From positions 1-48,873 of the forward strand of contig JAHFCT010000025.1 in the NCBI GenBank assembly GCA_023249375.1: a DNA stretch of 48,873 nucleotides, read 5' to 3'. Position 1 is the first letter of the stretch; every line of letters begins with the position of its first letter. The notes under the pieces were generated by a model. The model did no database searches, was not told the DNA's origin, and worked only from the letters and a program-made list of their open reading frames with translations. Below, piece after piece: positions 1-48,873 of this stretch. Source of the stretch: Gemmatimonadota bacterium (lineage in GTDB: Bacteria > Gemmatimonadota > Gemmatimonadetes > Gemmatimonadales > Gemmatimonadaceae). The position numbers and the translations under genes were made by a program.

Positions 1-164
1 CTCATGCCCGTGCGCAGGGCCGTGATTTCGCGCCGGTACTCGGCGCCGCGCCACGCCAGCGCGCCCGAGGCGGCGAGTGCGGCGAGGAACGTCCAGGTGA
101 GCGCGCGCATGATGCGCGGATGCTCACGCCACAGCGCCCTCCAGCCGGCCTCGACTGGAATCAC
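1..164 (-). CDS. Truncated hypothetical membrane protein (N-terminal part)
   Basis: Only the first 54 residues are inside the window; the gene runs off the left edge. The frame opens with GTG at 164-162, which overlaps the TGA (163-161) of the upstream SH3-repeat gene, a coupling seen throughout this window. An internal ATG at 110 is the alternative start. The visible protein has a Trp/Arg-rich cytoplasmic-looking start, one hydrophobic helix (about residues 21-37) and then a charged stretch that could begin a coiled coil. I do not recognise the family. It is probably co-transcribed with the SH3-repeat protein. Confidence 0.5.
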   Translation of the reverse strand, partial: MIPVEAGWRALWREHPRIMRALTWTFLAALAASGALAWRGAEYRREITALRTGM

Positions 165-1318
165 GGACGCGAGAGGGAGAGGATGTCGAGAATCGGAATG
201 CCGACCGGCTGGCTGCGTCCCGTGCGCACGCGCGCCGTGACGAGTACGCGAGTGAGCGCCTGCGTGGAGCGCGCCTCGTTGAGCAGCGACGGTGGAATGG
301 CGAGGTACAGCAGCTGATCCTCTGATGCTGGCCCTTTGGCGAGGAAATACGGCTCGTCCTTGGCCAGCTCGCGACGCAGCGGGTCGGCGTACTGAAGGGC
401 AAGCACCTGCACTTCCCAGCGCACGGTCTTGCCGCGCGTCCCTTCGGGATCGGCGCGAAGATCGGCCGCGGAAAGCGATGCGCCAAATGACGAATCGGCG
501 GGCACCACATCTCGCTCGGGCACCCAGACTTCAGTGCGAATGCGCACCCAGCCGCGCGAGCGCGCAAGAGGCTGCACAATGGTGCCAGCGCCGATTTGCC
601 CGACGACGACACCATTGGGTGCGTTACGAACGACTGCCGTGCGGGCGACGCGCATGGCGCCGTCGGGCATTCGCTCGACGACCGGCGGCTCGGCGACCGG
701 CGGCTCGAGGTCGGCTTTTGGCGGCTGCGCAGCGGGCGCGGCTTTCACGGGCGTGGGAGCGGGCTTCGTTGGTGCCGCAGCCTTGGCAACCGTCTTGGCC
801 GCGTTCGCCCCCGGCTTTGTGACCGGCGGTTTCTTCGCATCGGCCTTGGTGGCGGGTGTTTCCGTCTTGGCGACGATCTTCGGTGCCGGCGGCTCGGCCT
901 TGGCGTTGGCCGTCGCATCGCGCGGCAGCGTCTTGGCGTCCACCCATCCACCGCGCCGCACGTTGGCCCAGGACGCTTCCTTGCCCGTCGTGAACAGGCC
1001 CGTGCCGGGGCGCACTTCGCCGAGGATCAGTCCTTTCATCGAAGGCGCGGAGCGCAGCCGCATGGCGATGTTGCCGGTGAGCTGCGCCGGAAACGAATCC
1101 CTGGCCGCGCCAATTTTGGAGCCGTCGACCCAGCCGGCAAACGTGATGTAGGTCTCGCCGCCGCGTGACGCGCCGACGCTGACGACGGTGCCCGCCTTGA
1201 GCAGGGCGACGGTGCTGCCGCCGTTCGAGGAGCGTACGGCGGCGTCGGAGACGAGCGCCGTTTGTGCCGCGAGCGGCGCGGCAATGAGGAAGATCAGTAG
1301 GGAACGAATAGGTGTCAT
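161..1318 (-). CDS. Secreted protein with bacterial SH3-like repeats
   Basis: This is a 385-residue protein with a clear Sec signal peptide (hydrophobic core residues 6-16, Ala-rich cleavage region ending AAQ). Residues 20-70 and 75-130 look like two bacterial SH3 (SH3b) repeats, with 'VRSSNGGSTVALLKAGTVV' and a parallel 'MRLRSAPSMKGLILGEV' block. A Lys/Pro/Ala-rich linker (about 130-210) follows, then a third repeat around 220-268 with 'VVRNAPNGVVVGQIGAGTIV'. The last 110 residues do not match a family I know. SH3b repeats usually bind peptidoglycan or serve as periplasmic adaptors, so a cell-envelope role is inferred. The gene is divergent from gpmI; the 85-bp gap holds an 11-bp inverted repeat. 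Confidence 0.75.
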   Translation of the reverse strand: MTPIRSLLIFLIAAPLAAQTALVSDAAVRSSNGGSTVALLKAGTVVSVGASRGGETYITFAGWVDGSKIGAARDSFPAQLTGNIAMRLRSAPSMKGLILGEVRPGTGLFTTGKEASWANVRRGGWVDAKTLPRDATANAKAEPPAPKIVAKTETPATKADAKKPPVTKPGANAAKTVAKAAAPTKPAPTPVKAAPAAQPPKADLEPPVAEPPVVERMPDGAMRVARTAVVRNAPNGVVVGQIGAGTIVQPLARSRGWVRIRTEVWVPERDVVPADSSFGASLSAADLRADPEGTRGKTVRWEVQVLALQYADPLRRELAKDEPYFLAKGPASEDQLLYLAIPPSLLNEARSTQALTRVLVTARVRTGRSQPVGIPILDILSLSRP

Positions 1319-1327
1319 CGCTGGTAG

Positions 1328-1367
1328 GGGGGCGTGACCGGGACTAGTTTTCCAGAGTCACGCCCCC
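1328..1367. repeat. Perfect 11-bp inverted repeat in a divergent promoter gap
   Basis: The arms GGGGGCGTGAC (1328-1338) and GTCACGCCCCC (1357-1367) are exact inverse complements separated by 18 bp, 29 bp start to start. They lie in the gap between the divergent SH3-repeat gene and gpmI. This could be a regulator binding site covering both promoters, or an mRNA hairpin. No poly-T run follows, so a terminator is less likely. Confidence 0.5.
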
Positions 1368-1403
1368 TGCCGAACTTATCACCCGTATACGAACTCAGCC
1401 AAG

Positions 1404-2951
1404 ATGACGCCGCGCACCGACCGTCCGGTCGTACTCGTCGTGCTCGACGGATGGGGCTATCGTGAGAGCACCGAGGGGAACGCCATTCGTCTCGCCCAGA
1501 CGCCCACCTGGGATACGCTGTGGGCCAACGCGCCGCGCACGCTGCTCGACGCTTCGGGCCGTGCCGTAGGCCTGCCCACGGGCCAGATGGGCAACAGCGA
1601 AGTAGGGCACCTCAACCTCGGCGCGGGACGCGTCGTGATGCAGGATCTCGTGCGCATCACGGCGGCGGTGGAGGACGGCGCGTTCTTCACGAATCCCGCG
1701 TTCGTGGCCGCTTGCGCCAAGGTGAAGGCGAGCGGCGGTACGCTGCACTTGATGGGGCTCGTGGGCGACGGCGGCGTGCATGCGCATCAGGAGCACGCGC
1801 TGGCGTTGGTGGAACTCGCGGCACGCCAGGGCATATCGCGCGTCGCGCTGCACTGCCTGCTCGACGGGCGCGACACGCTGCCCAACAGCGCGCTGGAGTT
1901 CACGCGACAGCTCGCCGCGCGCTCGGCGGGGCGGGCGAAGATTGCGAGCATTGGCGGCCGCTACTACGGCATGGACCGCGATCAGCGCTGGCAGCGCATC
2001 GAGCCGTGGTACCGCGCGTCCGTGCAGGGCGTCGGCCCGTCAACCACGGATCCGCTGGCGTTCATCAAGGGCAACTACGACCGCGGCGTGACTGACGAGT
2101 TCATGGAGCCGGCGGTGGTGCTCGACGCTGACGGCACCGCGGTGGCGCCGATGCGCGACGGCGACGCGCTCATCATGTGGAACTTCCGCTCGGACCGCAT
2201 GCGGCAAATCATCCGCGCGATTGCGATCGACGGATTCAGCGGGTTTGAGACCGGCGCGCGTCCCAAGGTACACGTGGCGTGCATGACGCAGTACGACCAG
2301 ACCTTTGGCCTGCCCATTGCCTTCGCGCCGTTTTCGATGGAGAAGATCGTCGCCGAGGTGCTTGAGGAAAACGGACTCACCACGCTGCGGACGGCCGAGA
2401 CCGAGAAGTATCCGCACGTCACGTACTTTTTTGGCGGCGGCAACGAAACGCCGTACAAGGGCGAGGAGCGCATCCTCGTGCCCAGCCAGAAGGTGGCCAC
2501 ATACGACTTGATGCCGGAAATGAGCGCGGCGGGTATCACGGAAGTGCTGTGCTCGGCCATCGAGGAGAAGCGGCATCCGTTCACGCTGTGCAACTACGCG
2601 AACGGCGACATGGTGGGACACAGCGGCAACCTGGCGGCGACCATTCGCGCCTGTGAAGTGGTGGACGAACAGTTGGCGCGCGTCATCAAGAGCGCAGAGC
2701 TGGCGGGCGCACGGCTGCTGATCACGGCGGATCACGGCAACTGCGAAATGATGTTTGATCCAGCGACGGGCGGACCGCACACGGCGCACACGACTAATCC
2801 GGTGCCGTTGCTGCTCGTCGAGAACGGCACGCCGGTGGCGTTGCGCTCCGGCGGCGCGCTGTGCGATGTGGGACCGACGGTGCTGGCCATGCTTGGCGTG
2901 GAGCGGCCCGCGGAGATGACCGGCAAGGACCTTCGAATCCAGGGAGTTTGA
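1404..2951 (+). CDS. gpmI: 2,3-bisphosphoglycerate-independent phosphoglycerate mutase
   Basis: Interconverts 3- and 2-phosphoglycerate in glycolysis and gluconeogenesis through a phosphoserine intermediate with two metal ions. The 515-residue length is normal for the family. Visible signatures are the N-terminal metal site 'VVLDGWGYRE', the catalytic serine in 'QMGNSEVGHLNLGAGR' (Ser65), 'RVALHCLLDGRDTLPNSA', and the C-terminal alkaline-phosphatase-fold metal ligands 'YANGDMVGHSG', 'ITADHGNCEM' and 'HTAHTTNPVP'. ATG at 1404 is used because the conserved strand starts within ten residues. It is the first gene of a long co-directional run; its TGA abuts the GTG of the next gene. Confidence 0.97.
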   Translation: MTPRTDRPVVLVVLDGWGYRESTEGNAIRLAQTPTWDTLWANAPRTLLDASGRAVGLPTGQMGNSEVGHLNLGAGRVVMQDLVRITAAVEDGAFFTNPAFVAACAKVKASGGTLHLMGLVGDGGVHAHQEHALALVELAARQGISRVALHCLLDGRDTLPNSALEFTRQLAARSAGRAKIASIGGRYYGMDRDQRWQRIEPWYRASVQGVGPSTTDPLAFIKGNYDRGVTDEFMEPAVVLDADGTAVAPMRDGDALIMWNFRSDRMRQIIRAIAIDGFSGFETGARPKVHVACMTQYDQTFGLPIAFAPFSMEKIVAEVLEENGLTTLRTAETEKYPHVTYFFGGGNETPYKGEERILVPSQKVATYDLMPEMSAAGITEVLCSAIEEKRHPFTLCNYANGDMVGHSGNLAATIRACEVVDEQLARVIKSAELAGARLLITADHGNCEMMFDPATGGPHTAHTTNPVPLLLVENGTPVALRSGGALCDVGPTVLAMLGVERPAEMTGKDLRIQGV

Positions 2952-2952
2952 T

Positions 2953-3648
2953 GTGACGCGACTTCGCGCCGCGATGTTTGCACTGACGCTGGCGGCCGCC
3001 CCCGCGGCCGCACAGGTGGTGGGGTCGATGCCCGACGCCAGCCCGTTCCGCGACCTGCCGTGGAAGCAGTCGCTGACGGTGTTCGGCGGCGGCTTCGACA
3101 CGGGGCGCGATATGGCGGGCGTGGGACCGCAGCCGGGCTGGCTGACCGGCGTGCGCTATGATCTGCGGATCGGCGGCCCGGTGTCGCTCGTGGGACGTCT
3201 CTCCACCGGACCAACGTCGCGGCGGATTCTCGATCCCACCAAAGCTGCGGCCTCGCGGCACGTTGGCGACAACAAGAGCGAGCTGATGGTGGCCGACCTT
3301 GGACTCGCCATGAATCTCACCGGACAGAAGAGCTACCATCGGCTCGTTCCGGTGCTGTCGGGCGGCGTTGGCGTAGTCAGCGACTTTCGCGGCATTCCCG
3401 ACGACGGCGGCTATCGGTTTGGCACGCACTTCTCGTTTACGTGGGGCCTCGGCGTGCGGTATCAAACGTCGGGACGCTGGGAGCCGCGCGTGGATTTCAC
3501 GAACTACGTTTGGCAGCTGCAGTATCCGTCTACCTACACGGTGACGCCTCTCGACGGCAGCAGCGCGATTCTCCCGAACGGCAAGAAGAGCCCGTGGATG
3601 GGCAACCACCTATGGTCGGTGGGCTTGAGCTACCAGCTCTTCCGCTAG
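2953..3648 (+). CDS. Outer-membrane beta-barrel-like protein, unknown function
   Basis: This 231-residue protein starts at GTG 2953; the ATG at 2951 is immediately followed by a stop. A signal peptide (residues 1-21, ending AAAQ) leads into alternating hydrophobic/polar strands rich in Gly, Tyr and Trp. Examples are 'WLTGVRYDLRIGGPVSLVGRL' (partial), 'FTWGLGVRYQ' and the terminal 'WSVGLSYQLFR', whose last residue is aromatic-adjacent as in many barrels. The family is not recognised. The gene starts two bases after the gpmI stop and ends four bases before the pterin gene, so it is co-transcribed with both, with no obvious functional link. Confidence 0.7.
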   Translation: MTRLRAAMFALTLAAAPAAAQVVGSMPDASPFRDLPWKQSLTVFGGGFDTGRDMAGVGPQPGWLTGVRYDLRIGGPVSLVGRLSTGPTSRRILDPTKAAASRHVGDNKSELMVADLGLAMNLTGQKSYHRLVPVLSGGVGVVSDFRGIPDDGGYRFGTHFSFTWGLGVRYQTSGRWEPRVDFTNYVWQLQYPSTYTVTPLDGSSAILPNGKKSPWMGNHLWSVGLSYQLFR

Positions 3649-3652
3649 GTCT

Positions 3653-4075
3653 GTGGCGCGCATCTCGCTGACGCGCCGCGTGGTCTTCGCCGCCGCGCAC
3701 CGGTATCGGCGTCCGGAGTGGAGCGAGGAGCGCAACTTCGAGGTGTTCGGCAAGTGCTCGCGCGCGCCGTGGCACGGGCACACGTATACCTGCGACGTTT
3801 CGGTGGCCGGGCCGATCGATGCGATCACCGGTTTTGTCGTTGACCTGCGCAGACTCGATGAGATTCTCGCGCGCGAGGTGATGGAGCGCTTCGACCATCG
3901 CAACATCAACACGGACGTTCCCGAGTTCGCCGAGGGGCTGCTGGTGCCGAGCTGTGAGAACCTTGCCGCGTACATCGCGGCACGGGTGCAGACGGCGCTG
4001 GGTGATTCGGCGCGCGTGACGCGAGTCTGGCTGTCGGAAGATCCGACGCTGTGGGCGGAGTGGGTGGCGGACTGA
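3653..4075 (+). CDS. 6-pyruvoyltetrahydropterin synthase family protein (PTPS/QueD)
   Basis: A T-fold enzyme of 140 residues starting at GTG 3653. It belongs to the family that converts dihydroneopterin triphosphate either to 6-pyruvoyltetrahydropterin (PTPS, for biopterin) or to 6-carboxytetrahydropterin (QueD, for queuosine). Zinc-ligand histidines are in 'FAAAHRY' and 'HGHTY'. The catalytic cysteine lies five residues before HGH ('FGKCSRAPWHGHTY'), the spacing of eukaryotic-type PTPS; QueD has three. The downstream 'DHRNINTDVPEF', 'SCENLAAYI' and 'VWLSEDPT' blocks also resemble PTPS. No other queuosine genes are in the window, whereas a probable pterin-dependent monooxygenase is (20014-21324). 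I favour PTPS but cannot exclude QueD. Confidence 0.85.
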   Translation: MARISLTRRVVFAAAHRYRRPEWSEERNFEVFGKCSRAPWHGHTYTCDVSVAGPIDAITGFVVDLRRLDEILAREVMERFDHRNINTDVPEFAEGLLVPSCENLAAYIAARVQTALGDSARVTRVWLSEDPTLWAEWVAD

Positions 4076-4091
4076 CGCGGGAGCGCGCGAG

Positions 4092-4817
4092 ATGACGCGA
4101 CACGACGCGGTGGAAGAGGCGCCAGTCTGGCTCGAGGTGAACGGCGAGAGCGCCGTCACGTGGATGTGCACGCCCGACCAGCTCCCGGAACTGGTCGTCG
4201 GATGGCTGTACGGCGAAGGGTACATCGACTCGCGCGAGGATCTGCTGTCACTGCGCCCGTGCGCACAGGAACTCGGCTTCTGGGCCGAGGTGCCCCGTGT
4301 GCGATACGACACGGTCGAGGGAACCGAACGCCGCCGCGTGCTCGCGAGCGGCTGCGGCGCGGTGACCACCATTCTCGGCTCATTGTCGTCCGTGCCGCGC
4401 CGCACTACGCCGCCAGTAATTCCGGATCTGGCGCAAACGCGGCGGCTGTTCAAGGAGTTGTTTGCGAAAGGCTCGCGCTACAACGAGACGGGCGGCATAC
4501 ACGCGGCCGCGCTCACCGACGGTGCGACCCTGTTGACGCACGCTGAGGACATCGGCCGGCACAATGCGGTGGATAAGGTGCTTGGCGCGACGGTGATGGC
4601 TGGCGCGCGGCCGGACGATCTGATGCTGCTCGTCACCGGGCGGATCTCCGGTGAGTTGGCATTCAAAGCGGCGCGCGCGCGGTTGGCGGTGGTGGCCACG
4701 CCCAGCGTGCCCAGTTCGATTGCAGTGGAGATTGCGCAGGCGGCGGGGATGGCGCTGATCGGGCGGGCGGTGTCGGGCGAGCCGCAGGTGTGGTCTGATA
4801 CAGACGGTAGAGGGTAG
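4092..4817 (+). CDS. fdhD: FdhD-type formate dehydrogenase accessory sulfurtransferase
   Basis: FdhD transfers sulfur to the molybdenum cofactor so that formate dehydrogenase becomes active. The 241-residue protein shows the family blocks 'ELVVGWLYGEGYI', 'ASGCGAVTTI', 'RYNETGGIHAAAL', 'AEDIGRHNAVDKVLGA' and 'TGRISGELAFKAARA'. The flexible loop has a single cysteine ('SGCGAV'), whereas the E. coli protein has two (CxxC), so the chemistry may differ. mobA, mobB and moeA follow, which supports a Mo-enzyme role; no formate dehydrogenase is in the window. The last codons (TDGRG) are formed by a dispersed heptamer repeat, so the C-terminus may have been altered by it. Confidence 0.92.
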   Translation: MTRHDAVEEAPVWLEVNGESAVTWMCTPDQLPELVVGWLYGEGYIDSREDLLSLRPCAQELGFWAEVPRVRYDTVEGTERRRVLASGCGAVTTILGSLSSVPRRTTPPVIPDLAQTRRLFKELFAKGSRYNETGGIHAAALTDGATLLTHAEDIGRHNAVDKVLGATVMAGARPDDLMLLVTGRISGELAFKAARARLAVVATPSVPSSIAVEIAQAAGMALIGRAVSGEPQVWSDTDGRG

Positions 4818-4821
4818 GCGG
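4801..4821 (+). repeat. Heptamer repeat (GGYAGAN family) at the fdhD stop codon
   Basis: The segment reads GGTAGAG followed by GGTAGGC after an AC dinucleotide. The fdhD TAG stop lies inside the repeat. It matches the heptamer family seen at 11971, 18163, 19980, 21329, 40106 and 44611. Confidence 0.5.
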
Positions 4822-4824
4822 TCG

Positions 4825-5421
4825 ATGAACTGCGTGGGCGTGATTCTCGCCGGCGGCGAGGCAACGCGATTCGGCGGGCAGCCCAAGGGACTGCAGATTG
4901 TCGACGGTGTGCGCATCATCGATCGCGTGGCGAATGCGCTGCGCGAGGTGGCCGATGATCTGCTGCTCGTTGCCAACCACCCCGCTGCGAGCGAGTGGCT
5001 CCCGGGCGTGCGCACCGCGGCCGATGTGCGACGCGGCGAAGGAGCGCTTGGCGGATTGCACGCCGCGCTGTCGCATGCCAGAGGGAGCGCAACGCTCGTC
5101 GTGGCGTGGGACATGCCGTATGTGAACGCCGACCTGCTGCGCGCCCTTCGCGCACTGGGTGAGGCGGGCGCGGACGCGGCGGTGGCAGAAAGTTCATCAT
5201 CGGGGCGCGGCGTGGAACCACTGTGCGCGTGGTATGGCCCGGCCTGCCTGCACGCCATCGAAGCACGGCTCAACGCTGGAGACCGCCGCGTCGTCTCGTT
5301 CTTTGAGGACGTGCGCGTGTCGACGCTCGCGGCCGCCGAGGTGTCGCAGTGGGGCGACCCGTCGCGCATGTTCTTCAACGTGAACACGCCGCTCGATCTC
5401 CCGCCCGCGCCGCAGCCATGA
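4825..5421 (+). CDS. mobA: Molybdenum cofactor guanylyltransferase
   Basis: Adds GMP from GTP to molybdopterin, making the bis-MGD form used by DMSO-reductase-family enzymes such as formate dehydrogenase. At 198 residues it is typical. The nucleotide-binding loop 'ILAGGEATRFGGQPKGL' (residues 7-23) has the expected Gly-rich turn and Lys. The metal/GTP Asp is in 'VAWDMPYV', and 'GALGGLHAAL' and 'FFNVNTPLDL' are family blocks. Some CTP-using paralogs (MocA) look similar, but the neighbouring mobB supports MobA. ATG 4825 is seven bases after the fdhD stop; the TGA overlaps the mobB ATG. Confidence 0.9.
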   Translation: MNCVGVILAGGEATRFGGQPKGLQIVDGVRIIDRVANALREVADDLLLVANHPAASEWLPGVRTAADVRRGEGALGGLHAALSHARGSATLVVAWDMPYVNADLLRALRALGEAGADAAVAESSSSGRGVEPLCAWYGPACLHAIEARLNAGDRRVVSFFEDVRVSTLAAAEVSQWGDPSRMFFNVNTPLDLPPAPQP

Positions 5422-5948
5422 CGCCGCCGCTGCTGTCGGTGGTCGGCAAAAAACACGCGGGCAAGACGACGCTCACGGTGCAGCTCGCCGCCGCGCTCAA
5501 GCGCCGCGGCTGGCGCGTGATGACCATCAAGCATGGCTCGCACACGTTCAACCTCGATCCCGAGGGCACCGATACGTACCGGCACTACCACGAGGGCGAG
5601 GCGGAGCGCGTGGCCATGATCTCGCCCGACAAGTTCGCCCTCGTGATGCGCGGCAGTGCGCAGCTGACGCCCGAGGAGGTCGCCGAGCGCTATATGCATG
5701 ACGCGGACCTTGTGCTCTGCGAAGGCTTCAAGACGAGCGTACTGCCGAAGGTGGAGATCTTCCGCCGCGCCGCGCACTCGGCGCCACTGTTCGATGCGGC
5801 ACTCGACAACGCCAGCTCGTGGCAGGCGATGGTGTGCGATGGCGCGGCAAGCGATCTTCCCTTCCCTGTCTTTCGCCTCGACCACGACGGCTGGCTCGAC
5901 CAACTGGTGCTGTGGATCGAGGAGCACCATCTCCCTCGCCGGAGCTGA
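5418..5948 (+). CDS. mobB: Molybdopterin-guanine dinucleotide biosynthesis adaptor MobB
   Basis: A GTP-binding P-loop protein of 176 residues that assists MobA. It has a Walker A 'VGKKHAGKTTL' at residues 7-17, then 'RVMTIKHGSH', 'DTYRHYHEGEAE' and the Walker-B-like 'ADLVLCEGFK', all standard for MobB. ATG 5418 overlaps the mobA TGA (ATGA), which fixes the start; a longer in-frame opening at 5349 would overlap mobA by 73 bases and encodes nothing conserved. Translational coupling with mobA is likely. Confidence 0.93.
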   Translation: MTPPLLSVVGKKHAGKTTLTVQLAAALKRRGWRVMTIKHGSHTFNLDPEGTDTYRHYHEGEAERVAMISPDKFALVMRGSAQLTPEEVAERYMHDADLVLCEGFKTSVLPKVEIFRRAAHSAPLFDAALDNASSWQAMVCDGAASDLPFPVFRLDHDGWLDQLVLWIEEHHLPRRS

Positions 5949-5951
5949 TCG

Positions 5952-7448
5952 ATGCGCCGTGCTGTCCTGATTGGCTGCGTTCTTGCCGCCGCGTGCGCCA
6001 CGTCGATGACCCGTCCGTCTCGCCCATCCGCGGCGGGCAGCACGACGTCATTCTCACGCGCGCTCGATTCGATGGTGTCGCAGCCGGCGTTTCGGAACGC
6101 GCATTGGGGCATCCTCGTCGTCGATCCGCAGCGCGGCGACACGCTCTACTCGCACAACGCCGGCAAGCTCTTCATGCCGGCGTCAAACCAGAAGCTTCTC
6201 ACCGGCGCGACGGCGCTGGCCCAGCTCGGCGCTGACTTCCGTTTTCGCACGGACTTCGCGTCCAGCGGCCCGCTCGTGAACGGCTCGCTGCGCGGCGACC
6301 TGGTGGTGATCGGACGCGGCGATCCAACCGTGAGCGACGCGGCTTTTGGTGATGCGATGAAGCCGCTGCGCGCCGCCGCCGATTCGCTGTGGTCGCGCGG
6401 TGTGCGCGAGATTGCCGGCGCACTGGTGAAAGGCGGCGACGCGTTTCCTGATTCCACGCTCGGCTTCGGCTGGGCGTGGGACGACCTCGACTACGATTAC
6501 TCCGCGGGCGTCGACGAGCTGTTCTTCAACGAAGGCTTCGCGCGCGTCACGGTGCACGCCGCGCGGACCGTGGGAGGCGCGCCAAGCATCACCACCGCCC
6601 CTGCGCGCACCGTACCGCTTATCGGACGCGTGGCCGTTGTCACGGGCGGCATGATGGAACCCGAGGCGCGGCAGCCGAATCACATCGAGTGGGAAACGGA
6701 CATGCGCGGCGCGCGTCCCGCGCTCAACGTGCACGGTTTCGTGAAGATGCGCGACAGCGCGTCGATTTCGGTTTCGATTCGTAATCCGGCGCAGGCGTAT
6801 CTCGAGGCGTTCGCCGAGGCGCTGCAGGACCGCGGCATCGTGGTGCGCGGCAATGTGATCAGCGCGCCCGCCGCGGATGCCGCGGGGCTCACGCGCCTGT
6901 TCACGTTGTGGTCGCCGCCGCTACGGACGATCCTGCCGCTCTTCGAGAAACCGTCGCAGAACCAGATCGGCGAGATTCTCTATCGCACGCTCGGTCTCGA
7001 GAAGACGGGCGTCGGCACGCCCGACAGCGGACGCAAGGTCGTGGAACGTCAGCTCGCGGCCTGGGGCGCGGACACCGCGGAACACGCCGTGCGCGATGGC
7101 AGCGGGCTGTCGCGGCACGACTACATAGCGCCGGCGACGATCGTGAAGGTGCTCGACGCGATGCGCAAACATCCCGATTTCCGCGCGTTCTATGACGCGC
7201 TGCCGATCGGCGGCGTCGATGGCACCATCAGCGGCCGCATGAAAGGAACGCCCGCCGAGCGCAACGTGCACGCCAAGACCGGCACGGTGGACAAGTCGCG
7301 CTCGCTCTCGGGCTACGTGACCACAGCGGACGGACGGCTGCTCGTGTTCAGTTTCCTCTGCAACAACTTCACGGTGTCCAACCGTGCGGTCGAGGACGTG
7401 CAGGACGCCATCGTCGCGCGGCTCGCGTCGCCCGGCGGGCTGCGGTAG
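5952..7448 (+). CDS. dacB: D-alanyl-D-alanine carboxypeptidase/endopeptidase (PBP4 family), lipoprotein
   Basis: A penicillin-binding protein of peptidase family S13 that trims or cleaves peptidoglycan cross-links in the periplasm. The 498-residue protein has a lipobox (LAAAC, Cys15), so it is probably a lipoprotein. The three serine-acyltransferase motifs are present: SxxK as 'SNQK' (Ser78, Lys81), the SxN-equivalent in 'RDGSGLSRHD', and KTG in 'HAKTGTVDKSRSLSGY'. The insert with 'WDDLDYDYSAGVDELFFNEG' is typical of this family. It sits three bases after mobB and seven before moeA, inside the cofactor run; this looks like shared transcription rather than shared function. Confidence 0.92.
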   Translation: MRRAVLIGCVLAAACATSMTRPSRPSAAGSTTSFSRALDSMVSQPAFRNAHWGILVVDPQRGDTLYSHNAGKLFMPASNQKLLTGATALAQLGADFRFRTDFASSGPLVNGSLRGDLVVIGRGDPTVSDAAFGDAMKPLRAAADSLWSRGVREIAGALVKGGDAFPDSTLGFGWAWDDLDYDYSAGVDELFFNEGFARVTVHAARTVGGAPSITTAPARTVPLIGRVAVVTGGMMEPEARQPNHIEWETDMRGARPALNVHGFVKMRDSASISVSIRNPAQAYLEAFAEALQDRGIVVRGNVISAPAADAAGLTRLFTLWSPPLRTILPLFEKPSQNQIGEILYRTLGLEKTGVGTPDSGRKVVERQLAAWGADTAEHAVRDGSGLSRHDYIAPATIVKVLDAMRKHPDFRAFYDALPIGGVDGTISGRMKGTPAERNVHAKTGTVDKSRSLSGYVTTADGRLLVFSFLCNNFTVSNRAVEDVQDAIVARLASPGGLR

Positions 7449-7455
7449 CGCGCCG

Positions 7456-8712
7456 ATGCTGAGCGTCGCCGAAGCCGTCGCGCAGATCACGAGTGCGGTG
7501 CAGCCGCTCGACGCCGAGCGCGTGCCGCTGCTCGACGCACCCGGCCGCGTGCTCGCCGCTGACGCACGCGCGACGTACACATTGCCCGCGCACGCCAACT
7601 CGGCGATGGACGGTTACGCCGTGCGGGCCGCGGACCTCAAGGGCGCGAGTGAAGCGACGCCGCGCACGTTTCGCGTGCTGGAAACCGTTGCCGCGGGGCA
7701 GTTCCCGACACGCGCCGTCGCGGCCGGCGAGGCCACGCGCATCATGACTGGTGCGCCGCTCCCCGAAGGGGCGGACTGCGTGGTGCGAGTCGAAGACACC
7801 GACGGCGGAACCGCGCAGGTGAGCGCGCGCAACGACCGAGATTGCGGCAAGAATGTGCGGCCGCGCGGAGAGGATTTCCGCGAGGGCGACCTCGTGCTCG
7901 CCGCCGGCGAACCGGTTGGCGCCGCACAGATTGGCGTGCTGGCCTCGCTCGGCCTGATGTCGGTGCCGGTGCATCGCGCGCCGCGCGTGGCCATTCTTGG
8001 CTCCGGAGACGAACTCGTCGATCTCGACCAGTTTGACCGCGTGCGGGCCGGAGAGAAGATCGTCGCTTCCAACAGCTACACGCTGCATGCGCTCGTGCGG
8101 TCCGCTGGCGGCGTACCCGTGCCACTCGGCAACGCGCTCGACACGCCCGAGTCCATGCGCGCGATTTTCGAGCGCGCGGTGGATGCCAAGCCCGATCTCA
8201 TCGTCAGCTCGGCCGGCATCTCGGTGGGCGAGTTTGACTACACGCGTCACGCGCTTGCCGCACTGGGCGCCGATCTCAAGTTCTGGAAGGTGCGCATGCG
8301 GCCCGGAGCGCCCATCGGCTTTGGCACGATCGCGGGCATTCCGTGGGTGGGCCTTCCGGGCAACCCCGTGTCGGTGATGGTGACGTTTGAGTTGTTCGTG
8401 CGGCCGGCGATGCTGCGCATGCTGGGCCACCGCCGACTGCACCGGCGTCCCGTGAAGGTCACGTTGGAGCAGCCGGTGGAGATTGGCGCGCGGCTCACGC
8501 ACTTTCTGCGCGCCATCGTCACCACGCAGCCGTCGGGCGAGCTGACGGCGCGGCTCACGGGGCCGCAGGGCTCCGGCATTCTGACGTCGATGGCACGCGC
8601 CAATGCGCTGCTCGTTGTCCCCGAGGACCAGCCGGTCCACGCCGCTGGCGCACAGCTTTCGGCGTTGCTGCTCTCGCCGGCCGCGCAGCTCGCGGAGTCA
8701 TTCGCGCTGTGA
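7456..8712 (+). CDS. moeA: Molybdopterin molybdenumtransferase
   Basis: Inserts molybdate into adenylylated molybdopterin to form active Mo cofactor. The protein is 418 residues from ATG 7456, chosen because the conserved N-terminal helix 'MLSVAEAVAQI' begins there; the frame is open further upstream into dacB. Conserved blocks in order are 'PAHANSAMDGYAVR', 'IMTGAPLPEGAD', 'RPRGEDF', 'SSAGISVGEFDYTR', 'MRPGAPIGFG' and 'GLPGNPVSVMVTFELFVRP', followed by the domain IV beta-barrel. It completes a fdhD-mobA-mobB-moeA set. The stop overlaps the next gene's GTG. Confidence 0.96.
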   Translation: MLSVAEAVAQITSAVQPLDAERVPLLDAPGRVLAADARATYTLPAHANSAMDGYAVRAADLKGASEATPRTFRVLETVAAGQFPTRAVAAGEATRIMTGAPLPEGADCVVRVEDTDGGTAQVSARNDRDCGKNVRPRGEDFREGDLVLAAGEPVGAAQIGVLASLGLMSVPVHRAPRVAILGSGDELVDLDQFDRVRAGEKIVASNSYTLHALVRSAGGVPVPLGNALDTPESMRAIFERAVDAKPDLIVSSAGISVGEFDYTRHALAALGADLKFWKVRMRPGAPIGFGTIAGIPWVGLPGNPVSVMVTFELFVRPAMLRMLGHRRLHRRPVKVTLEQPVEIGARLTHFLRAIVTTQPSGELTARLTGPQGSGILTSMARANALLVVPEDQPVHAAGAQLSALLLSPAAQLAESFAL

Positions 8713-9383
8713 ACGCCGCGCTGGCGCCGGAGCTTGCCTCGCTCGAGCACCGGTTCGTGCTGCAGGCTCGCGAGGTCGCGATCGCCGGCCGCACCTGGCG
8801 GCTGGACCGGCCGCGCAGCGCCGAGGACCTCATCAACGACGCGGATTTCGCGCGCGACGAACGACTGCCGTATTGGGCCGACCTGTGGGCCTCCGCCATC
8901 GTGCTGGCCGGTGAGGTAGCCACGCTCGAGGGAGCTGCGAAGCGCGCGGTCGAGTTCGGCGCCGGGCTGGGCCTGCCCTCGCTCGTCGCGGCGAGCGTCG
9001 GGTTCAACGTGACGGCAACGGACTACTACGACGACGCGTTGCTCTTTGCTCGGCGCAACGCCGTGGGCAACCTCGGTCACGACATTGCGACGGCGCACGT
9101 GGACTGGCGGGCAATGCCCGACGGGCTGGGGCGCTTTGACCTGGTGCTGGCCGCGGACGTACTGTATGAGAGACCATACGCGGCGCTGGTGGCACGGGCG
9201 GTGACCGACGCGCTGGCCGTGGATGGGGTGGCGCTCATCGCGGATCCGGGCCGCGTGGCATTGCAGGCCTGCCTCGATGAGTGCGCCGCGCGCGGGGCGG
9301 CGGTAGCCGAACGATGTGCGGTGCGGCACGTGGACGGCGAGGCGAAGCACACGATCACCATTTACGAGGTGCGGCTCGGGTGA
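8709..9383 (+). CDS. Class I SAM-dependent methyltransferase (MTF16/METTL20-like)
   Basis: This is a 224-residue Rossmann-fold methyltransferase. 'ERLPYWADLWASAIVLA' matches the (Y/F)WxxLWPS signature of Methyltransferase family 16 (protein lysine methyltransferases and relatives). 'AVEFGAGLGLPSLVAA' is the SAM-binding motif I, 'VTATDYYDDAL' motif II, and 'DLVLAADVLYE' motif post-II. A 'LIADPGR' segment resembles the DPGR of the ETF-beta lysine methyltransferases. Start GTG 8709 overlaps the moeA TGA. The substrate is unknown; a protein lysine (for example on ETF-beta or a ribosomal protein) is a guess. Confidence 0.8.
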   Translation: MNAALAPELASLEHRFVLQAREVAIAGRTWRLDRPRSAEDLINDADFARDERLPYWADLWASAIVLAGEVATLEGAAKRAVEFGAGLGLPSLVAASVGFNVTATDYYDDALLFARRNAVGNLGHDIATAHVDWRAMPDGLGRFDLVLAADVLYERPYAALVARAVTDALAVDGVALIADPGRVALQACLDECAARGAAVAERCAVRHVDGEAKHTITIYEVRLG

Positions 9384-9919
9384 ACCAGCCGTTGTTGCAA
9401 ATGGACCTGCGACTTGTCGGCGCTGCACTGGTCGTGCTGGGAGCCGCCGTAGGGATCATCATCTGGTACAGCCGGCGTCTCCGCGGCGTGCTGGGGGCGA
9501 ACAGCAGCGACGCGCGCGACCCGTTGATGGCGGCGCCGGGTGTGCCGTCGCAGGTCGCCAAGGCGCTGCAACAGCGCGGGCTCGCGACGCCGGCGCAGCT
9601 CGCGAACATGACCGAGATGGAGCGCCACCTGCTGTTCAGCACGATGGCAAGCACGATTCAGAAGGACGCCGAGCAGGAGAGCACCACGCAGCCGCCGAGT
9701 GCGCGTGCGTTTATTCGTGCGGAAGAGCTGCCCACGCTGTACTGCCCGACGTGCAGTTACCGCATCGAACGGTTCAGCAGCACGCCGCCGCTGACGGGCC
9801 AGTGCGAGACGTGCGGTGCGCGGGTAATCGTACGACGCGATGGCGGCCGCATTCTGCTGACCGTGCTGCCGCGCGAAGAGGGTCCGGCCCGCCGCTCGGA
9901 CGCGCGACCCGAGCTGTAG
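9380..9919 (+). CDS. Membrane-anchored zinc-ribbon-like protein, unknown
   Basis: A 179-residue protein starting at GTG 9380, which overlaps the previous TGA. It has one N-terminal transmembrane helix (about residues 10-28, 'VGAALVVLGAAVGIIIWY'), a basic stop-transfer, and a soluble cytoplasmic part. That part contains a helical 'SQVAKALQQRGLATPAQLANM' (partial) region and a C-terminal four-cysteine knuckle, 'YCPTCSYRIE' and 'GQCETCGARV', that looks like a zinc ribbon. I do not recognise the family. It is the last member of the tightly packed run; the next gene is 95 bases away. Confidence 0.65.
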   Translation: MNQPLLQMDLRLVGAALVVLGAAVGIIIWYSRRLRGVLGANSSDARDPLMAAPGVPSQVAKALQQRGLATPAQLANMTEMERHLLFSTMASTIQKDAEQESTTQPPSARAFIRAEELPTLYCPTCSYRIERFSSTPPLTGQCETCGARVIVRRDGGRILLTVLPREEGPARRSDARPEL

Positions 9920-10014
9920 GGCGACCACGCCGGTTCGGAATCACTCGCTGGTGCCGACACTTCACCATGGGGCGCCGTGCCCCTGACGCGCCACGTTCAC
10001 CGCCTCACACACTC

Positions 10015-10860
10015 ATGACACGCACGTCGCTGCAGCTCGTTCTCGCTTGTTCCGCCGCCGTCGCGCTCCGGGCGCAGGCCCCCGCAGCCCCGGCCGCCAA
10101 GGACCCAATCTCCGACAACTCGTTCTTCATCGAGGAGTCGTACAACCAGGAAGCGGGCGTCGTGCAGCACATCTCGGCCTTCACGCGGATGGCGAGCGGC
10201 AAGGGGTGGGCGTATACGTTCACGCAGGAGTGGCCGGTGCCTGGCGAGCGGCACCAGCTGAGCTACACGCTCCCTATCACGAACCTCGGCGACGGCGCGA
10301 CCACGGGCCTCGGCGACCTCATGATCAACTACCGCTATCAGGCGCTGCACGACGAGAAGAGCGGTTTTGCCTTTTCGCCGCGGCTCTCCGTGAGCCTGCC
10401 GACCGGCGACAAGACCAAGGGTCTCGGAATGGGCGGCACGGGCTGGCAGGTGAACCTCCCCGTGAGCAAGACGCTGGGCGAGTCGTTTGTGGCGCACACC
10501 AATGCCGGCGCCACGTGGTTCTCGAAGGCGCCAGGGGCGGGCGATGCCTCCACGAGCGTGCATGCCGTGAATGTCGGGCAGAGCGTCATCTGGCTGGCGA
10601 CGCCGCGCTTCAACGTGATGCTCGAATCCGTTTGGACGCGCACAACGACGAGCTCGAAGAGCGGCGATCACGCCGACGAGACCGCGTTCATCATTCCCGG
10701 CATCCGCTGGGGCTATGATTTCAAGAGCGGCCTGCAGGTGGTGCCCGGCATCGGAATGCCGATCGGTGTCGGCCGCAGCAGCGGCACGCATCAGCTGTTT
10801 CTGTACCTCAGCTTCGAGCACCCGTTCACGGCAGCGGCGCGGGCCGAGGCGCAGAAGTAA
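10015..10860 (+). CDS. Outer-membrane transporter-like beta-barrel (phenol MetA-type family)
   Basis: A 281-residue exported protein with a signal peptide ending near residue 20 (AVALRAQ). The mature part consists of amphipathic strands with 'LPITNLGDGATTGLGDLMINYRYQ' (partial) and 'SPRLSVSLPTGDKTKGLGMG'. This pattern is characteristic of the transporter/MetA-pathway-of-phenol-degradation outer-membrane family. 'SFVAHTNAGATWF' and the final 'FLYLSFEHPF' fit barrel strands. The substrate is unknown. ATG 10015 is preferred over the long upstream open frame because the signal peptide begins here. A strong hairpin follows the gene. Confidence 0.7.
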   Translation: MTRTSLQLVLACSAAVALRAQAPAAPAAKDPISDNSFFIEESYNQEAGVVQHISAFTRMASGKGWAYTFTQEWPVPGERHQLSYTLPITNLGDGATTGLGDLMINYRYQALHDEKSGFAFSPRLSVSLPTGDKTKGLGMGGTGWQVNLPVSKTLGESFVAHTNAGATWFSKAPGAGDASTSVHAVNVGQSVIWLATPRFNVMLESVWTRTTTSSKSGDHADETAFIIPGIRWGYDFKSGLQVVPGIGMPIGVGRSSGTHQLFLYLSFEHPFTAAARAEAQK

Positions 10861-10903
10861 GGCGACCGCCGGCCGCCACCACCTGCGTCGCTCGAGTAAC
10901 GCA

Positions 10904-10933
10904 AAGCCCGGCTGCCATTTGGCAGCCGGGCTT
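10904..10933. terminator. Bidirectional hairpin terminator between convergent genes
   Basis: A perfect 13-bp stem AAGCCCGGCTGCC (10904-10916) / GGCAGCCGGGCTT (10921-10933) encloses a 4-base loop. The stem ends in A/T pairs that give short U-rich tails on both strands. It lies between the convergent porin-like gene and the Fe-S oxidoreductase, so it can serve both. Confidence 0.85.
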
Positions 10934-10952
10934 CGTGCAGCCAACGAGACGC

Positions 10953-13013
10953 TCAGCCGAGCCGCTCGGCGACCACCTCGGCGATATCGTACACCTTCAC
11001 CGACTCGCTGCGTGACGAGATGGAGTCGTGCAGCATCGTCATGCAGAAGGGGCACGCGACCGCAACGGCCTGCGCCCCCGTCGCGAGCGCTTCGTCGGCC
11101 CGCTCGGCGTTGATGCGCTTGCCTTCACTCTCTTCCATCCACATGCGCCCGCCGCCGGCGCCGCAGCAGAGTCCGCGGTCGCCGGAACGCGGCATCTCCA
11201 CGAGGTTCACCACCGGGAGCGCGCGCTTGAGCGTCTGGCGCGGCGCGTCGTAGATCTGGTTGTAGCGGCCGAGGTAGCACGAATCATGATAGGTGAACGT
11301 GCTCACCGCTTCGTGCAGGTCGTGACGCAGGGGCACGCGCCCCTGCGCCATCAGGTGCTCGATGAATGTCGAGTGATGGATGACGTCGTAGTTGCCGCCG
11401 AACTGCGGATACTCGTTGCCAAGCTGGTGCATGCAGTGCGGGCAGGCCGTGACGATGGTGCGCACATTGTACCTGGCGAGCGTCTCGACGTTTTCCTTCG
11501 CCAGCATCTGGTACAGGTATTCATTGCCCATGCGGCGTGCGGGATCGCCGTTGCACTTCTCCTCGCGGCCGAGGATGGCAAAGTTGACGCCGGCCGCCTG
11601 CATGATCTTGGCGAACGCGACCGTTGTCTTCTTGGCGCGGTCATCGAACGACCCCATGCAACCCACGAAGTACAGGATGTCCGCCGTCTCGCCGCGCGCG
11701 GCCAGCTCGGCCATCGTCGGGATGTTCATCCCGTCGCTCCACTTGCCGCGGTCGCCCGGATCAAACGCCCACGGTGAACCGCGCTGCTCCATGCTCTCGA
11801 ACGCGGGCGTCACTTCCTCGGGGAAGCGCGACTCGCCGAGCACCAGGTTGCGCCGCATTTCGAGGATCACGGAGACGTGATCGATGGAGACCGGGCATTC
11901 CTGCACGCAGGCTCGGCACGTCGTGCAGGCCCACAGTTCCTGTTCGGTGATGAATCCGTCGAGCAGTGTCGTCTCTACCCTCTGCCCTCTCCCATCTGCC
12001 ATCAGCAGTTCCGGCGCGCGCTGCTCCAGCCGCTCGCGCACGTTCACGATGATCTTGCGCGGCGAGAGCATCTTGCCCGTGATGTTCGCCGGGCACACCG
12101 CGGTGCAGCGTCCGCACTCGGTGCACGCGAAGCCGTCCATCAGCGACTTCCACGAGAGGTGCTCCACGTCCTTGGCGCCGAACTGCTCCACGTCGGCCTC
12201 AAGGTCCATGTACTTCATCACGCCGGCCTGTCCAGGGCCGCTCGTGTTCGACAGATACACGTTCGGCAGCGACGCCACGACGTGCAGGTGCTTGGAGTAC
12301 GGCAGGTAGTTCAGGAAGCCGAGCACGAGGAGTCCGTGCGACCACCAGCTCGCAGATCGAATGACAGCGGCCGCGTCGTGCGGCACGAACGACACGAGGT
12401 TGGCGAACGCAAACGACAACGGCCGATAGAACGGCGTGGCGTGCTCGGGAAACGCCACCATCTCAAACGCTTCGGCGAGGAACATCGTGACCATCAGCGC
12501 GCCGATCCAGCTCAGGATGAGCAACGGATCGTTGGCGTGGGTTTCGGCCCCTTGCAGGCGCTTCACGCGATGCGTCAGTCGGCGGAAGAGCGCGAACGCC
12601 ACGGCGGCGATGACCAGCGCACCCCACAGGTCCTGGTTGTTCTGGTAGAAACGGTACACCCACATTGGCATGAAATGCGCGAGCGTGAAGCCCGGCATGA
12701 TGCCGCGCGCAATGAACTCGCCCGTACCCACGGTGAGCACGCAGAAGCCCCAGAAGATGGCGGCGTGCATCGGCCCGGCGATGGCGTCGCGGAAAATCTT
12801 CCGCTGGAAGATGCCGATCGTGATCAGGTTGAAGAGCCGGCGCGGTACGTGATCCCAGCGCGAGTCGTCGAGGCGGCCGATGCGCAGGAAGCCGACGAGG
12901 CGCTGGACGTTGTAGGCGAAGAAGCCGGCGGCAACGGCGACGATGAGGGCGAAGAGGCCGTTCGATGCGGTCACAGGGAACTCACGGAGTGATGGCGACG
13001 GACGGGGGGCCAC
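10953..13013 (-). CDS. Membrane Fe-S oxidoreductase, probable ETF:quinone oxidoreductase
   Basis: A 686-residue protein with an N-terminal membrane part of about six helices (residues 15-270), resembling the cytochrome-b-like gamma domain of nitrate/heterodisulfide reductases with candidate heme histidines. A dicluster ferredoxin domain follows ('[12 protein letters not shown]' and '[12 protein letters not shown]'), then two CCG (HdrB-like) domains with '[11 protein letters not shown]', '[11 protein letters not shown]' and '[13 protein letters not shown]'. Proteins of this architecture next to etfAB act as ETF:(mena)quinone oxidoreductases. The etfAB genes 2.4 kb upstream on the same strand and an acyl-CoA dehydrogenase further on support that role. 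The start could be GTG 13013 or GTG 12974; neither has a good Shine-Dalgarno. A heptamer repeat (11971-12003) encodes '[11 protein letters not shown]', probably an insertion. Confidence 0.87.
11971..12003 (-). repeat. Heptamer repeat inside the Fe-S oxidoreductase gene
   Basis: On the minus strand the units read GGCAGAT, GGGAGAG, GGCAGAG, GGTAGAG in register with period 7. The frame stays open across it. It lies between the two ferredoxin clusters, where a surface loop would be expected. Confidence 0.6.
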
Positions 13014-13119
13014 GGCGCGTCACTGGCAATGCGCTGCGAGAACGCTACGTGAGGGGCTCGCGGACGACAAGCGAACCGACGGTGCCCGTCGCCAAATCCT
13101 TCGCGCGTCTGCGCCCCGC

Positions 13120-13902
13120 CTAGGTTCGAACTTCCGGCGGCAATTCCCACTTGTACCCGGCACCGCGCACCGTGCAGATGTTGCTGCCCGCGCGTCCCAG
13201 CCGGCGGCGAAGACTGGCCACGTGCCAGTCCACCGTGCGCGACGCCACGTCGGGTTCGTAGGCCCACACGTGCTGCAGCAGGAAGCCTCGGCTGAGCACG
13301 CGCCCCTGCCGCGCGACGAGGGCGACCAGCAGCGCAAATTCCTTGGCACGCAGCGCAATCGTGCGCGAGCCGCTGAGCACGCGCCGCGCGCCGATTTGGA
13401 TCTCCACGGTCCCTGATCGCAGCGTGTCCCACGCCGGCTCGCCACTGCCGCCGCTGGTCTTCCAGCCGTGGCGCTCCGCCCGTCCGTATCGCAGCCATTC
13501 GTACAGCGCATCGTAGACGACAAAGCCGTGGGCCAGCATGCGATGGTCATCGTCGATGCACAGCCGCGAAAGGCCCAGCGAGATGGCGAGCAGACCGGGC
13601 GCCTGCGGCGCGAGATCGAGCCGGTCCGTGTCCGCGCCTCGAACGATTACGGCGAGATCCCGCAGCGTTGCCTCGGTGATTCCGTAGGAGTCCAGCACGG
13701 TGTCGAAACTGCAGCGGTCCCCCCGATGGCTCAGCGCGGCGCCGTCGATGTCGAACGGCGTCGCTCCCATCTCGGCGGCGCGAGTCAGCACGTCGGACGG
13801 CGGCGCAAAGAGGAACTCCGCCTCGCGATCAATGAACCGCGCGATCAGCCAGGGGCACGCCACGCGGTCGATCTTCGGACGCTCACGAGTGATCCAGCGC
13901 AT
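13120..13902 (-). CDS. ChrB-domain / OmpR-type winged-helix fusion regulator
   Basis: This 260-residue protein appears to be a one-component regulator with an unusual domain pair. Residues 1-135 match the ChrB C-terminal domain of chromate resistance proteins: 'KIDRVACPWLIARFID', 'PFDIDGAALSHRGDRCSFD' and 'AHGFVVYDALYEWLRY'. Residues 165-258 are a PhoB/OmpR winged helix: 'LRAKEFALLVALVARQGRVL', 'LLQHVWAYEPDVASRTVDWH', 'LRRRLG' and 'TVRGAGYKW'. There is no receiver domain. Start ATG 13902 is supported by a strong GGAGGAG eight bases upstream, so the longer frame from 13929 is rejected. It follows the PLP gene by 36 bases. No chrA is in the window, so chromate as the signal is only inferred. 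Confidence 0.85.
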   Translation of the reverse strand: MRWITRERPKIDRVACPWLIARFIDREAEFLFAPPSDVLTRAAEMGATPFDIDGAALSHRGDRCSFDTVLDSYGITEATLRDLAVIVRGADTDRLDLAPQAPGLLAISLGLSRLCIDDDHRMLAHGFVVYDALYEWLRYGRAERHGWKTSGGSGEPAWDTLRSGTVEIQIGARRVLSGSRTIALRAKEFALLVALVARQGRVLSRGFLLQHVWAYEPDVASRTVDWHVASLRRRLGRAGSNICTVRGAGYKWELPPEVRT

Positions 13903-13938
13903 CGACAGTCTCCTCCGGAGCAGGTGCAAGCCAGATTC

Positions 13939-15246
13939 TCACGAGGCGATCAACTGTTCGAGCGTGTCCGCGAACCGGTCGATCTCTTCTTCGGTAGTGT
14001 AGAGATAGCACGAGGCGCGGGCGACAGCATTCTCGCCGAAACGCTGCAGCAGCGGCAGGCTCGCAAGATCACCAGCCCGGATCGCGATACCCTGCGCGTC
14101 CATGGTGCGCATCACGTCGAGTGGCGTCCTGTCCTTCACGGCAAAACTGAACACGCTCACCCGATGCTGCGGTTCGGCAGAACCGAGCAGCCGCACCTGC
14201 GGGATTCGCGCCAGACGCACGAGCATGCGTCGGTTGATCGCCTGCTCGTGCGCCGCGAGGGCGTCGAATCCAATCCCGCGCAGGAAGGCCATGGCGGCGG
14301 CGAGCCCCACCGGCCCGGACGCGTTGGGTGTTCCCGCGCCGAACTTCAGCGCACCGGCCGAGAGATGCAGCGCGTCGAGTCCGACGTCGTGCGCCATGTT
14401 CGAGCCGGTCTGGTAGGGAGGCATGGCCTCGAGGAGTTCGCGACGCCCCCACAGCACGCCGACGCCCATCGGGCCGCACATCTTGTGACTCGAGAAGGCC
14501 ATGAAGTCGCACCCCAAGTCCTGGACGTTCACCGGGACATGCGGAACAGACTGGGCCCCGTCGATGACGACGATGCGACCCGGCCCGCGAACCGTCGTGC
14601 ACATCTCGCGTACCGGGTTGATCATGCCGAGCACGTTGCTGACGTGGCTGAAGGCGACAATGCGGGTGCGCGCGGACAGCTTGGAGACGAGGTCGTCGAT
14701 GCGTGGACGACCACCGTCATCCACGTCGAAGTAGACCAGTCGCGCTCCGCTGCGCCGCGCGAGGTACCGCCAGGGCAGCATGTTCGAGGCGTGTTCCGCC
14801 ATGCCGATGAGGATTTCGTCACCGGCGTGCACGTTGGCATCGCCCCACGCGGAAGCGACGAGATTCAGTCCGTCCGTGGTGCCGCGGGTGAACGTCACTT
14901 CGAGCGGATCACTGGCGCCAATGAACGACGCAACGCTCGCGCGGGCCCCCTCCACGGCGGCGTTCGCCCGCCGTGCGAGCGTGTGCAGCGCCGCCGCCGG
15001 ATTGGCGTTGTCCGTACTGTAGAACTTCGCCACGGCGTCGATGACGGGTTGTGGCCGCAGCGAAGTCGCCGCGGTGTCGAGGTACGCCAGCGGGTGTCCT
15101 TCGATGCGCTGCGACAGCGCGGGAAAGGCAGCACGCCAGTCGCGAACGGTGGGCGGCGGCGACGACGTGATGCTGCGCTCACCGAATTGCACGTTGGCCG
15201 TCCCGACGATCCCGGTCGCCACGCCGAGGAACTCACGCCGCATCAT
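13939..15246 (-). CDS. Tat-exported class V aminotransferase-fold protein lacking the SufS cysteine
   Basis: A 435-residue PLP-dependent protein of the NifS/SufS/isopenicillin-epimerase group. The N-terminus 'MMRREFLGVATGIVG' has a twin-arginine motif. The fold is intact: 'YLDTAATSLRP', 'EVTFTRGTTDGLNLVA', 'EHASNMLPW', 'VVIDGAQSVPH' and the PLP lysine in 'FSSHKMCGPMG'. Where SufS has its catalytic cysteine (RAGxHCAQP) this protein reads 'RAGDLASLPLL', so desulfurase activity is unlikely. Start 15246 is preferred: AAGG sits nine bases before it and the Tat motif begins there (15243 and 15252 are alternatives). It is upstream of the ChrB-fusion gene, possibly in one transcript. Substrate unknown. 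Confidence 0.82.
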   Translation of the reverse strand: MMRREFLGVATGIVGTANVQFGERSITSSPPPTVRDWRAAFPALSQRIEGHPLAYLDTAATSLRPQPVIDAVAKFYSTDNANPAAALHTLARRANAAVEGARASVASFIGASDPLEVTFTRGTTDGLNLVASAWGDANVHAGDEILIGMAEHASNMLPWRYLARRSGARLVYFDVDDGGRPRIDDLVSKLSARTRIVAFSHVSNVLGMINPVREMCTTVRGPGRIVVIDGAQSVPHVPVNVQDLGCDFMAFSSHKMCGPMGVGVLWGRRELLEAMPPYQTGSNMAHDVGLDALHLSAGALKFGAGTPNASGPVGLAAAMAFLRGIGFDALAAHEQAINRRMLVRLARIPQVRLLGSAEPQHRVSVFSFAVKDRTPLDVMRTMDAQGIAIRAGDLASLPLLQRFGENAVARASCYLYTTEEEIDRFADTLEQLIAS

Positions 15247-15405
15247 GTGCATAGGCCTTGTTGAGGGGGGAAGCCTCAACGTAGCCCCACTCCGATGGCG
15301 CTCCCAGCCTGGGCACCGCGTTCACACGTACATCACACAATCGCGACGACCGCGAAGAAATCGAGCGACGAGGGGCGCACTGCACCTCGTCGCGACTCGG
15401 TGTCG

Positions 15406-16389
15406 CTACGCGCCTGCCCTCGCCTGCTTCACGGCTTCCGTCAGCGCCGGCAGCACATCCATCACGTCGCCGACGATGCCATAGTCGGCCGCCTTGAAGA
15501 TCGGCGCTTCCTTGTCTTTGTTGATCGCCACGATCGTCTTGGACGTGCGCATGCCGGCGAGATGCTGAATGGCGCCGGAGATGCCGCACGCGACGTACAG
15601 ATCGGGACTCACCAAGCGGCCCGTCTGCCCAATCTGATCGGAATGCGGGCGCCAACCGTCATCGGTGACGGCGCGCGTGGCGCCGACCGCCGCGTTGCCA
15701 AACGCCGCGGCGAGGTCTTCAACGAGCTTGAAGTTCGCCGCTTCCTTGAGTCCGCGGCCGCCGGCGATGATGACCGGCGCTTCGCCGAGATCGATCTTGC
15801 CGCCCGCCGCCTTCTCGGTGAGCGTGACCTTTACGCGCGTCGCCGTGGGGTCACCCACGGGCGCCAGCGCCTCGACGGCACCAGCCTTCGCGTTCTCCGC
15901 CGGCAATACGGCACCCGCGCGCAGCGAGATAAGCGCCGGATTGGCCTTGAGCACGAAGCGCTGCACGATCTTGTTCGTGTAGCCCGGGTGGGCTACAGCC
16001 ACCGAATCGGCGGAAAACGCGAACTCGGTGACATCGGATGCGTACGCGAGCTTCATCCGCGCCGCGACGCGCGCCACGAGATCGTGGCCCAACGCACTCG
16101 CCGCAAAGAACGCCGCGCGATACCCGCTGCCAAGCCGCGCGGCCAGCACAGCGGTCAACGCTTCGGGATTGTAGTTCGCAAACGCGTCGTGCTCGAGTAC
16201 GAGCACGACGTCGGCGCCGTGGGCGGCGAGCTTCGCGGCATGCTGCGCAATGCCGGGACCGCCGGCGAGCACCGCATGCACCTGGCCACCAGTGGCATCG
16301 GCAACTCTGCGGGCGGCGGTGACTGTTTCAAGTCCGGCGCGGCGCAGTTCGCCGAGGCGCGTTTCGGAGAATGCAAGAATGTTCGTCAT
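15406..16389 (-). CDS. etfA: Electron transfer flavoprotein alpha subunit
   Basis: The FAD-carrying subunit of ETF, which collects electrons from acyl-CoA dehydrogenases. The 327-residue length is normal. The C-terminal FAD domain carries the family signature 'LYVACGISGAIQHLAGM' and 'IVAINKDKEAPIFKAADYGI', with 'VIIAGGRGLK' and 'GQTGRLVSP' before it. Its ATG overlaps the etfB TGA by one base, so the pair is translationally coupled. The membrane Fe-S oxidoreductase on the same strand is its likely electron acceptor. Confidence 0.97.
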   Translation of the reverse strand: MTNILAFSETRLGELRRAGLETVTAARRVADATGGQVHAVLAGGPGIAQHAAKLAAHGADVVLVLEHDAFANYNPEALTAVLAARLGSGYRAAFFAASALGHDLVARVAARMKLAYASDVTEFAFSADSVAVAHPGYTNKIVQRFVLKANPALISLRAGAVLPAENAKAGAVEALAPVGDPTATRVKVTLTEKAAGGKIDLGEAPVIIAGGRGLKEAANFKLVEDLAAAFGNAAVGATRAVTDDGWRPHSDQIGQTGRLVSPDLYVACGISGAIQHLAGMRTSKTIVAINKDKEAPIFKAADYGIVGDVMDVLPALTEAVKQARAGA

Positions 16390-17141
16390 CAGAGCACCTT
16401 CGCCTCTTCCTTGAGGAGACGGACGAGTTCGGGGACGGCGTCCTTCCCCTCACCGACGATGCGCCCAGCGGCGCGCTCGGCCGGGAGTTCCATCTTCTCG
16501 AGCTGATACGTGATCGCGCCAAGCTGCGCGGGCTTCACGTCGAGCGGCTTCTTCTTGGCGGCCATGATGCCCTTGAGCGATGGATATCGTGCGCGGGCGA
16601 TGCCCTCGTCGATCGTCACGACGGCCGGCAGCGGACATTCAATCAGCTCATACGCGCCTTCGAGTTCGCGGCGAGCCTTCACGACACCGCCGTCGACGCT
16701 GAGCTGCGAGATGGCCGTGATGATCGGCAAGCCGAGCAGTTCGGCGATGAAGACGCCGGTGGAGCGGTTCTGCGTGTCCACCGCCATGCGCCCGCAGAGA
16801 ATCAGGTCGTAGCCGCCGTCCTTGAGCTCCGCCGCGAGCGCCGTCGCGACGGCGAAGCCGTCGCTCACCGGCGCGTCGTGCTTGAGCTGCACCGCGCGAT
16901 GCGCGCCCATCGACAGCGCCTTGCGCAGCGTCTCCTGCACCACGTCGGGCCCGAGCGAGATCACCGTTACTTCACCGGCGCCCGCCTTCTCCGTGATCTG
17001 AATGGCCACCTCGGCGGCGTAGCCGTCGAAGTCGGACATGTCGTACTTGAGGCCCGCCTCGTCGATGCCCGTGCCCGACGCGGCAATCTTGAAGCGCCCT
17101 TCCATGTCAGGAACGCGCTTGATGCACACGGCCAATTTCAC
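16389..17141 (-). CDS. etfB: Electron transfer flavoprotein beta subunit
   Basis: The beta subunit of ETF (AMP-binding), 250 residues. Signatures include the start 'MKLAVCIKRVPD', 'DFDGYAAEVAIQITEKAGAG', 'DLILCGRMAVDTQNRSTGV', and 'PAVVTIDEGIARARYPSLKGIMAAKKKPL' (partial), which carries the recognition loop whose lysines interact with dehydrogenases. Start GTG 17141 is preceded by GAGGG. It is the first gene of the etfBA pair and is divergent from the SDR gene across a 249-bp gap in which I see no gene. Confidence 0.97.
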   Translation of the reverse strand: MKLAVCIKRVPDMEGRFKIAASGTGIDEAGLKYDMSDFDGYAAEVAIQITEKAGAGEVTVISLGPDVVQETLRKALSMGAHRAVQLKHDAPVSDGFAVATALAAELKDGGYDLILCGRMAVDTQNRSTGVFIAELLGLPIITAISQLSVDGGVVKARRELEGAYELIECPLPAVVTIDEGIARARYPSLKGIMAAKKKPLDVKPAQLGAITYQLEKMELPAERAAGRIVGEGKDAVPELVRLLKEEAKVL

Positions 17142-17390
17142 CGTGAATACCCTCGGTTGGAGTGCACGAGAAAGTTAGTCGCCGGGGCAACGCCCGCCAA
17201 ACGGGCCGGTGTCGGGTAAGCGCCATGCCCTTGCGTGGCGCCCGTGCCGCCGCAAAGCCGCGCACGGGGCGCGAGCGTTGGGTGGCCCGCCGAATCGCAC
17301 CACCCCATCTTAGACCACGATCAATCGCCGTCGGAATCCGGACTCACGATCGCTGATCGTCATCCGTGATCCCTGTCCTCAATCGCTCTT

Positions 17391-18164
17391 ATGCCCCTGG
17401 CACTCATCACCGGCGCCTCCGCCGGCATCGGCCGGTCGTTCGCCGAATCGCTCGCTCGGCGCGGTTACGACCTGATTCTCGTGGCCCGTTCGACCGCGCG
17501 CATCGAGTCGCTCGCGGCTGAGCTCAGCGCCCGTCACGCGATTCGCTGCGAGTGCTGGACGGCGGACCTCGCGTCGGACGCCGGGCGAGAGAATGTGGCG
17601 GCACGCATCAGCGAACTCCCGCGGCTCGATCTGCTGGTGAACAACGCCGGCGGCGCGACCACCGGCAAGCTGCACAAGACGCCGCTCGCACCGCAGATGG
17701 ACATGCTGCGACTGCACGTGCTGGCGCCAATGCGACTGTCCGCCGCCGCGCTGCCCCGCATGATCGAACATTCTTCTGGGGCCATTGTCAACGTCAGTTC
17801 CATTGCCAGCTTCCTCTACGGGCCCGGCAACGTGAACTATTCGGCGACCAAGGCGTACCTCACGTCGTTCTCGCTCGGCCTCGACACCGAGGTGCGCGGC
17901 TACGGCATTCGCGTCCAGGCGCTGTGCCCCGGCTTCACGCACACCGAGATCCACAAGGAAATGCCGCATGTCAAGCAGCAGATTCCCTCGTGGCTCTGGG
18001 GCAGCGCCGAGCGCGTCGTCGAGACCTCGCTGCGGCAGCTCGAGGCCGGCGGCCCGGTGATCTGCATTCCAGGGACGCGCAACAAGATCATGCGGCACGT
18101 GCTGACGCTGATCCCGCACGCGCTGCGACGGCGCCTCGCGGTGCGCAAGAAGGGCAAACGATAG
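17391..18164 (+). CDS. Short-chain dehydrogenase/reductase
   Basis: A 257-residue classical SDR: NAD(P)-binding 'TGASAGIGRSFAESLARRGY', the 'LVNNAGG' motif, catalytic Ser in 'IVNVSSIASF' and the YxxxK pair in 'YSATKAY'. 'GIRVQALCPGFTHTEIHKEM' is the usual PG motif. The basic C-terminal tail (RRRLAVRKKGKR) is longer than usual. The pattern resembles DltE/YqjQ-like oxidoreductases of unknown substrate. It is a single gene, divergent from etfBA. The stop is immediately followed by an 8-bp hairpin. Confidence 0.9.
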   Translation: MPLALITGASAGIGRSFAESLARRGYDLILVARSTARIESLAAELSARHAIRCECWTADLASDAGRENVAARISELPRLDLLVNNAGGATTGKLHKTPLAPQMDMLRLHVLAPMRLSAAALPRMIEHSSGAIVNVSSIASFLYGPGNVNYSATKAYLTSFSLGLDTEVRGYGIRVQALCPGFTHTEIHKEMPHVKQQIPSWLWGSAERVVETSLRQLEAGGPVICIPGTRNKIMRHVLTLIPHALRRRLAVRKKGKR

Positions 18165-18188
18165 ACGGCAGACGCGTTCGTGCCGTCT
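18163..18188 (+). terminator. Hairpin at the SDR stop codon (heptamer-repeat derived)
   Basis: Arms AGACGGCA (18163-18170) and TGCCGTCT (18181-18188) form a perfect 8-bp stem with a 10-base loop starting within the TAG stop. The arms contain units of the GGYAGAN heptamer family. There is no T-run, so termination is plausible but not certain. The convergent M28 gene ends at 18271. Confidence 0.4.
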
Positions 18189-18270
18189 GCCGCCAGTCGT
18201 GCGCTTATCTCCGTCCACCGTCCCAAGTCCGCCGCAATTCGTCTGCTGTGTTCGGGCTCGGGTCCGCCGT

Positions 18271-19941
18271 TTACTTCATCGACTTCTCGCGGATCGCGCG
18301 GAACTCATTGCCCGGCTTCCACTCCGGGTACTTGCTCGCGTTCGCAACGCGATAGCCTATCGCGAAATAGAACTGCAGGTCCTCCGCCGCGCCTGACATA
18401 TCCCATCCCGCCTTGATGTCATCGGACGGCTTGTGATAGTCGTTGGCCACGTACTCGGCGCGTTTCTGCATGCCGTAGTTCGCGTCCTTGCCGATGAACG
18501 TGACGCCCGAGCCCGGATAGAAGGCGGGCACGCCCACCTTGGCGAAGTTGAAATGGTCGGAGCGGTAGTAGTAGCCCTTCTCGGGCTCCGCATCCGGACG
18601 CAGCGTGCGGCCGCCCTGCTCTGCCGCTGCGGCGCGCGCGTAGTCGTCGAGATCCGACGCGCCGTAACCCATCACGACGATATCCGACGTGCGACCCCAG
18701 CTATTGAGGCCGTCCATGTTGATGATGCCGAGCGTCTTCGCAACAGGATACAACGGATTGGTTGCGTAGTATTGGGAGCCGAGGAGCCCCTGCTCTTCCG
18801 ATGTGACCGAGAGGAAGAGAATGGTGCGTTTGGGCGCGGGCTTCGCGGTGATGAACGCCTTGGCGAGCGTCAGCAGTCCCGCGGTGCCGCTCGCGTTGTC
18901 GGAGGCGCCATTGTAAATGGAATCGCCGTTCACGGTCGTGCCGACGCCGAAGTGGTCCCAGTGCGCGTTGTAGACCACGTACTCGTTCTTCAGCGACGGA
19001 TCGCTGCCCTCGAGCTTGGCGATCATGTTGCGCGAATCGACCGTGCGCAGCGTGTTCTGCAGCGCAACGCTTGCCGTCACGCCCAGCGGCACCGGCTTGA
19101 ACTCCTTGGCCGCCGCCTTCGCCTTCAGCGTGTCGAAGTCCTGGCCAGCCATCTTGAACAGCGCCTTCGCGCGGTCGAGCGTGATCCAGCCTTCGATGTC
19201 GCTGCGCGCCATGTTCTTGTCGGGCGTCACGAGGTCGAACTGCTCGGCCGTCTTCCCCTGCACGACGGTGAACGGATAGCCCGCTTCCTTCGTCTCGTGG
19301 ACGATAAGCACGCCGGCCGCCTTGTGCTTCATGCCCTGCTCGTACTTGTACGTCCAGCGGCCGTAGTACGTCATGCGTGGGCCGCCGAAGATCGCCGTGT
19401 CGGCCACGGGCGGATCGTTGACGAGCACCACCATCGTTTTGCCCGTGAGATCCGCACCCTTGAAGTCGTCCCAGCCGAACTCCGGCGCCTCAACGCCGTA
19501 ACCCACGAAGACGAGTTCCGAGTTCTTGAGTGCGGCGGTGGGCGACACGTGCTTGGTCCAGATGACGAAATCGTCGCGCCACTTCAGCGCTGACTTTGTG
19601 CCGCCCTTGGCGAACGTCAGCGTCGGCGTATTGCTGACCGTGATGCCGACGAGCGGCACCTTCTGCATGAACGTGCCGTCCGGATTGCCGGGTTTGAGCC
19701 CCATGGCCTTGAACTGCGACTCGAGATACGCGGCCGTCCGTTCTTCGCCCAGCGTGCCCGGCCCACGACCGAGCAACGAGTCCGACGCGAGTACGCGGAT
19801 GTGCCCCATCAGCGTCGCGGTATCGATGGCGGCGACCGCCTCCGCCGGAACGGGCGCCCTGGTGGAATCAGTGTTGCCCGCGCACGCGCCCGCGAGCGCT
19901 GCCGCGAGGGCGAGACCAAACGTGCGATTACTCTGAGTCAT
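18271..19941 (-). CDS. M28 family metallopeptidase, lipoprotein
   Basis: A zinc aminopeptidase-type exopeptidase of 556 residues. The N-terminal lipobox 'LAGAC' (Cys20) predicts lipid anchoring. A PA-like insert (around residues 140-260) precedes the catalytic domain. Co-catalytic zinc ligands are visible in 'YNAHWDHFG', 'NGASDNASGTAGLL', 'SVTSEEQGLLGSQYY', 'NMDGLNSWG' and 'YRSDHFNFAKVGVPAFY'. It probably degrades peptides outside the inner membrane. GAGAGG upstream of ATG 19941 supports the start. It follows the AGMO-like gene by 72 bases, half of which is a heptamer repeat. Confidence 0.93.
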   Translation of the reverse strand: MTQSNRTFGLALAAALAGACAGNTDSTRAPVPAEAVAAIDTATLMGHIRVLASDSLLGRGPGTLGEERTAAYLESQFKAMGLKPGNPDGTFMQKVPLVGITVSNTPTLTFAKGGTKSALKWRDDFVIWTKHVSPTAALKNSELVFVGYGVEAPEFGWDDFKGADLTGKTMVVLVNDPPVADTAIFGGPRMTYYGRWTYKYEQGMKHKAAGVLIVHETKEAGYPFTVVQGKTAEQFDLVTPDKNMARSDIEGWITLDRAKALFKMAGQDFDTLKAKAAAKEFKPVPLGVTASVALQNTLRTVDSRNMIAKLEGSDPSLKNEYVVYNAHWDHFGVGTTVNGDSIYNGASDNASGTAGLLTLAKAFITAKPAPKRTILFLSVTSEEQGLLGSQYYATNPLYPVAKTLGIINMDGLNSWGRTSDIVVMGYGASDLDDYARAAAAEQGGRTLRPDAEPEKGYYYRSDHFNFAKVGVPAFYPGSGVTFIGKDANYGMQKRAEYVANDYHKPSDDIKAGWDMSGAAEDLQFYFAIGYRVANASKYPEWKPGNEFRAIREKSMK

Positions 19942-19979
19942 GTGAAGCGAACCTCTCGGAAATCAAGGAATGGCGCGCA

Positions 19980-20015
19980 CTACCATCTACCATCTACACT
20001 CTACCCTCTGCCCCT
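19980..20015 (-). repeat. Heptamer repeat after the AGMO-like stop codon
   Basis: On the coding (minus) strand five consecutive units GGCAGAG, GGTAGAG, TGTAGAT, GGTAGAT, GGTAG follow the TAG stop of the AGMO-like gene directly. This is the cleanest copy of the repeat in the window. Confidence 0.75.
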
Positions 20016-21324
20016 ACTGCATCACCGGCGCCGGCGTGTTCTCCGTCAGGTACCGCCGATGCGGAATGAACCACGCGAGTGACGCCACCACCGCAATCGC
20101 GGTGAGCACCGCAAACCATCCCGGCAACAGCTGGGTGCGCCAGAGCACCGCCGTTACCGCGCCGAGCACGACAAGCCGCGACGTCTCCAGCGGAGACGCC
20201 CACCGCTCCGCTTCGAACATACCGCCAATCGACGTCAGCGAGATGGCGACGTAGAACCCGCCGCCGGCGAGCTGCGCCAGCGGCAATCGCGTCGCGCCCA
20301 TCAAGAGGATGAACGTGGCCATCAGCGCGCACGTGAAGTGGAACATCCCGTACCACGCGAGCGAGCCCGGAATCTTCGGGTCGTAGCGTTCAAATGTCGC
20401 GGTGCTCACCTCGGTGGGCCGCACGCGGCCGCCCAGCCGCTCCGGCCGCCATCCCGGCGGGCCGAACACGTACATCGAGCGCTCGCGCCACGACTCGGCC
20501 GCCCATACCGAGCGCATGATCTCCCAGAAGACGTGCACGTTGGCCCACAGCGGATTCCAGCTGCGCAGGGGATGTGTGAGGCCATACACCGGTTCTTCTT
20601 CTTCGACAACGAACGTGCCAAACAGCCGGTCCCACGTGATGAAGACGCCGGCGTAGTTCCTGTCCTGATACTTGGGGTTCACGCCATGGTGCACGCGATG
20701 GTGCGATGGCGTGTTCAGCACATACTCGGCCACGCGCCCCAGCTTGCCCACGGCGCGCGTGTGAATCCAGAACTGGTAGACGAGGTTCAGCGCGTTGCAC
20801 GCGACGAACATGCGCCACGGCATCCCGAGCACCGCGAGCGGCGCGTAGAAGATCCACGAGAGCAGGCCGTGCAGCGAACTCTGCCGCAACGCGACGGCGA
20901 GATTGTACTCCTCGCTCGAATGATGCACCACGTGCCCGGCCCAGAGCACGTTGATCTCGTGCGCGTAGCGATGGCTGAAGTAATACGCGATGTCGACGAG
21001 GACAAACGCGACGACCCAGCTCGCGAGTTCCGCACCGTGCACGCCAAACCACGGAACGCCGGCGGTCGCGAAGAAGGGCTGCCCTTCGGGCCACGCAGGA
21101 ATCGCGAGCCATCCCTGCACCGTCCACCGCTCGCCAATCCAGATGAAGATCCCGATCGAGAAGAGCTTGGTGAACACGCCGCTGATCTGCGACAGGATGC
21201 CGCAGCTCAGGTCGGAGATCGAGTCATTGAGCCGCAGCAGGTGCTTGCCGCTCCACGCCGAATAGCCGAGCTCGAGACCGATCAGCAGGAAGAAGAACGG
21301 GATGGAAAGGAGGATTATCCCCAT
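20014..21324 (-). CDS. Alkylglycerol monooxygenase-like fatty acid hydroxylase
   Basis: A 436-residue multi-pass membrane di-iron protein of the fatty acid hydroxylase/sterol desaturase superfamily. The eight-histidine pattern is present: 'HRYAH', 'HVVHHS', 'LHG' and 'SHHRVHH'. The sequence around the third box ('[18 protein letters not shown]', '[13 protein letters not shown]', '[13 protein letters not shown]', 'FGPPGW') is much closer to animal alkylglycerol monooxygenase (TMEM195) than to sterol desaturases. The length also matches. That enzyme cleaves ether lipids using tetrahydrobiopterin. Start ATG 21324 has GGAGGGGGAGAG just upstream, supplied by a heptamer repeat. Flanked by gcdH-like and M28 genes. 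Confidence 0.88.
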
Positions 21325-21328
21325 CGCA

Positions 21329-21371
21329 CTCTCCCCCTCCCTCTGCCATCTACCATCTCCCCTCTACCATC
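21329..21371 (-). repeat. Heptamer repeat between the gcdH-like and AGMO-like genes
   Basis: On the minus strand the whole gap from the gcdH-like TGA to the next ATG is repeat: GGTAGAG, GGGAGAT, GGTAGAT, GGCAGAG, then a purine-rich end. That end serves as the ribosome binding site of the AGMO-like gene. Confidence 0.7.
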
Positions 21372-22590
21372 AGCCGTTGAAAGCATTGAAGCCCGTCTCC
21401 GCCATCCCGATCACGAGCGAATGCACATCATGCGTCCCCTCATACGTGTACACGCTCTCGAGATTCGCCATGTGCCGCATCGAGTGGTACTCGGCGAGGA
21501 TGCCGTTGGCGCCGAGCAGGCGGCGCGCTTCGCGCGCAATGTCGGTAGCAACGTTGACGTTGTTGCGCTTGGCGAGGCTTACCTGCTGCGGCGTGAACGT
21601 ACCCGCGTCCTTCATGCGGCCGAGGTGCAGCGCGAGCAGCTGTCCCTTGACGATTTCGGTGAGCATGTCGGCGAGGCGCACCTGCTGAATCTGGAATCCG
21701 CCAATCGGCCGGCCGAACATCACGCGCGTCTTCGCGTAGCTCAGCGCTTCTTCGTAGCAGGCGATCGCCGCGCCTATCGCGCCCCATGCAATGCCGTAGC
21801 GCGCCTGCGTCAGGCACATCAGCGGGCTCTTGAGGCCGCCCGACTTCGGCAGGATGGCATCCGCGGGCAGGTGCACGTCGTCGAACACCAACTCGCTCGT
21901 CATCGACGCGCGAAGCGAGAGCTTGCCCTTGGTCTCCTTGATCCCGTAGCCCTTGGTGCCGGTCGGCACGAGGAAGCCGCGCACGCTGTGGCCGTCATCG
22001 TCGCCGTCGTCGGTCTTCGCCCACACCACGCCGACGTGCGACAGCGAGCCGTTGGTGATCCACATCTTCGCGCCGTTAATGACCCACGTGCCGTCCTTCT
22101 GTTGTCGGGCGCGCGTGATCATGCCGGCAGGATTCGAGCCGTAGTCGGGCTCGGTGAGGCCAAAGCAGCCGATCGCCTCGCCGGTGGCCATCTTGGGCAG
22201 CCATCGCTTCTTCTGCTCGTCGCTGCCAAACGTGAAGATCGGGTACATCACCAGCGCGCCCTGCACCGACGAGAACGAGCGGATGCCCGAATCGCCGCGC
22301 TCGAGTTCCTGGTTGATGATGCCGTACGCGACGTTGCTCAGCCCTGCGCAGCCGTATTCCTCGGGGAGATTCGCGCCGAAGTAGCCCTGCAATCCCATCT
22401 CCGAGATGAGCTCCGTGGGGAAGCGGCCATCGATGTAACACTGACCGATGATCGGGATCACCTTCTCGTCGACAAAAGCGCGCACCGAGTCGCGGATGGC
22501 GCGTTCTTCTTCGGTGAGGGCGGCGTCGATGTTGTAGAGGTCGCCGGCGCGGGGCTTGAGGGCGGGCGAGCCGAGGAGGGAGTCAGTCAT
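21370..22590 (-). CDS. Acyl-CoA dehydrogenase, glutaryl-CoA dehydrogenase-like
   Basis: A 406-residue flavoprotein that oxidises an acyl-CoA and passes electrons to ETF. 'FSSVQGALVMYPIFTFGSDE' (SVQ...VM.PI with the downstream GSDEQ), 'GCFGLTEPDYGSNP' and the C-terminal catalytic glutamate in 'VYTYEGTHDVHSLVIG' are closest to glutaryl-CoA dehydrogenase (decarboxylating, lysine/tryptophan degradation). A non-decarboxylating relative is possible. etfAB and an ETF:quinone oxidoreductase candidate lie about 4-5 kb away on the same strand. ATG 22590 gives a standard N-terminus. Confidence 0.88.
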   Translation of the reverse strand: MTDSLLGSPALKPRAGDLYNIDAALTEEERAIRDSVRAFVDEKVIPIIGQCYIDGRFPTELISEMGLQGYFGANLPEEYGCAGLSNVAYGIINQELERGDSGIRSFSSVQGALVMYPIFTFGSDEQKKRWLPKMATGEAIGCFGLTEPDYGSNPAGMITRARQQKDGTWVINGAKMWITNGSLSHVGVVWAKTDDGDDDGHSVRGFLVPTGTKGYGIKETKGKLSLRASMTSELVFDDVHLPADAILPKSGGLKSPLMCLTQARYGIAWGAIGAAIACYEEALSYAKTRVMFGRPIGGFQIQQVRLADMLTEIVKGQLLALHLGRMKDAGTFTPQQVSLAKRNNVNVATDIAREARRLLGANGILAEYHSMRHMANLESVYTYEGTHDVHSLVIGMAETGFNAFNG

Positions 22591-22798
22591 CGTGAGACCG
22601 AAGGTTCGAGTGAGGAATGGCCTCCCAATCTAACCAATTCCGGCGCGCTTCCACGTGAGGGCGCGCCGCCGTAATTGGGCCTCCGCGCAGGACGGTTCGC
22701 CCGGGCGCGGCCCGCGCGTCCTGGTGCCGGTCGTTGTTGCGCGGTCGACCAGGATGTCGCACGTTCGAATTGGCCCCTCGCCTCTGACCGGAGGTCTT

Positions 22799-23236
22799 AT
22801 GAGGTGGTTCAGTGCGCTCGTGCTCCTCGGTATTGTCGACGCGGCCGGCATCATCGGCGCCGGATTGATGGCCAGCAAGTTGGCCGACCGCCCGCTGCCA
22901 GGGTTCGCGAAGTCGGTGATCGGTGTGCTCTCCGGCGTTGTCGCGGAACTGGTGCGTGTCGGGCTCGCCTTTGGGGTGATGTCACTCGTCTACGCAAGCA
23001 CGGAAGTGCCAGACGGCATCGTGCCGTGGCTCGCCGGCTTTCGCATCGTAGGCATTCCCATTCTGGTGGGCATCGGCTTCATGGCTGGGTCCGCCGCCGG
23101 CCCGCAGGCCGTAAGCGGCAGCGGCAGCGGAGAGACGGTAACCGACGAGGTCCACGATCCGTCGGAGGCGCTGGCGGCCGACGCCGAGCCGGCGGCCGCT
23201 TCCCATGAAGGCCCGTCGACGGACGCTCGCGAGTAG
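22799..23236 (+). CDS. Small hypothetical membrane protein
   Basis: A 145-residue protein with about three hydrophobic helices (residues 4-25, 37-62, 78-100) and a hydrophilic acidic C-terminal tail. ATG 22799 is preceded by GGAGG four bases upstream, which fixes this start over the open frame from 22655. No family recognised. It is divergent from the gcdH-like gene and convergent with the nrfD-like operon, with a hairpin terminator between. Confidence 0.6.
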   Translation: MRWFSALVLLGIVDAAGIIGAGLMASKLADRPLPGFAKSVIGVLSGVVAELVRVGLAFGVMSLVYASTEVPDGIVPWLAGFRIVGIPILVGIGFMAGSAAGPQAVSGSGSGETVTDEVHDPSEALAADAEPAAASHEGPSTDARE

Positions 23237-23309
23237 TCGTCACGCCCAGGTGGCATGCAACGCGTCGGGCGTTCGTCACCGCCGCGGCCATCCGCGACTT
23301 GGAGAGCCC

Positions 23310-23333
23310 CACGCCGCGGTCGGCCGCGGCGTG
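23310..23333. terminator. Bidirectional hairpin between convergent genes
   Basis: A perfect 10-bp stem CACGCCGCGG (23310-23319) / CCGCGGCGTG (23324-23333) with a TCGG loop, placed between the small membrane protein gene and the end of the NrfD-like gene. There is no U-run, but position and stability favour termination of one or both. Confidence 0.65.
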
Positions 23334-23335
23334 CC

Positions 23336-24559
23336 CTACGCGTGCGCGGGCCCCTGCTCCCGTTCAAACAGAATCACCACCGACACCTTCACCATCAGCG
23401 TGAACAGCAGGAAGCCGATGCCGAATACACCCGCCGCGATACGCAGCTCCGTCGCGCTCGGCACATACTCGTACACCTGGCCCAGCTGGTCCGGCGTGAA
23501 GCCCGGAATGATCAGCGCGATCCCCTTCTCGATGTACACCGACATGTAGATCAGCACGCAGCCGATGTTCATCGTCAGCGGCATGCGGCGCGTCTTCGGG
23601 ATGAGGAAGAGCAGGAACGAGACGACCGCGAAAATCAGCGACATCCACGCGTAGAGCGCTATCGGCGATGGCTTGCCGTGCAGGCCCGCAAACAGGTACT
23701 GGTAGTGCACGAGGTGATGCGTGTTGGAGTAGTACTCCTTGAACACCTCGGCGCCGAACAGGAACAGATTGAAGCCCATGGCATACGACATGAGCTCGGC
23801 CACCTTGTGAATGGCCTCGTCCTTGATCTCGAACGCGCTCACCTTGCGCAGGATCTGGAACAGGATGAGCAGCAGCGCGGGCCCCGAGCAGAACGCCGAC
23901 GCGATGAAGCGCGGTGCGAGAATCGCACTGTTCCAGTACGGGCGGCTCGCCATGCCGTTGTAGAGGAAGGCCGTCACGGTGTGAATGCTGATCGCCATCG
24001 GGATCGAGAAGATCACCAGCGGCACCACGATCTTGTGGTTGTAGTGAATCCCGTAATACGCGCAGTACACCAGGTAGCTGGCGACCGAGAGGTTCACGAG
24101 CAGATAGATGTTCAGCACCAGCGAATCCCAGGCCATGATCGAACTGGGCAGGTTCATGTGCCCGAGGCCGGGAATCAGGTGCCAAAACCGCTCGGGGTGT
24201 CCCATGTCCACCATGACGAACAGCAGGCACATCACGATCGACGCGACCGCGAGCATCTCGCCGAAGAGCGCCACTTCCTTGATCGGCTTCCAGTCGTAGA
24301 CGTACGCGGGGATCACCAGCAGCACCGCCGCCGCCGCCACGCCGACGAGGAAGGTGAAGTTGCCGATATAGAAGCCCCACGACACCGAGTCGCGCATGTG
24401 CGTGACGATCAGGCCGTGCTCGAACTGCTGCGCATAGGCAAACAGCCCTTGCACGATGCAGAACGCCAGCAGGCCAAGCCACGCGTAGTAGAGCTTGTTC
24501 CCGCCGAGGAACGCCATGCGTGCCGTTCCGGTCACGAAGTTGCTGACTTTCCGGAGCAT
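23336..24559 (-). CDS. nrfD: NrfD/PsrC-like integral membrane quinone-interacting subunit
   Basis: A 407-residue polytopic protein with about ten transmembrane helices, matching the NrfD/PsrC/HmcC/DsrP family that exchanges electrons or protons with (mena)quinone. Indicators are 'YIGNFTFLVGVAAAAVLLVI', 'MVDMGHPERFWHLIPGLGH', 'MAWDSLVLNIYLL' and 'YNGMASRPYWNSAI'. ATG 24559 follows the Fe-S gene's TAA by two bases; the longer frame up to 24760 would overlap that gene. It is the third gene of a cytochrome/Fe-S/NrfD operon. Confidence 0.92.
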   Translation of the reverse strand: MLRKVSNFVTGTARMAFLGGNKLYYAWLGLLAFCIVQGLFAYAQQFEHGLIVTHMRDSVSWGFYIGNFTFLVGVAAAAVLLVIPAYVYDWKPIKEVALFGEMLAVASIVMCLLFVMVDMGHPERFWHLIPGLGHMNLPSSIMAWDSLVLNIYLLVNLSVASYLVYCAYYGIHYNHKIVVPLVIFSIPMAISIHTVTAFLYNGMASRPYWNSAILAPRFIASAFCSGPALLLILFQILRKVSAFEIKDEAIHKVAELMSYAMGFNLFLFGAEVFKEYYSNTHHLVHYQYLFAGLHGKPSPIALYAWMSLIFAVVSFLLFLIPKTRRMPLTMNIGCVLIYMSVYIEKGIALIIPGFTPDQLGQVYEYVPSATELRIAAGVFGIGFLLFTLMVKVSVVILFEREQGPAHA

Positions 24560-24561
24560 GG

Positions 24562-25500
24562 TTAGAGCCCGTAGTAGTAGAAGAACTTCGGCTGCGTGTT
24601 CAGCTCTTCCTTGAGGATGAACACGCGCTTGTTCTCGATGATGTACCGGATCTCGCTGTCGGGATCGAGCAGGTTGCCGAACTTGCGCGCTCCGACCGGG
24701 CAGACTTCGACGCACTTGGGATACAGGCCTTTGCGCACGCGATGGAGGCACCACGTGCACTTCTCCACCACGCCGCGCGGGCGCGGGCGGTTGCCGAGGT
24801 ACTCCGTCACAGGGTTGAGTTCATCCGCCGGGATATTCGGCTCGCCCCAGTTGAATCGGCGCGCGCCGTACGGGCAGGCCGCGATGCACGAGCGACACCC
24901 GATGCACCAGTTGTAGTCGATGACGACGATGCCGTCGGGCTCTTTCCACGTCGCGCCCACCGGACAAACCTTGGAGCACGGCGAGTTTTCGCACTGCTGG
25001 CACGAGACGGGCATGTAGAACTTGCCCTCGGCCGGCACCGTCTCGTGGTCGTAGTAGGCGTTGGCATCCTGCAGGTCGACGCCCTTCTCCTTGTCCATCT
25101 CGAGCACGGTGATGTAGTGCGTCTGCGGATCGCGCGACTGGTTGTTCTCGTCGACGCAGCCGTAGACGCAACGCCGGCATCCGATGCAGCGAGACAAGTC
25201 GAGCGCGTAGCCGAACAGCACGCCTTCCATAGCCGGCGTGGCACTCACCGTCACCGGCTTGCCGTACTTCTTCGTGAGGTTCTTCTCCATCCGCGCGAGC
25301 ACGGTCTTGAGCTCTTCGGGGGAGAGATCCTTGAAGTGCTTCTGAACAAACTCGTCCATCGCCTTCTGATCGCTCGAGCAGCCGGACGTCGTGGCCGCAC
25401 CGGCGAGGGCAAAGAGACCGAGGATGAGGGCCTCGCGCCGCGTGAACCCCTCAGCCGGCGGTTCCGGCACCGGCAGCGGAGTTACGGTGAGATCACTCAT
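24562..25500 (-). CDS. Four-cluster [4Fe-4S] ferredoxin subunit with Tat-like signal
   Basis: A 312-residue electron-transfer subunit of the DsrO/HmcB/NrfC type. The N-terminus has 'FTRREALILGLFALAGA' (twin-arginine) followed by a cysteine in 'SGC', so it could be Tat-exported and possibly lipid-modified. Sixteen cysteines form four clusters: 'CIGCRRCVYGC', 'CQQCENSPCSKVCP', 'CIGCRSCIAACP' and 'CTWCLHRV' with 'CVEVCP'. ATG 25500 overlaps the upstream cytochrome gene's TGA. It presumably links the tetraheme cytochrome to the NrfD-like subunit on the periplasmic side. Confidence 0.92.
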   Translation of the reverse strand: MSDLTVTPLPVPEPPAEGFTRREALILGLFALAGAATTSGCSSDQKAMDEFVQKHFKDLSPEELKTVLARMEKNLTKKYGKPVTVSATPAMEGVLFGYALDLSRCIGCRRCVYGCVDENNQSRDPQTHYITVLEMDKEKGVDLQDANAYYDHETVPAEGKFYMPVSCQQCENSPCSKVCPVGATWKEPDGIVVIDYNWCIGCRSCIAACPYGARRFNWGEPNIPADELNPVTEYLGNRPRPRGVVEKCTWCLHRVRKGLYPKCVEVCPVGARKFGNLLDPDSEIRYIIENKRVFILKEELNTQPKFFYYYGL

Positions 25501-26120
25501 TTGATGGCCTCCTGCCGCAGGGGGGGTGACTTCGGTTTCAGCGGTTTGAAGTGCGGCGAGTGCGGGCTGTGGCAGCTGGGGCACAGCAGGTACTGCTTGG
25601 CGCCGGACCACGAACCCGTGCGCTTGCCATGCTCGCCGGCCTTCCAATTGCGGAGCGTCGGACCATGGCACTGTCCGCAGAGCCGGTACGATTCCGTGAA
25701 CGGAATGAGACGGCCATCGGCAAGGTGCAGGCTGTCGCGATGCGCCGCGTCGTGACAATCGAGGCACCAGCGGTTCTTTTCGTCGTGATGCAGCACGATG
25801 TCTTCGTGGAACTCGACCTTGTGCGGCACGCGATCGACTTTGTCACCAGGCTTGTGGCACTCGGAGCACGGGAAGACGCCATCGGAGAACGGCGGGGGCG
25901 CCACGGGAAACAACGCGGCGGCAGGCTTTGCACTTGCCGCAACGGTTCCCACGGCTGGCTTCGCGCCCGTCATGGCAGTCGCTCCGGCAGTTTTCTGGGC
26001 GTCGGCCTCAGGCGCTGACCAGCGGCTGCGGCGTTCCTTCACCGGAGTGCACGCCGCTGCAGCAAGCAGCGTCGCATATCCACTTGCAACGGCCATCCGG
26101 ACCAATCTCGTCCGCGTCAT
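25497..26120 (-). CDS. Tetraheme c-type cytochrome lipoprotein
   Basis: A 207-residue exported protein with a lipobox (LAAAAC, Cys26) and a Lys/Ala-rich linker. Four CxxCH heme sites are visible: 'CSECH', 'CLDCH', 'CGQCH' and 'CPSCH', with additional His residues that could be distal ligands. ATG 26120 is preceded by GGGGA. It is the first gene of an operon with the four-cluster ferredoxin and NrfD proteins, similar in layout to NrfBCD or Qrc but without a catalytic subunit. It probably delivers electrons to, or takes them from, an external partner encoded elsewhere. Confidence 0.92.
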   Translation of the reverse strand: MTRTRLVRMAVASGYATLLAAAACTPVKERRSRWSAPEADAQKTAGATAMTGAKPAVGTVAASAKPAAALFPVAPPPFSDGVFPCSECHKPGDKVDRVPHKVEFHEDIVLHHDEKNRWCLDCHDAAHRDSLHLADGRLIPFTESYRLCGQCHGPTLRNWKAGEHGKRTGSWSGAKQYLLCPSCHSPHSPHFKPLKPKSPPLRQEAIK

Positions 26121-26223
26121 GTGTCCCCACAGTGGATCGAAAGCGCGCCTATCCAACGGCGCGCCAAGTATTCGGGAGGCCCTCAGATGTGCGAACGCTA
26201 GCACGAGTGCAGCGCAATTCGCG

Positions 26224-26261
26224 TAGGGCGATCGCCCGTACTTAAGTGGGTATTCGCCCTA
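26224..26261. promoter_or_regulatory. Operator-like inverted repeat upstream of the cytochrome operon
   Basis: TAGGGCGA (26224-26231) and TCGCCCTA (26254-26261) are inverted copies spaced exactly 30 bp start to start, about three helical turns. A 12-bp palindrome GGGCGATCGCCC overlaps the left copy, and a CTTAAG-centred palindrome lies between. All are in the 211-bp gap upstream of the tetraheme cytochrome gene. A regulator binding site is possible; I cannot name the factor. Confidence 0.35.
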
Positions 26262-26331
26262 TTCGCGCTTCAGCTTTTTCCGACAACGGAGACCGGCATC
26301 AAGTGGCCCCGTACGGGCGCCGATACTGCGC

Positions 26332-27057
26332 TCAGTCCACCACGCGCTTGGCCCGTCCGCCAATGCCAACCGTCCGCGACTTCTCGCGAAAATGGCGATC
26401 GTGCCCCAGCGGATGCCCCTGCTCGTCCTGCCACTGATGCACCATTTCGTGCAGCAGCGTCTCGAGTCCCTCGGCGAAGCCGTGCCGCCGAAGGTGCCGC
26501 CGCGAGATCGCGATCTCCGCGGGGCGGCCGGCCTGCGCCGGCGCGTAGTGGCCCAGCCGCGCCCGCATGCGCCGCGAGACGCGAATGGCGACCGGCGTCA
26601 GCGCGCCGCCGAACCGTTCGCTGTTGTAGCGCGCGTGCCACTCGGCGAGCGTCGCCGCGATCTTCTCGTCATCCGGATGTGTGCGCTCCGGCGCGCGCGG
26701 CGCGCGGCGCTCGTCATCGCCCACCGGAAACGCAACGAGCGCTCGGCGCGCCGCCAATCGCTCGGCCCGGCGCGATGACATCAGAAAGCGCACGATGGCG
26801 CGATGCACAGGCGCGGGTGCGGCAAGGAACGCGCGGTGCACGCGCAGCCCACCGTCGCTGGCGCTGACCATCACGGAGCGGTTGCGCGTGAGCGACAGCG
26901 TGCGAATGCCGCGCAGTCCCATCCGCTGCAGGTGCGCCAGCAACTCCGCGGCCGTGCGCGGCGGCGGCGCGAGTTCGAGCGCCAGTTGCTGAGCGTCGCG
27001 CGACCGTGTTGCGCCGCGACCGCCGCGCAGCCGGCCGATCAGCGAGCGAAGACCCAC
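26332..27057 (-). CDS. SprT-like zinc metallopeptidase domain protein
   Basis: About 241 residues. The C-terminal half is a SprT-like domain: 'WHARYNSERFGGAL' and the zinc-binding 'LLHEMVHQWQDEQGHPLGHD', an HExxH-type site with a third His nearby, then 'HFREKS'. The N-terminal half is a 'TAAELLAHLQRMGLRGIRTL' type domain seen with some SprT-like proteins. The start is uncertain: GTG 27057 gives a 19-base overlap with the metallophosphoesterase gene and no clear Shine-Dalgarno. Related proteins include SprT/Spartan proteases; the role here is unknown. Confidence 0.75.
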   Translation of the reverse strand: MGLRSLIGRLRGGRGATRSRDAQQLALELAPPPRTAAELLAHLQRMGLRGIRTLSLTRNRSVMVSASDGGLRVHRAFLAAPAPVHRAIVRFLMSSRRAERLAARRALVAFPVGDDERRAPRAPERTHPDDEKIAATLAEWHARYNSERFGGALTPVAIRVSRRMRARLGHYAPAQAGRPAEIAISRRHLRRHGFAEGLETLLHEMVHQWQDEQGHPLGHDRHFREKSRTVGIGGRAKRVVD

Positions 27058-27860
27058 GTCTGCGATGGGGTGAAGTCGCCGGCCGCCGAGTCCCACGACT
27101 GCCGCGTTACCGTGAGTTGCGCCGCGTCCCACGCCATCTCGTGAAAGCTCGCCGGCCGTGCGCCGCGCGCGCGGTTGCTGATGGTGTTCGCCTGCGACAC
27201 CACATAGCGTCGACCGCCGCGCTCCACCTGCTCCACCTGCGCCTCGTGGTCGTGGCCGCAGAGCACGAGGTCACACCCCGACGCGGCGACATCGTCGAGC
27301 CCGCGCTCCCGCGTCGTCAGCCCCCATCGCCTCGACAGCGTGCCGCGCAGCACGTTGTGATGCACCATCAGCACCTTGAGGTCGCCGGCGGGCGCCGCCG
27401 CCAGTGCATTCGTCGCACGCGCCCACTGCGCCGGTTGCACCGCGCCGACCACCGAGAGATCGCGCGACCGTTTGGTGAGCGTGTGCCACTGAATGCCGTG
27501 CGACGAGTTGATCGATGCAACCGTGGCTCCCCTCGCGCGCAGCGTCGGCTCGAGGTCGTCGCTGATCCAGCGGCGGTACCCTCGGTACATCAGCGACCTC
27601 GCTCCGAGCCCGCCAATGCACCACCACCACGCAACATCGTGATTGCCGGGAATCACCACCGTCGGCGCCGAGGCGCGCGCGTGCGACAGGAACGTCTGCG
27701 CCTTGGCGAACTGTCCGCGGAAGTTGCGCTGCGTGAGGTCGCCGGACACCGCGATCACGTCCCAGCGCCGCTCGGCGAAGCGCCGTTCCACCGCCGCGAC
27801 GCACGCAGGAACTTCGGGCGGACCGAAGTGGATGTCGGACAGGTGAACGAGCGTTGGCAT
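27039..27860 (-). CDS. Calcineurin-like metallophosphoesterase
   Basis: A 273-residue dinuclear-metal phosphoesterase with all family motifs: 'HLSDIHFG', 'VSGDLTQRN', 'IPGNHDVAWW', 'LMVHHNV' and 'LCGHDHEAQ'. It is closest to 3',5'-cyclic-nucleotide phosphodiesterase (CpdA-like) and Icc proteins; the actual substrate is unknown. ATG 27860 begins directly with the conserved first strand. The gene overlaps the SprT-like gene downstream and follows the secreted unknown by 25 bases, so the three probably form one transcript. Confidence 0.92.
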   Translation of the reverse strand: MPTLVHLSDIHFGPPEVPACVAAVERRFAERRWDVIAVSGDLTQRNFRGQFAKAQTFLSHARASAPTVVIPGNHDVAWWWCIGGLGARSLMYRGYRRWISDDLEPTLRARGATVASINSSHGIQWHTLTKRSRDLSVVGAVQPAQWARATNALAAAPAGDLKVLMVHHNVLRGTLSRRWGLTTRERGLDDVAASGCDLVLCGHDHEAQVEQVERGGRRYVVSQANTISNRARGARPASFHEMAWDAAQLTVTRQSWDSAAGDFTPSQTWVFAR

Positions 27861-27885
27861 GCGCGTGGTGGCGAGACGGACGGCG

Positions 27886-28578
27886 CTACGGCGCCACGGC
27901 GAGGTCGGCGATGCGCGTCGTGAGCTTCTGGAGCAGCGCCATCGAGAACGCGGTCGCGTGATCGCCGATGAGGTCCACCTGCCAGAGCGCCGTGACCAGC
28001 CGTGCATCGATCAGCAGCAGGCGCACCACGAGATTGCCGCCGCCCTTCGCCGCATCAACGCGCAGCTCCACCGGCATCAGCATGTAGCGCGCGTCGTGCA
28101 GCGCCACGACTCGACGCACATTGCTCGCGAGCGGGTCGGGAATCGCACCCTCCTTCCCGATGCCGTTGCGCACGGAGAACGCTCCCAGGTTTCGCGGATC
28201 GTTCACATATCCGGCGTTGCGCTTCGCGGCGCGCTGCACATCGGCTGGCGTCGCCCACATTCCCTTCAGCCCGTGTTCGTCGAGTGCTTCCGAGAGCAGG
28301 CTGTCGAACGCGGCGCGCATCGCTGCCGCCGGCGGCGCGGCAAAGGCCGTCGTGTCTGCCCTGAAGAACTGCACGGGCACCACGGCAACCTTCACCGCCG
28401 CGTACTGCGCGAGCGGCGCCGTATGCGCCGGAGCCTGCGGCGCGGTCTGCTGGGCAGAGAGCGTCGCAGCGGCACTCGCGGCAGCGGTCGCGATGACAAG
28501 CAGCAGGCGGCGAATGGAAGGCTCCGGATGATGGACCCCGAAAGGTAGATGTTGCACCACCCCCTGCGCGATGCCCAT
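27886..28578 (-). CDS. Secreted protein of unknown function
   Basis: About 230 residues with a hydrophobic signal ('LLLVIATAAASAAATLSAQQ') and a mature region reading 'AVKVAVVPVQFF', 'MRAAFDSLLSEALDEHG', 'ADVQRAAKRN', 'ARYMLMPVELRVD', 'NLVVRLLLIDARLV'. The alternation resembles small periplasmic alpha/beta domains such as those of CsgG/LpoB-type proteins, but I see no decisive motif. Start is uncertain: ATG 28578 gives a long n-region, and GTG 28560 or 28557 are alternatives. It is divergent from cstA with almost no gap, so the two genes share a promoter zone. Confidence 0.6.
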   Translation of the reverse strand: MGIAQGVVQHLPFGVHHPEPSIRRLLLVIATAAASAAATLSAQQTAPQAPAHTAPLAQYAAVKVAVVPVQFFRADTTAFAAPPAAAMRAAFDSLLSEALDEHGLKGMWATPADVQRAAKRNAGYVNDPRNLGAFSVRNGIGKEGAIPDPLASNVRRVVALHDARYMLMPVELRVDAAKGGGNLVVRLLLIDARLVTALWQVDLIGDHATAFSMALLQKLTTRIADLAVAP

Positions 28579-28614
28579 CTTCTGCCGACGCCTTCGCCCC
28601 AACACGGACTCGCC

Positions 28615-30672
28615 ATGCCACGCTGGAGCTTGCCGCTCGTCTGGACTGCCGTCGCCATCACTGGTGCCGGCGCCATGGGCTATCTCGCCCTCGCCCGCGG
28701 CGAGTCGGTGAACGCCGCCTGGCTGCTCACCGCGGCCGTCTGCACGTATCTGGTGGGCTACCGCTTCTACAGCCGCATCATCGCGTCCAACATCTTCGCG
28801 CTCGATCCGCAGCGAATGACTCCGGCCGAGCGACTGTCGGACGGCGTGGATTACGTTCCGACGAATCGATGGATCGTGTTCGGCCACCATTTCGCGGCCA
28901 TCGCGGGGCCGGGGCCGCTCGTTGGACCGACGCTCGCCGCGCAGTTCGGCTATCTCCCTGGCGCGCTCTGGATCATCGTCGGGGTGGTACTCGGCGGCGC
29001 CGTGCAGGACTTCGTCATTCTCGCGGCATCCGTTCGTCGCGACGGCAAGTCGCTGGGGCGCATCGCCCGCGACGAGATCGGCCCGGTCGCCGGCGCCACC
29101 GCGCTCGTCGCCGTGCTCGGCATCATGGTGATCCTCATCTCGGTGCTCGCGCTCGTCGTCGTGAAGGCGCTGCAGCAGAGTCCGTGGGGCACGGTCACCA
29201 TCGGACTGACGATTCCCATCGCGATGCTGATGGGCATCTACCTGCACTACATCCGCCCCGGTCGGGTACTGGAGACGACAGCCATCGGCATTGTCCTCCT
29301 CATCGTCGCGCTCTACGCGGGCCGCTGGGTGGCGCAGGATCCGTCGCTCGCTCCGATGTTCACGCTGACTGGGCCGCAGCTTGCGAAGTGGATCATCGGG
29401 TACGGCGTTGCCGCGTCCATTCTCCCCGTCTGGTTGTTGCTCGCGCCCCGCGACTATCTGTCGGCCTTCGTGAAGATCGGCGTGGTCGTGGCGCTCGCCG
29501 TCGGCATACTCATTGTCCTGCCGCCGCTGCAGATGCCGGCGCTCACGCGTTTCATCGACGGCACGGGACCGGTCTTCGCCGGCAAGCTCTTCCCCTTCGT
29601 CTTCATTACCATCGCCTGCGGCGCGATCTCGGGCTTCCATTCACTCATCGCGTCGGGCACGACGCCCAAGCTGCTCGAGAACGAGCGCGACACGCGCTTC
29701 ATCGGCTACGGCGCGATGCTCACCGAATCGCTGGTCGCCATCATGGCGCTCATCGCCGCCTGCGTGCTGACTCCCGGCATCTACTTCGCCATCAACGCGC
29801 CGCCGGCAATCATCGGCACGACCGCCGAGAGCGCCGCCGAGGTGATTCGCACGTGGGGGTTCGTGCTCGACCCGTCGCAGTTGCATCAGCTCGCCGCGAA
29901 TGTGCAGGAAGCCACGCTGCTCTCGCGCACGGGCGGCGCGCCGTCGCTCGCCGTCGGCATGGCCACGCTCTTTTCCAACGTGCTCGGCGGCACGAACGCG
30001 ATGGCGCTGTGGTACCACTTCGCGCTGATGTTCGAGGCGCTGTTCATTCTCACCACCGTGGACGCGGGCACGCGCGTCGGGCGCTTCATGCTGCAGGATG
30101 TGCTGCGGCATGTCTGGGCACCGCTGGGCCGCACGTCGTGGTATCCCGCCATCGTCGCGTCGAGTGCGCTCTTCGTCGCGATGTGGGGCTACTTCCTGTA
30201 TCAGGGCGTCACGGACCCGCTGGGCGGCATCAACTCGCTGTGGCCGTTGTTCGGCATCGCCAATCAGTTGCTTGCGGCGGTCGCGCTGTGCGTTGGCACC
30301 ACCGTGATTCTGAAGATGGGCAAGGCGCGATACGCGTGGATCACGATCCTGCCGCTCGCGTGGCTTTCCATCGTCACGATGACCGCGGGCGCGGCGAAGG
30401 TGTGGGCGGCTGATCCCAAGCTCGGCTTCCTCGCGCACGCACGATTCATCGAGGCGCAGGTCGCCGCCGGCAAGCTTCCCGCGGGCGCAAAGTCCGCGGC
30501 GGACGCGGCGCGCATGGTCCTCAACGACCGGCTCGATGCGGGCGTCGCGCTCTTCTTCATGAGCGCGGTGCTCGTGATTCTCGCCGCCTCGATGCACGAG
30601 TGGATGCGCGTGCGCCGCGGCACCGCGACACCGTCGAGCGAAGTGCCGGCGCAGCTGCGCGCCGCGGCGTAA
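28615..30672 (+). CDS. cstA: Carbon starvation protein A family transporter
   Basis: A 685-residue polytopic membrane transporter of the CstA/BtsT family, which takes up pyruvate and has been linked to peptide use under carbon starvation. It aligns over its length with E. coli CstA: 'LDYVPT'-like 'GVDYVPTNRW', 'FGHHFAAIAGPGPLVGPTLA', 'GGAVQDF', 'VVKALQQSPWG', 'LPVWLLLAPRDYLS', 'CGAISGFHSLIASGTTPKLL', 'DAGTRVGRFMLQD', 'WPLFGIANQ'. ATG 28615 matches the E. coli N-terminus; an in-frame ATG at 28549 adds residues without similarity. The usual small partner (ybdD) is 5 kb downstream behind an S9 peptidase gene, not adjacent. Confidence 0.97.
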   Translation: MPRWSLPLVWTAVAITGAGAMGYLALARGESVNAAWLLTAAVCTYLVGYRFYSRIIASNIFALDPQRMTPAERLSDGVDYVPTNRWIVFGHHFAAIAGPGPLVGPTLAAQFGYLPGALWIIVGVVLGGAVQDFVILAASVRRDGKSLGRIARDEIGPVAGATALVAVLGIMVILISVLALVVVKALQQSPWGTVTIGLTIPIAMLMGIYLHYIRPGRVLETTAIGIVLLIVALYAGRWVAQDPSLAPMFTLTGPQLAKWIIGYGVAASILPVWLLLAPRDYLSAFVKIGVVVALAVGILIVLPPLQMPALTRFIDGTGPVFAGKLFPFVFITIACGAISGFHSLIASGTTPKLLENERDTRFIGYGAMLTESLVAIMALIAACVLTPGIYFAINAPPAIIGTTAESAAEVIRTWGFVLDPSQLHQLAANVQEATLLSRTGGAPSLAVGMATLFSNVLGGTNAMALWYHFALMFEALFILTTVDAGTRVGRFMLQDVLRHVWAPLGRTSWYPAIVASSALFVAMWGYFLYQGVTDPLGGINSLWPLFGIANQLLAAVALCVGTTVILKMGKARYAWITILPLAWLSIVTMTAGAAKVWAADPKLGFLAHARFIEAQVAAGKLPAGAKSAADAARMVLNDRLDAGVALFFMSAVLVILAASMHEWMRVRRGTATPSSEVPAQLRAAA

Positions 30673-30760
30673 CCGGGCGCACTGACCCAGCGGCGCGATA
30701 CGTCGCAGCAGCGCACCCTATCTCGGTAACGCGCCGCGGGGACGTCACCGCGACGATCTA

Positions 30761-31810
30761 CTACGCCGCGGCCGCCGCCGCGGCCGGCACCGCGCGCGCC
30801 GCCTCGAGCAGATCGCCGAGCACCGCACTCGCCGTCGCGTTGCCGCCCGCGCCCCTGCCCTGCAGCCGAAGCACGCCGAGCGAATCGCTGTCGATGTGCA
30901 CGGCGTTTTCCTCATCACGCACCCGCGCGAACTCGTGATCCGCGGGCACGATCACCGGCCGCACCCACGCGCGCGCCGTGCCATCCTCGCCGCGCACCGC
31001 GCCCGCCAGGTACTTGAGCACGCCGTGTCGCGCGGCGGCCGCACGCGCCGCCGGTTCCGGATCGGCCGGAAGCGGTTCGACGCGCACGGCGAGCGTTGAC
31101 GGATCGACACCCCAGGCAAGCCACGCGAGAATGCGGATCTTGTCCGCGGCATCGAGCCCCTGCAGGTCGCGCGAAGGATCGGCCTCCGCGAACCCCTTGG
31201 CCTGCGCGTCAGTGAGCGCGTCGGCGTAGCGCGTGCCATCGGCGAGCGCCGTGAGCAGAAAGTTGGTGGTGCCATTCAGGATGCCGGTAATCGTGCGGAC
31301 GCCGTGTCCGCCCAGTTCGCCGCGCAGCGTGCGCACCACGGGAACGCCGCCGCCCACCGCGGCCTCAAACTGCAGCGAGCCACCGTGCGCATCAGCCAGC
31401 GCCTGCAGCGCCGGACCGTACGCCGCGATGAGCGCCTTGTTGGCGGTCACCACCTGCCGCCCCGCCGCCAGCGACTCTCGCACGACGCGCTCGGCGGGGT
31501 CGAAGCCGCCAATCGCTTCGACCACGACGTCGGCGTTGGCGAGCAGGAACTCATCCACCGACGACGTCAGCAGGTGGCGGGGCAGCGCAACGCCACGGTC
31601 CTTGGCCGTGTCGCGCACGAGGATGCGCACGAGTTCAAAGCGAACGCCGTGACGCGACTCGAACAGCGCCTGGTGCCGGCGAATGAGCGCCACGAGCGAT
31701 GCACCCACCGTACCGCATCCGGCGAGCGCCACGCGCACCACGCGGGGGGCGCGTACGGAAACCGCAACTGAAGTCCGCAGCGACGCGCGGTCGATTTCGA
31801 TGGTGGTCAT
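30761..31810 (-). CDS. hom: Homoserine dehydrogenase
   Basis: Reduces aspartate semialdehyde to homoserine, the precursor of threonine and methionine. The 349-residue protein has the NAD(P) motif 'LAGCGTVGASLVAL', 'VVTANKALIA', 'FEAAVGGGVPVVRTLRGEL', the signature 'GILNGTTNFLL' and 'AEADPSRDLQGLDAADKI' with the catalytic Lys/Asp region. There is no C-terminal ACT domain, so allosteric threonine feedback is not evident. The C-terminus ends in an Ala run. ATG 31810 overlaps the metX stop, so it is coupled to metX and shares its leader regulation. Confidence 0.95.
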   Translation of the reverse strand: MTTIEIDRASLRTSVAVSVRAPRVVRVALAGCGTVGASLVALIRRHQALFESRHGVRFELVRILVRDTAKDRGVALPRHLLTSSVDEFLLANADVVVEAIGGFDPAERVVRESLAAGRQVVTANKALIAAYGPALQALADAHGGSLQFEAAVGGGVPVVRTLRGELGGHGVRTITGILNGTTNFLLTALADGTRYADALTDAQAKGFAEADPSRDLQGLDAADKIRILAWLAWGVDPSTLAVRVEPLPADPEPAARAAAARHGVLKYLAGAVRGEDGTARAWVRPVIVPADHEFARVRDEENAVHIDSDSLGVLRLQGRGAGGNATASAVLGDLLEAARAVPAAAAAAA

Positions 31811-32814
31811 GCGACGTCCCTCGTGGAATCGGCGAGCGCCGCGCGCTGCAGCGCCTCGCGCAGGATGGCGCCCACCTGCTCGTGCTCCAGCAGGAAGGCA
31901 TCGTGCCCAAAGGTGGAACAGATCTCGCGATACTCGGCGCCGGCGAGCGCGGCCCACTGCCGGACGACGTCCGCCGAGTACAGCTGGTCGCCCGGGATTC
32001 CCACGGCGTACACAGTGCCTTGCAGCGCGCGCAGCGCGTGCGTCACTCCGCCGCGGCCACGGCCGATGTCGTGGGCATCCATTGCGTCGAGCAGCGTGCG
32101 GTACGACGCCGCGCTGAAGCGCGCGTCGAGCTTGCGTCCCTGGTGCTCGAGGTACGTCTCCACCGTGAAGCGCCCGTCGGATGAGACCGTGCGTCCAAAG
32201 CGCGCCTCAAACTCGCGCTCGCTGCGGAAGGCGATCATCGAGATCTGGCGCGCGAGCGCGAGACCCGCGTCGCCCGCGGCGTCGAGACACGCGCGCTGCA
32301 CGGCGTTCCACGCAATCGCATGGGCCGTGTGCGCCGCCGGCGCCGCGAGTACGGCCGTCGCGCGTGTGCGGCCGCTGAACGTGGCCGTCCACTCGAGCGC
32401 CACCATGCCGCCCAGCGATCCACCGGTGACGAGCGCGACATCGCACACGCCAAGCGATGCGACGAGCTGCGCGGCAAATCGCGCCTGGTCGCGGGGCGTT
32501 ATGCGGGGAAAGCGCCGATCCGGATAGTCGGAGGGGCCGCTCGAGCCGTAGCACGACCCCAGGAGGTTGGGGACCAGCACCGCGTACCGCGTCGTGTCGA
32601 GCGCGAGGCCAGGGCCGATCACGCGCGTCCACCAGTCACCCGCGGCGTCGGGCGAGCCGGTGAGGGCGTGGAAAACGACGATGAGATTATCTCGCCCGGT
32701 GTTGAGTGCGCCGTCGAGGTGATACGCCTGCGTCAGGTCGCGCAGCACCTCGTCGGACTCGAGCGTGAAGGACGGGATGTGCAGTGTGCGCAGGGGACGA
32801 TTGATGGAAGACAT
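31807..32814 (-). CDS. metX: Homoserine O-acyltransferase (MetX type)
   Basis: Activates homoserine with acetyl- or succinyl-CoA as the first committed step to methionine. A 335-residue alpha/beta-hydrolase: 'LIVVFHALTGSPDAAGDWW', oxyanion region 'NLLGSCYGSSGPS', nucleophile Ser133 in 'GGSLGGMVALEW', acid Asp in 'GIPGDQLY' and His in 'FGHDAFLLEHE'. MetX proteins may use either acyl donor; I cannot decide from sequence. Start ATG 32814 fits the family N-terminus; no clear Shine-Dalgarno. It is preceded by a 418-base leader with a SAM-II riboswitch, a Met-rich ORF and two terminators. Confidence 0.95.
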   Translation of the reverse strand: MSSINRPLRTLHIPSFTLESDEVLRDLTQAYHLDGALNTGRDNLIVVFHALTGSPDAAGDWWTRVIGPGLALDTTRYAVLVPNLLGSCYGSSGPSDYPDRRFPRITPRDQARFAAQLVASLGVCDVALVTGGSLGGMVALEWTATFSGRTRATAVLAAPAAHTAHAIAWNAVQRACLDAAGDAGLALARQISMIAFRSEREFEARFGRTVSSDGRFTVETYLEHQGRKLDARFSAASYRTLLDAMDAHDIGRGRGGVTHALRALQGTVYAVGIPGDQLYSADVVRQWAALAGAEYREICSTFGHDAFLLEHEQVGAILREALQRAALADSTRDVA

Positions 32815-32858
32815 GGCGTAGACACTGGAAAGGGGCACGGGCAGGGGCTGGCTGAATG

Positions 32859-32891
32859 CAAAACGGCCTTCTCCGTCGAGGGAGAAGGCCG
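32859..32891 (-). terminator. Second intrinsic terminator of the metX leader
   Basis: On the minus strand CGGCCTTCTCC pairs perfectly (11 bp) with GGAGAAGGCCG around a 6-base loop and is followed directly by TTTT. It ends 45 bases before the metX ATG. This is a textbook Rho-independent terminator placed in a 5' leader, which implies attenuation rather than gene end. Confidence 0.9.
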
Positions 32892-32967
32892 GATGAGTAT
32901 CGCGAACTGCTGTTCGCTTATCTCGCTGGAGGCGCCTCGATGCGCGCCACCGCCCGGCCGACTCCCC
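32878..32967 (-). promoter_or_regulatory. Possible antiterminator pairing in the metX leader
   Basis: On the minus strand GGGAGTCGGCCGG (within 32953-32967, in the leader ORF right after its last Met codon) can pair with CCGGCCTTCTCCC (within 32878-32893). This gives 6 bp, a 2x2 internal mismatch and 5 bp, plus flanking wobbles. The downstream partner is the 5' arm of the second terminator, so the two structures exclude each other. A 5-bp hairpin TCCCC-ATGC-GGGGA (32963-32976) would occupy the upstream partner instead. The pairing is visible; its use is inferred. Confidence 0.65.
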
Positions 32968-33034
32968 GCATGGGGACGCGGCACATGCACATGGGCATGG
33001 GCATGGACATCGGGCTGAGGTTGGCGAGTGGCAT
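32918..33034 (-). CDS. Methionine-rich leader peptide of the metX-hom operon
   Basis: A 38-codon ORF whose first 22 codons contain seven ATG Met codons and two Cys codons ('MPLANLSPMSMPMPMCMCRVP' then Met). It ends with TAA 27 bases before the second terminator stem. Met codons 9-17 lie just upstream of the segment that can form an antiterminator. This is the arrangement of ribosome-stalling leader peptides (compare his and trp leaders), here for methionine. No good Shine-Dalgarno precedes ATG 33034; an in-frame GTG at 33121 would give a 67-residue version with the same Met run. Confidence 0.7.
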   Translation of the reverse strand: MPLANLSPMSMPMPMCMCRVPMRGVGRAVARIEAPPAR

Positions 33035-33125
33035 GGAGCTATGCGGGGCGAGAGTGTGCAAGGTCGAGCAGTTGACGCTGCCTGCGGTGTTTCGTCCTTC
33101 GAGTTTCTTATCGGCACGCACCGCG

Positions 33126-33159
33126 AAAACAGAAAACCCGCGGAGACGATCGCCGCGGG
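33126..33159 (-). terminator. First intrinsic terminator, after the SAM-II aptamer
   Basis: On the minus strand CCCGCGG (33153-33159) pairs with CCGCGGG (33137-33143) and runs into TTTTCTGTTTT. It begins six bases after the aptamer. A competing helix CGATC/GATCG uses bases at the aptamer's 3' edge and puts the 5' terminator arm in its loop; this could be the antiterminator. Confidence 0.85.
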
Positions 33160-33165
33160 CAAGAT

Positions 33166-33217
33166 CGCTTTTTAGCTCTTGTTTAACGAGGCAGCAATAC
33201 GCGGCAAATGACCTCGG
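33166..33217 (-). ncRNA. SAM-II riboswitch aptamer upstream of metX
   Basis: The minus strand carries the SAM-II (metA/metX leader) pattern: P1 stem CGAGG / CCTCG (33212-33216 with 33187-33191) enclosing ATTTGCCGCGTATTGC, then TTAAAC and the conserved 3' segment AGCTAAAAAG that forms the pseudoknot. The order, spacing and invariant blocks (ATTT, CGTATTGC, AGCTAAAAAG) match known metX-associated SAM-II RNAs. It starts about 15 bases after the predicted transcription start. SAM binding is expected to lower metX-hom expression, here apparently through the terminator just downstream. Confidence 0.93.
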
Positions 33218-33238
33218 GGCACTTCGATTGTGAAACGT

Positions 33239-33267
33239 AGGCTAGCGGCCGTCGCGGGGATCGTCAA
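33239..33267 (-). promoter_or_regulatory. Sigma70-type promoter of the metX-hom operon
   Basis: On the minus strand TTGACG (33262-33267) and TAGCCT (33239-33244) are separated by 17 bp. The predicted start near 33232 places the SAM-II aptamer at the very 5' end of the transcript, which supports the call. Confidence 0.7.
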
Positions 33268-33275
33268 GCCCACCC

Positions 33276-33304
33276 CTGCCGGACACGCCGCCGACTCGTA
33301 CAAT
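33276..33304 (+). promoter_or_regulatory. Probable promoter of the S9 peptidase gene
   Basis: A good -10 TACAAT (33299-33304) with a weak -35 CTGCCG (33276-33281) at 17-bp spacing; the start would fall near 33311, 30 bases before the ATG. It is back to back with the metX promoter, the two -35 boxes being 8 bp apart. Confidence 0.45.
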
Positions 33305-33340
33305 TTCGGTGTCTGCTTCTCATCTCTTGAGCCCAGGTCC

Positions 33341-35773
33341 ATGCGTCTTCGACACCTTGTCCTCGTCGTGCTGGCCGCGCCGCTCGCCGCGCAGCAGCCC
33401 ACGTTCGACTTCAGCATCGCCAACATCATGCGCGGCCCCGAACTCTACGGCCGTGAACCGTCCAACATCCAATGGACTCCGGACGGCCAGTGGATCTACT
33501 TCCAGTGGCTCCCCGCAGGCAGTGGCTGGCGCGCGACGCTCAAGCCGTACCGCGTGCGCGCGCAGGCGGGCGCCAAGCCCGAACCGATCACCGAGGCGCA
33601 GATGGACTCCGTGGCGCCGCTCGTCGCCGACGGGGCGCTCTCGCCTGACCGCGCGCGCCGTGTGGTGAGCGTGCGTGGCGACCTCTTCATTGTCGATCTC
33701 AAGAAGTCCTCCGCTCGGCGCCTCACCGAGACGATGGCCTTTGAGAGCAATCCGCATTTCTCGCCCGACGGACAGCGGGTGCTCTTTCTTCGCGACGGCA
33801 ACGCGTGGAGCATTGAACTCGCCAACGGCTTCACGCGGCAGCTCACGGACATTCGCGGCGCCGATGCCGCCGCGCCCGCGGCTGGGGCGGGAGGCCCGGG
33901 TGGCCGAGGCGCGCAGGGCGGCGGCCGTGCGGGAGCTAGTGCGGCGGGTGCGACCGGCGGGCGCGCCGCGCTCGACACGCAGCGCGGCGCACTCGAACGC
34001 GACCAGCGCGTCCTCTTTGAGGTCATCCGCGATCAGGTGGCGGCCGACTCCGTGCGCAAGGCGGAAGGGGCGGCCCGTGATTCGCTGGGCATCAAGCCCG
34101 TGACGCTCGCGGCGGGCGAGCGGCTTGCGCAACTCTCTGTCAGTCCATCGGGCACCGCCGTGCTGTTCACCACCACGACCGCCGCCACCGACGCGCGTGC
34201 CGGCATCGTCCCGAATTACGTGACGTCATCCGGCTTCACCGAGGACATTCCCAATCGCACCAAGGTGGGCGATGCGCAGCCGCGCACGCGCCTTGGCTAT
34301 CAACTGCTACCGCGCGGCGACGTGAAGTGGCTGCGCTCCATCGATAGCGATTCGCTGATTGCCAACTCGCAGGTGATGACATGGAACGACGCCGGCACGG
34401 CGGCCATCGTCGCCGGATCGAGCAGCAACTTCAAGACGCGGCAGCTCTCCACGGTGGACGCCGCGACGGGAACGCTCAAGGCAATTGCCGTGATGCACGA
34501 CAGCGCGTGGGTGGGCGGTCCCTGTTCCTTTGGATGCTCCGGCTTCTACGACGGCGACCGCCGCGTGTACTTCGTGGATGAATCCACCGGGTGGGCGCAA
34601 CTGTATTCGACCGCCGCCGATGGCACCGACCGTCGCGCGCTGACGAGCGGGAAGTTCGAGATCTACGACGTCGACCTCTCCGCCGACCGCAAGAACTTCC
34701 TCTTCCACTCAAGCGAAGTGTCGGCGTTTGACCGCGACCTGTATCGCATGCCGTTTGCCGGAGGCGAGAGGCAGAAGCTCACCGTTGGCGCCGGCGGTCA
34801 TCAAGCCGTGCCCTCACCCGACGAGAAGCAGTTGGCCGACGTGTACTCCACGACGCTGCGCTCGCCCGACCTCTTTCTCGCCGGTGCGTGCCCCCCCGGC
34901 GCGCAGTGCAAGATGTCACCGCCAAGTCAGCTGACCGTGTCGCAGACGGCGGAGTGGCTCGCGTTCAAGTGGATCGATCCGGCCATCGTGATGATTCCGG
35001 CATCGGACGGCGTGCAAGTACCGGCGCACATCTACAAGCCGCAGGATGTCGGCGCCCAGCCCAATGGCGGCGCCGTGCTCTTTGTGCACGGAGCGGGCTA
35101 CCTGCACAACGTCGGGCATTTCTGGAGCCAGTACCCGCGCGAGTTCATGTTCAACAACTACCTCGCGTCCAAGGGCTACGTGGTGCTCGACGTCGATTAC
35201 CGCGCGAGCGCCGGCTACGGACGCGACTGGCGCACCGCCATCTATCGCTTCATGGGCGGGCGCGATCTGCAGGATCAGGTGGACGCGTCGACGTACCTCG
35301 AGAAGAACTTCGGCATCAATTCCGAGCGCGTGGGCATGTACGGCGGGTCGTACGGCGGCTTCATGACGCTGATGGCGCTGTTCACCGAGCCCAAGCACTT
35401 CGGCGCCGGCGCTGCGCTGCGCTCCGTCACCGACTGGGCGCACTACAACCACGGCTACACCGGCTCCATTCTCAATCTCCCGCAGACCGACACGCTCGCC
35501 TACCGCCGCTCGTCGCCGATCTTTCACGCCGAAGGCCTCGAAGACCCGCTGCTGATGCTGCACGGCATGGTCGACACCAACGTCAACTTCCAGGACATCG
35601 TGCGGCTGACGCAGCGGCTCATCGAACTCGGCAAGACCGGATGGGATCTCGCCGTCTTCCCGGTGGAAGACCACGGCTTCGTGCGCCCGTCGAGTTGGAC
35701 CGATGAGTACGGCCGCATCTTCGCGCACTTCGAGCGGACCATCGGCGCCAAGGGGAGCAAGGCCAAGCCGTGA
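33341..35773 (+). CDS. S9 family serine peptidase (DPP IV / acylaminoacyl-peptidase type), secreted
   Basis: An 810-residue exported peptidase with a signal peptide (residues 1-18, APLAAQ), a beta-propeller built of WD-like 'NIQWTPDGQWIYFQW' and 'NPHFSPDGQRVLFLRDG' repeats, and a C-terminal hydrolase domain. The triad is Ser670 ('GMYGGSYGGFM'), Asp745 ('HGMVDTNVNFQD') and His778 ('PVEDHGF'). A Gly/Ala/Arg-rich insertion (about residues 178-210) interrupts the propeller. It releases dipeptides or acylated residues from oligopeptides. Start ATG 33341 has GGTCC before it and begins the signal peptide. The stop overlaps the ybdD-like GTG. Confidence 0.95.
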   Translation: MRLRHLVLVVLAAPLAAQQPTFDFSIANIMRGPELYGREPSNIQWTPDGQWIYFQWLPAGSGWRATLKPYRVRAQAGAKPEPITEAQMDSVAPLVADGALSPDRARRVVSVRGDLFIVDLKKSSARRLTETMAFESNPHFSPDGQRVLFLRDGNAWSIELANGFTRQLTDIRGADAAAPAAGAGGPGGRGAQGGGRAGASAAGATGGRAALDTQRGALERDQRVLFEVIRDQVAADSVRKAEGAARDSLGIKPVTLAAGERLAQLSVSPSGTAVLFTTTTAATDARAGIVPNYVTSSGFTEDIPNRTKVGDAQPRTRLGYQLLPRGDVKWLRSIDSDSLIANSQVMTWNDAGTAAIVAGSSSNFKTRQLSTVDAATGTLKAIAVMHDSAWVGGPCSFGCSGFYDGDRRVYFVDESTGWAQLYSTAADGTDRRALTSGKFEIYDVDLSADRKNFLFHSSEVSAFDRDLYRMPFAGGERQKLTVGAGGHQAVPSPDEKQLADVYSTTLRSPDLFLAGACPPGAQCKMSPPSQLTVSQTAEWLAFKWIDPAIVMIPASDGVQVPAHIYKPQDVGAQPNGGAVLFVHGAGYLHNVGHFWSQYPREFMFNNYLASKGYVVLDVDYRASAGYGRDWRTAIYRFMGGRDLQDQVDASTYLEKNFGINSERVGMYGGSYGGFMTLMALFTEPKHFGAGAALRSVTDWAHYNHGYTGSILNLPQTDTLAYRRSSPIFHAEGLEDPLLMLHGMVDTNVNFQDIVRLTQRLIELGKTGWDLAVFPVEDHGFVRPSSWTDEYGRIFAHFERTIGAKGSKAKP

Positions 35774-36057
35774 CGGGACGCGCTGCAGTTGAAACTGCCG
35801 CTGCTGTTTCTGAGTCAGCCGCGAAGGTTGCCGCCGCCGACGTGTCCGCCGACTCCGCTCCCGGAGCGGCGGACATAGGCGGGCTCGCGCGGCGCGTAGC
35901 GCGCGTGATTCGGCGCATCATCGGTGTGCCGGACTATGACACGTACGTGGCGCACATGCTCGCCAAACACGCCGGCGAGCAACCCTTGAGCGAGCGCGAG
36001 TTCCACCGCGAGCGCCTCACGGCGCGCTACTCCACGCCGGGCAATCGCTGCTGCTGA
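35770..36057 (+). CDS. ybdD: YbdD/YjiX family protein (CstA partner)
   Basis: A 95-residue protein whose C-terminal 50 residues match YbdD/YjiX: 'IGVPDYDTYVAHMLAKHAG', 'SEREFHRERLTARY' and the terminal 'NRCC'. Members normally sit immediately after cstA/btsT and are thought to assist the transporter. Here it follows an S9 peptidase through a GTGA overlap. The first 40 residues are an Ala/Ser-rich extension absent from E. coli YbdD (65 residues), so translation could begin later or the tail may be a linker. Confidence 0.9.
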   Translation: MTGRAAVETAAAVSESAAKVAAADVSADSAPGAADIGGLARRVARVIRRIIGVPDYDTYVAHMLAKHAGEQPLSEREFHRERLTARYSTPGNRCC

Positions 36058-36141
36058 CGACCCTTCAGCGGCGCTCCGCCGGAGCCGATACTCTCGAATT
36101 GGCAGTTCTGTTGTCCCGCGACGCTTCTCCTCGGAGATCCC

Positions 36142-37113
36142 ATGCGCGTACGCATCGCAGTCATCGCTCTGTGCGCCGCGGCTGTCGGCGTCGTCGCGGC
36201 CTGTAAGCCCGCGGGCAAGCAGGAACCGTCGCGCCCCGCCCTCTCGTTCGCCTTCGACCTGTGGGCGGGCTACTTCCCAGCGGCCGTCGCCAAGGGCAGC
36301 GGCATCTACGATTCGCTCGGCGTTAATGTGGAGCTGCGTCGGCCGGAGAATACCAAGGAGATACTCTCGGACTTCGCGTCAGGGCGTCATGATCTCATCG
36401 GCGTCTCGTTTGCCGACGTCGTCACGCTGAGCAATTCGCTGCCTGAACTTCGCGTCGTGATGTGCAGCGACGAATCGGCGGGAGCGGATGCGGTGGTGGC
36501 GCAGCGAAACATCCGCTCCGTGCGTGATTTGCGCGGCAAGCGGCTCGGCGTCGCGCTGGGAGGATTTGCCGAGCTCTTCGTGACGCGGGTGCTGCAGGCA
36601 CGAGGCGTGGACCCAAAAAGCGTCGAGTTCATTGAGGCTGACGCATCGGCGGTGCCCGCACTGCTCGCCAAGGACAGCATTGACGCGGGCGAAACGTGGG
36701 AGCCGTACCTGTCGGGCGCCGTCGCGCATGGTGCGCGCCGCCTGTTCAGCACCGCCGACACCCCCGGACTGATCGTCGATTGCGTGGCGACGCGCACCGA
36801 CGTGCTGGCGCGCCGCGGCGATGAGGTGCGGCGCTTCGTCGCCGGCTGGTTCCTCGGCCTCGATCGCTGGAACGCCGACTCGGCGGGCAGCCGTCGCCTC
36901 ATCGCGGCGACGCTGCGCATTCCCGAAACGGATGCAAGCTCGACGGGCGTCAAACTGCTCACGCTTGCTGAGAACCGCCGCCGATTCGCCGCCGGCGACA
37001 GTGACTCCTTCAGTCGTGTCGCTGAGACGTACAGTGCCTTCTTTGCCCGTGCCGGCGCGCTGCGCGCCCCATTCAAGGGCAGCGCCGTCCTGACCAACGA
37101 ATATTTGCCGTGA
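36142..37113 (+). CDS. Substrate-binding lipoprotein (NMT1/SsuA-like)
   Basis: A 323-residue periplasmic binding protein of the nitrate/sulfonate/thiamine-precursor class. A lipobox ends at 'VVAAC' (Cys21). The fold signatures are 'FAFDLWAGYFPAAVAKGSGIY', 'ENTKEILSDFASGRHDLIG', 'SVRDLRGKRLGVALGGF' and 'SIDAGETWEPY' (Trp-Glu-Pro as in SsuA/TauA relatives). No permease or ATPase gene is near. Instead its stop overlaps the start of a hybrid histidine kinase, which suggests it is the kinase's ligand receptor. Ligand unknown. Confidence 0.85.
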   Translation: MRVRIAVIALCAAAVGVVAACKPAGKQEPSRPALSFAFDLWAGYFPAAVAKGSGIYDSLGVNVELRRPENTKEILSDFASGRHDLIGVSFADVVTLSNSLPELRVVMCSDESAGADAVVAQRNIRSVRDLRGKRLGVALGGFAELFVTRVLQARGVDPKSVEFIEADASAVPALLAKDSIDAGETWEPYLSGAVAHGARRLFSTADTPGLIVDCVATRTDVLARRGDEVRRFVAGWFLGLDRWNADSAGSRRLIAATLRIPETDASSTGVKLLTLAENRRRFAAGDSDSFSRVAETYSAFFARAGALRAPFKGSAVLTNEYLP

Positions 37114-39488
37114 AGCTGCGGCTTTGGCACTCGCTGCGCTCGCGCGTCGCCACCACGATGTTCGTGGTGGCGCTTCTGCCAACGCTCCTGCTGTCGTGGG
37201 TCAACTATCGGGCAACGCGCGACTCGCTGCGGCAGACGGCCGCGGCATCGCTGCGTTCGTCGGCGCTGCGCTCGGCCGGGGAACTCGATGCGCTGACCAC
37301 CCGCACGCTTGACTACGTGCGGACGCTTGCCCTGCTCGACGCCGTGGTGGACTACGCGGGTGCCGCGCCGGCGGCGCGACCGCAGTATGCCGCGGAGGTG
37401 CGACGGCTGCTGCTCATGGCTCGGCGCTTCGACGACGTCTATGCCAGCGCGGTCGCGGTGGTGGATACGAATGGCGTCCAGCTGCTGAATGACCGCGGCA
37501 GCGCGGCCCGGGGACGATGGGCGCTCGATGAACTCGAGCCCGCATTGCGCAGCGGTTTCCCGATGATGTCGAACGTCATCTGGACAACCGACGCCGGCGG
37601 CTCGGCGCGGCTCGAGGCGGCCGCACCCGTCGTGGTGCGAGAGCGCACGGTGGCGTTCGTGACGCTTCGCTTCAAGGCTACCGTGCTCGAGTCGGTGCTC
37701 CAGGCGCAGCGCAACACCGCCGACGGCGAGCGCATCGCGTGGCTGAACGACCAAGCGCACGTTCGCCTTGCCGGCGGCACCGAGGCAGTCCCGCTGCTCA
37801 CCGGTGTGCAGCATTTTGCCCCCGCGCTGCAGGACTCGCTCCAGCGCTCGGGCCGGCTTCGGTCCGTTATTCCCTCGGTCCAGGTGCGCCGCGCCATCGG
37901 CAACACACGAACGTATCCCGACTCTACCGCCGTGTTCGGTGTCACCGAGACGTTCGGAACGGACTCGACGCATACGCTCCTTGGCGCGACCGCCCGCATG
38001 AGAACCAAGCCGTGGGTCGTGTACATCGCCATGCCGCTCGCGGCGGCACTGCAACCCGCGCGCGCGCTGCTGCTGCAGGCGGTGGAGGTGGCATTTTCCA
38101 TCGCGGTTCTCGTTGCCCTTCTCGCGCTAGTCGCCGGCCGCCGGCTCGCCGCTCCGATCGACGATCTCTCCGAGCAAGCGCGACGATTCACGGCCGGCGA
38201 TTACACGGCGCGCGTGTCCATCGGCCCCGCACGCGAGATCGCCGGACTCGGCCGCGCGTTCAACGACCTCGCCGAACGCGTGGGTACCCTCGTCACATCG
38301 CTCGCCGAGCGCACCCGCGAGCTCGAGGCCGACATCAAGGAACGCGAGCGGCTCGAAACCGAGTTGCTGCACGCGCGGCAGCTGGAGGCGATTGGCCGCC
38401 TGGCCGGCGGCGTCGCGCATGACTTCAACAACTTGCTGACCGTCGTGCTGTCGAACCTCAGCTTCATTGAGGAGGGGCTGCCCGACGGCTCCCCGTTGGG
38501 GCAGGAGGTGCAAGCGGCGCGCGAAGCATCAACGCGCGGCGCGGCGCTCACCAGCCAATTACTTGCCTTCTCGCGGCGCGGCCTCATCGAAGCGCGGGTC
38601 TTTGACGTGGGGTCCACGCTGCGTGGCATGCAGGTCTTGCTGCAGCGTCTGGTCGGTGACCTCGTGGAGATGACGCTTTCGGTGGATGACGGGCTGTGGC
38701 CCGTCACCATTGATCCCACGCAGTGGAATCAGGTCGTCACCAATCTCGCCGCCAATGCACGCGACGCGATGCCGCGCGGCGGCGCGCTCAGCATTTCCGC
38801 GCGGAACATCACCATCACGGCCGAGACGCTGGGCCTCGCGCCGGGTGAGTACGTGGAGCTGCAGGTTCGCGACGCGGGCCAAGGCATGACGCCCGATACC
38901 GTGGCGCGCGCCTTCGAGCCGTTCTTCACCACCAAGGATGTGGGCCGCGGCACGGGGCTTGGCCTCGCCACCGTTTATGGCATCGTGACGCGTGCCAACG
39001 GCAGCGTGCACATCGAGAGTGTGCCGAACGAGGGGACGTCGTTCTTCGTTCGCCTGCCGCGCTCGCCCGGCGCCGCCAACGCCGGCGATTGTCCGGACGC
39101 GGCGAGCGAAACCCGCCTCACGGGTACGGAAACCATTCTCCTCGCCGAAGACAACGAGTTGGTGCGCGCGTCCACGGCGCGCACGCTGCGCGATCTCGGG
39201 TACTCGGTGCTGGACGCGCGGGACGGACTGGAGGCGATCGACCAACTCGCTTCGGCAAGCCGCATCGTGCATCTTGTCGTGACGGATGTGCTGATGCCGC
39301 GTCTTGACGGCGTCGCGCTCGCTCGGCGCCTGCGCACGTCGCACCCCGGGCTTCCGGTGCTCTTCCTCAGCGGCAACCCGCCCGAGGAGATGGCAGACTT
39401 GGTGGCGACGGGCGAGTTCCTCGCCAAACCCTTCAGCCACGAAGAACTCGCGAAGCGAGTGCGCGCGCTCCTCGAACAGCGACGCTAG
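37110..39488 (+). CDS. Hybrid sensor histidine kinase with receiver domain
   Basis: A 792-residue membrane kinase: TM helix (residues 13-32), a large periplasmic sensor region (33-320), second TM (322-345), HAMP (about 346-400), a coiled coil with 'ELEADIKERERLETELLHA', HisKA with the phospho-acceptor His in 'LAGGVAHDFNNLL' (about residue 437), HATPase with 'TNLAANARDAMP', 'VRDAGQGM' and 'GRGTGLGLATV', and a C-terminal receiver with the acceptor Asp in 'LVVTDVLMPRLDG' (about residue 726) and a conserved Lys in 'LAKPFSHEE'. GTG 37110 overlaps the binding-protein stop, so the two are coupled. No DNA-binding response regulator is nearby; output goes elsewhere. Confidence 0.94.
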   Translation: MKLRLWHSLRSRVATTMFVVALLPTLLLSWVNYRATRDSLRQTAAASLRSSALRSAGELDALTTRTLDYVRTLALLDAVVDYAGAAPAARPQYAAEVRRLLLMARRFDDVYASAVAVVDTNGVQLLNDRGSAARGRWALDELEPALRSGFPMMSNVIWTTDAGGSARLEAAAPVVVRERTVAFVTLRFKATVLESVLQAQRNTADGERIAWLNDQAHVRLAGGTEAVPLLTGVQHFAPALQDSLQRSGRLRSVIPSVQVRRAIGNTRTYPDSTAVFGVTETFGTDSTHTLLGATARMRTKPWVVYIAMPLAAALQPARALLLQAVEVAFSIAVLVALLALVAGRRLAAPIDDLSEQARRFTAGDYTARVSIGPAREIAGLGRAFNDLAERVGTLVTSLAERTRELEADIKERERLETELLHARQLEAIGRLAGGVAHDFNNLLTVVLSNLSFIEEGLPDGSPLGQEVQAAREASTRGAALTSQLLAFSRRGLIEARVFDVGSTLRGMQVLLQRLVGDLVEMTLSVDDGLWPVTIDPTQWNQVVTNLAANARDAMPRGGALSISARNITITAETLGLAPGEYVELQVRDAGQGMTPDTVARAFEPFFTTKDVGRGTGLGLATVYGIVTRANGSVHIESVPNEGTSFFVRLPRSPGAANAGDCPDAASETRLTGTETILLAEDNELVRASTARTLRDLGYSVLDARDGLEAIDQLASASRIVHLVVTDVLMPRLDGVALARRLRTSHPGLPVLFLSGNPPEEMADLVATGEFLAKPFSHEELAKRVRALLEQRR

Positions 39489-40771
39489 TGCGCGGCGCCC
39501 GCGTTCGGGGCGCGCACCATCACGAGCCCGATGGCCGCGAGCACCGCGCTCGCTGACCCGACTGAGAACGCGAAGGCGCTCCCCTTCCAGTCCCAGATCA
39601 ATCCAAACACCACCGATGCCGGCAGCACCGCGGCGCCGATGACGCCGTTATACCAGCCGAACGCGATGCCGCGACGCGACGCGGGAACGAGGTCCGCCAC
39701 GAGCGCACGCTCCACGCCTTCGGTGAGCCCGAAGAATAATCCGTACGCGACAAACAGCGCCCACGCGTGCCAGGTGGCCGTCGCCACGCCGAATCCCAGA
39801 TAGACGATCGCGTACCACAGCCAGCCAACGGCGATCATCGTGCGACGGCCAACACGATCGGACCACGCGCCCGCCGGAATGCTCGTCGCGGATTTCACGA
39901 CATGCAGGGCCGCCCAGAGAATCGGCAGCAAGGCCGCCGTCACGCCAAGCTGCGACGCGCGCAGCAGCAGAAACGCATCGGTGGAATTCCCGAGCGTGAA
40001 CAGCACGAGCACTGCGAGATAGCGCCAGAACGCGGCACCGAGCGGCGCGGCGGCGGCATCTGCATCGTGCGCCTTTGCACTCGCGCCGTGTCCTTCGGCA
40101 TCGATCGTCTGCGGTCCTCGGTCCTCCGCGTGCCGCCCGCCGCCTTCCGACTTCTGGCTGCCGTCCTCCGTCTTCCTCGTCCCATTGGCGACCTGTTCCT
40201 TCACCACAAACACCGCCACGCACACCGCGATGGCCCCAGGTATCGCCGCCAGCATGAACACCGTCCGCACCGTCACGCCAACCCATTGCAGCAGCACGAA
40301 GGCGACGAGCGGCCCAATGAAGGCCCCCGCGTGATCTGCTGCGCGCTGCACACCAAACGCCCGTCCCCGTTCGCCGGCCGGCACCGCATCGGCGATCATC
40401 GCGTCGCGCGGCGCACCGCGAATCCCCTTGCCTACGCGATCGCCGACGCGGATCGCGAGCACCTGCCACGCCGCTCCCGCAAACGCGACCAGAGGGCGCA
40501 GCAACGACGCCAGTGTGTAACCAAAGACGATGAGCGGCTTCCGCTGCCGCACACGGTCCGACCACCAGCCGCTCGCCAACTTCAGCAGCGAAGCCGTGGC
40601 GTCCGCCGCACCCTCGATGATCCCCACCCATGCCGCGCTCGCGCCCAGCGTTGCGGTCAGGAACGCGGGCAGCAGCGGATAGATCATCTCGCTCGATGCA
40701 TCGGTGAACAGGCTCACCGCGGCGAGCGCCTTTACCGTGCGCGGCAGACGCGTACGCTTCATCGCACTCAT
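39485..40771 (-). CDS. Major facilitator superfamily transporter
   Basis: A 428-residue, 12-helix MFS protein with the loop 2-3 motif 'GWWSDRVRQRKPLIVFGY' and the repeat copy 'GAWSDRVGRRTMIAVGW'. 'SLFTDASSEMIYPLLPAFL' at the start marks a drug/solute exporter-like subfamily. The central loop (about residues 195-240) is a hydrophilic stretch encoded by heptamer repeats. ATG 40771 overlaps the GHMP kinase stop; it is the last gene of the sugar operon. Its TAG stop overlaps the TAG of the convergent histidine kinase in a single CTAG (39485-39488). Substrate unknown; possibly sugar export or uptake. Confidence 0.88.
   Translation of the reverse strand: MSAMKRTRLPRTVKALAAVSLFTDASSEMIYPLLPAFLTATLGASAAWVGIIEGAADATASLLKLASGWWSDRVRQRKPLIVFGYTLASLLRPLVAFAGAAWQVLAIRVGDRVGKGIRGAPRDAMIADAVPAGERGRAFGVQRAADHAGAFIGPLVAFVLLQWVGVTVRTVFMLAAIPGAIAVCVAVFVVKEQVANGTRKTEDGSQKSEGGGRHAEDRGPQTIDAEGHGASAKAHDADAAAAPLGAAFWRYLAVLVLFTLGNSTDAFLLLRASQLGVTAALLPILWAALHVVKSATSIPAGAWSDRVGRRTMIAVGWLWYAIVYLGFGVATATWHAWALFVAYGLFFGLTEGVERALVADLVPASRRGIAFGWYNGVIGAAVLPASVVFGLIWDWKGSAFAFSVGSASAVLAAIGLVMVRAPNAGAAH
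40106..40183 (-). repeat. Heptamer repeat array inside the MFS central loop
   Basis: On the minus strand about ten consecutive seven-base units of the form GGNNGNC can be read (for example GGAAGAC, GGAGGAC, GGCAGCC, GGAAGGC). The reading frame stays open, giving a Lys/Glu/Gly/Arg-rich cytoplasmic loop. Confidence 0.6.
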
Positions 40772-41997
40772 CCGGCACGCCGGGTGGCGCCGGACGACGG
40801 CATCAGCACCCGCGCCGTCTCGCCGCGCGAGGATCCCGCGCCGGGCACCGCCGCGTACGCGTGCATCCACGACGCCGCCATGCGATCAGCGTCGTCCGCC
40901 GCCGCGAGCGCCCAGACCGCACCGCCGAAACCCGCGCCAAAGGCGGTCGCGGCCATCGCACCGTACTCGCGCGCATGCCCTGCCAGCCAGATGGTCTCGG
41001 TCACTTGGTTCTGTAGCGCCGTCTCCGCCAGCTCCTGCGACCTGGTCATCAGCGCCGCCGCCGACAACGCGTCCGCCCGCGCAATCGCGTCGACCATGCC
41101 CGGCACGATCACCGCGGTCTCCTCTCGATACTGCGCCACCCGCGCGCGCAGATACTCCGCGCTCACCGTCTCGCTCGAAGCGCGCTCGGCAAGCGACAGT
41201 GCACGGTCATACGCGTCGGGCGCTGACGCTAGAACCGCCGAAAGCGTCGTGTCGGACCGTCCGGTGTCCGCGTTCCACACCGCAACCAGCGCGCGCACGG
41301 AATCGGCCACACGATTGTACGCATGCATCGCGTTGCCCGTCTTCGTCGCCTTCACGCCGCTCGTCGCCACGACAATTCGCCAGTCCGCCGGCCACGCCAC
41401 GCGCTGCACCACGCGACCGGGCAGATACGCATACATGCCCACCCGGTGTTCCCCCGACGCGCAAATCGCGATGTGGTCCTGCGCACCGCCGCGCGTGCCC
41501 ACGCCGCGGTCGCCCTCGAACGGTCCCCACGCCGCACCACTTTCCATCGCCGCGCAGTACTGCGCAAACGCGAGCTCGTCGTCGGCCAGTGGCGCCCACG
41601 GCGGCGACGCCCAGAGCGCATTCGCGTCGAACACCGCCATGGCGATGGTCACCACCAGCGCGCTCGAGCTGCTCATTCCCATCGACGTCGGAATCGTCGA
41701 ACCCAGCGTGATCTCCACGCCCGTGCGCGCCGCCGGAAAGTCCCGCGCGATGCGCCGCACCACCGCCGCCAAATACACCGACCAGCGCGCCCCAGCCGGC
41801 ATGGCATCAGGTGACAGCGGCAGTTCCGTCGATGACTTGCTGCGCTGATCGTGCACCCGCACCAACGGCTCCTTCAGCGCTCCCGCCGTGGCGTGCATGT
41901 GCAGCGGCGTCGCGCAGGTGAGCGACGGTCCGCCCGCATAGTCGGTGTGCTTCCCAACCAGTTCCACTCGACCGGGGACGCGATACTTCCAGCTCAC
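40768..41997 (-). CDS. GHMP kinase, galactokinase-like
   Basis: A 409-residue sugar-1-kinase candidate. The galactokinase signature reads 'GRVELVGKHTDYAGG' with Lys in place of the usual Glu. The GHMP ATP loop is 'TSMGMSSSSALVV', the catalytic-base region is 'GGAQDHIAI', and motif 3 is 'AFGAGFGGAVWAL'. In context (GH109-like enzyme, symporter, nucleotidyltransferase) it may phosphorylate galactose, N-acetylgalactosamine or a related hexose at C1. GTG 41997 overlaps the nucleotidyltransferase stop. Confidence 0.87.
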   Translation of the reverse strand: MSWKYRVPGRVELVGKHTDYAGGPSLTCATPLHMHATAGALKEPLVRVHDQRSKSSTELPLSPDAMPAGARWSVYLAAVVRRIARDFPAARTGVEITLGSTIPTSMGMSSSSALVVTIAMAVFDANALWASPPWAPLADDELAFAQYCAAMESGAAWGPFEGDRGVGTRGGAQDHIAICASGEHRVGMYAYLPGRVVQRVAWPADWRIVVATSGVKATKTGNAMHAYNRVADSVRALVAVWNADTGRSDTTLSAVLASAPDAYDRALSLAERASSETVSAEYLRARVAQYREETAVIVPGMVDAIARADALSAAALMTRSQELAETALQNQVTETIWLAGHAREYGAMAATAFGAGFGGAVWALAAADDADRMAASWMHAYAAVPGAGSSRGETARVLMPSSGATRRAG

Positions 41998-42818
41998 GGC
42001 GCGACCACGACGCCGCGCAGATGGTCCCCGATCGTGGCCACGTCGGCGCGGCGTGACAGATCCAGCACGCCGGCGTGCGCTCGCACCGCGTGAAACACCT
42101 CGCCCAGGTCATGCGCCGCAATCATCACCGCCTCTTGCAGCTCAAGCTCGCCGCGCACCGACGGCCGCACGCGGCGGCATGCCTCGAAGATCGTCGGCGT
42201 GAAGCTCCACAGGTTCATCGACACCCAATGCTCGGGGCGCAGCGCCAGCGGGTGATCGGCCGGCGGCTTCTCGACGATCGCGCGCAGCACCCCGGCGTCA
42301 TCGATGTCGAGTAGCGCGTACGCCATCACGCGTTCGCGATCGATGTTCCCGTCGCGCACCAGCGCGTCGCCTTCGTACGCCACCAGCCCCGCGCCCCCGA
42401 GCGCGCACAACGCGTCGTACGACCCCACGGGATAGTAGTTGTCCGAGTTGAGCACCAAGAACGGCGCATCGTCCACGTGACTATCCGCGGCGAGCACCGC
42501 GTCAGCCGTGCCACGCGGCTCGGCTTGCACCGCCCAGCGCAACCGCACGCGCTGCGGCCTCAGCTGAGTCTCGTAATAGTCGCGCATCATGGAATGCTCG
42601 GGCGCGACCACCAACGTCACATCACGCACGCCGGCGTCGGCGAGTGCTGAAAGCACAAAATCCAGGAACGGCCTTCCAAGTGTTGGCATCATCCCCTTCT
42701 GCCCCGCATCGGCCGCCTTTGCCTGCCCCTCGTCCAACGCCACCGCGGCCTCGGCTCGCCGCATCCGGGAGCCGAGGCCGCGCGCGAGGATCACCGCCTG
42801 GGTGGTTCGCGTCTTCAT
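41994..42818 (-). CDS. Sugar-phosphate nucleotidyltransferase
   Basis: A 274-residue NTP-transferase fold protein. The nucleotide loop is 'VILARGLGSRMRRAE' (variant of GGxGxRL), with 'QKGMMPTLGRPFLDFVLSAL', 'LVVAPEHSMM', 'AEPRGTADAVLAA', the metal Asp in 'LVLNSDNYYPVG' and 'IVEKPPADHPL'. It would convert a sugar-1-phosphate to an NDP-sugar, presumably the product of the GHMP kinase encoded next. ATG 42818 is 11 bases after the symporter stop. Confidence 0.88.
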   Translation of the reverse strand: MKTRTTQAVILARGLGSRMRRAEAAVALDEGQAKAADAGQKGMMPTLGRPFLDFVLSALADAGVRDVTLVVAPEHSMMRDYYETQLRPQRVRLRWAVQAEPRGTADAVLAADSHVDDAPFLVLNSDNYYPVGSYDALCALGGAGLVAYEGDALVRDGNIDRERVMAYALLDIDDAGVLRAIVEKPPADHPLALRPEHWVSMNLWSFTPTIFEACRRVRPSVRGELELQEAVMIAAHDLGEVFHAVRAHAGVLDLSRRADVATIGDHLRGVVVAP

Positions 42819-42828
42819 GGATGGCTCA

Positions 42829-44604
42829 TCAGTTCGCGTCTTGTCCTTCCGTCCAGAATCCCTGCAGCACCTTGTACACGCCGTATCCGCTTGCCGCGAA
42901 GACTGCGAGGCACGCATAGAACTGCGGCATGTGCCCGTACAGGAAGCTCCCGACGCCGAACAGCGCCGAGTACACAAAGCTGCAGCCCAGCACCCAGCCG
43001 AGCAGTGACTGCGGCAGTCCGTCCGGCGACGCACCGACGCCAGCGTCTGACGAGACAACCTTCCATCCTGGCCCGGCCGGACGCACGAGCTTGAAGAATT
43101 TCACAAGCGTCGCGCGGTCGGCAGGCGCCGTCATCAGCGTCACGCTCACCCAAATGACTGTCGTCGCCGCCACCGTGATGAGCAGCACGCTCGTTCCTTC
43201 GATCTGCAAGCCGTTCTTGCGCGCCACGAAGAACGCCAGCGCGATCACGAACGAACCGATCATCGCCGAGATCTCGCTCCACGCATTGATGCGCCACCAG
43301 AACCAGCGCAGCAGGTAGAGCAGTCCCGTGCCGGCGCCCACCGAGAGAATAAGTTCAAACGCTTCCTTTGCCGTGTCGAGGTACAGCGAGAAGAGCACTG
43401 CACAGATCATCAGGCCCGCCGTCACCAAGCGCCCCATCAGCACGTAATGCTTCTCTGTGCGGTCCTTGGCGAGGAAGCGCCGATAGAAGTCGTGCACGAG
43501 ATACGACGTGCCCCAGTTCAGGTGCGTCTCGATCGTCGAGCGATACGCGGCCAGCGTGCCGGCTACGACGAGCCCAAGGAAACCCGCCGGCAGGAAGGTC
43601 ATCATCGCCGGATATGCCATGTCGTGGCCGATCAACGCCGGGTTGACGTACGGGAACATCTTGCCGATGTCGCTCAGCTGCGGGAAGATGATCGTCGACG
43701 CCAGCGCCGTGAGGATCCACGGCCACGGGCGCAATGCGTAATGCATCACGTTGAACAACAGCGTGCCGATTACCGCGTCCTTCTCGCTCTTCGACGCCAG
43801 CATGCGCTGCGCGATGTAACTGCCGCCGCCCGGCTCGGCCCCCGGATACCAGACTGACCACCACTGCACCGTCAGCGGGATGATGAACACCGTGAGCGCG
43901 GCCGGCCAGTTGCCGAAGTCCGGCAGCATGTGCAGCGACGTCGCCGGCACCTTGGCGAACAAACCCGTGAGGCCGCCGATGGCCGGCTGCTTCAACGCGA
44001 AGTACGTGACGGCGAACGCGCCCGTCATCGTGATGCCGAACTGCAGCGTGTCGGTCACGAGCACACCCCACAGTCCCGACACCGAGGCGAAGAAGATCGT
44101 CATGACCGAGCAGACCAGCAGCGTCTGCCACGTCGGCCAGCCCAGCACGATGTTGCCGATCTTCGCCGCGGCAAGGTTCACCGTCGCCATGATGAAGCAG
44201 TTGAAGAACAGCCCAAGGTAGATCGCGCGGAACCCGCGCAGCGCCACGGCCGCCTTTCCCGAGTAGCGAATCTCGTAGAACTCGAGGTCCGTCAGCACCT
44301 GCGACCGCCGCCACATGCGCGCGTAGAAGAACACCGTCATCATGCCGGTCAGCAGGAACGACCACCACAACCAGTTTTCCGCCACGCCGTGCTCGCGGAT
44401 CATGTTGGTCACGAGGTTCGGCGTGTCGGTGCTGAACGTCGTCGCGACCATCGAGATGCCAACCAGCCACCACGGCGCCGCGCGTCCCGACGTGAAGAAC
44501 TCGGTGGTATTCTGGCTCGCGCGCCGCGCAAAGAAGATCGCCGGCAGGAACGAGATGACGATGCTGGCGCCGATGATCAGGAAATCGAGATTGGTAAATT
44601 TCAT
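42829..44604 (-). CDS. Sodium:solute symporter (SSS family)
   Basis: A 591-residue, roughly 14-helix sodium-coupled transporter. 'DFLIIGASIVISFLPAIFFA', 'GRAAPWWLVGISMVATTFST', 'GLWGVLVTDTLQFGITMTGA' and 'GLVVAGTLAAYRSTIETHLN' are SSS family blocks. In the sugar operon it is the likely importer of the monosaccharide released by the GH109-like protein. ATG 44604 follows the GH109-like stop by 43 bases filled with heptamer repeat. Confidence 0.92.
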   Translation of the reverse strand: MKFTNLDFLIIGASIVISFLPAIFFARRASQNTTEFFTSGRAAPWWLVGISMVATTFSTDTPNLVTNMIREHGVAENWLWWSFLLTGMMTVFFYARMWRRSQVLTDLEFYEIRYSGKAAVALRGFRAIYLGLFFNCFIMATVNLAAAKIGNIVLGWPTWQTLLVCSVMTIFFASVSGLWGVLVTDTLQFGITMTGAFAVTYFALKQPAIGGLTGLFAKVPATSLHMLPDFGNWPAALTVFIIPLTVQWWSVWYPGAEPGGGSYIAQRMLASKSEKDAVIGTLLFNVMHYALRPWPWILTALASTIIFPQLSDIGKMFPYVNPALIGHDMAYPAMMTFLPAGFLGLVVAGTLAAYRSTIETHLNWGTSYLVHDFYRRFLAKDRTEKHYVLMGRLVTAGLMICAVLFSLYLDTAKEAFELILSVGAGTGLLYLLRWFWWRINAWSEISAMIGSFVIALAFFVARKNGLQIEGTSVLLITVAATTVIWVSVTLMTAPADRATLVKFFKLVRPAGPGWKVVSSDAGVGASPDGLPQSLLGWVLGCSFVYSALFGVGSFLYGHMPQFYACLAVFAASGYGVYKVLQGFWTEGQDAN

Positions 44605-44610
44605 CTGGCT

Positions 44611-44646
44611 GACGGTAGACGGTGGATGGGAGATCGTAGACGGGTG
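44611..44646 (+). repeat. Heptamer repeat between the GH109-like and symporter genes
   Basis: On the plus strand the units GGTAGAC, GGTGGAT, GGGAGAT, CGTAGAC run in register. The array fills the gap between the GH109-like TAG and the symporter ATG, but in the opposite orientation to the copies near 20 kb relative to the genes. Confidence 0.65.
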
Positions 44647-44647
44647 T

Positions 44648-46033
44648 CTACGCCTTCCAATTGCCGCGCGTGAAATCGGGGAACTTCACCGGCGTGCTGC
44701 CCTTCGCCACGCTGATTTCGCTGAGCGGGAACGGCGCGCTCCACGCCGCCGAGTCGTAGACATCGATGTCGGGCGCCAGCCCTTCATGCAGGCACTGCAC
44801 CAGGCGCCAGGCCATCACGAAGTCCATGCCGCCGTGCCCGCCGTTGCGCGCCTGCTCGCCCAGCTTGGTCCACAGCGGGTCCTCGAACTTCGCCTTCCAG
44901 CTGTCGATCGTCCCCCAGCGCTCGCCGCCAGCCTGGCCGTCCACATAGACGCGCGCCGGATAATCCTCGAACAGCCCCTTCGTCCCCTGAATCGCATTGA
45001 GCCGCGAGTACGGCCGCGGGTTCGACACGTCGTGCTGCAGCAGGATCGTGCGCCCCTTGTTCGTGCGAATCAACGACGAGTTGAGGTCGCCCGTCATGTA
45101 CTGCTCTTGCCACTTGGGGTTCGACTTCTCTTTCACGGTCTCTTCGCGATGGATCGTCAGCCCGCGCTCCTGCGTGCTCATCGACACCATGTACTCGAAC
45201 TTGTCGCCCTTGTGGATGTCGAGATACCACGCCACCGGGCCAAGCCCGTGCGTCGGATACAGGTTGGCATTGTGCTTCGTGTGCCACGCGCGGCGCCACA
45301 GCCCTTCGTCCCGATCCTCAAATAGGATCTCGCGCAGGTCGTGCAAGTATGCCGCCGCTCCGTGCAACGGCTCGCCAAAGACGCCGGCGTGCACCATGCG
45401 GTTCACCAGCATCTCGTTGTAGCCGTAGTTGCAGTTCTCGAGCTGCAGGCAGTGGCGACGCGCCTTCTCGCTCGCATCCACCAGGTCCCACAGTTCTTTC
45501 AACGTCGAACCAAACGGGCACTCGCTCGACACGTGCTTGCCGGCCTTCAACGCCGCCAGCATCACCGGCACGTGCCATTCCCACGGCGTCGCCGTGTGGA
45601 TGTAATCGATGTCGTCCCGCTGCACCAACTTCTCAAACGCGTGGTCGCCATCGGTGAAGAGTGCCGGCGCCGGCTGTCCGGCGTCCGTCACCATCTTCGC
45701 CGCCATCCGCGCCTTTTCGGGGACGTTGTCGCACAGCGCCGTGATCTTCACGCCGGGACAACCAAGGAACTCGTGCAGCACCGACCGGCCGCGCAATCCG
45801 GTGCCAACGATCGCAATGCGCACCGTCTCATGCCGTTCGAACGGCACGCCCTTCATCGTCTTCGCGCCCACCGGAGTCGGCGGCGCGAGATCGGGATTCG
45901 ACCCGGCCGTCACCGACTCGGCGAGCGCCGGAGTGAACGCGCCGGTCGCGCCAAGCGCGGCACCGGCGAACGCAGCGGATTTGATTAGGTCGCGCCGGCT
46001 CAGGCCGGCGTGATCATTGTCTGGTCTGGACAC
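44648..46033 (-). CDS. Gfo/Idh/MocA family protein, GH109-like, Tat-exported
   Basis: A 461-residue exported NAD-dependent protein. The Tat signal is 'LSRRDLIKSAAFAGAAL'. The Rossmann motif is 'IAIVGTGLRGRSVL'. 'SECPFGSTLKELWDLVD', 'LENCNYGYNEM', 'HTKHNANLYPTHGLGPVAWY' (His-rich block) and 'NGGHGGMDF' are typical of glycoside hydrolase family 109 (alpha-N-acetylgalactosaminidase by an NAD-assisted mechanism). A related oxidoreductase is the alternative. It starts the sugar operon, so release of a hexosamine for uptake is a reasonable inference. GTG 46033 has GGAG seven bases upstream, within a hairpin arm. Confidence 0.82.
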   Translation of the reverse strand: MSRPDNDHAGLSRRDLIKSAAFAGAALGATGAFTPALAESVTAGSNPDLAPPTPVGAKTMKGVPFERHETVRIAIVGTGLRGRSVLHEFLGCPGVKITALCDNVPEKARMAAKMVTDAGQPAPALFTDGDHAFEKLVQRDDIDYIHTATPWEWHVPVMLAALKAGKHVSSECPFGSTLKELWDLVDASEKARRHCLQLENCNYGYNEMLVNRMVHAGVFGEPLHGAAAYLHDLREILFEDRDEGLWRRAWHTKHNANLYPTHGLGPVAWYLDIHKGDKFEYMVSMSTQERGLTIHREETVKEKSNPKWQEQYMTGDLNSSLIRTNKGRTILLQHDVSNPRPYSRLNAIQGTKGLFEDYPARVYVDGQAGGERWGTIDSWKAKFEDPLWTKLGEQARNGGHGGMDFVMAWRLVQCLHEGLAPDIDVYDSAAWSAPFPLSEISVAKGSTPVKFPDFTRGNWKA

Positions 46034-46038
46034 CCTTC

Positions 46039-46060
46039 TTCTCCGTCAGGGAACGGAGAA
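46039..46060 (-). promoter_or_regulatory. Hairpin that may mask the ribosome binding site of the sugar operon
   Basis: On the minus strand TTCTCCGT and ACGGAGAA form an 8-bp stem around a 6-base loop just before the GTG start. The 3' arm contains the GGAG Shine-Dalgarno, so folding would hide it. Confidence 0.4.
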
Positions 46061-46140
46061 AAGCTACCGGCCGTGCACACGTGCCGCGAGCCGTCGCGCA
46101 CTGGCGAGACCGACGGCTCGACCGTGCGACACCTTCGCGA

Positions 46141-47520
46141 TTAGCCCGGCGGGCGCGGCTTCGCGGTACGGCCGCCATCGCCGCCGCTCGTCGATCCCGA
46201 CGAACTGCCCGAGGACGAGCCGGAACTCGAGCCGCCCGAGCTCGCAGACCCCGCGCTCGACGAGCCGCGCGAGGAGCCGCCCGACCCGGCAGGCGTCGCG
46301 GTGCTGCTGCCCCGACGCGTGTATCCCGCGCCATTCACGGCTTTGCCGTGCTCCGCACGCGCGTCATTGGGTGTTCCGGTCAGGATCACGAGCGGCCGCG
46401 TGCCCCAGTAATAGCCGCCGTAATAACCGCCGTAGCTCCCGTCGTATCCGTAGCCGCGGCCGTAGCCCGTCGAGTAGCCGTATCCGTAGCCTCGTCCGTA
46501 ATTCGGATTGAACGGATCGTATCCGTAAAAGGCGGAGGTACAGTAATCGCTGTAGTAGCCGTAAATCGTCGGCAGGTATCCGTAGCCGCAGTCGCGGCCG
46601 AGTCGACTGCGCATCTCGTCGCCGGCACCGCCGCGAACTCCAATTGCACCGCTTCCCCCGCTGGAGAAGGCAGACCCGCCGCCAGCGCCGGCGCCCGAGG
46701 TGAACTCACGATCGGCGCGCCGCACGACAAACCGCTGCGGATACGAGAGCGCCACCATCAGGTCGATCATGCTCGGCGGCATCCCCGCATCGGCGAGGCG
46801 CACCAGTTCCTTGGCGTTCAGCGCAAAGCTCGCGCGCTGCTCGTTGAGCCACGCCTCGGCGACCGGCGCGTCCACTCCTCGCGAGACCTCCAACGCGGCC
46901 TCCGTCCCGATCGGCGCGCCAGCGGCAAGGCGCAGTCGGCTCGCCAGCGCGGGCTCGGCGACAATCTGAAATGGCATCGAGTCGCTGCGCGCCACCGCCA
47001 AACGCCGCAGCATGCGGCCCGCTGGGCGGTACCGCACCACGCGCACCGTCGAACGTCCGCCGGTGGCGGTGCCCCGCACTTCAATCCACTCGCCGTCGGA
47101 CGAGATGGCGAACACGCTGCTCCCCTCCACGCTCATCTTTCCGCAGGTGAACGCCGAGCGCAGCAGCAGGCGGCGCTCATCGGCGGACCAGGTCGCCGAC
47201 TCCCACCCGGGACACGTCTCCCACGTCTTCGGCTCGCGCTGCCCCGACGTGCTGATGACCTCGGAATATGTCAACGAGTTGTTGGTGATCACCGCCAGTT
47301 CCACGCCGCTCCCGCCCTGCGCCGGCGTCAGGCACACCATGTTGGTTCCGCCGTCGCTGCGGCGCTGCACGATGCCGTCGTTGGCAATCCAGCACCCCAG
47401 CCACGGCTGCCAGCGCGCGTCCGCCGTTTGCGCCCGTGCCGTCTGCGCGACGGCGAGAGGCGCGATCAGCAGAGCGCCGAGTGCGGCGATCCGCGCGGTG
47501 ATCATCAATGAGCGACGCAT
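46141..47520 (-). CDS. Secreted protein with Gly/Tyr-rich and Ser/Gly-rich C-terminal region
   Basis: A 459-residue protein with a signal peptide (residues 1-25). The N-terminal half has a lipocalin/beta-barrel-like 'WLGCWIANDGIVQRRSDGG' and 'WSADERRLLLRSAFTCGK' pattern, then a helical 'LVRLADAGMPPSMIDLMVALS' segment. From about residue 310 it becomes low complexity: 'YGRGYGYGYSTGYGRGYGYD' followed by a Ser/Gly tail. Tyr/Gly repeats of this sort occur in exported, possibly surface-associated proteins. No known family. It starts 10 bases after the upstream beta-barrel gene, so the two are probably co-expressed. Confidence 0.72.
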   Translation of the reverse strand: MRRSLMITARIAALGALLIAPLAVAQTARAQTADARWQPWLGCWIANDGIVQRRSDGGTNMVCLTPAQGGSGVELAVITNNSLTYSEVISTSGQREPKTWETCPGWESATWSADERRLLLRSAFTCGKMSVEGSSVFAISSDGEWIEVRGTATGGRSTVRVVRYRPAGRMLRRLAVARSDSMPFQIVAEPALASRLRLAAGAPIGTEAALEVSRGVDAPVAEAWLNEQRASFALNAKELVRLADAGMPPSMIDLMVALSYPQRFVVRRADREFTSGAGAGGGSAFSSGGSGAIGVRGGAGDEMRSRLGRDCGYGYLPTIYGYYSDYCTSAFYGYDPFNPNYGRGYGYGYSTGYGRGYGYDGSYGGYYGGYYWGTRPLVILTGTPNDARAEHGKAVNGAGYTRRGSSTATPAGSGGSSRGSSSAGSASSGGSSSGSSSGSSSGSTSGGDGGRTAKPRPPG

Positions 47521-47530
47521 CGTATGCCTC

Positions 47531-48283
47531 CTAGAACCGCAGTGTCAGGCCAAGCGTGAACGCCGTGCCCGACACATCAATGCGGTCAAATCCTGAGAAA
47601 TCGCTGCTCATGCGCGCTGAGGCCATGTCATGGCGCGCCTCCCCCGTGAGCCCAAGACGTGCGCTCAGCGCATACTCTACGCCGGCGGCGCCATACGCCG
47701 TCGGCGCCGCCGCACTCGATTCCATCGTCGAGTTGAACACATCCATCGTCTGATAATCCACGAAGTCGCCGGCCTGCCGGAACTGGTACCACGTGATGCC
47801 AACGCCTGCACCGACGTACGCCGTGACGCGCGCCGGCACCCACGCCAGATCGCCCAGCGCGCGCCCAGTCGGCATCAGGTAGTAGCGAAGCCCGGCGCTA
47901 AGCGCCATGCGTCGGAACGCCGACGACTGCTCGATCTCGCGATCGTTGTTGTCGATGAAGGCGCGATACGTGCTCGGCCTCGTTCGGCTCGCGTAGGCGC
48001 CGCCGAGCTGCAACGCCACGCGCGGCCGCAGGAAGAAGGCAAAATCGCCGGCGACGGATCCGCCCGCAAAGTCGCCGCGCGACAGCGTCAGTTCGTGTCG
48101 AACGAACGAGAAGAGGTCGCTCCCCTCGGTCGGTTGCGACAGCCCCGCCCGGAGCGTGAAGGACCCATGCGGCGCGCCGAACATGAATCCGTCGCCCGCC
48201 TTCGGTTGCGCCGCGACGGCGCGGGGCGCAAGCACCACACCCGCCCACAGGGCGGCGCGAAAAACAACGGAACGAAGAGCCAT
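47531..48283 (-). CDS. Outer-membrane beta-barrel protein (OmpA/OprF-like barrel)
   Basis: A 250-residue exported protein with signal peptide ending near residue 25 (AVAAQ). Alternating strands 'GSFTLRAGLSQPTEGSDLF', 'FFLRPRVALQLGGAYAS', 'LSAGLRYYLMP', 'VTAYVGAGVGITWYQFRQ' and the terminal 'FTLGLTLRF' (C-terminal Phe) are characteristic of an 8- to 10-strand barrel. ATG 48283 has GAGGA eight bases upstream. It heads a two-gene unit with the Gly/Tyr-rich protein. Function unknown. Confidence 0.78.
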   Translation of the reverse strand: MALRSVVFRAALWAGVVLAPRAVAAQPKAGDGFMFGAPHGSFTLRAGLSQPTEGSDLFSFVRHELTLSRGDFAGGSVAGDFAFFLRPRVALQLGGAYASRTRPSTYRAFIDNNDREIEQSSAFRRMALSAGLRYYLMPTGRALGDLAWVPARVTAYVGAGVGITWYQFRQAGDFVDYQTMDVFNSTMESSAAAPTAYGAAGVEYALSARLGLTGEARHDMASARMSSDFSGFDRIDVSGTAFTLGLTLRF

Positions 48284-48341
48284 AGCGTGGATCCTCGCGG
48301 CGCAGGACAGGCCGGGCACTGCTCGGCCACGCACCTATTTC

Positions 48342-48347
48342 AGTATA
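48342..48347 (-). promoter_or_regulatory. Candidate -10 element upstream of the barrel gene
   Basis: TATACT on the minus strand, 59 bases before the ATG, is a near-consensus -10. A TGGACC at 19-bp spacing is the best -35 I can find, which is weak. Confidence 0.35.
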
Positions 48348-48381
48348 CCACATCCTGCGCCAAGAAGGTCCACCGCTTGTG

Positions 48382-48873
48382 CTACGGCTTCTTCGCCGCC
48401 GGCGCGTGGTTCATTGCGCTGTGATCCATCCCTTCCATCGGCTTCTTCTTGTCCTGCATGGCCTTCATCATGCTGTCCATGCCGGGCTTTCCCTTCATGG
48501 CCGCCATCATGCACGGCATCGCAACCGTCTCGAAGCCGTCGTGCACCTTCTTGAGCGACGCCTTCACGCTGGCATCGTTCGCCTTACCGGCCGCTACCGC
48601 CGCGTACGCCTTGGCGTCGGTCACGATCTGCGGCAGTGCCTTGCGCGCCGCGGCGTTGTCGCACGCCGCCGGACCCTTGGACTTTTCCCACGCCGCCGCG
48701 CTCGCCGCCAGCGTCGGTGCAAGCGTGCGCGCCATTGCCAAGCTGTCTTTCTCCGCCGGATGCCACGTCGACATTAGCAGCGCGTGAAATGCGTCGAGCT
48801 CGGCCCACCCGCTCTTCATGTCGCCCATCCCCTTCCCCTTCTCGTGATCCATCGCCGCCATGTCGTGCTTCAT
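48382..48873 (-). CDS. Met/Lys-rich small protein (possibly 5'-truncated by the window)
   Basis: The visible 163 residues begin with an ATG exactly at the window edge, so the real start and any signal peptide may lie outside. The sequence is Met-, His- and Lys-rich at both ends ('MKHDMAAMDHEKGKGMGDM' and 'MEGMDHSAMNHAPAAKKP') with a helical middle ('FHALLMSTWHPAEKDSLAMA', 'HDGFETVAMPCMMAAMKGK'). Met/His clusters of this kind occur in periplasmic copper-binding proteins, but this is only a resemblance. It ends 98 bases before the barrel gene. Confidence 0.65.
   Translation of the reverse strand: MKHDMAAMDHEKGKGMGDMKSGWAELDAFHALLMSTWHPAEKDSLAMARTLAPTLAASAAAWEKSKGPAACDNAAARKALPQIVTDAKAYAAVAAGKANDASVKASLKKVHDGFETVAMPCMMAAMKGKPGMDSMMKAMQDKKKPMEGMDHSAMNHAPAAKKP

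Follow-up and report, generated by a model that had tools for sequence, protein, structure and literature searches.

The metX-hom operon of this Gemmatimonadota genome is probably controlled by two transcription attenuators in series, a SAM-II riboswitch with its terminator (T1) followed by a methionine leader peptide with a second terminator (T2); on the strength of sequence comparison and RNA folding, we put the probability of this reading at about 0.82. The window, meaning the whole stretch of DNA analysed here, comprises 48,873 nucleotides of contig JAHFCT010000025.1 and comes from an assembly of ~3.8 Mb (G000). Along the minus strand from 33270 to 32800, promoter, SAM-II aptamer, T1, Met-rich ORF and T2 follow one another in that order before metX-hom, and every part that a first-pass annotation of this DNA had listed was found at its coordinates on this strand. 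Two small corrections concern gene starts: metX begins at the ATG at 32814, and the start of hom, at about 31810, overlaps the stop codon of metX. The features of the locus are as follows.

33239 to 33267, minus strand: promoter, TTGACG (33267-33262), 17 nt, TAGCCT (33244-33239), assigned by sequence and comparison
33155 to 33225, minus strand: SAM-II aptamer (RF00521, SAM_alpha), 29.8 bits, E 1e-4 in a search of the 701-nt leader
33133 to 33159, minus strand: T1, putative SAM-II expression platform, stem 33159-33137 plus U tract, -17.1 kcal/mol, z -3.7
33034 to 32918, minus strand: Met leader peptide ORF, MPLANLSPMSMPMPMCMCRVPMRGVGRAVARIEAPPAR, 38 codons, seven AUG counting the start
32984 to 33010, minus strand: candidate control codons, five alternating Met codons at codons 9, 11, 13, 15 and 17
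32972 to 32982, minus strand: region 1, GCCGCGUCCCC, 5′ strand of the 1:2 hairpin, directly 3′ of the Met run and within the stretch that a ribosome at codon 17 would cover
32949 to 32968, minus strand: region 2, CGGGGAGUCGGCCGGGCGGU, predicted antiterminator strand and also 3′ strand of the 1:2 hairpin
32878 to 32897, minus strand: region 3, CUCAUCCGGCCUUCUCCCUC, T2 5′ arm and flank
32860 to 32891, minus strand: T2 (regions 3:4), CGGCCUUCUCC-CUCGAC-GGAGAAGGCCG-UUUU, stem 32891-32864, from a terminator scan, -22.3 kcal/mol, z -5.0
31807 to 32814, minus strand: metX, MetX-like homoserine O-acyltransferase (Pfam PF00561; best NCBIfam match TIGR01392 MetX_acetyl, E 4.5e-83, under that model's cut-off)
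30761 to 31810, minus strand: hom, homoserine dehydrogenase (Pfam PF00742 and PF03447; NCBIfam NF004976, above cut-off)

The aptamer aligns full-length to RF00521 (model positions 1-79) with no broken pairs, and the P1 stem, the conserved loop and the GCUAAA core are all present across the model. Because its score of 29.8 bits lies below the Rfam gathering score of 36, a scan of the entire window at that score lists no aptamer; an E-value search of the leader alone finds RF00521. Since the Rfam cut-off is a curation threshold, we take the window aptamer to be a divergent SAM-II member. The SAM-II call of the first-pass annotation thus has its covariance-model match, though one under the curated cut-off, and the family was matched in 58 of 60 related genomes, exceeding the cut-off in 44 of the 60. 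Among genomes of the same genus the aptamer core is identical or near-identical, and one of their sites (L062, genome G003) scores 36.3 bits. The setting is likewise that of a SAM-II riboswitch, with a promoter 5′ and a terminator and methionine/SAM genes 3′. In a crude test within this clade, the loop:tail complementarity of the P2 pseudoknot was no better than that of permuted partners. The T1 5′ arm (CCCGCGGC) is complementary to the aptamer loop GCCGCG, and across sites a loop of GCCGCC or GCCGCG complements a T1 5′ arm of GGCGGC or CGCGGC; own partners beat permuted ones, with 0 of 5000 permutations as good. This complementarity suggests the usual SAM-off transcription switch, with putative SAM binding and T1 control.

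Upstream of the aptamer, a TTGA-N18-20-TANNNT element precedes 89 of the 186 SAM-II aptamers, where 0.5 would be expected; a generic sigma-70 scan did not detect the promoter in the window. A divergent gene for an S9 prolyl oligopeptidase (window 33230-35773, plus strand; Pfam PF00326) has its start near 33341, which makes its promoter region adjoin or overlap the one in front of the metX leader.

The 186 distinct sites stem from a SAM-II census, a pattern scan of named genomes and 179 genomes of the family with flanks fetched, and nearly all of them are from Gemmatimonadota. Short ORFs in the 295 nt after T1 were scanned in 12-codon windows, with dinucleotide shuffles as the expectation. At least three Met per 12 codons occurred at 18 of the 186 sites against 0.27 expected, at least four at 9 sites (0.0 expected) and at least five at 5 (0.0 expected); the leaders of one genus are counted separately in these numbers, which are therefore not independent events, and other genera have unrelated peptides. 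Methionine was the most enriched residue; cysteine followed with at least four per 12 codons at 5 sites against 0.43 expected, and no other residue showed a comparable excess in this test. One of the 18 (L220, MRMRVRMRV) is an out-of-frame reading of a leader that encodes a run of Cys in the frame preceding cysH; it was reassigned to the Cys group, leaving 17. Two further loci (L182, L264) were unconvincing and were dropped. A second terminator was present at 17 of the 18 Met sites, compared with 19 of the 162 that had no Met; several of these 19 fall in coding sequence and appear spurious.

An in-frame Met run is kept in about 20 leaders, and the codons between the methionines differ; the start AUG of the ORF is conserved as well. 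An origin of the run as a CATG low-complexity accident is ruled out by the shuffles and by these changing codons. Met leaders occur in five genera of the family (g1, g10, g11, g13, g14) and also in another six named Gemmatimonadota contigs (L110, L112, L122, L123, L134, L150); examples are MRTIMSMTMRMMRMMRMTMRMTMRMTMRMTTASL (L022), MIISMRRMQMRMSMAAASL (L242) and MTLPFPKHMMMRRHDGMPMCGMSMC (L123), and in L134 the run reads MAGMGMMMM. The genes that follow them encode metX-like proteins, metY, hom, an ATP-grasp protein, a sulfurtransferase or a ThiS/ThiF pair, with metY, metX-like or hom downstream in most cases. The window leader thus combines a control-codon run for the amino acid that its operon produces with an intrinsic terminator between the ORF and the first gene, as leader attenuators do.

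Conservation in close relatives, which the first-pass annotation had expected of both the Met run and T2, is borne out, though not at every locus. Both are retained by four same-genus leaders (L061, L064, L065, L066), which precede metY-metX-hom, and by leaders of other genera; two other same-genus loci (L062 and L063, genomes G003 and G006) have SAM-II and T1 without a Met leader, which shows that not every locus has the module. In same-genus genomes G001, G004, G007 and G008, metY lies immediately 5′ of metX, and SAM-II, T1, the Met ORF and T2 stand before metY; their leader peptides read MSHSPTYLMPMYMCRLPFRGAGRVVARYEAPPTR, MLRPTPTPMPMYMCRLPYMGAGRGVARIEMPPAS, MPSPHLASMPMSMSMCRFPLGRDGRAEARGKAPPAR and MPHSPRTLMLMCMCRLPYMGAGRAEARVKAPPAS. 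The nearest metY-like protein in the window's own assembly is just 43 percent identical, and metY therefore appears to have left the window operon, so that the leader now abuts metX. This apparent loss, the 1:2 hairpin and the Cys-leader sisters described below are additions to the first-pass annotation.

The pairings around T2 have the form that attenuation would call for. Immediately 3′ of the Met run lies a hairpin of the form CCG..CUCCCC-loop-GGGGAG..CGG (1:2), for which 80 percent of cells are paired in a 17-sequence alignment, compared with 40-62 percent in slid controls. In the window, the duplex of region 2 with the T2 5′ arm reaches -27.3 kcal/mol, which 0 of 300 shuffles equalled, against -21.3 for T2 alone. 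Across 20 leaders, the antiterminator formed by each leader's own partners averages -27.9 kcal/mol against -23.4 (sd 0.7) for permuted partners, and none of 20,000 permutations was equal; the antiterminator-capable segments that had been noted at T2 are thus conserved as a site-specific pairing. In most leaders region 2 begins ~13-35 nt past the last Met codon of the run, which is where RNA exits a stalled ribosome. Both T1 and T2 greatly exceed shuffled sequences in predicted stability. T2 was also considered as a dispersed repeat, an idea rejected because its hairpin is single-copy in the genome even when 3 mismatches are allowed.

It could be that SAM-II and T1 alone regulate the operon, the Met ORF and T2 being either incidental or mere remnants, with T2 serving, for instance, as a generic terminator or the source of a short RNA. 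Most Gemmatimonadota SAM-II sites indeed consist of SAM-II and T1 and have no Met leader, and at L024, L247 and L251 a second hairpin occurs without a Met ORF. No clear Shine-Dalgarno sequence was seen by eye 5′ of the leader ORF in the window and several relatives, so that efficient translation of the ORF is an assumption. We nevertheless regard regulation by SAM-II and T1 alone as quite unlikely in view of the Met-run enrichment, the tight association of the Met ORF with T2, the site specificity of the antiterminator pairing, and the constancy of Met while intervening codons vary. Given the comparative evidence, a chance origin of the arrangement is very unlikely.

The serial-attenuator reading also predicts that the position of the ribosome should decide the fate of T2, and folding of the window is consistent with this. 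The modelled probability of T2 is 0.19 with Met17 in the A site and 0.96-0.99 at all other ribosome positions tested, and a scan of all codons with three footprints disrupted T2 only at codons 17-19, which comprise the run's final Met and the next two codons. The other leaders gave mixed results in equilibrium scans: several regain T2 once the ribosome leaves the Met run, four (L080, L110, L122, L243; full scan) do not lose T2 at the Met run, and five (L056, L061, L065, L134, L189) lose it also with the ribosome upstream of the run, so such cases would depend on co-transcriptional order. When the transcript was ended before the T2 3′ arm, the 5′ arm was held upstream with a mean of 0.81 at the last Met versus 0.29 at the stop, and held more at the last Met in 19 of 20 leaders, a contrast that is partly geometric. 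The models therefore place the alternative antiterminator pairing just past a ribosome at the control codons, more weakly at equilibrium for some relatives.

Taken at face value, these elements would work as follows. With SAM bound, the aptamer loop would be locked in the pseudoknot, leaving the T1 5′ arm free, so that T1 folds and transcription ends; with SAM absent, the loop GCCGCG could pair with the T1 5′ arm CGCGGC and T1 would fail. Transcripts that pass T1 would reach the ribosome-mediated attenuator, whose Met leader would be read by a translating ribosome. With Met-tRNA well charged, the ribosome would pass the Met codons, and either the 1:2 hairpin or the ribosome itself would hold region 2 off T2, allowing T2 (3:4) to terminate. 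If Met-tRNA is poorly charged, the ribosome would stall on the Met run and cover region 1, leaving region 2 free to pair with the T2 5′ arm (2:3), with read-through into metX-hom. Because the two terminators stand in series, we infer an AND logic in which the operon is fully on only if SAM and charged Met-tRNA are both low.

Methionine is not the only sulfur amino acid encoded in these leaders. Cys codons lie among the Met codons in many of them, within or beside the Met run (for example MCMCR), so Cys-tRNA may be read too, and a broader version of this idea is that the leaders read cysteine or sulfur amino acids generally. True Cys leaders of the same architecture do exist before cys genes. 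There are four such sisters (L220, L160, L161, L196), each with a second terminator after the Cys ORF, and three of them precede sulfate-assimilation genes. In Gemmatirosa kalamazoonensis (L220, G025:C2:1240790-1241750), recognised as such by an identical stretch of its plasmid, SAM-II and T1 are followed by an ORF with the run ECACACECGCEC, the hairpin CCCCGGCCGCUCGCCCAGAGCGGCCG and cysH; at L160 and L161 a Cys-rich ORF (CACMC...CCC) lies 5′ of an OsmC gene and cysN, and at L196 an STCCC run lies 5′ of a sulfurtransferase gene. Against cysteine as the general signal, Met leaders without any Cys exist (L022, L111, L112, L242, L243), Met prevails ahead of met genes, as Cys does ahead of cys genes, and the single UGC of many genus members sits in UGC-CGC, CCG being hairpin region 1; this broader reading of the Met leaders is accordingly unlikely. 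The Cys runs before cysH and the OsmC-cysN cluster instead appear to act as an internal specificity control, in that the amino acid of the run matches the operon type, as tRNA sensing predicts.

A further possibility is that T2 is controlled by sequence-specific nascent-peptide arrest or by a metal-sensing peptide (copper, for example) with Met and Cys as ligands and not as tRNA readouts. The MxMxMC motifs resemble Met motifs known to bind Cu(I), and the C-terminal end of the peptide is conserved within the genus; across genera the Met run alone is shared while the remaining peptide is variable, and the downstream genes are those of sulfur amino acids and not of metal homeostasis, which makes such a peptide sensor highly improbable compared with tRNA-dependent stalling.

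The census also turned up SAM-II sites of other kinds. Three (L081, L247, L251) have SAM-II and T1, then a hairpin GGCCCTCTC-GAGAGGGCC with a short T tract and metX-like genes, without a Met ORF; this hairpin is perhaps an attenuator remnant. Six (L056, L069, L080, L084, L089, L107) lie before a conserved ATP-grasp gene with a weak RimK-family match, three of them also with a Met leader, suggesting a putative sulfur-metabolism ligase. By eye, L117, L120 and L125 place SAM-II and a terminator before a panB-like start (ketopantoate hydroxymethyltransferase), an unexpected SAM-switch target. Divergent aptamers with the loop GATTTCGGGCAAATTGC (L067, L068, L070-L077, L079; 24-33 bits for RF00521) precede, in the genus concerned, a metH-like gene without a Met leader and could be a separate Rfam subfamily. 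At G011:C13, two SAM-II aptamers (14227-14302, minus strand; 14510-14583, plus strand) diverge from one intergenic region.

To our knowledge, methionine is absent from the amino acids for which leader-peptide attenuators are well supported, and this is usually explained by bacteria reading SAM instead, or uncharged tRNA by means of T-boxes. Classical attenuators (trp, his, leu, thr, phe, ilv) share with the present leader a run of control codons, the 1:2, 2:3 and 3:4 hairpins and a terminator before the first gene; they differ in that the control codon here is Met and lies behind a riboswitch terminator. SAM-II (RF00521) is known, for example, at metA/metZ of alpha-proteobacteria (PMC1273637, PMC9373788), and those riboswitches are alike in aptamer family, in the promoter just 5′, in the intrinsic terminator after the aptamer and in the met genes 3′, whereas here a second, putatively translation-dependent attenuator follows. 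Dual control by one SAM-II has been described, with no leader peptide attenuator (PMC9373788). Tandem SAM-II/SAM-V, double SAM-II and SAM-II/SAM-I-IV arrangements resemble the present locus in having SAM-II first with a terminator and a second regulator in series, but that second element is another aptamer for the same ligand, and the available portion of the source describes no amino-acid leader (PMC9481103).

Other systems share the methionine or cysteine input. A putative metL leader, MSTTSDRTPATEATTTPGARCMCRRMCAF, lies upstream of metNIQ in Streptomyces lividans (PMC8079986); it too is a proposed Met leader peptide and contains CMCR, but it belongs to another phylum and another gene, has three internal Cys and two internal Met, and is without a typical Rho-independent terminator or a coupled riboswitch. 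The Xanthomonas SAM-I riboswitch also senses uncharged initiator tRNA (PMC7270179), so that SAM and the charging of a Met tRNA are both sensed within a single met leader; unlike the locus here, this riboswitch does so by direct RNA-tRNA binding with translational control and no leader peptide. In Rhodobacterales, a Cys-codon uORF attenuator (uORFC-8-2) upstream of cysS works through ribosome-mediated attenuation at sulfur amino-acid codons (PMC8632094), with Cys instead of Met and no preceding riboswitch. No Met leader peptide coupled to SAM-II was found in the open-access full-text literature, in keeping with the first-pass annotation, which knew of none behind this riboswitch. Both sensor types are thus known; the Met leader, its serial coupling to SAM-II and the Cys-coded sisters appear to be new.

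Together, these loci point to what is probably a modular design in Gemmatimonadota, where an interchangeable leader attenuator stands in series behind a SAM-II transcriptional riboswitch and codes for Met before metY/metX/hom or for Cys before sulfate-assimilation genes, so that each operon would integrate the end-product coenzyme with the tRNA charging of its own amino acid. The Met leader, supported by many independent sequences and standing in series with a SAM riboswitch, would extend leader-peptide attenuation to Gemmatimonadota. By combining, in a naturally occurring hybrid, a ligand riboswitch with an attenuator that senses the ribosome, such an arrangement would separate the need for methionine in SAM supply from that in protein synthesis. 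These loci may also represent a family of two-input terminator modules provided by nature, in which Met or Cys codons could be swapped and which is testable in E. coli.
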